Below are positions 1-44,892 of a DNA stretch of 44,892 nt, piece after piece. The DNA is from Bacteroidota bacterium (lineage in GTDB: Bacteria > Bacteroidota > Bacteroidia > Palsa-948), in contig JACQAL010000033.1 in NCBI GenBank assembly GCA_016195025.1, positions 1-44,892 on the forward strand, in the 5' to 3' direction. A model generated the notes under the pieces. It was not told where the DNA came from, made no database searches, and saw nothing but the letters and a program-made list of their open reading frames with translations. The position numbers were made by a program, and so were the translations under genes. Positions within the stretch are counted from its first letter, which is position 1, and every line of letters begins with the position of its first letter.

Positions 1-677
1 AGTTCGCCAATGTTTCCTTTAGAATCCTCGTAGAGGGCGCTGTGCCATGCCACTTTGCGCAAATCCTTGTCTTCAAAATGCACCGTGAAAAATCCGCGTT
101 TGGCATCGCCCATGTATTTGAACTGGTCTGCCGAAGGCACATTGCTGTCGGCAGTAATGGCGGTGTAAATGCGCGTGGCTTTCACATCATCGGGGTTGCC
201 CTTGCCTTTTTTATTCGGATGATGCACTTCGAGCGTGTGCAGCAGGTGCATGGTTTTTTTCACCGCGAGTTCGGGCTCTTTGCCGGTGGCGGTGGTTTTT
301 TGTGTTCGGGTGGAATCGGCAAGCACGGTGCCGCGCTTTACATGAAACTTTTCGCAATCGGCAACCGAACCGAATGCGCCCACTTTATCAAGCAGTTTAT
401 GCCCTATGGTTTTATCGTGGTCATAGAGCAGGCAGTTTTTAATGTTCTGCTTCAGCAGGGTGGTAATGTCGGTGGTGCGCGAAACTTTTTTGTCAATCCA
501 TTTTAAGTAAAGCGGGTTGTCAATGTTCCGGAAAGCCGTCCACTGCTGGCTTTCTGCCTGTGTCCATCCCCAGGTTAAATAGCGGTTATTCTGGGTTTGG
601 TAGTCATCCGTATCATCCACGTAATCGTGGAATTTGGGAATGCTGGTGGGAATTCTCCCGTGTGCTCTTGTACTCAT
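1..677 (-). CDS. Orphan protein, 3'-truncated by window edge
   Basis: An open minus-strand frame runs from ATG at 677 past the window start: 225 complete codons with no stop. It begins MSTRAHGRIPTSIPKFHDYV and is rich in charged and aromatic residues (TWGWTQAESQQWTAF near residue 40). I see no signal peptide, membrane segment or catalytic motif, so it looks cytoplasmic. I do not recognise a named family. The stop of the upstream heptad-repeat ORF (692) lies 14 bases before this ATG, so the two are probably cotranscribed from the promoter at 993-1024. Codon use looks ordinary and coding (varied third positions), and the plus-strand frame over 42-506 is its shadow. The second cassette at 41 kb has a similar layout but an unrelated protein. 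Start confidence is moderate; no Shine-Dalgarno is visible, as usual in this phylum. Confidence 0.75.
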   Translation of the reverse strand, partial: MSTRAHGRIPTSIPKFHDYVDDTDDYQTQNNRYLTWGWTQAESQQWTAFRNIDNPLYLKWIDKKVSRTTDITTLLKQNIKNCLLYDHDKTIGHKLLDKVGAFGSVADCEKFHVKRGTVLADSTRTQKTTATGKEPELAVKKTMHLLHTLEVHHPNKKGKGNPDDVKATRIYTAITADSNVPSADQFKYMGDAKRGFFTVHFEDKDLRKVAWHSALYEDSKGNIGE

Positions 678-691
678 GGCATTAATTTTTT

Positions 692-988
692 TTAGTTATT
701 ATTTGTTTTTACATTTTTTGCAACGAATAGTGCCGTTTGAGACGTCTCACAGTAAGTTTGAGACGTCTCACAGCAAGTTTGAGACGCCTCACAGCAAGTT
801 TGAGATTTCTCAAAATAAGTTTGCGCTTTCTCTAAATAAGTTTGCGCTTTCTCCCGGTGAAGCGGAGAATACTCCAACAGCGCCAGAGATGCCTCAAGGT
901 AACTTTCCATTAACTCAAGATAAATTTGAGATGACTGAATTTTATTTTCTTCTTTTCCCGATTTCATTTTTGCTTGCCTTGAATTCAT
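692..988 (-). CDS. Short heptad-repeat protein encoded by a 21-bp array
   Basis: 98 codons, ATG at 988. After a charged leader the protein is a run of about ten 7-residue units: YLELMES, YLEASLA, LLEYSPL, HREKAQT, YLEKAQT, YFEKSQT, CCEASQT, CCETSQT, YCETSQT. The third-position Glu is kept through units that have otherwise diverged, which favours this frame over the equally open plus-strand frame (FETSHSK units). A promoter-like pair (TTTG, 20-base spacer, TACCTTTA) ends four bases before the ATG and a four-half-site operator lies just upstream, so it may be a regulated leaderless gene. The periodicity could give a short helix with Glu on one face. Function unknown. The alternative is that the array acts at DNA level and the ORF is incidental. 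Confidence 0.5.
   Translation of the reverse strand: MNSRQAKMKSGKEENKIQSSQIYLELMESYLEASLALLEYSPLHREKAQTYLEKAQTYFEKSQTCCEASQTCCETSQTYCETSQTALFVAKNVKTNNN
735..944. repeat. 21-bp tandem array, about 10 units
   Basis: Ten head-to-tail units of exactly 21 bp. Units 1-6 (735-860) are close copies starting GTTTG; units 7-10 (861-944) are degenerate but stay in register. Units 1 and 2 contain the perfect 10-bp palindrome GAGACGTCTC, unit 3 has GAGACGCCTC and unit 4 GAGATTTCTC. The period equals two helical turns, so the dyad cores would lie on one face of the DNA. It also equals seven codons, so most frames stay open. There are no spacers, so it is not a CRISPR array. Confidence 0.9.
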
Positions 989-992
989 ACTA

Positions 993-1024
993 TAAAGGTA
1001 AAACGCCCTTTCATTATTTGCAAA
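993..1024 (-). promoter_or_regulatory. Candidate promoter of the heptad-repeat ORF
   Basis: On the minus strand TTTG (1024-1021) is followed after exactly 20 bases by TACCTTTA (1000-993), one base from the Bacteroidota -7 consensus TAnnTTTG. The ATG at 988 follows after four bases, which would make the transcript almost leaderless. The four-half-site palindrome at 1031-1074 lies directly upstream of the -33 element. Confidence 0.5.
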
Positions 1025-1030
1025 TGGTTT

Positions 1031-1074
1031 TGCAGTATATTTCATACTGCACATGCAGTATTTTTTATACTGCA
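1031..1074. promoter_or_regulatory. Four-half-site palindromic operator
   Basis: Four perfect 8-bp half sites are arranged symmetrically: TGCAGTAT (1031-1038), 5 bases, ATACTGCA (1044-1051), CA, TGCAGTAT (1054-1061), 5 bases, ATACTGCA (1067-1074). The whole 44-bp block is a palindrome about its CA centre. It lies between the minus-strand promoter at 993-1024 and the plus-strand LuxR-type gene at 1181, where a cooperative dimeric repressor or activator could control one or both. The small LuxR-type protein is the obvious candidate ligand, but that is inference. Confidence 0.7.
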
Positions 1075-1180
1075 TTTTTAGAAATACAACAGAACATCGG
1101 GATGAATGGAAGGTTGGAAGAAAAGGCATTCTTCTTGTTAAGTAAAATATTAATAAGGTAGAATCGTTAAAGCAATTGCA

Positions 1181-1462
1181 ATGAGTGAAGAGAAAAAGAA
1201 AATAGACCTGAAAAAAATTATTGGCGCGCTGCTGCGCGCGGGCTATGAACTTACCAAACGCCAGGCGGAAATATTCCTGCTGATTGCCCAGGGAAAAAAA
1301 GATAAGGAAATTGCCGGCTTGCTTTATATTGCGCCCTCCACCGTGCGCACGCATCACGAATGTATTTTCAAAAAACTTGCCGTGCACAGCAAAGCCGAAT
1401 TAGCCGAACTGGCAAAACAACTTGGGCTGCTGCCTGTAAGCATTCCGTTTTCGGAGAATTGA
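1181..1462 (+). CDS. Small LuxR/GerE-type HTH transcriptional regulator
   Basis: 93 residues. A short charged N-terminus (MSEEKKKIDLKK) precedes a complete LuxR-type HTH at about residues 24-86: LTKRQAEIFLLIAQGKKDKE, then EIAGLLYIAPSTVRTHHECI and FKKLAVHSKAELAELAKQL. This is the expected LTxRExEVLxLIAxGxxxKEIA ... STVxxHxxxIxxKLxVxxRxE pattern. There is no receiver or ligand-binding domain, so it is a stand-alone DNA-binding protein about as small as the fold allows. It is divergent from the heptad-repeat/orphan gene pair and 107 bases from the four-half-site operator, so it may regulate that pair and itself. No good -7 box is seen for this gene. Confidence 0.85.
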   Translation: MSEEKKKIDLKKIIGALLRAGYELTKRQAEIFLLIAQGKKDKEIAGLLYIAPSTVRTHHECIFKKLAVHSKAELAELAKQLGLLPVSIPFSEN

Positions 1463-1514
1463 AAAGAAAAAATAGTTGCACGAAATTTGTTTTACAGGTG
1501 AAAAAAGGAAAAAG

Positions 1515-1739
1515 ATGGGAAAGAACAAATACCACGAACAACAGAAAGCCGCGCAGGATGCCCGCAAGAAAAAGAAACCATGCCGGAATAAGGCAGCGTA
1601 TAAAACCGAAGAGGAAGCATATCAGGAAGGACAAAGAACTTACCACTGCCCTCACTGCGGCAAATGGCACCGCAGCGGAAGTTTGGCAACACTTATGAGC
1701 GACCTGAAAAAGAAAAAGAAAAGGAAAAGAAAGTTATAA
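1515..1739 (+). CDS. Small basic zinc-ribbon-like protein
   Basis: 74 residues from ATG 1515, which I prefer to the in-frame ATG at 1476 because the protein is compact and very basic from this Met and an AGGA-containing stretch precedes it. The N-terminus is lysine-rich (DARKKKKPCRNKAAYKTEEE). A single knuckle YHCPHCGKWHRSG (about residues 43-55) has two Cys and His spaced as in half zinc ribbons, and the tail is poly-basic (KKKKKRKRKL). The charge suggests nucleic-acid binding, but function is unknown. It follows the LuxR-type gene by 52 bases on the same strand and converges on gyrB. Confidence 0.65.
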   Translation: MGKNKYHEQQKAAQDARKKKKPCRNKAAYKTEEEAYQEGQRTYHCPHCGKWHRSGSLATLMSDLKKKKKRKRKL

Positions 1740-1763
1740 TACGTACGGGCAATAATTCCGCAA

Positions 1764-3773
<2,010 letters not shown>

Positions 3774-3926
3774 TTAATTTTTATGTGCGCTAATGTAACG
3801 ATTCCACTTTACTTGTATTGTATTTCACCTATGAAAAAGGGGGTACTTATTAACATTTTTATACTCAAAAAGAGGAAGTTAAAACTTATAGTTTTTAGAC
3901 CGAAAATTACCTGAAATCATGTAATG

Positions 3927-3950
3927 TTCCGAAGGAATCCCTTCGGGAGA
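3927..3950. repeat. Palindromic element (TCCGAAGG type)
   Basis: TCCGAAGG and CCTTCGGGA arms around a three-base centre form a strong hairpin directly upstream of the kmo -7 box. Nearly the same element occurs inside mqnB at 37431-37451, differing in the centre (AAT here, AGT there). It occupies the space where a -33 element would be expected. It looks like a dispersed repeat rather than a gene-specific operator. Confidence 0.7.
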
Positions 3951-3955
3951 ATTCT

Positions 3956-3963
3956 TACTTTTG
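3956..3963 (+). promoter_or_regulatory. -7 promoter box of kmo
   Basis: TACTTTTG matches TAnnTTTG exactly and ends six bases before the ATG at 3970, so transcription would start at or within a few bases of the start codon. No TTTG is seen at the normal -33 distance; the palindrome at 3927-3950 covers that region. Confidence 0.5.
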
Positions 3964-3969
3964 GCAACG

Positions 3970-5316
3970 ATGGATTCAGGAAAAAATTTTACAATAGTTG
4001 GTGCCGGATTGGTTGGCTCTTTACTTGCAATCTATCTTTCCAAGCACGGATATAAAATTTCTGTTTACGAACGCAGGCCTGATATGCGGAAAAATAAAAT
4101 GTCAGCCGGGCGTTCTATTAATCTTGCTCTGAGCGACCGCGGTTGGAGAGGATTGGAAGGAGTGGGCATTGATGATGAAGTGCGCAAAATTGGAATTGCG
4201 ATGAAAGGAAGAGAGATTCATAACTTAGATGGAACAATTGCCTTTCAGCCCTACGGAAAACATCACCAGGCGAATTATTCGGTGAGTCGCGGGGGATTAA
4301 ATTGTTTGTTGATGGATTTGGCGGAGAAGAATGGAGCGAAAATATTTTTTGACGAACGCTGCACGCATGTGAATTTGAAAACTGCTGCTGTTACATTTGA
4401 GAATACACATACGAAAAGAAATTCTACTGCTACGAGCGATAGAATTTTTGGAACGGACGGAGCTTTTTCCGCTTCGCGTTTGTCTATTCAATTAGGCACG
4501 GATAGATTTTCCTATTCTCAAACGTATCTTGACCACGGCTATAAAGAGTTAACGATTGCTCCCAATGCGAAAGGAAATTTCGCGATGAACGCAGATACCT
4601 TACACATCTGGCCGCGAGGACAGTATATGCTGATTGCGCTTCCGAATCTTGATAAAACTTTTACCTGCACTTTATTTTTTCCGTTCGAAGGAGAAAAATC
4701 TTTTGCCACGATTGATACCGAAGAAAAAGTAAAAAAGTTTTTCAATGAAATGTTTGCCGATGCAGTTCCGCTCATGCCTACATTGGTCGAAGATTATTTC
4801 CGAAACCCTCCTGCTTCGCTTGCAACCATCCGCTGTTTCCCATGGAGTTTCGAAGATAAACTTCTCCTTCTTGGAGATGCCGCGCATGGTATCGTTCCAT
4901 TCTTCGGACAGGGAATGAATTGCGGATTTGAAGATTGTGTAGTACTGAATAAATTAATGGATAAGTACGGTGAGGACTGGAAAAATATTTTCCACGAGTT
5001 TGAAACGCTGCGCAAGCCCGATGGAGATGCAATCGCAGAACTCGCTGTAGAAAATTACATCGAGATGCGCGATAAAGTTGCCGACCCAAAATTTCTTCTT
5101 CAGAAAAAAATTGAAGCCCGCTTCTCCGAAAAATATCCTGATAAATGGACTCCGCTCTATGCAATGGTCACTTACCGCACTGACCTGCGCTACTCAGAAG
5201 CATTAACCAAAGGCAAAGCCCAGGAAGAAATAATGAAGAAGATTATGGCAATGCCGGGGATTGAAAGCAAGTGGGATTCGGAAGAAGTGGAGAAGGAAAT
5301 TCTGAAAATGATTTAA
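3970..5316 (+). CDS. kmo: Kynurenine 3-monooxygenase
   Basis: 448 residues from ATG 3970; an in-frame TTG at 3961 overlaps the -7 box and is rejected. This FAD- and NADPH-dependent enzyme hydroxylates L-kynurenine to 3-hydroxykynurenine in tryptophan catabolism or de novo NAD synthesis by the eukaryote-like route found in many Bacteroidota. The Rossmann motif GAGLVG is at 11-16. YERRPDMRK and SAGRSINLALSDRGW are typical KMO sequences. The second FAD motif GDAAHGIVPFFGQGMNCGFE is near 302-321. No other kynurenine-pathway gene is adjacent. It converges on the adenylate cyclase gene, overlapping its stop by four bases (5313-5316). Confidence 0.93.
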   Translation: MDSGKNFTIVGAGLVGSLLAIYLSKHGYKISVYERRPDMRKNKMSAGRSINLALSDRGWRGLEGVGIDDEVRKIGIAMKGREIHNLDGTIAFQPYGKHHQANYSVSRGGLNCLLMDLAEKNGAKIFFDERCTHVNLKTAAVTFENTHTKRNSTATSDRIFGTDGAFSASRLSIQLGTDRFSYSQTYLDHGYKELTIAPNAKGNFAMNADTLHIWPRGQYMLIALPNLDKTFTCTLFFPFEGEKSFATIDTEEKVKKFFNEMFADAVPLMPTLVEDYFRNPPASLATIRCFPWSFEDKLLLLGDAAHGIVPFFGQGMNCGFEDCVVLNKLMDKYGEDWKNIFHEFETLRKPDGDAIAELAVENYIEMRDKVADPKFLLQKKIEARFSEKYPDKWTPLYAMVTYRTDLRYSEALTKGKAQEEIMKKIMAMPGIESKWDSEEVEKEILKMI

Positions 5317-7235
5317 GCAGGAGTTTCCGCGCCCATTGGGGTTTCGCTGCGCTCAACAAAATACATTTCTATTTCTCCTTTGTTCTTTGCCGGAATTTTT
5401 CCGCGGAACTTGAATTCTAATCCTTCAAGGTTTTGAAAACCTTGAAGGATTTGATAGGTTGCTCCTGAAATATTTATTTTCCCTGCTTCACCTGAAGATT
5501 CCATTCTGCTGGCGGTGTTCACGGTATCTCCCCAAATATCGTAAGCGAATTTTTTATCACCCACCACTCCGGCTGTGACAGGTCCTGAGTGAATTCCAAT
5601 TCGTAAATTCCATTTTCCATTTCGTGCAATCATCCATTGCTGAATTTCCAATCCCGCCTTCACAATATTTTCTGCGTGATTTGTGTTGGAAGTGGGCAAT
5701 CCACTGGCGCACATGTAGGCATCTCCGATTGTTTTGATTTTTTCAATGTTATACTTGGAAATTATTTCGTCAAACTTTTTGAATAGAAAATCTAATTCGG
5801 AAACTAATTCTTCCGCAGAAAGTTTTTCGGCAATGGCGGTGAATCCTTTGAAGTCGGTAAACATTACAGTTACACTCTCGTAATATTTTGATGATGCTTT
5901 TCCTTTTTGCTTCAACTCTTTTGCTGTTTCAACAGGAAGAATGTTCAATAAAAGTTTTTCGCTCTTCTTTCTTTCCCTGAAAATAAATATCGAAAGTAAA
6001 ACAACTATCAACAATCCACCAACTACTGACCAGATAATAATCTTCTGACGGTTCAACTGGGCATCTTGTAATTCTTTGTCCTTATTTAATAAGGTAATCT
6101 GCTGTTCTTTCTTCTCAGTTTCATACTTGGTTTGCATTTCGGTGATTTGCTTGGAGGATTCCTCATTCAGCAAAGAATCTTTCATATCCGAAAACAGTTT
6201 GTGATATTCGTACGCGTTTTTGAAATCGTTTTTTCTGGAATACACTTCGGATAAAATCTTGTATCCATCGCTCAACTGTGGCTTTGCCTGAATTTCTTTT
6301 GCAACAGACAGACCTTTCATCAGATATTCCAATGCCTTAGGGTAATTATTCTGCCTGTAATAAAGTTGCCCGATATTCATAAGTGAATTGCCAATGCCGT
6401 TTTTGTTATTTGTTTCTTCAAATAAATCCAGCGACTTTAAAAAATATTTCAAGGAGGAAGATTCGTCTCCTAATTTTAAATAATCATCTCCAAGAATTAC
6501 CAGTGATTCTGCTGTTCCTTTTTTGTCATTGATTTCCTCGCGCACTTTTAACGCGCGAAGATGATAATCCAGCGCCTCGCGATAACTTCCTTTCTTTGAA
6601 AAAACTTCCCCGATATTATTAAGCGAAATGCCGATGCCTTCTTTATCGCCAATCTCTTCCCGGATTTTCAGTGACTTTAAAAAGTAGTCAAGCGAATTGG
6701 TGAAATCACCTTCTTCACCATACACCATTCCCATATTGCTGAAAGAAGAAGCCACACCCTGCTTGTCGTGCATTGCTTCGCGCGTTTTGAGCGCAGCAAG
6801 ATAATTTTCCAGTGCCTTTGAAAATTTTCCCTGATGGTAATACACATTGCCGACATTATTCAACACCGCGGCAATTCCGGCTGAATCTTTTATTTCCTTA
6901 TATATACTTAAGGAAGAAAAATTATTTTCCAGTGCTTTGTCATATTCTCCCCGGTAGCGGTAAATAGTGCCGATGGTATTATAACTTGAAGCGATGAATT
7001 TTTTATTCCCCAGTTTTTTTCCTAACGCCAGCGCCTGATTAGCATACTCCATTGCCGGTTCAGGTTTTTTTCTGCTGAGCAGGGTAGATAAATGCAGTAG
7101 GATTTTTTCTTTGCTTGAATCTTCTTTAGCGGATGAAAGAATATTTTTCAGCGAATCGATTTTTACCTGTTGGGAAAAGGAAAAAAGTGGAATCAGAATT
7201 ACAAGCAGTAAAAAATAGTTAATCTGGTTTAGCAT
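5313..7235 (-). CDS. TPR-membrane-class III adenylate cyclase
   Basis: 640 residues. Order: signal peptide (LLLVILIPLFSFSQ), about seven TPR units with recurrent YYHQGKFSKALENYLAAL-type helices (30-350), a coiled coil (EKKEQQITLLNKDKELQDAQ), one transmembrane helix (IIWSVVGGLLIVVLLSIFIF, near 400), and a cytoplasmic cyclase domain (440-620). Metal-binding Asp lie in MFTDFKGF (near 457) and IGDAYM. Purine-specifying Lys (IKTIGD) and Asp (AYDIWGD) are the ATP-type pair, and NTASRM supplies transition-state Asn and Arg, so cAMP synthesis is predicted. The TPRs face the periplasm. It starts two bases after the stop of the PP2C gene upstream, so the two are likely cotranscribed. Its C-terminal half is almost identical to the gene at 35321. 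Confidence 0.9.
   Translation of the reverse strand: MLNQINYFLLLVILIPLFSFSQQVKIDSLKNILSSAKEDSSKEKILLHLSTLLSRKKPEPAMEYANQALALGKKLGNKKFIASSYNTIGTIYRYRGEYDKALENNFSSLSIYKEIKDSAGIAAVLNNVGNVYYHQGKFSKALENYLAALKTREAMHDKQGVASSFSNMGMVYGEEGDFTNSLDYFLKSLKIREEIGDKEGIGISLNNIGEVFSKKGSYREALDYHLRALKVREEINDKKGTAESLVILGDDYLKLGDESSSLKYFLKSLDLFEETNNKNGIGNSLMNIGQLYYRQNNYPKALEYLMKGLSVAKEIQAKPQLSDGYKILSEVYSRKNDFKNAYEYHKLFSDMKDSLLNEESSKQITEMQTKYETEKKEQQITLLNKDKELQDAQLNRQKIIIWSVVGGLLIVVLLSIFIFRERKKSEKLLLNILPVETAKELKQKGKASSKYYESVTVMFTDFKGFTAIAEKLSAEELVSELDFLFKKFDEIISKYNIEKIKTIGDAYMCASGLPTSNTNHAENIVKAGLEIQQWMIARNGKWNLRIGIHSGPVTAGVVGDKKFAYDIWGDTVNTASRMESSGEAGKINISGATYQILQGFQNLEGLEFKFRGKIPAKNKGEIEMYFVERSETPMGAETPA
5419..5451. 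repeat. 33-bp palindrome inside the cyclase gene
   Basis: A perfect inverted repeat with 16-bp arms around one base (arms built on ATCCTTCAAGGTTTT). It encodes part of ILQGFQNLEGLE near the C-terminus of the cyclase domain. An identical palindrome is at 35394-35426 in the paralogue. From memory of the family this loop is shorter in other class III cyclases, suggesting an old in-frame repeat insertion. Confidence 0.85.
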
Positions 7236-7237
7236 CT

Positions 7238-9412
7238 TTATAAAATTTTTATCCCTATCACCATGATATCATCTGTCTGCTCCATGCTTCCGCGCCAGTT
7301 TTCAATGTACTCATTCAAATATTTTTTCTGCTCTGCCATTGATTTATTCTGGATAGACATCAACACTTCTTTGAATTTTTTTGTCATAAGTTTTTTCTCC
7401 GTAGGGCTAAACTGGTCAGCAAAGCCATCGCTGAACAAATAAAAGGTTGTCGGCTCAGAAATCGAAATCGTTGTAGAAGCATACGGAGCGCTTCCGATTT
7501 CTTTTACTCCTGCAATGGAATAACGCTCTCCTTTTACTTCATTAAAATTTCCGTTTACGAAATAATATAATGGACGAACTGCTCCGGAAAATTGAACTTC
7601 ACTTTTTTGTTTATTAATGGAAATAATTGCAGCGTCCATTCCATCTTTGGAATCGCGCTTTGTAATATCCCTGTTCAGCGAAAGAAGAACTTGCTTGTGC
7701 AACTCATCTAAAATTTTAGAAGTGTCAGTTATTCCCTGCTCACTCACAATTCTTTTCAAATGATTATGCCCGACCATGCTCATGACAGCGCCCGGAACTC
7801 CATGACCGGTGCAATCCACTGCAGCAACAATTATTTTTCCTTCTACTTCGGAAAAGAAATAAAAATCTCCGCTCACAATATCTTTCGGCTTGAAGAGAAC
7901 AAAACTTTCAGGCAACATTTTTTTAATTTGTTCTTCAGATGGAAGAATGGCATCCTGAATCCTTTTCGCGTAATTAATAGAATCGGTAATGTCTTTATTT
8001 TTTTCTTCAATGACTTTTTTCTGCTGAACGACTTCTTTTGTCCGCTCGGTAACTTGTATTTCTAAATTCTCTTTTTGTTTAGCAAGTATTTCCTGCTTTT
8101 CTTTTTCCTGCGCTATTGATTTCGCGGATAAATCTTCTACTTCAATTAATTTCTTCTGAAGTTTTTTATTTGTCCGCGCAGAATCGCGGGCGAGGTAAAC
8201 ACTCATGGATAACGGAATTGCAATGGTTGCGTAGGTAAAGAGCAATCCGATTAAAGCCCCCATCCATCCGCGCGCGGTGATCATGGTGTTTCCACCTGTT
8301 GCGTTTAGGATTCCAAGGATGAGAAGAAATAAAACGGTGGTGATGATTCCTACTCCGATTATCCACGCGCCATCGCGTTTTTTAATGATGGCAGTGATGA
8401 TGATTCGAAGCGATTCGATTGCAAAAAGTGACATGATAAAAATTCCTCTGTAAGGCACCTGCACATGAAATATTTTCAAAACAAAATCTGCGATGAAAAT
8501 GGAAATCCAAAGCCAGAATATTTTCGGAATTTTATTATTGAGAATGGTGTAGAGCATAGCGAAAAGCGCGGGCATGTAAAAATCCTGTGTTAGTTCCATG
8601 GGTGTTGCGATGGACATGGTAACATCCGGATTCAGAATGTCGAGATTGATAGTAAGCAGTCCAAAAAAAGTTCCGAATGCTCCCGAGAAAATGCTGTAGA
8701 ATAAATTCGCTTTGTTTGCGCGATAAAACAAAAACATCATGAAGTGAAGAATGCTCAGCGCAATAAAAAAAGTGAAGTAGAAAATAAAAATTACAGTTAC
8801 AGCTAAGGATCCGGTGTATTTAAATAGTTGGCTTTCCCTGAATTTTCCAATCTTCATATCAAAACCAGCGAGATCGTTGATGTGTTTGTTAAAATATTTC
8901 ATCGCGGTGGAATTTGCATAGCGCACGGCAATCACATTATCTGTTTTTGTAAAAAGAATATCCAACGGAAGATGCTGCGGGTCGAAATGAATTTCAGCCG
9001 CGGGATTCGCAGTATTTATTTTTCCGAGTTTATGAATAAGTTTTCCATTCAGATAAAATTCTGAAGCGCCATTTTGTGAAATCATCAGCGCGAGCGTTTG
9101 ATTCAGCAGAGAAGTATCAACATGCAGGTGAATCCGAAACCAATAAACTCCGCTAAAAGTTTTCTCAGTCATTTTAGATAAATCGCAATCCGGAACTATT
9201 GTGTCCCACTTACTGTCATCAAATTCTGATTTCGACCAGAGAGAATCATCTCCCTTTTTGTAAATCCAGTTTTTATCTATGAGAAGTCCTGGATCAGAGT
9301 ATGTATTTTCAGCAACTACGGGAAGAGAATCCAGTTTGAAAACGCGCTGATTTTGAGAATAAGAAAAATAATAAGCGAAGAAAAAAAGAAGAATAGAAAA
9401 AACTTTTTTCAT
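7238..9412 (-). CDS. 7TM sensor with PP2C/SpoIIE phosphatase domain
   Basis: 724 residues. Signal peptide (ILLFFFAYYFSYSQ), a periplasmic beta-sandwich-like sensor (20-195; FSGVYWFRIHLHVD, GASEFYLNGKLIHKLGK) resembling 7TMR-DISM extracellular domains, about seven transmembrane helices (200-405), and a coiled-coil linker ending in the Bacteroidota signature ITDSINYAKRIQDAILPS. The PP2C domain (500-724) has VDCTGHGVPGAVMSMVG, SKDGMDAAI, FSDGFADQFS and TDDIMVIGI, which supply the metal-binding Asp residues. It probably dephosphorylates Ser/Thr on an anti-sigma-antagonist-like partner; no such partner is in the window. Der ends 12 bases upstream, and a TACATTTG box in that gap could drive the gene separately. 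Confidence 0.88.
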   Translation of the reverse strand: MKKVFSILLFFFAYYFSYSQNQRVFKLDSLPVVAENTYSDPGLLIDKNWIYKKGDDSLWSKSEFDDSKWDTIVPDCDLSKMTEKTFSGVYWFRIHLHVDTSLLNQTLALMISQNGASEFYLNGKLIHKLGKINTANPAAEIHFDPQHLPLDILFTKTDNVIAVRYANSTAMKYFNKHINDLAGFDMKIGKFRESQLFKYTGSLAVTVIFIFYFTFFIALSILHFMMFLFYRANKANLFYSIFSGAFGTFFGLLTINLDILNPDVTMSIATPMELTQDFYMPALFAMLYTILNNKIPKIFWLWISIFIADFVLKIFHVQVPYRGIFIMSLFAIESLRIIITAIIKKRDGAWIIGVGIITTVLFLLILGILNATGGNTMITARGWMGALIGLLFTYATIAIPLSMSVYLARDSARTNKKLQKKLIEVEDLSAKSIAQEKEKQEILAKQKENLEIQVTERTKEVVQQKKVIEEKNKDITDSINYAKRIQDAILPSEEQIKKMLPESFVLFKPKDIVSGDFYFFSEVEGKIIVAAVDCTGHGVPGAVMSMVGHNHLKRIVSEQGITDTSKILDELHKQVLLSLNRDITKRDSKDGMDAAIISINKQKSEVQFSGAVRPLYYFVNGNFNEVKGERYSIAGVKEIGSAPYASTTISISEPTTFYLFSDGFADQFSPTEKKLMTKKFKEVLMSIQNKSMAEQKKYLNEYIENWRGSMEQTDDIMVIGIKIL

Positions 9413-9416
9413 TGCT

Positions 9417-9424
9417 CAAATGTA
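9417..9424 (-). promoter_or_regulatory. -7 box of the 7TM-PP2C gene
   Basis: TACATTTG on the minus strand fills the short gap after the der stop and is followed by AGCA and the ATG at 9412. The four-base spacing implies a nearly leaderless message independent of der. No matching -33 TTTG was found. Confidence 0.4.
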
Positions 9425-10747
9425 TTACTTCTTTCTGAAGTATATCTGCATCGGCACTCCGCAGAAATCAAATTTCTCCCGCAGTTTGTTTTCCAGAAAC
9501 CGGCTGTAAGATTCTTTAATAGCCTTCGGAAAATTGCAATAGAAAATAAAAATGGGAGTGTTGGCAGGAATCTGAACTGCGTGAGAAATCTCAACCAGTT
9601 TTCCTTTTTCCGATGACGGCTGGTTTGCTTCGATAACCGGAAGCATGGTCTCATTCAATTCTTCGTCTAAAATTTTTTTCTTTCGATTCTGAAAAACTTT
9701 TTCCGCTGTCTCAACTACTTTCATAATGCGCTGTTTCTCCAGCGCGGAAATAAAAAGCACAGGAACATCGCTGAACGGAGCAATTTTTTCTTTCACATAA
9801 TTTTCAAAAGCTTTTGCCGTTTCAGTTTTCTTTTCAATCAAATCCCATTTGTTCACGAGGATCACAACTCCTTTTTTGTTTCGCTCGGCAAGACGGAAAA
9901 TATTCACATCCTGCGCTTCCATTCCCAATTGTGAATCGAGCATCAGCAACACCACATCGCATTCTTCTATGGAACGGATGGCGCGCAGGTTGGAATAAAA
10001 TTCCACGTCATCTTCAAATTTTCTTTTCTTTCTTATTCCCGCTGTGTCAATCAACAAAAATTCGCGGTTGTATTTTTTATAGTGCGTATGAATCGCATCG
10101 CGCGTAGTTCCAGCAACGGGAGTTACGATGGCGCGCTCTTCGCCCAGTAAAATATTCAGCAGAGAAGATTTTCCCGCGTTCGGTCTTCCAACAATGGCGT
10201 ATTTCGGAAGATGAGAAAAATCATCCGCCTTTTTATCGGGGAAAGAAGAAATCACTTTATCCAGCAGTTCTCCTGTTCCTCTTCCGGTCATGGAAGAAAT
10301 GCAATGCACATCTCCCATTCCGAGTTTGTAAAATTCTCCCGATTGATTTTCTTTTTCGTGTGTATCGGCTTTGTTGGCAACAAGAAATATTTTTTTCTCT
10401 TTGGAATTTTTCATGATGGAAGTCCGCAGAAGAGACGCGACTCTTTCATCCTGCGCGGTGAGTCCTGCCATCACATCAACAAGAAATAAAATTATATCTG
10501 CTTCTTCCAAAGCAATTTCAACTTGCCTTCTGATTTCTTTTTCGAAAACATCCGAGGAACCGAAAACATATCCTCCTGTGTCAATCAGAGAAAATTCTAT
10601 TCCGTTCCATTCCGATTTTCCATAGTGGCGGTCGCGCGTAACACCTGCAACTTCATCCACAATTGCTTTGCGCATGCCGAGCAAGCGATTGAAGAAAGTT
10701 GATTTACCCACGTTCGGGCGACCGACTATTGCAACAGTGTTTGACAT
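9425..10747 (-). CDS. der: Ribosome-associated GTPase Der (EngA)
   Basis: 440 residues; essential tandem GTPase for 50S ribosomal subunit maturation. Domain 1 has GRPNVGKS (8-15), DTGGY and NKAD. Domain 2 has GRPNAGKS (near 187), DTAGIRKK and NKWD. A C-terminal KH-like domain follows, ending in FDFCGVPMQIYFRKK, the typical GxPxxxxxR/K finish. Length is normal. It lies between era and the 7TM-PP2C gene on the same strand; era ends 39 bases upstream, so the two ribosome-assembly GTPases form a natural unit. Confidence 0.97.
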   Translation of the reverse strand: MSNTVAIVGRPNVGKSTFFNRLLGMRKAIVDEVAGVTRDRHYGKSEWNGIEFSLIDTGGYVFGSSDVFEKEIRRQVEIALEEADIILFLVDVMAGLTAQDERVASLLRTSIMKNSKEKKIFLVANKADTHEKENQSGEFYKLGMGDVHCISSMTGRGTGELLDKVISSFPDKKADDFSHLPKYAIVGRPNAGKSSLLNILLGEERAIVTPVAGTTRDAIHTHYKKYNREFLLIDTAGIRKKRKFEDDVEFYSNLRAIRSIEECDVVLLMLDSQLGMEAQDVNIFRLAERNKKGVVILVNKWDLIEKKTETAKAFENYVKEKIAPFSDVPVLFISALEKQRIMKVVETAEKVFQNRKKKILDEELNETMLPVIEANQPSSEKGKLVEISHAVQIPANTPIFIFYCNFPKAIKESYSRFLENKLREKFDFCGVPMQIYFRKK

Positions 10748-10786
10748 CTGCTAAATACTAATTTGTACGAATGTACTAATCGCTTC

Positions 10787-11665
10787 TTATTCGAGGTAGC
10801 CAAACTTTTTCAGTTTGTTTTCTTTTTCCCGCCAGTCCTTTTCCACTTTCACAATGGTTTCGAGAAAAACTTTTTTGTCGAGGAATAATTCTATTTCTTC
10901 TCTTGCTTTCGTACCGAGTTTCTTCAACGCGCTTCCCTGTTTGCCTATGAGAATTGCTTTTTGTCCTTCGCGCATTACGTAAATGATGGCGCGGATGCGG
11001 ATAATATTTTCTGCTTCTTTGAATTCCTCCACTACAACTTCTGTAGAATACGGAATCTCTTCATGAAAGAGAAGAAAAATTTTTTCCCGTATGATTTCAG
11101 AAATAAAAAAGCGCTGTGATTTATCGCTTAGTTCGTCTTGGGGAAAATACGGAGGTGATTCCGGTAAAAGAGAAATAATTCTTTTAAGAATGTAATCTGT
11201 ATTAAACTTTTCCAGTGCAGAAACAGGAATTACTTCTGCATTTGGAAGAATTTCTTTCCATTCTTCCACTTTTTTCTCCAGTAAATTTTGTTCTCCCAAA
11301 TCAATTTTATTTATCAGCACAAGAATGGGACATTCTAACTTTTTCAGTTTCGATAAAGTTTTTTCATCAATGGGATTTTTATCTTTTATTTCAGTTAGAA
11401 ATAAAATCATATCTGCATCCTCCAATGCTTCGCTTACAAAGTTCATCATCGCTTCGTGAAGTTTGTAATGAGGATTTACGATTCCGGGCGTATCCGAATA
11501 AACAATCTGGTAATCTTCGCCATTCAATATTCCGCGAATGCGGTGGCGGGTGGTTTGTGCTTTGTGAGTTACAATAGAAAGTTTTTCTCCGAGAAAAGCA
11601 TTCATCAGCGTTGACTTTCCAACATTCGGCTTGCCGATAATATTTACAAAACCACTTTTATGCAA
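10787..11665 (-). CDS. era: GTPase Era, probable TTG start
   Basis: 292 residues; binds 16S rRNA and aids 30S assembly. GTPase motifs: GKPNVGKS (11-18), SDTPGI, NKIDLG. The KH domain has EGQKAILIGKQGSALKKLG near 230-250. The protein must begin near HKSGFVNIIG, as other Era proteins do, but the only possible start there is TTG (11665-11663), because an in-frame TAG lies directly upstream. This is therefore a non-ATG start or a mutated one. The start lies only six bases after the terminator hairpin of tRNA-Glu, so how era is transcribed is unclear: read-through, or a promoter hidden in the hairpin. Confidence 0.95.
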   Translation of the reverse strand: MHKSGFVNIIGKPNVGKSTLMNAFLGEKLSIVTHKAQTTRHRIRGILNGEDYQIVYSDTPGIVNPHYKLHEAMMNFVSEALEDADMILFLTEIKDKNPIDEKTLSKLKKLECPILVLINKIDLGEQNLLEKKVEEWKEILPNAEVIPVSALEKFNTDYILKRIISLLPESPPYFPQDELSDKSQRFFISEIIREKIFLLFHEEIPYSTEVVVEEFKEAENIIRIRAIIYVMREGQKAILIGKQGSALKKLGTKAREEIELFLDKKVFLETIVKVEKDWREKENKLKKFGYLE

Positions 11666-11671
11666 CTAAAT

Positions 11672-11705
11672 AAAAATCCCCTCCGTGATGTGGAGAGGAT
11701 TTTTT
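11672..11705 (-). terminator. Terminator after tRNA-Glu (bidirectional)
   Basis: Inverted repeat AAAAATCC-C-CTCC, loop of seven bases, GGAG-A-GGATTTTT. It has A-tracts and T-tracts on both flanks, so it can terminate in either direction. It directly follows the 3' end of the tRNA (11709) and precedes the era start (11665). Confidence 0.75.
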
Positions 11706-11708
11706 TAG

Positions 11709-11780
11709 TAGCCCGTACCGGAATCGAACCGGTGTTTCAAGGATGAAAACCTTGCGTACTAACCCCTATACGAACGGGCC
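11709..11780 (-). tRNA. tRNA-Glu (anticodon TTC)
   Basis: Reads on the minus strand from GGCCCGT (11780) to ACGGGCT plus discriminator A (11709). The anticodon arm is CAAGG-TTTTCAT-CCTTG, with TTC at positions 34-36. The T arm is ACCGG-TTCGATT-CCGGT. The first acceptor pair is a G-U wobble. No CCA is encoded. Confidence 0.97.
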
Positions 11781-11841
11781 AAAAATTTTAAGAACGGGTT
11801 GCAAAACTATAAAAAATATCGTATGGAGTTTGGCGGGAACT

Positions 11842-12534
11842 TTACTCAATCTGGTCGCTGTCCGCCTGAAAACGGAAGCCGAGGCGCTTGCCGGTTTTGA
11901 TGCGCATGTTTTCGCTGGCTTCGAGAATTTGTGAAACAGAAATTTCCTGCATCTCGTCAAAAGGCGGAGTGAATAAATCGAAGTCGAGCGCGTAAATGAT
12001 GGCGGACTCCACAATATTTCTCAGCGTTTTCTTTTCCACCACAGCGCTTGCGAAATCGTTGTATAAAAATCCGAGTTGGCGTTTTCCTTCCACAAAATAA
12101 TGAAGTTCATTATTGATAAAGACGCGCGCAATCATGTAGCCCACATCGTTCACGCGGTTATATTTGAAAGAATCGGCAAGAAAATTATAAATGTTAATCA
12201 TTCCGCAGAACGAACGCGAAGGATTATCGCGCACATAGGAAGTTTTCCACATCGGGTGGCTTTTGTCAAACTCAAAAACATTTGTGTGCATGTGAAAAAA
12301 TAAAACATCGCCTGCCACTTTGAGTTCAATTTCATAGGGACCTTTTTCGCGGTAATCAACCAGAATGCGCGTGTCAATTCTGCCGGCTTCAATTTTAAAA
12401 TCTGCCACCACTTCTTTCACCACTTCTTTCAAATCTTCAAACACGCTGATGTTTTTATGAAATAAATCCTGCTTGAGAGAAGATTTTTCTTTCAATAATT
12501 TTACAATGAGTTCTTTTCCCGTGGGCTTTGACAT
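11842..12534 (-). CDS. Conserved hypothetical protein, cytoplasmic
   Basis: 230 residues with a clear coding pattern but no motif I can name. The N-terminus is helical and charged (GKELIVKLLKEKSSLKQDLF). The middle looks beta-rich (RIDTRILVDYREKGPYEIEL, VLFFHMHTNVFEF), followed by an aromatic, helical region (NIYNFLADSFKYNRVNDVGY, LHYFVEGKRQLGFLYNDFAS). The last part is acidic and helical (EMQEISVSQILEASENMRIK). No signal peptide or membrane segment is seen. It shares a 69-base divergent promoter region with the secreted GH18 gene; TACTTTTG at 12562-12555 is a good -7 box for it. It reads like a conserved Bacteroidota protein of unknown function. Confidence 0.8.
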   Translation of the reverse strand: MSKPTGKELIVKLLKEKSSLKQDLFHKNISVFEDLKEVVKEVVADFKIEAGRIDTRILVDYREKGPYEIELKVAGDVLFFHMHTNVFEFDKSHPMWKTSYVRDNPSRSFCGMINIYNFLADSFKYNRVNDVGYMIARVFINNELHYFVEGKRQLGFLYNDFASAVVEKKTLRNIVESAIIYALDFDLFTPPFDEMQEISVSQILEASENMRIKTGKRLGFRFQADSDQIE

Positions 12535-12554
12535 GAAAACGATTTTATCTATAG

Positions 12555-12562
12555 CAAAAGTA
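12555..12562 (-). promoter_or_regulatory. -7 box of the 230-residue hypothetical gene
   Basis: TACTTTTG on the minus strand, exact to TAnnTTTG, 20 bases before the ATG at 12534. A weaker plus-strand box TATCTTTA (12574-12581) for the divergent GH18 gene lies only 11 bases away, so the two promoters face away from each other from a shared centre. Confidence 0.45.
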
Positions 12563-12603
12563 AAGATATTTTCTATCTTTACTCACGCCATAATTTTTCT
12601 CCT

Positions 12604-15558
12604 ATGAAACATATTTTACTCTTTTCTTCTTTTCTTTTTTCAGCGCTGTTTGGTTCGGCACAGAACATTCATAAATCCATTCACCAGTTGCAATCGGAAG
12701 AATATTCGAAATATAATTTTACCACCGAGCAGCAATGGGATGAATTGCGAGCGAAGAAAAATGAAATGGCGGTGAAGAAAATTTCTACCGTTCAATCCAA
12801 CTGCATTCTGAATAAACGGGTTTTCGGATGGAATCCTTACTGGGCGGGAAGCGCATATAATAATTACCAGTGGAATTTACTTTCCGACCTCTGTCATTTT
12901 TCTTACGAAGTGGATGCAACAACCGGCAATGCCATTTCTACACACGGCTGGAGCACCGATGCGGCAGTGACGGCAGCAAAAAGCAATGGAACAAAAATTC
13001 ATCTCTGCGCAACCTTATTTTCCAATCACGCAACTTTTCTCACGAGTTCTTCCGCCATGAATACATTCATCAGCAATATTATTTCTCTTCTCAATTCGCG
13101 CGGAGCAAACGGAGTGAACATTGATTTTGAAGCCGTGCCTTCTGCGCAAAGCGCAAATCTCACTGCCTTCTTTCAGAACTTATGCAATCAGGTGCACGCG
13201 GCAAATCCCTCGTATGAAGTTTCTGTGGCGCTGCCGGCTGTGGACTGGAGCACCGTGTATGATATTCCCAACCTGAAAAATTACATAGACATTTTTATTA
13301 TCATGGGTTACGATTATTATTACAGCGGAAGCACAACGGCTGGACCCAGCGACCCGCTTTATAATTTTGAAACTTCCTATAATTACACGCTCACAAAATC
13401 TATAACCTATTATTTGAACAAAGGAGTTCCCAACGGAAAACTTTTGCTCGGGCTTCCTTATTATGGAGAAGAATGGCCCACCACTGCGCTCACCATTCCT
13501 TCTTCAACGACCGGCAGCGGAAGTTCAAGAACTTTTACTGTTGTAAAGACGAATGCGAACGGATATTATTCCAATCCAAAATTTGATGCAAACAGTTATT
13601 CGGTTTACTATGCATTCAATAACGGAACCGACCGGCAACTTTTCATCAACAGCCAGTACAGCATGGAAAAAAGATTTGACATTGTAAATGAATTTGGAAT
13701 TGGCGGAATCGGAATATGGGCGCTGAGTTACGATGACGGCTATCTGGATTACTGGAATGCAATTCAAAATAAATTTTCAAACTGCACGGTGGTGAATTGC
13801 ACCGATACCATTTTTGACATGGGCGGACCCAACCGGAATTATTACAGCAATGAAAATTATACGTACACCATTGCTCCGGCAAACGCAACGAGTGTTTCGC
13901 TTGCGTTTTCTTCTTTCAACTCCGAAGCCACGAATGATTACCTGAAAATTTATGACGGACCTTCAACCGCTTCTCCGCTCATCGGAACTTATTCGGGAAC
14001 TGCAAGCCCCGGAACAATTAATTCTTCCGGCTCATCGCTCACGCTGCAATGGTTTTCAAACGCAAGCACGGTGAGCAGCGGCTGGTATGCTACATGGAAT
14101 TGCACGGCAGATAATATTCCTCCCACCACGCAGGTTTCTGTTCCGAACAATTGGGTGACGCAAAACTTTACCGCAGCTTTTACCGATGCAGATAATATGA
14201 ACGGCAGCGGAATTCAAAAAAGTTTTTACTCGGTGAGCGATAACAACGGAACGGAATGGCGGGCGAATGACACGCGCGGATTTTTCAATGATAATTTTAA
14301 TCAGGCATCTATTCATCCCGATTGGAAACCGTACCAGGGAATTTGGGCAATTAACTCGGGTGTTCTTGAACAAAGCGATGAGAACAACGGCAACACAAAT
14401 ATTGCCGCAGCGCTCACGCAAAATCTTTCCAACAGATATTTATATCACTGGCAGGGAAAAATTTCCGGCAGCGGAACCAATCGCAGAGCGGGATTTCATT
14501 TCTTCTGCGACAACGATAGTTTGCCCAACCGCGGCAATTCGTATTTCGTTTGGTTTCGCGTTGACCAGAACCAATGCCAGTTTTACAAAGTAGTGAACGA
14601 TGTTTTCACTCTTGAAAACACCGTGCCGATGACTGTTGCCGCAGGAACTTTTTACGATTACAAAGTAATTTACGACCGCATCAACGGAAAAATGGAAATG
14701 TACCAGAACAATAATTTTCTCGGAAGTTGGACAGACCCTTCGCCTTATGCCAACGGAAGTTATGTTTCTTTCCGCAGCGGAAATTCCAACTGGCAGGTGG
14801 ATGACTTTGAAGTTTTCCGTTCGAGAAATTCTTCGGTGACAGTTACAGTTGGCGCGGCATCAACAAATGATATTCGCTATCAAAGTCCGAACCCGGCAAC
14901 TCCTGCGGGAAATATAAAATCTATTTGCTATGACAACGCTGGAAATCTTTCAGCCATTTCTTCGCAAACTGTTTTGGTGGATTGGACTCCGCCTTCTTCG
15001 GTTGCGGTGAATGACGGAACTTCTTCCGACATTGACACTACTTACTCTAACACGCAACTCGATGCAAACTGGACTTCTTCTTCTGACCCGAATTCGGGAA
15101 TTGCAAATTACTGGTATGCAATTGGAATTTCTGCGGGCGATACAAGCGTGGTGGGCTGGACGAATAACGCAAGCAATACTTCCGTAACAAAAACCGGTTT
15201 GAGTTTAACCTACGGGCAGATTTATTATTTCTCGGTGAAAGCAGAAGATGGCGCAGGATTATTTTCTTCTATTACTTCTTCCGATGGGCAACTGGTATTG
15301 AATCCGAACGGGGTGAATGAACTGAATAACATGGAAACTATTTCTATTTATCCGAATCCTTCTTCGGGACAGTTTACGGTCTACAGTTTACAGTTTCCGG
15401 TTCAAATACAGGTTTACAATATGCTCGGAGAGAAAATTTATTCTTCAATCGTAAACTCGAAACTCGAAACTGTAAACCTGAGCGCAGCAAATGGAATTTA
15501 TTTTCTGAAACTAAAATCGGAAAGCGGAGAAAAAATTCTGAAACTGATTGTGGAATAA
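12604..15558 (+). CDS. Secreted GH18-like/CUB protein with T9SS sorting domain
   Basis: 984 residues. Signal peptide ends GSAQ (about 19). A GH18 (YaaH/chitinase-like) barrel spans about 70-390: RVFGWNPYWAG, the active-site strand GANGVNIDFEAVP with candidate acid Glu176, FIIMGYDYYYSG, and FGIGGIGIWALSYDDG. In the canonical DxxDxDxE motif one Asp is Asn here (VNIDFE), but Asp174 and Glu176 remain. A CUB domain (about 399-500) contains NDYLKIYDGPS. Next come a concanavalin-like region (560-745) and an Fn3-like region with WTSSSDPNSGIANYWYAI. A type A sorting domain ends the protein (IYPNPSSGQF ... GIYFLKLKSESGEKILKLIV), implying T9SS export and surface attachment or release. The substrate is probably a beta-1,4-GlcNAc polymer (chitin or peptidoglycan). 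Confidence 0.85.
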   Translation: MKHILLFSSFLFSALFGSAQNIHKSIHQLQSEEYSKYNFTTEQQWDELRAKKNEMAVKKISTVQSNCILNKRVFGWNPYWAGSAYNNYQWNLLSDLCHFSYEVDATTGNAISTHGWSTDAAVTAAKSNGTKIHLCATLFSNHATFLTSSSAMNTFISNIISLLNSRGANGVNIDFEAVPSAQSANLTAFFQNLCNQVHAANPSYEVSVALPAVDWSTVYDIPNLKNYIDIFIIMGYDYYYSGSTTAGPSDPLYNFETSYNYTLTKSITYYLNKGVPNGKLLLGLPYYGEEWPTTALTIPSSTTGSGSSRTFTVVKTNANGYYSNPKFDANSYSVYYAFNNGTDRQLFINSQYSMEKRFDIVNEFGIGGIGIWALSYDDGYLDYWNAIQNKFSNCTVVNCTDTIFDMGGPNRNYYSNENYTYTIAPANATSVSLAFSSFNSEATNDYLKIYDGPSTASPLIGTYSGTASPGTINSSGSSLTLQWFSNASTVSSGWYATWNCTADNIPPTTQVSVPNNWVTQNFTAAFTDADNMNGSGIQKSFYSVSDNNGTEWRANDTRGFFNDNFNQASIHPDWKPYQGIWAINSGVLEQSDENNGNTNIAAALTQNLSNRYLYHWQGKISGSGTNRRAGFHFFCDNDSLPNRGNSYFVWFRVDQNQCQFYKVVNDVFTLENTVPMTVAAGTFYDYKVIYDRINGKMEMYQNNNFLGSWTDPSPYANGSYVSFRSGNSNWQVDDFEVFRSRNSSVTVTVGAASTNDIRYQSPNPATPAGNIKSICYDNAGNLSAISSQTVLVDWTPPSSVAVNDGTSSDIDTTYSNTQLDANWTSSSDPNSGIANYWYAIGISAGDTSVVGWTNNASNTSVTKTGLSLTYGQIYYFSVKAEDGAGLFSSITSSDGQLVLNPNGVNELNNMETISIYPNPSSGQFTVYSLQFPVQIQVYNMLGEKIYSSIVNSKLETVNLSAANGIYFLKLKSESGEKILKLIVE
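15369..15403 (+). repeat. Heptanucleotide array in the T9SS sorting domain, part 1
   Basis: Five 7-bp units in register: ACAGTTT, ACGGTCT, ACAGTTT, ACAGTTT, CCGGTTC. They encode part of the first strand of the sorting domain (QFTVYSLQFPV). Partly complementary to the array at 15447-15481. Confidence 0.7.
15447..15481 (+). repeat. Heptanucleotide array in the T9SS sorting domain, part 2
   Basis: Five 7-bp units: AATCGTA, AACTCGA, AACTCGA, AACTGTA, AACCTGA, coding for IVNSKLETVNLS. AACTGTA is the complement of the ACAGTTT theme upstream, so the two arrays can form an inverted pair. Confidence 0.7.
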
Positions 15559-15560
15559 GA

Positions 15561-16481
15561 ATGAAACGGTTTTATTTTTTTTCTCTTTTACTTTTTCTTT
15601 TCATCACCCTGAGCGGAGTCGAAGGGTTTTCTCAAGATGAGGAAGAACAAAAACCTTTCAGAAACCTGAAAGGCGCCAAGGGATTTCATGCCGGAATTTA
15701 TCTCGGAAGTTTGTTTGCGAATAAAAATACTTCCAACCTTTATGACGGCTGGGGCTATGACGAAAACGGAAAGCGAAATGATTTTCTGAATTCATTCATG
15801 TACCGCAGAATTGTAAATGATTTTGGCGGAGGCAACGGGCTTACGGACCAGGTGGCTGCCGCATTGGGCGTAGACCATACCGGATGGACGTTTGACCAAA
15901 CAGATATGCCCATCAATATGAAATATAATTCGGCATTTATGTTTGGCTTCCAAATGAATTTTGGTTTTACGAAAAAAGATGTATTGATTGTAAACGTGAA
16001 CGCATCCAAACTTTCGCTCAGCGGAAATTTCAGCATTCAACTTACCAATCCGCAAGTCGGTTACTCGCAGCCGAATTATGAAAACCTGAAAACCTTTTCC
16101 ATCGCAGGAGGCGAACAGCGATTGATTATTCAGGCGGGTTACCGGAGAATTTTAGGAGAGAATTCATCTATGAATTTTTTTGTTGAAGGCGGACCGCTGA
16201 TTAATTACACAAAATATATAAAGAATCAGATTGCAATAAATAATTTAGTGATTGACCTTTCCTTTTATTACATGCAACCCTATTTTGCAACGTATCACGC
16301 AAGTTACCTGCGCGGAACCGGATTGGGAACATTTACAGGTTTTGGTTTAAACATTGCCGCAAGCGAGAAGTGGACATTGCAGTTGCTTTACAATCCTTCC
16401 CTAGAAAAAATAAATATCGGAGAAAATCCGAAACTTGCTTTGCAGCATTCGGCAGGCGCGAGAATTTTCTACAACCTTTAA
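15561..16481 (+). CDS. Outer-membrane beta-barrel protein
   Basis: 306 residues, starting two bases after the GH18 stop, so in an operon with it. The N-terminus is a signal peptide interrupted by the repeat-encoded LSGVEG (LLFLFITLSGVEGFSQ). The mature part alternates aromatic and polar residues as in transmembrane strands: KGFHAGIYLGSLF, FGFQMNFGFTKKDVLIVNVN, RLIIQAGYRRILG, GLGTFTGFGLNIA and the terminal strand LQHSAGARIFYNL. This fits PorT-like or generic outer-membrane barrels of Bacteroidota. Being paired with a T9SS cargo suggests a role in its surface display, but similar barrels occur widely. Family name uncertain. Confidence 0.8.
   Translation: MKRFYFFSLLLFLFITLSGVEGFSQDEEEQKPFRNLKGAKGFHAGIYLGSLFANKNTSNLYDGWGYDENGKRNDFLNSFMYRRIVNDFGGGNGLTDQVAAALGVDHTGWTFDQTDMPINMKYNSAFMFGFQMNFGFTKKDVLIVNVNASKLSLSGNFSIQLTNPQVGYSQPNYENLKTFSIAGGEQRLIIQAGYRRILGENSSMNFFVEGGPLINYTKYIKNQIAINNLVIDLSFYYMQPYFATYHASYLRGTGLGTFTGFGLNIAASEKWTLQLLYNPSLEKINIGENPKLALQHSAGARIFYNL
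15606..15627. repeat. LSGVEG-type repeat element in a signal peptide
   Basis: ACCCTGAGCGGAGTCGAAGGGT, a familiar dispersed element of Bacteroidota genomes that is weakly palindromic (ACCCT/AGGGT ends). It is in frame and contributes TLSGVEG to the end of the hydrophobic core of the barrel protein's signal peptide. Confidence 0.8.
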
Positions 16482-16654
16482 TTTTTTTATTTCATATTCA
16501 TTTCGGGAAATTTTTTCTGAAAAGAGAATTTTAATTTCTGTTTACTGAAAATTTTTCTCTTTCACGCATTTTATTTTTTGGAACAGGATTTATTTTCAAA
16601 AGAAAAAATCAAGTTCAACTCTCCTGCTCTTTAGCGGGAATAAAATTTCACATC

Positions 16655-17629
16655 ATGGAAACTACACAAGAAAGCAGCAACACTGGTAGCGGGGCAAAAC
16701 GCGGGCTTAACATTACAATTCTTCTTTTACTGTGCGTGGGGCTCATTGGCGCAGGCGCATTTGGAATTTATGAACGAATGCAAAAAAATAAATACAAAGA
16801 AGAATTAAAGATTCAGACCGGTGACCTTCAATCGAAAAATGCAAAAACCTTTTCCACCATAGAAAATAACCTGGCGGAACTGAACGCCCGCGAAGGAATT
16901 CTTGCACCTCCATTGGGCAAAGAAACAAGCGGCACGTATGAAGACCGCATTGCGCGTTCCATCAACGCCCTTGAAACAGTGATGAAAAAAAACCACGAGA
17001 TGATTGATAATCTTCGCGCGCAGGTGGGAGCAAAAGACACCCGCATTCAGCGGTTTGAAAAACAGATGGCGAAAATTTCAAAGCGGCTGAACGAATTCAA
17101 ATCAAAAAATGAATCTCTCACCGTGCAGATTGAATCGCTGCAGAAGGACTTAGACATGGCAAACCAAATGCGCTCTTCCATCAGCGATGAACTTGCACTG
17201 CGAAAAAAAGAACTGGAAGAAAAATCAGCAGCGGTTGAAAAACAATCTGCCGATTTAGCGGCAAAAGAAAAAGAACTTCACACCGCGTATTACACCGTTG
17301 GCACTTACAAGGAACTGAAAGAAAATAACGTGGTGGAAAAAGAAGGCGGCATCATAGGATTGGGAAGCGCAACGGCTTTGAAAAAAGATTTTGACAGAAA
17401 ACATTTCAACCAGATAGATATTCTCAATTACACTTCCATTCCGGTTTTCAGCAAGAGTGTTCAAATCATAACCAATCACAACACGAATAGTTATGAAATT
17501 GTGCGTGGAGCGAACGGAGAAGTGCAATGGCTGAAAATTACCGACCCGCAAAAATTCTGGGAGAACAGTAAATATTTAGTGGTCATCAAAAAAGGACCAA
17601 CTGCAGCGGCAACGGCAAGCATTTATTAA
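16655..17629 (+). CDS. Membrane-anchored coiled-coil protein
   Basis: 324 residues. A single transmembrane helix (ITILLLLCVGLIGAGAFGIY, about 20-39) precedes a long coiled coil (45-215: LETVMKKNHEMIDNLRAQ, RFEKQMAKISKRLNEFKSKN, LRKKELEEKSAAVEKQSADL). A globular C-terminal domain follows: AYYTVGTYKELKENNVVEKE, GGIIGLGSATALKKDFDR, TSIPVFSKSVQIITNH and KFWENSKYLVVI. This C-terminal arrangement recurs in Bacteroidota proteins of unknown function. The topology suggests a periplasmic or surface-layer spacer. No lipobox or T9SS signal is seen. It stands alone, 173 bases after the barrel gene and convergent with mtgA. Confidence 0.8.
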   Translation: METTQESSNTGSGAKRGLNITILLLLCVGLIGAGAFGIYERMQKNKYKEELKIQTGDLQSKNAKTFSTIENNLAELNAREGILAPPLGKETSGTYEDRIARSINALETVMKKNHEMIDNLRAQVGAKDTRIQRFEKQMAKISKRLNEFKSKNESLTVQIESLQKDLDMANQMRSSISDELALRKKELEEKSAAVEKQSADLAAKEKELHTAYYTVGTYKELKENNVVEKEGGIIGLGSATALKKDFDRKHFNQIDILNYTSIPVFSKSVQIITNHNTNSYEIVRGANGEVQWLKITDPQKFWENSKYLVVIKKGPTAAATASIY

Positions 17630-17637
17630 ATACAAAT

Positions 17638-17685
17638 GGATGATTGGATGATTGGATGGTTGGAAGATTGGATGATTGGAAGACA
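17638..17685. repeat. 8-bp tandem repeat, six units
   Basis: GGATGATT, GGATGATT, GGATGGTT, GGAAGATT, GGATGATT, GGAAGACA: six octamers in the gap between the convergent coiled-coil and mtgA genes. The last two units form the left arm of a hairpin (17670-17704). The related octamer GGAAGAAT repeats at 23247-23270. Confidence 0.85.
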
Positions 17686-17704
17686 TCCATTCTTCCATTC
17701 ATCC
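17670..17704. terminator. Hairpin between convergent genes
   Basis: GGATGA-TT-GGAAGA, a seven-base loop, then TCTTCC-AT-TCATCC: a stem of 13 pairs plus one mismatch. It lies 41 bases after the coiled-coil stop and 55 bases beyond the mtgA stop, so it could end transcription from both sides. No long T-tract follows. Confidence 0.45.
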
Positions 17705-17758
17705 ACCCTTCCGAAATCTTTTCAAACATAAGTTGGTTTTGAATATAAAACAGGCATT

Positions 17759-18466
17759 TTATTTTTTCTCATTCTCAAAATTTAACTCCCTCCAGTTTTC
17801 CATCTGTTCAAGAATCCACTGCTGTCGTTTGCGGACAAACGCAGACGGATTCTTGGCAGAAAATTTTTGCGGACTGGGAAGCACGGCAGCAAGCAATGCC
17901 GCCTGAGAGCGCGAAATATTTTTTGCAGAGGTGTGAAAAAATTCCTGCGAAGCGGCTTCCGCGCCATAAATTCCATCGCCAAACTCAACCACATTCAGAT
18001 ACACTTCGAGAATCCTTTTTTTATTCCAGATGGTTTCGATGAGAAAAGTAAAATATACTTCAAAGCCCTTGCGAAGCCAGTTTCTTCCGTCATAGAGAAA
18101 AACATTTTTGGCGGTTTGCTGGCTGATGGTGCTGGCTCCGCGCTTGCGCCTGTGATTTTTATTGTGCTCCATTGCTTTTTCAATGGCATCGAAATCGAAA
18201 CCGCGATGCGAAAAAAAATTCTGGTCTTCGGAACAAATCACCGCCAGTTGAAGGTTGGGAGAAATTGTTGAAAGTGCTGTCCAGTTTTTTTTCAGTTTCA
18301 CTTCCCGCTTACTGTCGAATGTTTGCTGAACGCAGCGAATAAGCATGAGCGGAGTAACCGGAATGGGGACCCAGCGGAATAAAATCACAGACAGAATGCT
18401 GATACTGAAAAACCACAAACAAACTTTCAGAAAAATGCGCCAGAGTTTTTTGAAAAACTTTTTCAT
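17759..18466 (-). CDS. mtgA: Monofunctional peptidoglycan transglycosylase
   Basis: 235 residues; polymerises lipid II into glycan strands. An N-terminal membrane anchor (FLKVCLWFFSISILSVILF, about 13-31) precedes a complete GT51 domain: VICSEDQNFFSHRGFD with the catalytic Glu, KRGASTISQQTAKNVFL, KKRILEVYLNVVEFGDGIYG and AEAASQEFF. There is no transpeptidase domain, which separates it from class A PBPs. It follows sprF by 30 bases and is the last gene of the minus-strand run from purL. Confidence 0.93.
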   Translation of the reverse strand: MKKFFKKLWRIFLKVCLWFFSISILSVILFRWVPIPVTPLMLIRCVQQTFDSKREVKLKKNWTALSTISPNLQLAVICSEDQNFFSHRGFDFDAIEKAMEHNKNHRRKRGASTISQQTAKNVFLYDGRNWLRKGFEVYFTFLIETIWNKKRILEVYLNVVEFGDGIYGAEAASQEFFHTSAKNISRSQAALLAAVLPSPQKFSAKNPSAFVRKRQQWILEQMENWRELNFENEKK

Positions 18467-18496
18467 TTAAAAAATTCTTTTCCAATAAGAAAAAAC

Positions 18497-19495
18497 TCAA
18501 TATTGAAAAGTGGGGCACTCTGCCGTGCGGTAATGCTTTGCATTGTCAGCGCCATCGGAATAAGGCGAAGGAGAAAGCCCGAGCATCACTTCCTGCGAAT
18601 TTGCAAAACCAAGCCGGTAAGGCGCAATGGTATAATCGTATGCAAACCCGATTACTAATTTATCGAAACGGAACTGAACAATGCCGGCTATGGCATCAAA
18701 GTGGCGGTAGGACAATCCCACTGCAAAATATTTATTCAGGTAAGCAAGCAGGGTGTAATCAAAAGAAGGAAGCGTAGCAAAATTATATTTTACATGAAGC
18801 GATTGCAGCACGAGCAAATAAGAGAGCGGCCACCATTTTCTTGTGGCGGCAAAATAAAAATGCGGAGGAAGTGTTCCGGGAGTGCCAATCATATCTCCGC
18901 CTTGTTTGAGATTATATTTATACAATTGCTTAACCGATAAATCAAACGACCATTTGTTGTTCCAGAATTTTATTCCTGGAATAAAATCGGGATAAAGCCA
19001 GAGATGTTTTGAATTAACTGCTGGGTCAAAAGAAATTTGTGACAAGCCGAAATTATATCTCCGCGCGCCTGATGCCATTCCGAATGCAATAAATCCTTTG
19101 CGGTAAATGCGCATGAGATAGGTGTACGAAGCATAAAAATCATCGGTAGCAATTACGCTTCCCAGCCGGTCGCCTTGCCAATACGCGCCCACTCCGTGCC
19201 AGCCGTGCGTCAAACTGTTTTTGTTTCCGTAGTAAGTGGTCACATTAAAAAATTCCGTACTCGGAGCATTTTCAAATCCAATCCACTGCCTGCGCACGCC
19301 TGCAAGGGCTTCGTATTTATTATTTGAAACTCCGGCAGCGGCAGGATTCATTCCGTAATTGTTCAGCATGAACTGCGTGTACTGCGGAGTTTGCTGTGCG
19401 GAACATGTCAAAAGAGAAAAGTTAAAAGTCAAAAGTAAAATTCCGGCAAGGGCTGTTCTCTTTTGAATTTTGAATTTTGAATTTTGAATTTTCAT
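18497..19495 (-). CDS. PorP/SprF family T9SS membrane protein
   Basis: 332 residues; outer-membrane barrel that partners with secreted gliding-type proteins carrying type B C-termini. Family marks: QQTPQYTQFMLNNYGMNPAA directly after the signal peptide, GVRRQWIGFENAPST, and repeated strands such as SYTYLMRIYRKGFIAFGMAS and DKLVIGFAYDYTI. It starts one base after the stop of the type B surface protein gene, the usual pairing. The signal peptide is built from two heptanucleotide arrays (19461-19492 right after the ATG, and 19407-19441), so unit gain or loss would alter the frame. Confidence 0.92.
   Translation of the reverse strand: MKIQNSKFKIQKRTALAGILLLTFNFSLLTCSAQQTPQYTQFMLNNYGMNPAAAGVSNNKYEALAGVRRQWIGFENAPSTEFFNVTTYYGNKNSLTHGWHGVGAYWQGDRLGSVIATDDFYASYTYLMRIYRKGFIAFGMASGARRYNFGLSQISFDPAVNSKHLWLYPDFIPGIKFWNNKWSFDLSVKQLYKYNLKQGGDMIGTPGTLPPHFYFAATRKWWPLSYLLVLQSLHVKYNFATLPSFDYTLLAYLNKYFAVGLSYRHFDAIAGIVQFRFDKLVIGFAYDYTIAPYRLGFANSQEVMLGLSPSPYSDGADNAKHYRTAECPTFQY
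19407..19441 (-). repeat. Heptanucleotide array in the SprF signal-peptide core
   Basis: Plus-strand units GTCAAAA, GAGAAAA, GTTAAAA, GTCAAAA, GTAAAAT: five 7-bp units encoding the hydrophobic core (LLTFNFSLLTC). Confidence 0.75.
19461..19492 (-). repeat. Heptanucleotide array directly after the SprF start codon
   Basis: Plus-strand (TTTTGAA) repeated four times without error, then TTTT and the CAT complement of the start codon (19495-19493). Coding-strand unit TTCAAAA, giving MKIQNSKFKIQK. Because 7 is not a multiple of 3, a change of one unit would shift the frame from codon 2 onward. Confidence 0.85.
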
Positions 19496-19496
19496 T

Positions 19497-20300
19497 TTAT
19501 CTCATTATGGTTACGCTTCCTTTTTTTGCTTCCTTCTCTTTATCGTTTTTATCCTGGTAGAAAAAATAATAGTACACCGAAACAGGAACAGGAATGCCGA
19601 GATAACTTTTTCCATCCCACGGCTTGTATGTTTCGCGTTGTTCCACCACTTTTGTTCCCCACCGGTCGAAAACAATTAAATGAATGTTGTTGAAATATTC
19701 TGCATTGGCAATTTGCCAGGTATCATTGATGCCGTCATCATTCGGAGTAAAATAACTTTCGGGAGAAACAAAACAGGTTTCTTCATTCAGGTCGAACGAA
19801 AAAGAAGCGGTGCAACTTTTTGCATCGGTAACAATAACGGAATAATTTCCTCCGCCCAATTGCTCAATGAAAGAATTGGTGCTTCCCGTATTCCACGAAT
19901 AACTGTATGCACCGTTTCCGCCCGAAATGCCGAGAATAATGCTTCCGTTGCTGGTGCAAAAAGGATGCTGAATATTTCCTGCCGTATCATTTTTTATGGG
20001 AGTAGGACCGACAATGAATGAACCCGAAACAGAACTTGCGGTGTTATCAGTAACAATGATGGAATAATTTCCGGGCGTAAGTCCCGTAATGCTTGAAGTA
20101 GTTTGACCGTCCGGCTGCCACTGATACGTATAAGGAGAAGTTCCTCCCGAAACAGAAACAGAAATACTTCCGTCCGCACTTGTTGCGCAGGTTGCATTGG
20201 TAATGGTGGATGAAATGCTTGGTTGAGCAATAAGGAAAGAGGTAAGAAGAAAAAAGTAAGAAGTAAGAATAAATTTAATCGATGTAATCTTTTTTTGCAT
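19497..20300 (-). CDS. Secreted SprB-repeat protein with type B (gliding-type) C-terminus
   Basis: 267 residues. Signal peptide (FILTSYFFLLTSFLIAQ). Two SprB-like repeats: ITNATCATSADGSISVSVSG with GTSPYTYQWQPDGQTTSSIT, and FCTSNGSIILGISGGNGAYS. The last 85 residues are the gliding motility-associated C-terminal domain: SPESYFTPNDDGINDTWQI, VFDRWGTKVVEQRE, WDGKSYLGIPVPVSVYYYFF. It is exported by T9SS and probably displayed with the SprF-type protein encoded next. It is unusually small for this class, almost a minimal two-repeat adhesin. Located 10 bases after the TPR gene and one base before sprF. Confidence 0.9.
   Translation of the reverse strand: MQKKITSIKFILTSYFFLLTSFLIAQPSISSTITNATCATSADGSISVSVSGGTSPYTYQWQPDGQTTSSITGLTPGNYSIIVTDNTASSVSGSFIVGPTPIKNDTAGNIQHPFCTSNGSIILGISGGNGAYSYSWNTGSTNSFIEQLGGGNYSVIVTDAKSCTASFSFDLNEETCFVSPESYFTPNDDGINDTWQIANAEYFNNIHLIVFDRWGTKVVEQRETYKPWDGKSYLGIPVPVSVYYYFFYQDKNDKEKEAKKGSVTIMR
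20235..20269 (-). repeat. Heptanucleotide array in a signal peptide
   Basis: Plus-strand units GAAAGAG, GTAAGAA, GAAAAAA, GTAAGAA, GTAAGAA: five 7-bp units encoding TSYFFLLTSFL in the signal peptide of the type B surface protein. Confidence 0.65.
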
Positions 20301-20310
20301 CGGTGTAATC

Positions 20311-21018
20311 TTATTTACAAAAAATATTACTGAGTTCTTCCGCTTTAATGCTTCCTATTGAAATGGCTTTCTGCAAATCTTCGCAGGCCGATTGTTTTTC
20401 TTTATTCATATACTTCACCGTTGCCATACCAATGTATGCTTCCACATATTTCGGATTTAACTCCGTTACTTTTTTATAATCGTCAATGGCTTCGTAATAA
20501 CTTCCACTCAAATCCTGCCAGTACGCGCGGCTGTAATATGCTTCGAGATAATCGGGCTTGATTTTTATTGCCTGGGTTAAATCCTCTATGGCATCGGCAT
20601 AATTGGAAAGATACGCGCTGGCAATGGCTCGGTTGTAATACGCTTTCGGATTAGACGGATTCGTGTCAATTGCTTTTGAAAAATCTTTTATGGCGCTCAC
20701 ATAATCCTCTTTTGCCGCCTTCATAATTCCCCGGTAAAAATAAGCGTCTGAATATTTTGAATTCAGTTTGATTGTTTTTCCGAAATCATCCGATGCATTT
20801 TTAAAATCGAGCGCTTTCAGATAGGCGAATCCCCGCAGGCAATAGGCGCTGTCAAAATCGGCTTTGAGAGAAATTGCACGCGAGCAATCTTCAATCATTC
20901 CCCTGAAATCATTTTTAGATTCTTTCTCCCTGGCAGATTTCAAAAGTTCTGAGGAAGTTTGCGCGGAAAGAGAAAAAACAATACAACAATAAGACAATAA
21001 GACGATTTGTTTTTTCAT
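20311..21018 (-). CDS. Periplasmic TPR protein
   Basis: 235 residues. Signal peptide (LLSYCCIVFSLSAQ) followed by about five consecutive TPR units, each with the usual A/Y/G spacing: DSAYCLRGFAYLKALDFKNA, SDAYFYRGIMKAAKEDYVSA, PKAYYNRAIASAYLSNYADA, LEAYYSRAYWQDLSGSYYEA, VEAYIGMATVKYMNKEKQSA. It ends with a short Cys-containing tail. It is a protein-interaction scaffold, and its position between purL and the T9SS pair suggests an envelope role. Its ATG overlaps the purL stop (21015-21018), so translation is coupled to the purL downstream fragment. Confidence 0.88.
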   Translation of the reverse strand: MKKQIVLLSYCCIVFSLSAQTSSELLKSAREKESKNDFRGMIEDCSRAISLKADFDSAYCLRGFAYLKALDFKNASDDFGKTIKLNSKYSDAYFYRGIMKAAKEDYVSAIKDFSKAIDTNPSNPKAYYNRAIASAYLSNYADAIEDLTQAIKIKPDYLEAYYSRAYWQDLSGSYYEAIDDYKKVTELNPKYVEAYIGMATVKYMNKEKQSACEDLQKAISIGSIKAEELSNIFCK

Positions 21019-23140
21019 TTCAAAAGATTTTCCAAAGAAGTATTGTAAATATTTTTTGCTTCTTCCACTTTAAAAAAAGTTTCTTCGTCAATCGTCATTT
21101 CATCGCCCATCACCGTGCCGAGCGAAGAAAAATCCACATCGCCTTTCATCATTTCATCCAAGAAAATATCTTCGTCCTTTGCAGCAACAGTCACAACAAT
21201 TCTGCTTTGGCTTTCTCCGAACAAAAATGCATCGCTGCGGATGAATTCATCGGTGCTGATGTCAAAGCCGATATTTCCGTATATGGAAGATTCTGCGAGT
21301 GTGATAAAAAGTCCGCCATCCGAAACATCGTGCGCGGACTGAATTAAATTTTTCCGGATTAAATTTTTCACTGCCTGCTGAACTTTAAATTCTTCTTCCA
21401 AATCAAAAAACGGAGTCGGAGATAATTTCACTTTGTGAAATGAATATAAATATTCCGAGCAGTTCATATCATCGCGCATTTCTCCTATGATATAAATCAA
21501 ATCTCCCTCTTGTTTGAAATTCAAAGTCATTTTATTTTTCTTCTCTAAAATTCCCAGCATCCCGATTGTCGGAGTTGGAAACACGGGTCCTTCGTAGGAA
21601 GATTGATTGTAGAAACTTACATTTCCTCCCGTAACAGGTGTTCCGAATTTTTTACAGGCAGTTCCCATTCCTTTTATTGCGCCAACGAATTGCCAGTACA
21701 CCTCCGGGTTGTATGGATTTCCAAAGTTCAAACAATTTGTAATCGCGAGCGGCTCTCCGCCTGAGCAAACAATATTTCTTGCCGCTTCAGAAACTGCAAT
21801 CGAAGCGCCAACTTCCGGGTCAGCGTAAACATAACGCGCGTTGCAATCGCATTTGAATGCAAGCGCAGAATCTGTGTCTTTCAAATTTACAATCGCGGCA
21901 TCGCTCGGAAAATTTGTGCTTTGATTCACTGTGCCGACCATTGAATCATATTGGTTGTACACCCAGCGTTTCGAACAAATATTCGGATGCGAAAGCAAAA
22001 ACTTTGCGGACTCTTTTAAATCCTTCGGCTCTTTAATTTTTTCCGCAGAAAAATTTTTCGCTTCTGAAAAATAAGCCGGCTCTTTGAATTCGCGCGTATA
22101 AACGGGCGCGCCTCCGCCAAGCACCAATGATTCGGCAGGAACATCGGCAACTAATTCTCCGTTCAGAAAATATTCCAAACGTTTTGTATCGGTAACTTCT
22201 CCAATCACCGCGTAAGGAATATCCCATTTATCTAAAATCTGCTCGACAGATTTTTCTTTTCCTTTTTTCACAACGAGCAACATTCTTTCCTGCGATTCGC
22301 TGAGAAGAATTTCCCACGCGCTCATATTTTGCTGGCGAAGCGGAACTTTATCGAGATAAATTTTCATTCCGTGTTCTCCTTTTGCAGACATTTCGGAAGT
22401 AGAACAGGTAATTCCCGCTGCGCCCATATCCTGCATTCCGATATATCCTTTGAAGCGAAAGCCGCTCCGTGAATTCCATCTTTTCCGGTAGCAGAACCCA
22501 CTATGTAAATTTTATTTCCGACTCCGTGCGAAGTGGCAGAAATAGTTTCGCCAACTTTCACAATTCCCGCGCTCATTGCATTCACGAGCGGATTCACATT
22601 GTAACATTCATCAAAAAAAACTTCTCCGCCAACGGTGGGAATTCCAAAGGCATTTCCATAATCACCGATTCCTTTCACAACGCCTTTTACCAGCCATTTT
22701 GTTTTCTCCATTTTCAAATCTCCGAAGCGGAGAGAATTCAATTGCGCAATCGGTCGCGCGCCCATCGTGAAAATATCGCGGTTAATCCCACCAACTCCTG
22801 TTGCCGCTCCTTGATACGGTTCAATCGCTGAAGGATGATTGTGCGATTCGATTTTGAACGCGCACGCCAATCCATTTCCGATATCAACCAAGCCGGCATT
22901 TTCTTCTCCGGCTTTTGCTAACAAATTTTTTCCTTCGCGTGGAAGTGTTTTTAATAACTTGATGGAATTTTTATAGGAACAATGCTCGCTCCACATCACG
23001 GAGTAAATGCTGAGTTCAGTAAAGTTGGGAGTTCTACCGAGAATCTTTTTTATTTTTTCAAATTCTTCGGGAAGCAATCCGAGCTGTTGAGCAGTTTCGA
23101 CTGAAGTTTCTATTTCCTTTTCTTTCACAAGCGTTGACAT
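21015..23140 (-). pseudogene. purL: Phosphoribosylformylglycinamidine synthase, internally deleted and frameshifted
   Basis: PurL converts FGAR to FGAM in purine synthesis. Fragment 1 (23140 to about 22440) is a normal N-terminal part: [13 protein letters not shown] with catalytic His53, [20 protein letters not shown], and [16 protein letters not shown] at 220-234. Fragment 2, in another frame, resumes with [20 protein letters not shown] and continues normally to 21015 with LLSESQERML, VTGGNVSFYN and HDVSDGGL. About 35-40 residues expected between SKDIS and GMQDMG (the GDPF region) are missing and the frame is shifted at about 22438-22452. Either the gene is dead or the assembly lost a segment. 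The remaining coding sequence shows no other decay, which argues for a recent event or an error. Confidence 0.85.
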
Positions 23141-23228
23141 AAATTCTTATTCTGAAATTTGAGTGTCGAAGATAAAATATTTAGGAATAAAATAATCAGG
23201 AATTACTAACACCTTTGAAGAAGGGAAA

Positions 23229-23278
23229 TCCCGATAGCCATCGGCAGGAAGAATGGAAGAATGGAAGAATGGAAAAAA
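23229..23278. repeat. Palindrome and 8-bp repeat upstream of purL
   Basis: TCCCGATAGCCATCGGC (23229-23245), a variant of the CCCGATAGCTATCGG palindrome seen at 31664-31680, is followed by GGAAGAAT three times (23247-23270) and GGAAAAAA. It lies in the 152-base gap between the PP2C gene at 23293 and purL. Confidence 0.8.
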
Positions 23279-23292
23279 TATTTTTTGTGAAT

Positions 23293-24003
23293 CTATATCT
23301 TCACGCCAATCACCAGCACATCATCCACTTGTTCAAAGTTGCCTTTCCACTTTTCAAAAACAGCAGCAAGATTTTTTTTCTGCTCTTCCATCAGAAGTTT
23401 ATGGCTTTCCATAATTTTTTCTTCAAGTTGTTTGTACTTGAATTTTTTTCCTTTCGGTCCGCCAAACTGGTCGGCAAAGCCATCGGTGAAAATATAAATT
23501 GTATCGCCCTTTTTCAATTCTACTATTTGATGAGTAAAGGGCAGGAGTTCTTCATCGCCATATTTTCCCACCGGCATTTTGTCGGACCTGTACTCGGTGA
23601 GTTGCCCGTTTCTCACCAGCCAAAGAGGATTGTTTGCCGCAGCAAAATGTAAAATTCGGTCATCAAAATTATAGGCGCACAGCACGCAATCCATTCCGTC
23701 CTTGGCTTCTTCATCGCTGCCTTCGGGGTTGAGCGAAGTGACAATGGTGGTGCGGATATCATCCAGGATTTCGCTCGGATGGAAAATATTTTTTTCGAGA
23801 ATGGCTTCGTTAAGCGAAGAAATGCCGAGCATGCTCATAAAAGCTCCCGGAACACCATGTCCCGTGCAGTCAGCCGCAGAAATATAAAAAGTTTCTTTGC
23901 CCGTGATTGGGTTTTTATAAGAGAGTGCGTAATAAAAATCACCGCTTACAATATCTTTCGGCTTGTAGAAAATAAAAAAACTGGCCGGGTCAAGTGTTTC
24001 CAT
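23293..24003 (-). CDS. Stand-alone PP2C/SpoIIE-type phosphatase
   Basis: 236 residues containing only the catalytic domain, almost from the first residue: FFIFYKPKDIVSGDFYYAL, ADCTGHGVPGAFMSMLG, AKDGMDCVLCAYNF, FTDGFADQFGGPKGKKF, DDVLVIGVKI. Both metal-binding Asp sites are present, so it should be active on phospho-Ser/Thr. Relatives in this window carry a sensor, a membrane segment and a DSINYAxxIQ linker. Here those parts are gone, and an out-of-frame linker remnant lies upstream (24031-24150), so this may be the detached tail of a once longer gene or a soluble phosphatase in its own right. Start at METLDP is the only ATG that fits. Confidence 0.85.
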   Translation of the reverse strand: METLDPASFFIFYKPKDIVSGDFYYALSYKNPITGKETFYISAADCTGHGVPGAFMSMLGISSLNEAILEKNIFHPSEILDDIRTTIVTSLNPEGSDEEAKDGMDCVLCAYNFDDRILHFAAANNPLWLVRNGQLTEYRSDKMPVGKYGDEELLPFTHQIVELKKGDTIYIFTDGFADQFGGPKGKKFKYKQLEEKIMESHKLLMEEQKKNLAAVFEKWKGNFEQVDDVLVIGVKI

Positions 24004-24030
24004 CGTGAAAGTTTTTAGAGTTTAAATATA

Positions 24031-24150
24031 TTATTTTTTCATCAGGCGTTTCAATGTTTTGTCAATGTATTTTTCGGTGGGCATCATGCACTTTTGAATG
24101 CGGCCTGCGTAATGAATGCTGTCGAGAATCTCTTTTTGTTTTTCTTCCAC
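24031..24150 (-). pseudogene. Remnant of a PP2C/sensor linker
   Basis: A 39-codon open stretch, bounded upstream by an in-frame TAA (24183-24181) and with no ATG before its conserved part, reads VEEKQKEILDSIHYAGRIQK and then CMMPTEKYIDKTLKRLMKK. It matches the coiled-coil linker DSI(N/H)YAxRIQ that joins sensors to PP2C domains in the other genes here. A GTG at 24150 could start it, but a free linker peptide makes little sense. It looks like the end or middle of a lost gene between two PP2C genes. Confidence 0.6.
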
Positions 24151-24173
24151 TAATTGTTTAATTGTTTTTGCTT

Positions 24174-26264
24174 TTATATTTTAACTCCAATCACCAGCAC
24201 ATCGTCAATCTGCTCTTTGTTACCTTTCCATTTCATAAATGTTTCGTGCAAGATTTTTTCCTGCTCGGGCATGGTGAGGTTGGAATTGGCGAGCAGCAGC
24301 TCCTTGAAGTTTTTTGTCATGAGTTTTTTCCCTTTCGCTCCGCCTAATTGATCGGCATAGCCATCGGAAAAAATATAAAACGCATCGCCCTGCTTCGCGG
24401 AAAAAGAATGATTGGTAAATTCATATTCCTCCTGCGTCATTAATCCGCCTATGGAAAATTTATTTCCTTTTATTTCTTCCAGAATGCCGGCTTCTCTCAC
24501 CAGATAAAGCGGGCGCATGGCTCCGGCAAATTCCACATTTTCTCCCTGAAAACTCAGCAGAGCAATATCCATTCCATCGCGGCTTTCCGATTGTTGTTCA
24601 TGCTGCTTGAGCGCAGCGCGCACACCCTGGTGCAGGTGAAATAAAATTTCGGAGGGCTTCCGGATAGTTTTCTCCAGAACAATTTCGTTCAGCAGGCGGT
24701 TTCCAATCATGCTCATGAGCGCGCCCGGAACTCCATGCCCGGTACAATCCACGGCAGCAATAAAGCGCACTCCTTTTTTTTCAGCGAACCAGTAAAAATC
24801 TCCGCTGAGAATATCGCGCGGTGTAAAATAAACAAACGCGTTGGGGAAAAGGCGGTATTTTATTTCTTTGGCGGGAAGAAACGCATCCTGAATTTTCTGC
24901 GCATAGTTAATGCTGTCGGTAATGTCTTTATTTTTTTGTTCGATAATTGTTTTCTGAAATTCAATTTCGCTTTTGGCTTTCCGCGTTTGACGGTAACTTC
25001 TGAAAATAAGAAGGGCGATTGCAAGAATCAGGGCAAATCCCGCTATGAAAAAATTGCGTATAGCTGCCTGGCGTTTTGCTTCTGCCTGCGTAAGTTCGTC
25101 TTTATGCTTCTGAACGAGTTCTTCCTCGCGCTGCTTTTTTTCAAACTCATAATTTATCTGTGCTTCGGTGATTTTCTGAACATTTTTTTCATTCAGCAAA
25201 CTATCTTTCGCTTTTACAAACTCCCGGTAATTTTTCAGCGCCTGTTCAAACTTTCCGGTTTTAAAATAGGCATTGTACAATCCGTCATAACAATTTCTCA
25301 CCAGTTCCAGGTCGTTGGTTTCTTTAGCGAGCGCCAGCGAATTTTCAATGTATGCAATGGCTTCTGGTGCGCGATTTGTTTCAGCAAGATGTTCGCCTAT
25401 ATTCAGAAGAATCAATCCTTCTCCGTTTTTATCTCCGAGTTTTCTTTTTATGTACAATGCTTTTTGCTCATACTTATCTGCTTTTTTGAACTCTTTCATA
25501 GCAGAAAATACATTTGCAATATTCGTGTATGAACTTGCAAGTTCGTTGCTGTCGCCCATTTCTTCACGCATCTTCAGCGCTTTCATATTATAATCATAGG
25601 CATTTTTCAAATCATTCAATGAATGATACGTGTTCGCAATGTTTGAATAGGCATTGGCAACTGCTTTTTTTTCTCCGAGTTCCTCGTGCGTTTTCAGCGA
25701 GCGGAAATAATACGTGAGCGCTTCATCGTACTTTTCACGGCTCGCGCTGAGAATTCCAAGATTCAATTCAATGGTTGCAATTCCATCTTTGTCTTTCAAC
25801 TCTTCCGCAATTTTCAGCGCTTCGAGATAAGATTGCTGCGCGCCCACATAATCACCCATTGACCAGCAGGCAACGCCAATGTTTGAATACACTCCTGCTA
25901 TTTGTTTTTTTGTTCCCGATGCCTTCCGTATGGGAAGCGCCTGCATCAAATATTCTTTCATGGCGCGGTAATTTCCCCGGTAATAATAAATGATGGCGCA
26001 ATTTTTCAGCGCGGTTGCCATTCCATTTTTATAATTTATTTCTTTGGAAAGTTTTAATGCTTCGTTAGCATTCTGCAGAGAGAGGTCGTAGGAATTTTTA
26101 TCGGCATACTTTTGGGCAAGTTCGTTCAGCAAATTGATCTTAGAAGTATCGTTCTTGGGATTTTTCAGCGCGGCAAGAAGAGAATCAATGCCGGGCTGCG
26201 CCTGAACGAAAGAAATATTCTGCAGGAAAATAAAGAGAAAATAAAAAAGTGTCTTAAAGTTCAT
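24174..26264 (-). CDS. TPR-membrane-PP2C/SpoIIE phosphatase
   Basis: 696 residues. Signal peptide (LFIFLQNISFVQAQ), about eight TPR units in the periplasm (30-350; RGNYRAMKEYLMQALPIRKA, AYSNIANTYHSLNDLKNAYD), a coiled coil, a transmembrane helix (FIAGFALILAIALLIF, near 405), the linker IEQKNKDITDSINYAQKIQD and a PP2C domain: DILSGDFYWF, VDCTGHGVPGALMSMIG, SRDGMDIALL, FSDGYADQLGG, DDVLVIGVKI. The sensor half resembles the TPR cyclases at 5313 and 35321, so this genome reuses the same periplasmic TPR input with different outputs. Substrate unknown. Confidence 0.9.
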   Translation of the reverse strand: MNFKTLFYFLFIFLQNISFVQAQPGIDSLLAALKNPKNDTSKINLLNELAQKYADKNSYDLSLQNANEALKLSKEINYKNGMATALKNCAIIYYYRGNYRAMKEYLMQALPIRKASGTKKQIAGVYSNIGVACWSMGDYVGAQQSYLEALKIAEELKDKDGIATIELNLGILSASREKYDEALTYYFRSLKTHEELGEKKAVANAYSNIANTYHSLNDLKNAYDYNMKALKMREEMGDSNELASSYTNIANVFSAMKEFKKADKYEQKALYIKRKLGDKNGEGLILLNIGEHLAETNRAPEAIAYIENSLALAKETNDLELVRNCYDGLYNAYFKTGKFEQALKNYREFVKAKDSLLNEKNVQKITEAQINYEFEKKQREEELVQKHKDELTQAEAKRQAAIRNFFIAGFALILAIALLIFRSYRQTRKAKSEIEFQKTIIEQKNKDITDSINYAQKIQDAFLPAKEIKYRLFPNAFVYFTPRDILSGDFYWFAEKKGVRFIAAVDCTGHGVPGALMSMIGNRLLNEIVLEKTIRKPSEILFHLHQGVRAALKQHEQQSESRDGMDIALLSFQGENVEFAGAMRPLYLVREAGILEEIKGNKFSIGGLMTQEEYEFTNHSFSAKQGDAFYIFSDGYADQLGGAKGKKLMTKNFKELLLANSNLTMPEQEKILHETFMKWKGNKEQIDDVLVIGVKI

Positions 26265-26309
26265 TGTAGGGAATTTTCAGAAGTAAAAATAATTAATTTG
26301 CTCATGCCT

Positions 26310-27428
26310 TTAAACAAACCGGGAATAAATCTCCGTTAAAATCTTCTCTTCATTTTCCCAGCAGAATTCTTTAGCAGCAAGAAGACAGTTTGATTTCCAT
26401 TCTTTCATTTTGTCAGTGTTGGCGAGCATGAAATTTATTTTTTCGGCTATGTGTTTCGGCTCGTGATTTTCAATGATGATTCCTATTTCATATTTTGAAA
26501 AAATCTTTTTTATTTCCGTAAGATTGGAAGCAAGCACCGGAACTGCCGCATGCAGGTAATCAAAGATTTTATTCGGCAAAGAAAATTTATAGTTGATGTT
26601 TGTGTCTTTATCGAGTGAAATCCCGATATCGGCACATGCCGTGTAGTTTTTCAATCCTTCAAACGGGACTTTTTTTCTGAAAATAATTTTTTCACGAAGA
26701 TTTAATTTTTCGGTTTTGTTTTTCACTGCTTCAAGAATATCACCATCTCCGACAATCAGCAACACAGCATCGTTTACATATTGCATTGTCTCCACTGTTT
26801 CAAGAAGCCCTCTGTCAATATTTACAGAACCTTGATACAGAATTATTTTTTTTTCTTCAGGTAATTCAAGATCCTTTTTTGCTTTATAAATAAATTTTTT
26901 ATTTGTGGCTGACAATGGAAAATTCCTTACAACTTTCACATCAACTCCATATTCATCTTTATAAAGTTTGGCAATGGAATCATTCACAGTATAAACAAAT
27001 TTGAGTTTGGGAAAAATCCACTGCTCGATTTTTTTCCAACTGCTCCTCGCAAAATTTCTACCCTGCAATTCCGGCACGCCCGTGAAATATTCATGGCTGT
27101 CATGAACAAGATTACAGCCGTTGATTTTTGCGGCAAAAAAATTTGCAAGAAGAGTATCCAAATCATTTGTAACTAAAATTTCTGCGCGGTGAAAGAGCAA
27201 ATAAAAAAACAAATGCAAATTATATTCCGCATAAAACAAGGGACCTTTTTCAAAAAGCAAAAACATTCGTTTGGTTTTATAGGAACGTTTTTCAAGCGGC
27301 AAACTCTTTCTTCGCAATCTTCCGACTAACACAACATCAAAGCCGATACGTTGAAGAAAAAGGCATACCTTGTGAACCCGCTGTTCGGAAGTCAAATCGT
27401 TTGTAACAGAAAGAATTATTCGCTTCAT
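26310..27428 (-). CDS. GT4-like glycosyltransferase
   Basis: 372 residues, GT-B fold. The N-terminal half begins MKRIILSVTNDLTSEQRVHK and contains LVTNDLDTLLANFFAAK and VHDSHEYFTGVPEL, as in Bacteroidota family 4-type transferases. The C-terminal half has the nucleotide-sugar binding region: ILYQGSVNIDRGLLETVETM, LLIVGDGDILEAV, and SLPNKIFDYLHAAVPVLASN, where the usual Glu of the EX7E motif is Asp. Soluble and cytoplasmic-facing. It is divergent from the polytopic protein at 27486 with only 57 bases between starts, suggesting joint regulation in surface polysaccharide synthesis. Donor and acceptor cannot be told from sequence. Confidence 0.87.
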   Translation of the reverse strand: MKRIILSVTNDLTSEQRVHKVCLFLQRIGFDVVLVGRLRRKSLPLEKRSYKTKRMFLLFEKGPLFYAEYNLHLFFYLLFHRAEILVTNDLDTLLANFFAAKINGCNLVHDSHEYFTGVPELQGRNFARSSWKKIEQWIFPKLKFVYTVNDSIAKLYKDEYGVDVKVVRNFPLSATNKKFIYKAKKDLELPEEKKIILYQGSVNIDRGLLETVETMQYVNDAVLLIVGDGDILEAVKNKTEKLNLREKIIFRKKVPFEGLKNYTACADIGISLDKDTNINYKFSLPNKIFDYLHAAVPVLASNLTEIKKIFSKYEIGIIIENHEPKHIAEKINFMLANTDKMKEWKSNCLLAAKEFCWENEEKILTEIYSRFV

Positions 27429-27472
27429 TTTTTGCGAATGTAATATTTAAGAGGCAATAACTAATATTGAAT

Positions 27473-27480
27473 TATATTTG
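27473..27480 (+). promoter_or_regulatory. -7 box of the polytopic protein gene
   Basis: TATATTTG, exact to consensus, ends five bases before the ATG at 27486, implying an almost leaderless transcript. No TTTG at the expected -33 position. Confidence 0.5.
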
Positions 27481-27485
27481 AGAAT

Positions 27486-28991
27486 ATGATTGGGATTTTG
27501 CTGGCAATTTTTTATACGGCAGTTTTTATTTTTCTCATCCGGAAACTTTCTTTTTTTTCTGCAGAAGGAATTTCCAAAAACGCTTTCACGTTTGCTTTCC
27601 TGGTGAAAATTATTTTTGGTTTCGGATTCTGGGCGCTTTATTCTTACTATAGCCGCTATCAAAACAGAGCCGATGCATTTTTATATTTTGACGATGGAAA
27701 AATTCTTTACAGCGCGCTTTTCAAAAATCCTGTTGACTATATTAAACTATTGCTCGGCTTCAACGATGCTTCGCTCAATCCATACATTGAACAAACCGGC
27801 TACTGGCTGCGCGAATTTAACCAAGGGCTTTACAACGAAACGCGCACGGTGATTCGGTTCAATGCGCTGGTGTGCTTATTCTCATTCGGGAATTATCATG
27901 TGCACACAGTATTCATGTGTTTTATCTCTTTCACCGGGCTTGCGGGCATTTATAAAACTTTTCTTCCTTACCTGAAAAATAAAAAACGGGAATTGTTCAT
28001 CGCAGTTTTTTTTATTCCTTCCGTTCTTTTCTGGGGCTCGGGGGTTTTGAAAGAAGGATTGATTTTGTTTTCAATGGGAATGTCAATTTACCTGTGGTTC
28101 AAACTTCTTCAGGAAAAATTTTCGCTCCTGCGGTTTATTTCACTGCTGATTTTTCTGTGGCTTCTTGCCGCTTCCAAAATTTATGTTCTGTTAATTATTC
28201 TGCCCGCGCTCATCGCTCACACTTGGATTGTTAAGTCAAATAAAAATTTTTCTGCATTGAAATATTCTGCTGTTCTCCTTCTTTACGTTTCTGCCGGATT
28301 GCTGCTTCCCCACTTCGATTTTCCGTTTATGCTCTTTGAAAAACAGCGGCAAAGCATTTATCTTTCGCGTGGAGGAAGTTATCTTGAGAATGAGCAGGCG
28401 AAAAGATTTATCTATATAAAATCAGATGTAAAAGACAGAATCATTCCGCTGAAGGATAAACCAGGCTATTGCAAAATAAAACCGGGCGTTCCCTATTTAA
28501 AATGGACGCTGGATAATTATCTTGACACAGGGAAAGTTTATAATTCCATTGACACAACAACCTACTGGATTTTTTACAATCAGGAGGGAGCCGGAAGCAG
28601 AATTGATATTCCGGTTCTTTTTCCATCGGCAGGAAGTTTACTGAAAACCTCTCCGCTCGGTTTTTTTATTTCTCTTTTCCGTCCGCATTTGCTCGAAGCA
28701 AAAAATCCGCTCATGCTTTTTTCTGCCGTTGAAAATTTTTTTATTCTTCTTTTCATTTTGCTTTGCTTGTTCTTCCACAAAATAAATTCAGAAAACTTTC
28801 ATCTCTTTCTCTTCTGCGTGACGATTGTAATTTTATTGTATACGCTTGTTGGAATTACCACCGCCATTCTCGGTTCGGCAGTGCGGTATAAAATGCCTGC
28901 ACTTCCGTTTTTGTTCATCGCCATGCTGCTCATTCTCGATAAAGAAAAATTGCTGAACAAGTTTCCTTTCCTGAGAAAAATTCTCGCATAG
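27486..28991 (+). CDS. Polytopic membrane protein, possible glycan-assembly enzyme
   Basis: 501 residues with about 10-11 hydrophobic segments (ILLAIFYTAVFIFLIRKL, FIAVFFIPSVLFWGSGVLKE, LLIFLWLLAASKIYVLLIIL, FILLFILLCLFFHKINSENF, VTIVILLYTLVGITTAILGS). A large loop at about 280-385 (YLSRGGSYLENEQAKRFIYI onward) lies between membrane segments. The FWGSGVLKEG stretch after a membrane segment and the loop organisation resemble integral-membrane glycosyltransferases or O-antigen polymerase-like proteins, but I cannot assign a family. It is divergent from the GT4 gene, so polysaccharide assembly is the best guess. Confidence 0.7.
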   Translation: MIGILLAIFYTAVFIFLIRKLSFFSAEGISKNAFTFAFLVKIIFGFGFWALYSYYSRYQNRADAFLYFDDGKILYSALFKNPVDYIKLLLGFNDASLNPYIEQTGYWLREFNQGLYNETRTVIRFNALVCLFSFGNYHVHTVFMCFISFTGLAGIYKTFLPYLKNKKRELFIAVFFIPSVLFWGSGVLKEGLILFSMGMSIYLWFKLLQEKFSLLRFISLLIFLWLLAASKIYVLLIILPALIAHTWIVKSNKNFSALKYSAVLLLYVSAGLLLPHFDFPFMLFEKQRQSIYLSRGGSYLENEQAKRFIYIKSDVKDRIIPLKDKPGYCKIKPGVPYLKWTLDNYLDTGKVYNSIDTTTYWIFYNQEGAGSRIDIPVLFPSAGSLLKTSPLGFFISLFRPHLLEAKNPLMLFSAVENFFILLFILLCLFFHKINSENFHLFLFCVTIVILLYTLVGITTAILGSAVRYKMPALPFLFIAMLLILDKEKLLNKFPFLRKILA

Positions 28992-29000
28992 AAAATTTTT

Positions 29001-29008
29001 TACTTTTG
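29001..29008 (+). promoter_or_regulatory. -7 box of the permease operon
   Basis: TACTTTTG, exact to consensus, ends seven bases before the ATG at 29016 and just after the stop of the preceding gene (28991). This allows transcription independent of that gene, with a leader of only a few bases. Confidence 0.5.
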
Positions 29009-29015
29009 CCCACCA

Positions 29016-30749
29016 ATGAATTTTTCCAATCTCTTCCGAAAAAAATCCATCTCGCAAATTCTCAAACAAGTTCACGCAGGAGAAACGGATGCCGAATACA
29101 CTCCGCTTGCAAAAACTCTTGGCGTTCGCGATTTAACTGCGTTTGGAATTGCCGCAATCATTGGCGCTGGAATTTTTTCTACCATAGGAACTGCGAGCGC
29201 GGATGGCGGTCCCGGAGTAATTTTTCTTTTCATCTTCACTGCCATTGCCTGCGGATGCGCTGCGTTTGCCTATGCGGAATTTGCTTCGATGGTTCCTGTT
29301 TCGGGAAGCGCTTACACATATTCTTATGTTGCATTCGGTGAACTCATCGCGTGGATTATCGGCTGGGCGCTGATTATGGAATACGCTGTGGGAAATGTTG
29401 TTGTTGCAGTTTCTTGGTCAGATTATTTCACGGGAATGCTTGACAAAATTCAAATCGGTTCCATTCACGGAATTCATATTCCCGAATGGGCAAGCATTGA
29501 TTATGTTTCTGCTTCCAATTTTTTTCAAACGGCTTCGGAAGAAATTTCAAAAGGAGCTGTGCTTTCCGATTTATCTGAAAACATTCGCACCGGTTATCTT
29601 GCCTGGCTGAATGCTCCCACACTCGGAGGTTTCAGGATCATTGCCGATTTTCCCGCAGTGGCGATTGTAATTTTTATCACCTGGCTCGTTTACATTGGAA
29701 TCAAAGAAACGCGCAATGCGAGCAATGCAATGGTGGTCATCAAACTTTCTGTCGTTCTTCTTGTAATTGCAATCGGAATTTTTCACGTGGACGCGAGCAA
29801 CTGGAATCCCTTTATGCCGAATGGTGTTGGTGGAATTTTAAAAGGGGTGTCGGCAGTTTTTTTTGCGTACATCGGCTTCGATGCAATTTCTACCACAGCG
29901 GAAGAATGTAAAAATCCGGAGCGCGATTTGCCGAAAGGAATTATGTATGCCATCATCATTTGTACCTTATTATATATAGTTGCCGCGCTGGTGATAACCG
30001 GAATGGTGAAATACGACCAGCTTGCCGTTGGCGACCCGCTCGCTTTTGTTTTCGGAAAATTAAATATGGGCTGGCTCTCCGGAATTATTGCGGTGAGCGC
30101 GGTGATTGCAATGACGAGCGTGCTGCTCGTTTACCAGATGGGGCAGCCGCGAATCTGGATGAGCATGAGCCGCGATGGGTTGCTGCCGAAAAGATTTTCT
30201 ACCATTCACAAAAAATATCAAACGCCATCGTTCTCCACCATCACAACGGGATTTGTTGTTGCGATTCCCGCTTTATTTATTCCGAGCGATGAAATTTTAA
30301 ATCTTTGCTCGATGGGAACTTTGTTTGCATTTGTGCTGGTGTGCGCAGGAGTTTTGAAATTACAGAATGACCCGGAACGTCAGCAGGGAAAATTCAGAAC
30401 TCCTTATCTGAATTCAAAATTTATTATGCCTGCACTTTTAATTCTCTCTGGAATTTTAATTTATGTTTACGAAAAAGATTGGCTGAATGATTTTTGTTCT
30501 TATGGAAACTGGGATGCATTCAAAGATAAAATTCCGATGTGGCTTTTCATTATTCTCACTCTTGCGATGACATTTTTATCCTTCACAAAAAATCTTTCTC
30601 TCATTCCCGTTCTCGGATTAATTTTTTGTTTCTACATGATGGCGCAGATTCCTCTCTCAAGCTGGTTTGGATTTTTAATCTGGCTGCTTATCGGATTATC
30701 CATTTATTTTACATTTGGAATTAAGAATAGCAAATTAAGTAAAGCATGA
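29016..30749 (+). CDS. APC-family amino acid permease
   Basis: 577 residues. The N-terminus (FRKKSISQILKQVHAGETDA) and the first helices (LTAFGIAAIIGAGIFSTIGT, GPGVIFLFIFTAIACGCAAF) match cationic-amino-acid/polyamine-organocation transporters. The GAGIF motif in helix 1 binds the substrate amino and carboxyl groups. FAYIGFDAISTTAEECKNPE and QMGQPRIWMSMSRDGLLPK are also typical. About 12-14 transmembrane helices are visible, with an extra loop near residues 140-200 (IPEWASIDYVSASNFFQTAS). Likely an inner-membrane amino acid importer; substrate not predictable. Overlaps the next gene by ATGA (30746-30749), so the two are cotranslated. Confidence 0.92.
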   Translation: MNFSNLFRKKSISQILKQVHAGETDAEYTPLAKTLGVRDLTAFGIAAIIGAGIFSTIGTASADGGPGVIFLFIFTAIACGCAAFAYAEFASMVPVSGSAYTYSYVAFGELIAWIIGWALIMEYAVGNVVVAVSWSDYFTGMLDKIQIGSIHGIHIPEWASIDYVSASNFFQTASEEISKGAVLSDLSENIRTGYLAWLNAPTLGGFRIIADFPAVAIVIFITWLVYIGIKETRNASNAMVVIKLSVVLLVIAIGIFHVDASNWNPFMPNGVGGILKGVSAVFFAYIGFDAISTTAEECKNPERDLPKGIMYAIIICTLLYIVAALVITGMVKYDQLAVGDPLAFVFGKLNMGWLSGIIAVSAVIAMTSVLLVYQMGQPRIWMSMSRDGLLPKRFSTIHKKYQTPSFSTITTGFVVAIPALFIPSDEILNLCSMGTLFAFVLVCAGVLKLQNDPERQQGKFRTPYLNSKFIMPALLILSGILIYVYEKDWLNDFCSYGNWDAFKDKIPMWLFIILTLAMTFLSFTKNLSLIPVLGLIFCFYMMAQIPLSSWFGFLIWLLIGLSIYFTFGIKNSKLSKA

Positions 30750-31501
30750 TAGCACTTATCACAGGCGCAACTTCCGGCATAGGAAAATCCTCCGCGGAAA
30801 TTTTTGCTAAGAACGGATATGATTTAATTATCACCGGCAGAAGAAATGACCGGCTGGAAAAAATTTCAGATGAACTCAGGAAAAAATTCAAAGTAAAAGT
30901 TCTTACGCTGAATTTTGATGTGTGCAATAGAAAAGAAGTAGAGAAAAATATTTCATCACTGAAAAAAGAATGGAAAAAAATTGATGTGCTGCTCAACAAT
31001 GCAGGACTTGCTTCCGGACTTTCTCCTATACAGGAAGGCGACATTGATGACTGGGAAAAAATGATAGACACCAACGTGAAAGGACTTTTGTATGTAACGC
31101 GGATGATTGCCCCTCTGATGATTCAGAATAAAAAAGGTCACATAATAAATGTTGCATCGCTCGCAGGCAAACAAGCGTATCCGAAAGGAAATGTTTACTG
31201 CGCTACAAAATTTGCGGTTGACGCGCTCAGCCAAAGTATGCGCATTGACATGCTCGAACACGGCATCCGCGTGACGAACATTGCGCCCGGTTTGGTGGAA
31301 ACGGAATTTTCCATAGTGCGTTTTCACGGAAATGCAGAGCGAGCAAAATCCACTTACGCGAATATTCAGCCGCTCACTGCCAATGATATTGCCGAAATAA
31401 TTTTCTGGTGCGCATCGCGTCCTGCGCATGTGAACATAAATGATGTGGTGATTACGCCCACCGCGCAGGCGAACGCATATTTGGTGCATCGGAAGAATTA
31501 A
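30746..31501 (+). CDS. Short-chain dehydrogenase/reductase (YdfG-like)
   Basis: 251 residues, classical SDR. Cofactor site TGATSGIGKSSAEIFAKNG, with TGRRNDRLE at the end of beta 2 whose Arg residues favour NADP. NNAGLASG, catalytic Ser in NVASLAGKQAYPKGN, catalytic YCATK, and NIAPGLVETEF. It resembles YdfG, which acts on serine, allothreonine and 3-hydroxy acids, and the amino acid permease in the same operon fits such a role. A sepiapterin reductase-like role with the PTPS/folE pair 7 kb away is a remote alternative. Confidence 0.9.
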   Translation: MIALITGATSGIGKSSAEIFAKNGYDLIITGRRNDRLEKISDELRKKFKVKVLTLNFDVCNRKEVEKNISSLKKEWKKIDVLLNNAGLASGLSPIQEGDIDDWEKMIDTNVKGLLYVTRMIAPLMIQNKKGHIINVASLAGKQAYPKGNVYCATKFAVDALSQSMRIDMLEHGIRVTNIAPGLVETEFSIVRFHGNAERAKSTYANIQPLTANDIAEIIFWCASRPAHVNINDVVITPTAQANAYLVHRKN

Positions 31502-31737
31502 GCCACAGATTTCACTAATTGCCACTAATTTTTTTCTGTGTTAATCTGGGTAATCAGTGGCGGTAATTCTTAAATTTGCCTCATGTATTCAGGAATTTCA
31601 AAACGCTTTCTTTGCAGGTACTGGCAGGATAATACCTTCCTCTAAATTTTTTTTCTTTTTCAATCCCGATAGCTATCGGAATTATTTCTGACGCAACTTC
31701 GCGTTCAGGATTTCATTCACTCATAATCTATTTTACT
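31502..31737. other. Repeat-rich intergenic region
   Basis: Contains an inverted repeat GCCACAGATT/AATCAGTGGC (31502-31561, one mismatch), the near-perfect palindrome AATCCCGATAGCTATCGG (from 31662 to 31683 in full) and a bulged hairpin CTGACGC/GCGTTCAG (31688-31708). A -7-like box TAAATTTG (31571-31578) precedes a 20-codon ORF. No clear promoter for the Rieske gene at 31738 is visible. Confidence 0.7.
31583..31645 (+). CDS. Possible 20-residue small ORF
   Basis: ATG four bases after the exact -7 box TAAATTTG (31571-31578), the same spacing as several real genes here. Reads MYSGISKRFLCRYWQDNTFL then TAA. No homology is recognised, and it could be chance in repeat-derived DNA. Confidence 0.2.
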   Translation: MYSGISKRFLCRYWQDNTFL

Positions 31738-32883
31738 ATGAAAACTCAAATTCTACATAAAGAAGAATTACATACCTTGCAAAACAATTCCTCTCCTTTG
31801 AAAAAGTTTTTTGTTGACAGCGACATTCGAAAAGCAGAAACTCTTTCTTCTGAATTTTATTTCTCTAAAGATTGCTTTGATGTTTCCAAAGAAAAAATTT
31901 TTGCTTCTACCTGGCAGTTCATTGGCGAAACCGAAAATGTAAAAGTTCCGGGCGCTTGTTTCCCCACTACAATGCTCGAAGGATTTCTGGATGAGCCGAT
32001 TCTTCTCAGCCGAGACAAAGATGATACCATTCATTGCATTTCTAATGTCTGCACACACAGGGGAAATCTGGTAGTGGAAGGTCCTTGCGTTGAAAATAAT
32101 CTGCGCTGCCGCTATCACGGAAAGCGTTTCAAGCTCAGCGGAAAATTTGAATCCATGCCTGAGTTTGAAGGAGTGGAAAATTTTCCGAGCGAGAAAGACC
32201 ATTTGCCAAAAATTCCTTTCGGAATTTGGGATAAATTGATTTTTGCATCCGTGAAACCAAAAATAAAACTGGAAGAAGTAATCGGAGAAATGAAAAAGCG
32301 TTTGTATTTTCTTCCGTTGAATGAATTCAAGCACGAATCCGTTCGTTCGCGAGATTATCTGGTGAAAGCGCATTGGAGTTTGTACTGCGAAAATTATCTC
32401 GAAGGTTTTCACATTCCATATATTCATCCGGGACTCAGCAATGCAATTGATTACAATACTTATTCGACCGAACTTTATAAATACTCCAACCTGCAGCTTG
32501 CGCTTGCGAAAGGAGGAGAAGAACATTTTATTCTTCCGAACAATCATCCTGACTACGGAAAAAAAGTTGCCGCGTATTATTACTGGCTGTTTCCGAACAT
32601 GATGTTCAATTTTTATCCCTGGGGATTATCCATTAATGTTGTGAAACCGCTCGCACCTGATTTGACAAAAGTTTCTTTCATTACATATATATATGACAGC
32701 ATGAAGCTCGAACGCGGTGCCGGAGGAATTCTTGACAAAGTGGAACGTGAAGACGAAGCGATTGTGGAACTCGTTCAGCGCGGAATAAAATCCAGAATGT
32801 ACGCAGGCGGAAGATATTCTCCCAAGCGCGAAACAGGAACGCATCATCTTCATCAGTTGATTTGCGAATTCATGAATGCATGA
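31738..32883 (+). CDS. Rieske-type ring-hydroxylating oxygenase alpha subunit
   Basis: 381 residues. The N-terminal Rieske domain binds [2Fe-2S] through CTH (Cys105, His107) and CRYH (Cys124, His127). The catalytic domain has the mononuclear iron site CENYLEGFHIPYIH with His225 and His230. The residue bridging the two centres is Glu222 rather than Asp, as in carnitine and choline-type oxygenases (CntA/YeaW group), so a quaternary amine substrate is more likely than an aromatic one. Clear Bacteroidota coding style, no signal peptide. No reductase gene is adjacent, so electrons must come from elsewhere. Its stop overlaps the start of the amidohydrolase gene. Confidence 0.88.
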   Translation: MKTQILHKEELHTLQNNSSPLKKFFVDSDIRKAETLSSEFYFSKDCFDVSKEKIFASTWQFIGETENVKVPGACFPTTMLEGFLDEPILLSRDKDDTIHCISNVCTHRGNLVVEGPCVENNLRCRYHGKRFKLSGKFESMPEFEGVENFPSEKDHLPKIPFGIWDKLIFASVKPKIKLEEVIGEMKKRLYFLPLNEFKHESVRSRDYLVKAHWSLYCENYLEGFHIPYIHPGLSNAIDYNTYSTELYKYSNLQLALAKGGEEHFILPNNHPDYGKKVAAYYYWLFPNMMFNFYPWGLSINVVKPLAPDLTKVSFITYIYDSMKLERGAGGILDKVEREDEAIVELVQRGIKSRMYAGGRYSPKRETGTHHLHQLICEFMNA

Positions 32884-34673
32884 AATCATCGAAAAGCGAA
32901 ATAGTACGAAAAATACGAAAGTGTAATTTACTTTTTCTTTACTTTTTACTTTCTACTATTTACTCTTGCACAACAAGAAAAGAAAAAGTTGATTTGATTG
33001 TGCATAACGCTGTTGTTTACACGGTTGATTCTTCTTTTTCTACTGCTGAAAGTTTTGCTGTTAAAAGCGGAAAAATAATTGCAGTCGGAACAAATGATTC
33101 TATTCTTGCAAAGTATGACGGAGAAAAATTAGACGCACAGGGCAAAGCCGTTTTTCCCGGACTCATTGATGCTCACTGTCATTTTTACGGATATGGTTTA
33201 GGTTTGAAGAAAGTTGATTTGGTCGGAACAAAATCTTTTGATGAAGTCATTCAGCGCGTGATTGAATTTTCAAAATCAAATCATGGCGAATGGATACAAG
33301 GGCGCGGCTGGGATCAGAACGATTGGGATATAAAAGAGTTTCCTGATAAAAGAAAATTAGATTCACTCTTTCCCAATACTCCTGTTTTCTTAAAAAGGAT
33401 TGACGGTCATGCCGCGCTCGTAAACAGCGAAGCACTCAGGCGAGCAAACATCACTTTCGCAACGCAGGTGGATGGAGGCGCTCTGCTTTTTTATGAAGGG
33501 GAAAAAACATCGGGCGGTTCTCCGGCAAAAATCACGGGGCTGACCGGAATTTTATTAGACAACGCGATGGATTTGGTCGCGAAAATAATTCCAGCGCCAT
33601 CAAAAGAAGAAATGAAAGCCGCGTTGCTTGCCGCACAGAAAAATTGTTTTGCCGTTGGTTTGACAACTGTTGACGATGCTGGTTTGGAAAAACAAATTGT
33701 GGACTTAATAGATGAAATGCAAAAAAACGATGAACTGAAAATGCGCGTCTACGCAATGCTCACCGACAACAAGGAAAATCTGGATTACTATTTGCAACAT
33801 GGAATTTACAAGACCGACAGATTAAATGTGCGCTCCTTTAAATTTTATGCCGATGGCGCACTTGGCTCGCGTGGCGCTTGCCTGCTGGAAGATTATTCTG
33901 ATAAAAAATGTTGGAAAGGATTTTTACTCAGCAAGCCGGAATATTTCAAGGAGATGGCAAAGAAAATGTTTGAAAAGGGATTTCAAATGAACACGCATTG
34001 TATTGGTGATTCTGCAATACGATTTATTTTAAATACCTATACAAATATAATTATGGATAGATTGAAAAAAGAAAGCCAGATTCCAAGTAAAATCGAAACA
34101 CGATGGAGGATAGAACACTGTCAGGTTCTTTCTAAAAAAGATATTGAGGATTCGAAACCAACATGGGCAATGGAAGAAGGAATGGTAGAATATTCAAATC
34201 ATCATAATGTAATTCTTTCCGTCCAACCAACCCACGCAACTTCCGATATGTACTGGGCAAAAGACAGGTTGGGAGAAGAAAGAATTAAATATGCTTACGC
34301 CTACAAAGATTTATTGAAAGCGGCAGGGATGGTTGCGCTCGGAACCGATTTCCCTGTGGAAAATATAAATCCGATGTACACGTTTTATGCAGCGGTTGCG
34401 AGAAAAGATTTGAAAGGGTTCCCTGAAGGTGGCTTTCAAATGGAAAATGCTTTGACACGCGAAGAAACTTTAAAAGGAATGACCATTTGGGCGGCTTACG
34501 CCAACTTCGAGGAAAAAGAAAAAGGAAGCATTGAAAAAAATAAATTTGCCGATTTTATTATCTTAGATAAAGACATTATGAAAATAAATATGGATGAAGT
34601 TCCGAATGTGAAAGTGATTTATACTTTTGTGAATGGCGAAAAAGTTTATTCATCAGAATCAAATAAAAAATAA
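32880..34673 (+). CDS. YtcJ-like amidohydrolase lipoprotein
   Basis: 597 residues from ATG 32880, which overlaps the upstream stop as ATGA; the in-frame TTG at 32862 is less likely. A lipoprotein signal ends with lipobox IYSC. The mature part is an amidohydrolase family 3 (YtcJ-like) metalloenzyme: GLIDAHCHFYGYGLG (metal His pair), GRGWDQNDWD, LKRIDGHAALVNS, GLTTVDDAG, RSFKFYADGALGSRGA, NTHCIGDSAI, WRIEHCQ, LSVQPTHA and ALGTDFPVENINP. It hydrolyses an amide or related bond of unknown substrate, probably on the periplasmic face. The signal peptide contains a heptanucleotide array at 32940-32967. Confidence 0.9.
   Translation: MKSSKSEIVRKIRKCNLLFLYFLLSTIYSCTTRKEKVDLIVHNAVVYTVDSSFSTAESFAVKSGKIIAVGTNDSILAKYDGEKLDAQGKAVFPGLIDAHCHFYGYGLGLKKVDLVGTKSFDEVIQRVIEFSKSNHGEWIQGRGWDQNDWDIKEFPDKRKLDSLFPNTPVFLKRIDGHAALVNSEALRRANITFATQVDGGALLFYEGEKTSGGSPAKITGLTGILLDNAMDLVAKIIPAPSKEEMKAALLAAQKNCFAVGLTTVDDAGLEKQIVDLIDEMQKNDELKMRVYAMLTDNKENLDYYLQHGIYKTDRLNVRSFKFYADGALGSRGACLLEDYSDKKCWKGFLLSKPEYFKEMAKKMFEKGFQMNTHCIGDSAIRFILNTYTNIIMDRLKKESQIPSKIETRWRIEHCQVLSKKDIEDSKPTWAMEEGMVEYSNHHNVILSVQPTHATSDMYWAKDRLGEERIKYAYAYKDLLKAAGMVALGTDFPVENINPMYTFYAAVARKDLKGFPEGGFQMENALTREETLKGMTIWAAYANFEEKEKGSIEKNKFADFIILDKDIMKINMDEVPNVKVIYTFVNGEKVYSSESNKK
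32940..32967 (+). repeat. Heptanucleotide array in a lipoprotein signal peptide
   Basis: TACTTTT, TACTTTC, TACTATT, TACTCTT: four 7-bp units encoding the hydrophobic core of the amidohydrolase signal peptide just before the lipobox Cys. Confidence 0.7.
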
Positions 34674-34676
34674 TTT

Positions 34677-35318
34677 ATGAAAAAATTAATTATTCTTATT
34701 TCCGCAGCAACACTATTTTTCAATTTCAGCAAACCAATTGCTGTAATAGACGGATGGGATGACGCAACAATTCAAAAAGCCAACACAGCAAAAAATGAAA
34801 CTTCCTATTCAGATGAAGAAAAAAAAGTCGTGCTCTTCACAAATCTTGCCCGGTTGAAACCGGATTTGTTTGCAAAAACTTTTTTGCAGAAATATATGGA
34901 CTCCACCAAGACAAAAGAAAGTTCATTCAGCCGCTCACTTAAAAATGATTTGCAGTCAAAATATAAAACAATGGAAGTTCTTACTGTGAAACAGGATTTA
35001 ACTGATGAAGCAGTTGAACACGCAAAGGACACAGGCAAAAAGGGAAACCTAGGTCATTTTACTTCCGATGGAAAAAGTTTTGACTTCCGCATGAAAAAGT
35101 TCAAGGAGGTTTACGGAGCTATTGCCGAAAACTGCGACTATGGAAATAACACAGCACTGGCAATTGTAATTCATCTTTTAATTGACGAAGGGCAGGGCAC
35201 GGTGGAACACAGAAAAACTTTAATGGATAAATCGTTGAAGTATGTGGGCGTTTCCATTCAGCCGCATAAAAAAGAAAAATGGACCTGCGTGATGGATTTT
35301 GCTGCCGATAAAAAATAA
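34677..35318 (+). CDS. Secreted CAP-domain protein
   Basis: 213 residues, starting three bases after the amidohydrolase stop. Signal peptide (LIILISAATLFFNFSKPIA) and a CAP/SCP (PR-1-like) domain: LFTNLARLKPDLFAKTF, LTDEAVEHAKDTGKKGNLGH, AIAENCDYGNN, VIHLLIDEGQGTVEHRKTLM, KYVGVSIQPHKKEKWTCVMD. The conserved His and Glu of the cavity (LGH, AEN, EHR) are present. Bacterial CAP proteins are extracellular, and their biochemical role is mostly unknown. Probably the last gene of the Rieske-amidohydrolase operon. It converges on the second TPR cyclase with two bases between stops. Confidence 0.87.
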   Translation: MKKLIILISAATLFFNFSKPIAVIDGWDDATIQKANTAKNETSYSDEEKKVVLFTNLARLKPDLFAKTFLQKYMDSTKTKESSFSRSLKNDLQSKYKTMEVLTVKQDLTDEAVEHAKDTGKKGNLGHFTSDGKSFDFRMKKFKEVYGAIAENCDYGNNTALAIVIHLLIDEGQGTVEHRKTLMDKSLKYVGVSIQPHKKEKWTCVMDFAADKK

Positions 35319-35320
35319 TT

Positions 35321-37075
35321 TCATCCTGCAACAAAATACATTTCAATTTCTCCTTTGTTCTTTGCAGGAATTTTTCCGCGAAACTTGAATTCTAATCCTT
35401 CAAGGTTTTGAAAACCTTGAAGGATTTGGTACGTTGCGCCCGAAATATTTATTTTCCCCGCTTCGCCCGATGACTCCATGCGCGATGCAACATTCACTGT
35501 GTCTCCCCAAATATCATAAGCGAATTTTTTATCGCCTACCACTCCTGCCGTGACAGCACCGCTATGAATTCCAATTCGCAGTTGCCATTTATTATTTTGT
35601 TCTATCATCCAATTTTGTATTTCTAATCCCGCTTTTACAATTTCCTCCGCGTGATTTGAATTGGAAGTCGGCAATCCGCTTGCGCACATGTATGCATCTC
35701 CGATTGTTTTTATTTTTTCAATGTTGTACTTGGAAATGATTGCATCAAACTTCTTAAAAAGAAAATCTAATTCGGAAACTAATTCTTCGGCAGAAAGTTT
35801 TTCTGCAATGGTGGTGAATCCTTTGAAGTCGGTGAACATGATGGTTACGCTCTCGTAATATTTCGGAGACGCTTTGCCTTTTGCTTTTAATTCCTTCGCT
35901 GTTTCGGCAGGCAGAATATTCAGCAGAAGTTTTTCTGATTTTTTCCTTTCGCGGAAAATAAAAATGGAAAGCATCAACACAATTAAAAATCCTCCGGCAA
36001 CCGACCAAATCACAATCTTCTGTCTGTTCAGTTGTGCATCCTGTAATTCTTTATCCTTATTCAATAAAGTAATCTGCTGTTCTTTTTTCTCCGTTTCATA
36101 CTTGGTTTGCATTTCGGTGATTTGCCTGCTGGATTCTTCGTTGAGAAGCGTGTCTTTGGTTTGAACATATTTCTGATGATACTCATAGGCATTTTTATAA
36201 TTATTCTCCTTTGCATAAGTTTCTGATAATTCATAAGCCGCTTCCATTACACCTTGCCTGTCATCAATTTTAGTTGCGGTTTCAAAAGATTTTTTTAAGT
36301 AATTTATTGCATCTTCCATTTTATCTAACTTTCTGCTTGAAATACCAAGGTTATAATAGGAGAGAACAATGGATGGTTCTTCATTAATATCCTGTGAAAC
36401 TTTCAGCCCCTCAAAATAATAGTCCTGCGCTTTTTTATATTGAAATTTTTTTTCGTAAATCACCCCGATGTCATTGAGTGTAATACTTAACCCGCGCTTA
36501 TCATTAAGCTCTCTTTTTATCTGCAGTGCTTTTAAACTATACAGCAATGCATCATCGAGTTTTTCTTTCATGTTATAAATATTGCTGATGTTGGCAAGAG
36601 AAACAGCAATACTTTTTTTATCTTTCAGCTTTTCGTCCATATCCAATGCTTTCTTAAAATATTGCAATGCTTCATCGGTTTTATTAATTGCCGCATAAAT
36701 ATTTCCCACATTGCTCAGTATGCCGGGAATTTTTGCGCTGTCGCCCATGGCTTCATAAATTTTAATCGCCTTGAAATACGAATCCAGTGCTTCGGGATAT
36801 TGCCCTTTTGCCCATTGCACAATTCCAATTCGCACATTACTTCTTGCCATTCCTCTTTTATAATTCAATTGCTCTGCGAGTTTTAGTGCTTCTTTACCAT
36901 ATTCCAAGGATTTTTCAGAGCCATTGTTATAATACTCCCAACAAAGGGTATTCAGAATATTTACCTTATTGGTATCTTTTTTTGCAGCCGAAAGAAGTTT
37001 TTCCAGCGAATCAATTTTTTTCTGTTGTGAAAACAGAAACGAAGGAAAAAACAAAATGAAAAGTATCTTTTTCAT
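35321..37075 (-). CDS. TPR-membrane-class III adenylate cyclase, second copy
   Basis: 584 residues with the same plan as the gene at 5313: signal peptide, about six TPRs (shorter and more diverged), coiled coil, transmembrane helix (IVIWSVAGGFLIVLMLSIFI), and cyclase domain with MFTDFKGF, IKTIGDAYM, AYDIWGDTVNVASRM. Lys and Asp specify ATP. From SLLNEESSRQITEMQ to EIEMYFV it differs from the other copy only at scattered positions, whereas the TPR halves are quite different. This indicates recent duplication or gene conversion of the output half. It carries the same 33-bp palindrome. A palindromic element (37109-37187) separates it from mqnB. Confidence 0.9.
   Translation of the reverse strand: MKKILFILFFPSFLFSQQKKIDSLEKLLSAAKKDTNKVNILNTLCWEYYNNGSEKSLEYGKEALKLAEQLNYKRGMARSNVRIGIVQWAKGQYPEALDSYFKAIKIYEAMGDSAKIPGILSNVGNIYAAINKTDEALQYFKKALDMDEKLKDKKSIAVSLANISNIYNMKEKLDDALLYSLKALQIKRELNDKRGLSITLNDIGVIYEKKFQYKKAQDYYFEGLKVSQDINEEPSIVLSYYNLGISSRKLDKMEDAINYLKKSFETATKIDDRQGVMEAAYELSETYAKENNYKNAYEYHQKYVQTKDTLLNEESSRQITEMQTKYETEKKEQQITLLNKDKELQDAQLNRQKIVIWSVAGGFLIVLMLSIFIFRERKKSEKLLLNILPAETAKELKAKGKASPKYYESVTIMFTDFKGFTTIAEKLSAEELVSELDFLFKKFDAIISKYNIEKIKTIGDAYMCASGLPTSNSNHAEEIVKAGLEIQNWMIEQNNKWQLRIGIHSGAVTAGVVGDKKFAYDIWGDTVNVASRMESSGEAGKINISGATYQILQGFQNLEGLEFKFRGKIPAKNKGEIEMYFVAG
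35394..35426. repeat. 33-bp palindrome inside the second cyclase gene
   Basis: Same perfect 16-bp-arm palindrome as at 5419-5451, at the homologous codons (ILQGFQNLEGLE). Confidence 0.85.
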
Positions 37076-37108
37076 TAGACATTATTCAGATTAGATATTT
37101 ATAGAGGT

Positions 37109-37187
37109 TTGTCATTTCGAACCCTGCTTTGAGGGTGAGAAATCTCCCCCTGAATGAGGAGATTTCTCCCTTCGGTCGAAATGACAA
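37109..37187. repeat. Composite palindromic element with 12-bp terminal inverted repeats
   Basis: Outer arms TTGTCATTTCGA and TCGAAATGACAA are perfect 12-bp inverted repeats. Inside are GAGAAATCTCC/GGAGATTTCTC (11 bp) and a short ACCCT/AGGGT pair. About 79 bp, REP/MITE-like. A diverged relative is at 40686-40758. It starts 16 bases after the mqnB stop. Confidence 0.88.
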
Positions 37188-37202
37188 CATACACATAGTT
37201 TC

Positions 37203-37808
37203 TTATTTTGAATTCTCCACATAATTTGAAATGGCTCTTACCTGAATGCACGGAATTTTTTCCTCCATGCAGGCAAGAAAAAATGCTGCGCCTTCCATGC
37301 TTTCAATATCGGGATTGAATTTCTTTACCACTTTTTTTATGGAAGAAGCATTTCCATGAACCGTATTCACTGTAATTGCTTTTGCTTTCGGAAGTTTATT
37401 CAATGTTTTGTTTTTAAACTTTGAACTTGCTCCGAAGGAGTCCCTTCGGGAAACTTTGAACTTTGAACTTTGAACCAACTTGATTTCTTCCGCTGTAAGA
37501 AATTTTTCTCCGTCCTCCGCTCCGAAATCAGCAAAACAATCTTCGGTAACATTCACCACAGTTCCCGGTGGAATATTTTTTCTGAAACTTCCCGCTATGC
37601 CGGCATTGATTGCCAAATCGTATTTCTTGTTTGATAAAAGTTTCCCTAAATGAAAGGCGGTGGAAGTCATTCCAACTCCGGTAATCAGAAAATCGAGCGT
37701 ATGTTTTCCAAAAGAAGAAGTAAAAAAACTATCTCCTGTTTTTTTATCGCTTATTCTCAGCAAAGAAGCAATTTCCTTTTTCGTTGCCGATACAATAAGA
37801 ATTTTCAT
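37203..37808 (-). CDS. mqnB: Futalosine hydrolase, C-terminally shortened
   Basis: 201 residues. Cleaves futalosine to dehypoxanthine futalosine in the alternative menaquinone pathway; nucleoside phosphorylase-like fold. Visible marks: LIVSATKKEIASLL, FLITGVGMTSTAFHLGKLL, LAINAGIAGSFRKNIPPGTV, EDCFADFGAEDGEKF, VNTVHGNAS, DIESMEGAAFFLAC and QVRAISNYVE. Family members normally continue about 20 residues beyond ISNYVE; here the frame stops after ENSK, close to a palindromic element. An internal stretch (SKFKVSRRDSFGASSKFK) comes from a heptamer array plus palindrome and looks inserted. The enzyme may be impaired. A TATATTTG box ends four bases before the ATG. Confidence 0.82.
   Translation of the reverse strand: MKILIVSATKKEIASLLRISDKKTGDSFFTSSFGKHTLDFLITGVGMTSTAFHLGKLLSNKKYDLAINAGIAGSFRKNIPPGTVVNVTEDCFADFGAEDGEKFLTAEEIKLVQSSKFKVSRRDSFGASSKFKNKTLNKLPKAKAITVNTVHGNASSIKKVVKKFNPDIESMEGAAFFLACMEEKIPCIQVRAISNYVENSK
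37419..37474. repeat. Palindrome embedded in a heptanucleotide array within mqnB
   Basis: CTTTGAA once (37419-37425), then the palindrome TCCGAAGG/CCTTCGGGA (37431-37451), then CTTTGAA three times (37454-37474). The palindrome is nearly identical to that at 3927-3950. All in frame and translated. Confidence 0.8.
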
Positions 37809-37812
37809 CGCT

Positions 37813-37820
37813 CAAATATA
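37813..37820 (-). promoter_or_regulatory. -7 box of mqnB
   Basis: TATATTTG on the minus strand, exact to consensus, with four bases (AGCG) before the ATG at 37808. The PTPS -7 box on the plus strand is only 55 bases away. Confidence 0.5.
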
Positions 37821-37875
37821 AGGATGTTTATCTGGTTGAATCCGAAAGAATCCGTTTGCATCCATTGTAGTTTTT

Positions 37876-37883
37876 TATATTTG
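37876..37883 (+). promoter_or_regulatory. -7 box of the PTPS-folE operon
   Basis: TATATTTG, exact to consensus, with TTTG (37855-37858) 17 bases upstream, slightly closer than usual. The ATG is at 37901, giving a leader of roughly 15 bases. Confidence 0.5.
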
Positions 37884-37900
37884 CAACTCATTTTACAGAT

Positions 37901-38314
37901 ATGGTTTTCATTACACGCAGGGAGCAATTTTCAGCAGCGCATAAATTATATCGCGAGGACTGGTCAAAAGAAAAAAACGCGGAAGTGTTCGGCAAATGCG
38001 CCAATCCCAACTGGCACGGGCATAACTATCAATTATGGGTAACGGTGAAGGGCGAGCAAAATTCCGAAACAAGTTTTGTAACCAACCTCACGGACATAAG
38101 CAACATCGTGCGCGAAAAAATAATTTCCAAACTCGACCATAAGAATGTAAACCTCGATGTTGATTTCATGAAAGGAAAACTTGCTACGACAGAAAATTTA
38201 GCAGTGGAAATATGGAAGCAGATTGAAGCGCCCATTCAACAACTCGGCTGCGAACTTCATTGCGTGAAAATTCAGGAAACAGAAAACAATTACGTGGAAT
38301 ATTTTGGCAACTGA
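37901..38314 (+). CDS. 6-pyruvoyltetrahydropterin synthase-like protein (PTPS/QueD family)
   Basis: 137 residues. Zinc ligands His14 (FSAAHKL), His39 and His41 ([11 protein letters not shown]); catalytic Cys33; the Asp79-His80 pair in [19 protein letters not shown] and [10 protein letters not shown] followed by [10 protein letters not shown] resemble animal PTPS far more than E. coli QueD. It acts on dihydroneopterin triphosphate, the product of FolE, which is encoded two bases downstream. The product may be a tetrahydropterin cofactor or the queuosine precursor. No other queuosine gene is adjacent. Confidence 0.9.
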
Positions 38315-38316
38315 AC

Positions 38317-38955
38317 ATGGCAAAAAAGAAAATTGATTACGAGGATGATGAACTGGAAGGATACGCGCGCAAGGATATTTACAATCCGCGCATGCTCAAA
38401 GATATTTCTCAAAAATATTCCGCCATTCTGAAAGATATTGGCGAAGACGTGAACCGCGATGGTTTGAAAAAAACTCCCGAGCGCGTGGCAAAGGCATTGC
38501 AGTTTCTTACGCACGGATATGACATTGACCCGGCAGAAATTTTGCGCGCAGCTTTATTCAAAGATGATTACAAGCAAATGGTGCTGGTGAAGGACATAGA
38601 AATTTATTCTCTCTGCGAACATCACCTGCTTCCTTTTTTCGGCAAGGCACACATCGCGTATATTCCGAATGGAAAAATTGTGGGCTTGAGTAAAATTCCA
38701 AGAGTAGTGGATGCCTTCGCCAGAAGATTGCAGGTGCAGGAACGGCTCACCACTCAAATCCGCGACTGCATTCAGGAAACATTAAAGCCGCTGGGCGTTG
38801 CAGTGGTCATTGAAGCAAAACATTTATGCATGCTCATGCGCGGAGTGCAAAAACAAAATTCGGTTGCCACCACTTCCGCTTTCACCGGAGAATTTCTCGA
38901 CAATCCCAAAACAAGAGAAGAGTTTGTGAATTTAATTTCCAGTAAGCTTCTGTAG
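38317..38955 (+). CDS. folE: GTP cyclohydrolase I
   Basis: 212 residues from ATG 38317; an upstream in-frame TTG at 38260 lies inside the PTPS gene and is rejected. Converts GTP to 7,8-dihydroneopterin triphosphate for folate or pterin synthesis. Zinc ligands Cys100 and His103 ([10 protein letters not shown]) and Cys171 ([14 protein letters not shown]). Also [39 protein letters not shown]. Forms an operon with the PTPS gene upstream and the DUF5723-like gene starting at the next base. Confidence 0.96.
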
Positions 38956-40653
38956 ATGAAAAATCTTTTCTCTATTTTCATTTTTAATTTTTCATTTTTA
39001 ATTTTTAATTCTGCTTCGGCTCAGCATTATCTCGGCATTGCCAACAGCGCTTTTGCAGGTGTGAACGGCATTGATGTGAACCCGGCAAGCATTGTGGGCA
39101 GCCCGCGCAAATGGGATGTAACCATCATCGGCATTAATGCGGAGGTGGCAAATAATTTTTTAGGCATAACCAAAGGCGGAAGAAAAATTCTTATGTCAAG
39201 TAACACGGGCGACTTCGATAATAATACAGACCTGAAAACAACCCGCGCGAAAACCATTTCTGTTTTTGCCGGAGTAAATCTCATGCTTCCTTCGTTCATG
39301 TTCATCCGCTCGAAACATAAAGACGCTTTTGCATTCACCTGCCGCAGCAGAATCTACGCAAACATTGACGGCATTCCTGCCGAACTGGGAACCTACGCGA
39401 TGAACAACGGAGAAGACAGCACTTTTTTTCAGCAGGACCGTTCTGCAAAATACATCAGCGCGCAGGCAATGGTGTGGAATGAATACGGAATCACCTATGG
39501 AAAAACCATCCGCGAAAGTTCCAACGAGCGGCTGAATGTGGCGGGGCGGTTAAAATATTTGCAGGGATTTTATTCCGCCTATTTGTTCACAAAAGAAGTG
39601 AACTATAAATATTTTCACAACGACAGCACCTCGGGCGACAGCATTTCACTGGAAAGTTCGCTCGTGCACTGGGGCTATTCACCCAATCTCTCCAACACAT
39701 CGCAGGGTTTCAAATTAAGCACGGGAGGAAAACCCGCCTTCGCGCTCGATGCAGGCGCCACCTATGAATTTCATCCGCTCACCACTGTGCACACGCGCCT
39801 GAAATCGGAAGGCAAGACCTCTCCCATGCAGCACGAATACAAATATAAATTAGGATTCTCCATTCAGGATTTGGGCTGGATAAAATTCAGGAAGCCCGAT
39901 AACGTGCGCGACTTTCAACCCGATTTCAACAAGACAGTGAACATTAGCAACATTGCTTCATTGGGCGATTCCATAAAAGCCGCTTATGAAATAAAAGAGA
40001 ACGATAAAAAATACCGCATGCAGTTGCCCACACTCATCAGCGCGCAGGGCGATTATTATGCCGGCAGAAATATCTATGTGAACTCCACGTTCAATTATGC
40101 CTTTCAGTTCAAGCGGTGGGAATCAAAAATTCATGAAGTAACCTGCTTCAGCATTACCCCGCGCTGGGATTGGAAATGGCTTGGAGTTTATTTTCCGGTT
40201 TCCTATAATAAATATACTGCCGTGCGCGCAGGCGCAACCGTGCGCATTGGTCCCCTCATTGCCGGCACAGCCGATTTGCTTCCGCTCATTACGAAAAAAA
40301 ATCTGCGCGGAGCAGATTTTCATTTCATGCTCAAAGTTCCGCACCTTCATTTCGGCAAGCATACAAAGCGCACGAAGAGCAACAGCAAGTTTGAAGTGAA
40401 CGAAGAAAAAAACAAGCCGGTGAAGCGCAAGAAAGGAAAAACCTACATGCCGAAGAAAGACGAATCGCCTGTGGAAAAAGAGCATAAGCAGCCCAAGCCG
40501 GAAAAAAGAAAAAAGAAAGAGCACACTGCGCCCGAAGCGCCCAACGAAAAGAAAGTGCGCAAACATATTTTCCCGCGCTTTCACCTCTTCAAAAAGAAAA
40601 ACAAGCATAAGCCGGGCGAAGGCGAAGAGCATACCATTTATTTCAAGTTGTAA
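38956..40653 (+). CDS. DUF5723-like outer-membrane protein with lysine-rich tail
   Basis: 565 residues. Signal peptide encoded by a heptamer array (FSIFIFNFSFLIFNSASAQ), then AFAGVNGIDVNPASIVGSPR, which is typical of FadL/PorV-like and DUF5723 barrels of Bacteroidota. Strands throughout: FTCRSRIYANIDGIP, MVWNEYGITYGKTIRE, RAGATVRIGPLIAGTADLLP. From about residue 465 a long Lys/Pro/Glu-rich tail replaces barrel sequence (KPVKRKKGKTYMPKKDESPV), ending HTIYFKL. The tail may be periplasmic and bind peptidoglycan or acidic polymers. Start directly abuts the folE stop. Function unknown. Confidence 0.82.
   Translation: MKNLFSIFIFNFSFLIFNSASAQHYLGIANSAFAGVNGIDVNPASIVGSPRKWDVTIIGINAEVANNFLGITKGGRKILMSSNTGDFDNNTDLKTTRAKTISVFAGVNLMLPSFMFIRSKHKDAFAFTCRSRIYANIDGIPAELGTYAMNNGEDSTFFQQDRSAKYISAQAMVWNEYGITYGKTIRESSNERLNVAGRLKYLQGFYSAYLFTKEVNYKYFHNDSTSGDSISLESSLVHWGYSPNLSNTSQGFKLSTGGKPAFALDAGATYEFHPLTTVHTRLKSEGKTSPMQHEYKYKLGFSIQDLGWIKFRKPDNVRDFQPDFNKTVNISNIASLGDSIKAAYEIKENDKKYRMQLPTLISAQGDYYAGRNIYVNSTFNYAFQFKRWESKIHEVTCFSITPRWDWKWLGVYFPVSYNKYTAVRAGATVRIGPLIAGTADLLPLITKKNLRGADFHFMLKVPHLHFGKHTKRTKSNSKFEVNEEKNKPVKRKKGKTYMPKKDESPVEKEHKQPKPEKRKKKEHTAPEAPNEKKVRKHIFPRFHLFKKKNKHKPGEGEEHTIYFKL
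38979..39006 (+). repeat. Heptanucleotide array in a signal peptide
   Basis: CATTTTT, AATTTTT, CATTTTT, AATTTTT: four 7-bp units coding for the Phe-rich signal-peptide core of the DUF5723-like protein. Confidence 0.75.
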
Positions 40654-40685
40654 AGATAGGACTTACGCAAAAGTTTTGTGAGTAT

Positions 40686-40758
40686 TGTCATTTCGACCAG
40701 AGGGAGAAATCTCGTATGTTTGGCACAAAGGAGATTCCTCGCTTCGCTCGGAATGACA
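40686..40758. repeat. Composite palindromic element, relative of 37109-37187
   Basis: TGTCATTTCGA and TCGGAATGACA outer arms, GAGAAATCTC and GAGATTCCTC inner arms. Its translations give the well-known spurious peptides VIPSEARNL and CHSERSEES, which mark this repeat family. It lies between the DUF5723-like gene and the 21-bp array and could act as a terminator for the former. Confidence 0.85.
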
Positions 40759-40788
40759 CCGTTTTGCGAAAGTGCTGAAAGAAAGGAA

Positions 40789-41061
40789 TTCAACCCATGC
40801 AGCCATGCCTTTATTGCCCGGAGCCATCCATGCAACCCTTGCAGCCATCTGTTCAATCCATGGAGCCGTGTGTGCAACCAATGGAGCCATCCATTGAATC
40901 CCCGGAGCCATCTGTTCAACCGATGGAGCCATCCATGCAACCCTTGCACCCATCCGTTTAATCCTTGCAGCCATGGATTCAACACATGCAGCCCTGCATT
41001 CAACCCATGGAGCCAGCTGTGCAATCAATGGAGCGTTGCATTGAACCGAAGCAGCCCCGTC
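40789..41061. repeat. 21-bp tandem array, 13 units
   Basis: Thirteen head-to-tail 21-bp units. Most start TKCAA and contain the dyad ATGGAGCCAT or a close variant (ATGG-AG-CCAT). Several minus- and plus-strand frames stay open, giving heptads such as HGLNRWL, VEQMAPG and FNPWSHL, so frame openness is not evidence of coding. The array ends one base before the stop codon of the orphan gene at 41063. Unit sequence differs from the array at 735-944, but period and dyad core are shared. No gene is supported in 40654-41062. Confidence 0.93.
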
Positions 41062-41062
41062 T

Positions 41063-41884
41063 TTATCCGATTCGTATATAGAGTATATTGCTCCATTGAT
41101 ACGGGTCGGTGCCGTGGGTGGAGGTAACTTTTTTCGCTTTGCTGATAGAAAATTTGGTGGCGTTCATGGCAGTGGTGGCGCTTAATTTAGCATTGGTCTT
41201 TTTAGTATGTGCTGGCGGAAGCACCACCGTGTAACGAACAGCCACCACAGTTCCGCTGGCAAACCCCTTCATGATTAGTTCGGTAACCGAAATGGCAATG
41301 GGCTTTTCCCACAAAGCGGGCAGCAAATTTTCTGCCGTGGTAATGCCATATTCATATACATATACCATGTGCCCTGCGCCTGCCGATTTCACGCGCACAT
41401 GAAAACTTCCTTTTTCTGAAGGCAGCGATTCAAAATCGCGCGGATGGGCAGCGCTCTTCTTTTTGAGTTTATAGCCGATTCGCAGCGCCACCGCTTCGCC
41501 TGCCGTTACATCGCCCTGCGCCACCGCCACATCGTTGCACACGCCCTGCACATACAGCCCGTCTTTTTTATAAGAACGTTCTACAATATTGCGCTGTTTT
41601 ATTTCATCGTCTGCCGTAGCTGTGGGCGGCTTGGTCTGGCGGTTAGTGTGAATAGTCAAAAGGGTATCGGCTTGCGAATGCAGGGTGCCGTCTGCCACTG
41701 GCGGGGCGGTGGCATCGGGGTCGCCTGTCAGTTTAATGCCTTTGGCATTGCTCACTAAGGTGGGCGTATCCATTTTATCGGTTTCGAGCGATAAAATGAT
41801 TTTTGGAAGGTTCTTTTTGCTTGCAGCCGCCAGCAGGATAATGAGCCGTGCATAATCGCTGGCTTTCATACTGATTTTTTTCAT
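41063..41884 (-). CDS. Orphan cytoplasmic-looking protein beside a 21-bp array
   Basis: 273 residues, ATG 41884 (a second Met at codon 6 is possible). The N-terminus is helical and basic (MKASDYARLIILLAAASKKN), followed by SLETDKMDTPTLVSNAKGIK, a Thr/Pro/Asp-rich middle, and Fn3/Ig-like beta segments: KGSFHVRVKSAGAGHMVYVY, KPIAISVTELIMKGFASGTV, VAVRYTVVLPPAHTKKTN, with HGTDPYQWSNILYIRIG at the end. No secretion signal. I do not recognise a named family. A small degenerate HTH gene lies 102 bases upstream on the same strand and the 21-bp array abuts the stop. No clear -7 box upstream. Confidence 0.75.
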   Translation of the reverse strand: MKKISMKASDYARLIILLAAASKKNLPKIILSLETDKMDTPTLVSNAKGIKLTGDPDATAPPVADGTLHSQADTLLTIHTNRQTKPPTATADDEIKQRNIVERSYKKDGLYVQGVCNDVAVAQGDVTAGEAVALRIGYKLKKKSAAHPRDFESLPSEKGSFHVRVKSAGAGHMVYVYEYGITTAENLLPALWEKPIAISVTELIMKGFASGTVVAVRYTVVLPPAHTKKTNAKLSATTAMNATKFSISKAKKVTSTHGTDPYQWSNILYIRIG

Positions 41885-41986
41885 TTGTGTTGTTGGTTTT
41901 TATGGTTTAGAAACTATTTTTATTTTTCTGTTTGGTTTGGTTGTATTCGGGTTCAAAAGTTATTTTTTTCAGTTCCTGCCTTTCTT

Positions 41987-42211
41987 CTATGATTTGGAGC
42001 ACTTCCTTAAAATCATATCCGGGATGTTCAAGGGCAAAAAAAATTCTGAAAGTGATGAAACATTGTAAAGGTTGCAGGTATTAACGAGCGTATTGAGTGT
42101 TGGGTTCGTTTCTTTTGTTTCAGATTCTCCCACATTAATGCCCAGTTTGTGAGTTGCGAATTGCTGCTTGATTCCATTTTTATGACGGAGCGCTTGCAGG
42201 TGCAGTTGCAT
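41987..42211 (-). CDS. Degenerate XRE-type HTH protein
   Basis: 74 residues from ATG 42211; the longer frame from 42313 adds unrelated sequence. LRHKNGIKQQFATHKLGINV and TNPTLNTLVNTCNLYNVSSL recall Cro/CI-type HTH domains, in which helices 3 and 4 would read about GINVGEYSKIENGKTNPTLN. Here about three residues around the YSKIE position are missing and an extra Ser follows NVS, yet the frame is kept. DNA binding is therefore doubtful. It could be a decaying regulator of the orphan gene downstream. Confidence 0.5.
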   Translation of the reverse strand: MQLHLQALRHKNGIKQQFATHKLGINVGESETKETNPTLNTLVNTCNLYNVSSLSEFFLPLNIPDMILRKCSKS

Positions 42212-42413
42212 TTTTTTAGATATATCGGAAAACAGAAGCATCAAAAAATTATTTCGGCAAATGACTAAATAAAAAAGCACATGGAATCTTGCGAAGGACA
42301 AATATCTTCTCATTTATAAATGAGAAACAGTGCGGTTTTTTTCACCGGCAATTAACAAAATGGAATTTTGCTTTCCATTTATACCTATACCTTATTCCGT
42401 ATTTCCTCCATTA

Positions 42414-42444
42414 TTTGCTTTTGCAAAATAAATTTTTACCTTTG
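42414..42444 (+). promoter_or_regulatory. Promoter of the ice-binding-like surface protein gene
   Basis: TTTG (42414-42417), 19-base spacer, TACCTTTG (42437-42444): the best full match to the Bacteroidota -33/-7 consensus in the window. Predicted start near 42448, leaving a leader of about 65 bases before the ATG at 42514. Confidence 0.65.
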
Positions 42445-42452
42445 TTTTTTCA

Positions 42453-42476
42453 ATGGCTCGTTGCAGTTTGTTCTGA
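42453..42476 (+). CDS. Possible 7-codon leader peptide
   Basis: ATG just after the predicted transcription start opens a tiny frame MARCSLF followed by TGA. It precedes a hairpin at 42488-42513. It may be chance, but its position in the leader of a large surface protein is suggestive. Confidence 0.2.
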   Translation: MARCSLF

Positions 42477-42487
42477 AACGCGAAATC

Positions 42488-42513
42488 GAAACATCAACCA
42501 AACAAAATGTTTC
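42488..42513 (+). promoter_or_regulatory. Hairpin touching the start codon
   Basis: GAAACAT (42488-42494), 12-base loop, ATGTTTC (42507-42513); the ATG of the surface protein gene begins at the next base. The stem could affect initiation. It is only 7 bp and A/T-rich, so weak. Confidence 0.35.
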
Positions 42514-44892
42514 ATGAACAACAAATTTATGGCTCTGTATCCCGAAAAAATCGGGACGTTCGTGCTGAGAGCGCTCCTGCCTGCGGCAGGCAAGTTCTCT
42601 CTCTCTCTGATTTTTTCTCTCGGCATTTTCCCCCTTCTTGAAGGGGGTGCAGGGGGATGTAAAGCGCAAACCCTTTCCGCCAACCTGCAATCGTTCAGCA
42701 TTCTTTCCGGCTCATCGGTTACATCAGTTCAAACCACCGATGTGAACGGAAACGTGGGCGCAGTGGGAACGGTTGATTCCACCGTAAAAGCAGGCGGCAC
42801 GGTTACCGGCAGCGTTTGCGTGCTTTCAACCGCGCTTGATAGTTTGCAGAAAATACAACAGGCATTTTTTAACAAGCAGGCGCAGACCATTTCGCAAACC
42901 AACGTGAGCAACACCACTTACACAGCGGGAACTTATTCTTTTCCTTCTTCGCTCACCATGCAAGACCAGATTATTCTCACAGGCGATTCCACCGCCAAAT
43001 TTATTTTTAACATAAACGGCTCGCTCACCTTTGATGCGCAACTTGTTTTAAGCGGAAGCGTGCGCGCGGAAAACATTTTTTTCAATGCCGATTCATCCGT
43101 TCAGATTCTCGACAGCGCGCGTATTTGCGGAACTATTCTTTGCAGCGGAACTATTTCGTGCATGACGGATTGCTTTCTAAAAAACGCCCGTCTGCTGAGT
43201 GCCGACAGCGTGAACATGATTGCTCCCGCAGATACGCTCGGCATCATAAGTAAACAATTAATTTCTTTCGGCAGCACGTGCGGGTGCGCCATTGATTTGG
43301 GAAATAAAGATACCTGCGCGAATAATCAGATAACTTCCGATAATGAACTATGGCTAAAATTTATTCCTGATTCTGAACAGGTAGAAATTTCTGTTAGAGA
43401 TAATAATGCACAGATTGGAAATGATACGTTATTTATTTTTAAAGGAAACTGCAATGAGTATTTTTTCTTCTCATGTATTGCGAATCATGGTAATACTAGT
43501 GAATTTAAATCTTCATTTGATTCAATTCCTTTTACACCCGGTGCTAACTATTTATTACGCCTGAAAACTACTCTTTTGAATTCTTCATTTTCTTTTTGTA
43601 TAAGTAATCTCAGCAATAAATTTCATGTAAGCAGTGCTGGTCCATGTAGTAGTAATAATTGCAATTCTGTAAATTGTTCCACTTCTACTTGCGAGTTAAT
43701 TGCTAATGGAGATTTTACAAATAACTTTACTCCCCCTAGCGGACAAAATCCTTTTTATTCTTGCGATGTTTGTTGCTGGAAGGACGGATGGGGTTCACCT
43801 AGTATTAATACTATTAATAATCCCCCTCCACCCCCATTATCACCATCGTACGCTGTATTAGGTACAATGATTGGAGTTTGTAACTCTAATCCTGCTCATA
43901 TAAGCGATGCTATGTATGTTCCAATAAATGTTCAAAGTAGGAATTATATTTTGTCTTATTACGATCGCGTTAACTGTTGTGACCAAAATATGATGCCGGA
44001 ATCTATAGATGCTTTTGTAGGAATAGGAAACTTATCGGTTAATGCCGGAATTCCATCCGGGCAGCAATGTGAAAATATTCCCGCTAATTATCAGGAAATT
44101 GTTGGACCAACAATTGGAAATAATTATGTAAACAATAAAACATGGACACAAAAAATATTTTGTTTTAAAGTAAATTATCCTTACTTGGATTTATTTTTTT
44201 TCCCGCGTGGCGGGACATCTAAAACAGTATACAATTGGTTTGTTGATGGGGTTAGTTTAATACCTTTTGATCCAACATTTATAACTAATGTAACAATTTG
44301 CAGCGGTTCTTCTGTGCAACTTATTTCATCGCCTTGCTGGCAGCAATTACAGGCATTAGGCGTTACTGCAAGTTGGACTTCTACTCCTGCGGGATTTACA
44401 TCTACAAGTTTTACTCCGACTGTTAGTCCGCAAAGTCCCACTGTTTATACGGTTACCTTCAAAGGTCCTGGCGGATGCACTTCTAATTCTGGTACCACTA
44501 CGGTCAATGTACAAGGACCAACAATAAGTTTTGCTGCTGATAACGGTGTTCATTGTTTATCTTCCTTGAATCTTGTTCAATTTACGAGCACGATTATAGG
44601 CGTATCGCCATTCACAATTCATTGGGATTTCGGTGACCCTGCTTCTGGTCCGAACAACTCTTCTATAATACTAAATCCTACTCATTCTTATTTTTCAACC
44701 AGTAGCGGTCCAGGAATTTATCAGATAGGATTAACAGTAACCGATGCCAGCGGATGCTCTACAACTGTTTGCCATCCTGTAGAAATTGCTCCTTGCTGTT
44801 ATCAGAAATCCGATTTTGATGTACAGCAGGATATTTCCCTAACTACACAAACATGGCAGCAACCTCCTTTTAATGGATATTGCAATTCATGC
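42514..44892 (+). CDS. Large secreted protein with DUF3494 ice-binding-like domain and PKD-like modules, 3'-truncated
   Basis: 793 complete codons, open to the window end. After an odd signal region (LSLIFSLGIFPLLEGGAGGC), residues 55-235 match the DUF3494 ice-binding pattern: SFSILSGSSVTSVQTTDVNG, NVGAVGTVDSTVKAGGTV, TTYTAGTYSFPSSLTMQDQI, KFIFNINGSLTFDAQLVLSG and VQILDSARICGTILCSGTIS. Next is a Cys-rich region (250-560; CDVCCWKDGWGSP) and modules ending in a PKD domain (IHWDFGDPASG near 700, IYQIGLTVTDASGCSTT). PKD and gliding-type ends are usual in T9SS adhesins, so a C-terminal sorting domain is expected beyond the window. In such non-polar adhesins the DUF3494 fold may serve adhesion rather than ice binding. 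Codon use becomes more A/T-rich after about 43300. Confidence 0.85.
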   Translation, partial: MNNKFMALYPEKIGTFVLRALLPAAGKFSLSLIFSLGIFPLLEGGAGGCKAQTLSANLQSFSILSGSSVTSVQTTDVNGNVGAVGTVDSTVKAGGTVTGSVCVLSTALDSLQKIQQAFFNKQAQTISQTNVSNTTYTAGTYSFPSSLTMQDQIILTGDSTAKFIFNINGSLTFDAQLVLSGSVRAENIFFNADSSVQILDSARICGTILCSGTISCMTDCFLKNARLLSADSVNMIAPADTLGIISKQLISFGSTCGCAIDLGNKDTCANNQITSDNELWLKFIPDSEQVEISVRDNNAQIGNDTLFIFKGNCNEYFFFSCIANHGNTSEFKSSFDSIPFTPGANYLLRLKTTLLNSSFSFCISNLSNKFHVSSAGPCSSNNCNSVNCSTSTCELIANGDFTNNFTPPSGQNPFYSCDVCCWKDGWGSPSINTINNPPPPPLSPSYAVLGTMIGVCNSNPAHISDAMYVPINVQSRNYILSYYDRVNCCDQNMMPESIDAFVGIGNLSVNAGIPSGQQCENIPANYQEIVGPTIGNNYVNNKTWTQKIFCFKVNYPYLDLFFFPRGGTSKTVYNWFVDGVSLIPFDPTFITNVTICSGSSVQLISSPCWQQLQALGVTASWTSTPAGFTSTSFTPTVSPQSPTVYTVTFKGPGGCTSNSGTTTVNVQGPTISFAADNGVHCLSSLNLVQFTSTIIGVSPFTIHWDFGDPASGPNNSSIILNPTHSYFSTSSGPGIYQIGLTVTDASGCSTTVCHPVEIAPCCYQKSDFDVQQDISLTTQTWQQPPFNGYCNSC
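42540..42647. repeat. Cluster of three palindromes in a signal-peptide coding region
   Basis: TCCCGA-5-TCGGGA (42540-42556), TGCCTGCGGCAGGCA (42578-42592) and CCCCCTTC-TT-GAAGGGGG (42630-42647). Each resembles a dispersed Bacteroidota palindrome. Together they supply much of codons 10-45 of the surface protein. Confidence 0.85.

Follow-up and report, generated by a model that had tools for sequence, protein, structure and literature searches.

What does a run of short tandem repeats do when it stands directly before a gene, and is such a run particular to one locus or part of a wider class? The question is raised by one end of the window, the whole 44,892-nucleotide stretch analyzed here (contig JACQAL010000033.1 of the Bacteroidota bacterium assembly GCA_016195025.1), where ten 21-bp units precede gene P0004. 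On the minus strand, two operator dyads (1074-1054 and 1051-1031) are followed by a promoter-like site, an ATG at 988, the units from 937 to 728, the stop of the array open reading frame at 692 and, after a 14-base gap, the ATG of P0004 at 677 (Table 1). The promoter-like site is made up of TTG at 1023-1021, a 20-nt spacer, and TACCTTTA at 1000-993, with TAGT left before the ATG, and comparable sites precede the arrays at G3_103, G3_46, G009_29, and G087_28. This layout bears out the preliminary description, which had read from the letters a symmetrical operator at 1031-1074, a -33/-7 promoter ending four bases before the ATG, and a ten-unit array 14 bases from the next gene.

The operator consists of two 21-bp palindromes and is nearly unique: in the 3.5-Mb genome, only one further site lies within 2 mismatches, with exactly 2, and the reversed operator used as control gave zero matches at the same tolerance. 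The array unit occurs nowhere else in its own genome when 3 mismatches are allowed. Within the array, the five or six 3' units (735-853) are strongly alike, and the four 5' units are degenerate.

Table 1. Features of the two array loci in the window
Feature	Position	Strand	Details
Two operator dyads, TGCAGTAT-N5-ATACTGCA	1031-1051 and 1054-1074 (1031..1074)	.	23 bp apart; 21 bp each
Promoter-like -33/-7 site, Bacteroidota type	993..1024	-	TTTG, 20 nt, TACCTTTA; between operator and array
Array, ten 21-bp units in register	728..937	-	core consensus GAGACRTCTCAAACTTACTGT, dyad TTTGAGACGTCTCAAA
Open frame across array	692..988	-	98 aa; no selection evident on its protein sequence
Gene P0002, stand-alone LuxR/GerE-type HTH, 93 aa	1181..1462	+	Pfam PF00196, E=7e-16; divergent from array
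Gene P0004	1..677	-	225 aa in window, continued on contig C62 to ~235 aa; no known family
Sibling array, 21/42-bp pitch	40788..41056	-	unit TGGCTCCATGGGTTGAATGGA; 3' side of P0005
Gene P0005, 273 aa	41063..41884	-	second array-bearing family; 18 matches in own genome

Gene families that carry a 21-bp array

P0004 had been taken for an orphan gene, which proved wrong, since it belongs to a multicopy family with about 14 paralogs in its own genome (the family profile matches 16 times, counting two fragments of members split at contig ends). The window copy itself leaves the contig at base 1, the rest lying on contig C62. With a cutoff of E<=1e-8, 20 of 395 genomes from the class have relatives; a relative also occurs in a "Bacteroidetes bacterium" metagenome-assembled genome, and none were found in a plasmid collection, phages, or viral contigs. 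Searches of Pfam, NCBIfam, PHROGs, and PADLOC gave zero family matches, solved structures offered no convincing match, and no DNA-binding domain is recognizable in the protein. A structure model built from the window protein and one aligned relative (pLDDT 39) predicts, with low confidence, N-terminal helices and C-terminal strands. P0004 shows no relatedness to P0005 by hhalign, and none to L111 was found.

Arrays accompany this family almost without exception. An upstream array of period 21, 42, or 63 was found within 1 kb of 44 of the 46 relatives examined, mostly within 400 bp, with distances measured from the matched region; the same criterion picked out 21 of 400 random 1-kb windows (5.2%) in a control sample of 400 kb of stretches from the window's own genome. 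The P0005 family keeps its array on the opposite side, downstream in 17 of the 18 members with enough 3' flank and upstream in none. The preliminary description had suggested a search of relatives for operator and array; the array was found in these 44 cases, and the operator motif beside relatives of the GerE-type HTH gene at G003:C46 and G003:C103. The G003:C55 copy (L049) is one of just two P0004-family members that have no array; it shares with a related member, G000:C18 (L047), an operator-like dyad close to the gene start, in the forms GAGTGTACACTC, twice, and GAGTGTTCACTC.

In addition to these two families, the 400-kb sample held about 13 more arrays of period 21, 42, or 63, about one per 30 kb, from which we estimate by extrapolation that the whole genome carries on the order of 100. 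Such periods account for 13 of the 18 sampled arrays with a score of at least 30. Several adjoin other unrecognized genes with a C-terminal domain of beta-sandwich type (CarboxypepD_reg in L106 and L114; a weak fn3 in L111), and some adjoin ordinary genes. Arrays near apparently ordinary genes lie at 3801-4031 in L105, 11690-12000 in L107, 3968-4092 in L113, and both 3498-3607 and 17270-17347 in L118. The repeat before P0004 is part of a large, apparently undescribed class in these bacteria, in which dozens of genes of unrecognized families each have a private 21-bp array. Separately, positions 40668-40770 of the window contain a dispersed element (TTGTCATTTCGACC...GGAGATTCCTCGCTTCGCTCGGAATGAC), about 100 bp long, that recurs next to array modules, with copies upstream of the C78 array (L067) and after the C49 gene (L060).

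Between distant loci, unit sequences are wholly different. Related arrays were found in only 6 of 192 pairs with gene identity below 70%, and above 80% detectable array sequence is common to 7 of 9 pairs. Since array similarity tracks gene similarity solely above about 70 to 80% identity, array and gene are coinherited, with arrays evolving fast. At C41 and C58, gene and array are duplicated at 98% identity as far as 34 bp past the array, beyond which the flanks are unrelated; at C2 and C78, genes 95% and leaders about 82% identical accompany arrays that are weakly alignable. Arrays are thus carried along with their genes and diverge more quickly than the flanking DNA. The C41 and C58 copies (L130 and L138, both in G000) both sit at contig ends and amount to a recent duplication of the whole module. 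A mobile element with defined ends was considered and rejected, because these blocks and those of C2/C78, although duplicated, revealed neither terminal repeats nor target duplications. In the orthologous f4 arrays of L079 and L093, the 5' ends are nearly identical and an approximately 80-bp block nearer the gene differs, with sequence closely alike on both sides of it, which looks like block replacement within the array. The gene family is scarcely ever without a 21-bp array of its own, and yet the sequence of this array is freely replaced; the implication is that selection acts strongly on the geometry of the DNA, not on its sequence.

Peptide, RNA, or DNA

The preliminary description had proposed that the array frame is a real, regulated product, a peptide of Glu-centered heptads. 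The regulated part of this claim holds, since the operator motif recurs and promoter-like sites precede arrays, but the peptide gene does not, since the units diverge without regard to reading frame, the very outcome that the same description had named as refuting it. In the 20 arrays that have just one open frame, the first, second, and third codon positions show variability of 0.265, 0.269, and 0.268, respectively, and the share of synonymous changes is 0.257 for open frames versus 0.252 for closed ones. In the window array, single-base codon differences in the proposed frame comprise 16 synonymous and 47 nonsynonymous changes, compared with 31 and 92 in another frame; the synonymous bias expected of a protein-coding heptad repeat is not seen. 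The conserved Glu codon, which had been read as a sign of coding, has a different source, because GAG (9 of 10 units) is paired with a CTC arm that is also conserved, so that it forms one arm of a DNA dyad, GAG-N4-CTC. Moreover, stops interrupt all three gene-strand frames in sibling arrays (G091_5, C19, and palsa, and C57, C72, C19, C41, and C68 of the P0005 type), and the putative products have no common composition or pattern across arrays. A translated heptad-repeat peptide thus seems highly improbable, even though gene-strand frames are open in 35 of 44 arrays against 26.2 +- 2.8 expected (29 on the antisense strand) and the array is in frame with the gene, of which it would form the N terminus, at G003:C46 (L063) and G000:C2 (L064).

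The dyad symmetry is not confined to the window. Tested against column-shuffled units, dyad symmetry is in excess (p<0.05) for 24 of the 44 arrays of P0004 type (mean z 1.84) and for 8 of the 26 others (mean z 1.36), a significant dyad being absent in about half. In a rival reading, the array would act as RNA, a chain of small hairpins or repeats in a transcribed leader, bound by a protein as in type III toxin-antitoxin RNA. The array probably lies within a leader, with the promoter upstream, its units are private as RNA antitoxins are, and it folds better than shuffled sequence (z -3.6), which is what any dyad array would give. However, double changes that affect a stem are compensatory at a frequency (0.39) no higher than that of slid controls (0.31 to 0.41), G.T is not favored over A.C on the gene strand (105 versus 167), there is no Rfam match, P0005-type arrays sit 3' of their gene, and a strict 21-nt pitch has no obvious reason in RNA. 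Hairpin covariation was rejected, being not above control, although individual loci such as G003:C46 looked covarying by eye. Adding the neutral drift of spacers described next, we consider an RNA-level array unlikely.

The strongest single piece of evidence comes from one locus of a relative, not from the window array. Four species of one genus share an orthologous locus at which CGTACA recurs as a motif with spacings of 42 or 63 bp (one of 64); relative to the ATG it stands at -48, -90, and -153 or -132, among other positions, and the occupied positions vary by species. Across the three species whose sequences align well, the columns of the motif are 91 to 100% identical, and in the two pairs with the more distant species the spacers are 59 to 62% identical, compared with 60 to 62% at third codon positions. 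Neutral spacers together with a kept motif and pitch point to protein sites on one face of B-DNA, not to a peptide or an RNA fold, and the four-species array may accordingly be read, from its pattern of conservation, as DNA-level sites on a two-turn lattice. Beyond this locus, the spaced motif was found at one second locus only, in G123. In the four-species example the array appears to lie upstream of the promoter, and at the P0004 locus it lies downstream, so that no single regulatory geometry covers every case.

The same observations bear on whether the arrays do anything. Nonfunctional minisatellites, generated when replication or repair copies segments of two turns and hitchhiking with duplicating genes, would agree with the fast turnover and arbitrary unit sequence, with gene and array blocks that duplicate jointly, and with a density of about one array per 30 kb sampled, some near ordinary genes. 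They fit poorly with near-universal presence on one family-specific side, with a motif and spacing kept against neutral spacers, and with the dyad excess, and we regard them as unlikely. Should the arrays have no function, one would still have to account for a copying process whose step is exactly two turns.

Operator, regulator, and a candidate module

If the array is a set of protein sites, the neighboring stand-alone regulator is one candidate occupant. The closest relatives of P0002 within the genus include three divergent neighbors of arrays (G003:C46, C103, and C16). At G003:C46, a dyad AGTAC-N5-ATACT (AGTAY) occurs twice at 23-bp spacing, compared with AGTAT-N5-ATACT twice at 23 bp in the window, and G003:C103 has AGTGC-N4-GCACT. 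From this recurrence, the operator dyads are most likely binding sites of the divergent GerE-type HTH protein P0002. Since this operator is unrelated to the array unit, the array would serve something other than P0002, and the array as a GerE operator was ruled out at the window locus by the separate conserved operator.

Elsewhere, LytTR- or XRE-type small regulators stand near other arrays, and still other arrays have none in the examined flank. The general proposal that an array is the polymeric site of a neighboring regulator of GerE, LytTR, or XRE type draws on the many arrays that such regulators adjoin and on the binding of LytTR proteins to repeats at 21-bp pitch (PMC6193735). Nevertheless, we consider it improbable, because the window GerE neighbor already owns its unrelated operator, the type of regulator varies among loci of equal array pitch, and several arrays, including that of the four-species locus, have no such neighbor in the examined flank.

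The reading that we prefer, tentatively and as something still short of probable, is a regulated module whose private array acts as DNA and is likeliest bound by the product of its own gene. The window locus would be one among many such modules in its genome. Each would pair a small gene of an unrecognized family with a private array, whose roughly 6 to 15 sites keep exactly to a 21-bp lattice, equal to two helical turns; a stand-alone HTH or LytTR regulator often adjoins it. The array would work as a series of in-phase, often dyad-symmetric protein sites that could be filled side by side. At the window locus, P0002 would bind both palindromes and control the -33/-7 promoter, which would read through the array into P0004. 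The likeliest occupant of the array would be the product of the adjacent array-bearing gene, because the array is private to its module and this gene is its sole constant partner, and the outcome may be self-addressed autoregulation or a local nucleoprotein patch.

Against this proposal count the lack of a recognizable DNA-binding domain in P0004, its poor structure model, the half or so of arrays with nonsignificant dyads, the arrays beside ordinary genes, and the differing order of array and promoter noted above. The pairs C2/C18 and C2/C57 of the P0005 type, whose genes have 88 to 97% alignable identity and whose arrays are unrelated, fit poorly with a product that recognizes a fixed sequence. 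More doubtful is the broad form of the proposal, that Bacteroidota genomes hold dozens of self-addressed modules in which each unrecognized small protein binds solely its own fast-evolving two-turn-lattice array. If true, it would amount to many protein-DNA pairs, each private with respect to the others and, as far as we found, without earlier description. The array-bearing families supply many natural replicates per genome of how protein-DNA specificity shifts without cross talk, and they offer an entry point to several protein families of unrecognized function.

Comparison with known systems

Plasmids carry iteron and partition-site arrays, in which sites of about two turns, often dyads, stand in tandem and in helical phase beside the gene of their binder. 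By analogy these are arguably the nearest in logic to the arrays described here, which differ from them in being chromosomal and many per genome, with no Rep or Par protein recognized.

LytTR regulators of the HdrR/BrsR systems bind 9-bp direct repeats 12 bp apart, a 21-bp pitch (PMC6193735). Both cases have sites at this pitch beside small regulators, and they would share an autoregulatory logic; the 21-bp centre-to-centre spacing is found here as well. However, the LytTR repeats are two in number, have a common consensus, and lie just upstream of the promoter (PMC6193735), whereas here there are 6 to 15, private to the locus and, before P0004, downstream of the promoter; the window neighbor is of GerE type, and LytTR genes stand near few other arrays.

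In ToxIN, a type III toxin-antitoxin system, ToxI comprises about 3 to 6 RNA repeats that form pseudoknots, and the toxin is an endoribonuclease (PMC8860590). The likeness lies in locus-specific tandem repeats beside a small protein gene (PMC8860590). In contrast to ToxIN, the arrays show no sign of structured RNA repeats by covariation, G.U preference, or Rfam, P0004 has no toxin-family match in Pfam, NCBIfam, PHROGs, or PADLOC (its structure model being too poor for comparison with the ToxN/AbiQ/CptN/TenpN fold), and one family has its array on the 3' side.

BrickBuilt of Porphyromonas gingivalis resembles our arrays in being intergenic and tandem, with repeats of about 23 nt, and in occupying many loci of a Bacteroidota genome (PMC4596501). 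It forms a single repeat family that has terminal inverted repeats and is not tied to a particular gene (PMC4596501), unlike the private units and fixed gene families here; where a BrickBuilt-like MITE would place one unit at many genomic sites, the window unit is unique and the arrays of distant paralogs are unrelated.

In the open-access literature, we found no description of such private arrays. Phased tandem sites have precedents as a mechanism, and because the arrays have the defining features of none of the systems compared, we regard the class as new in kind.
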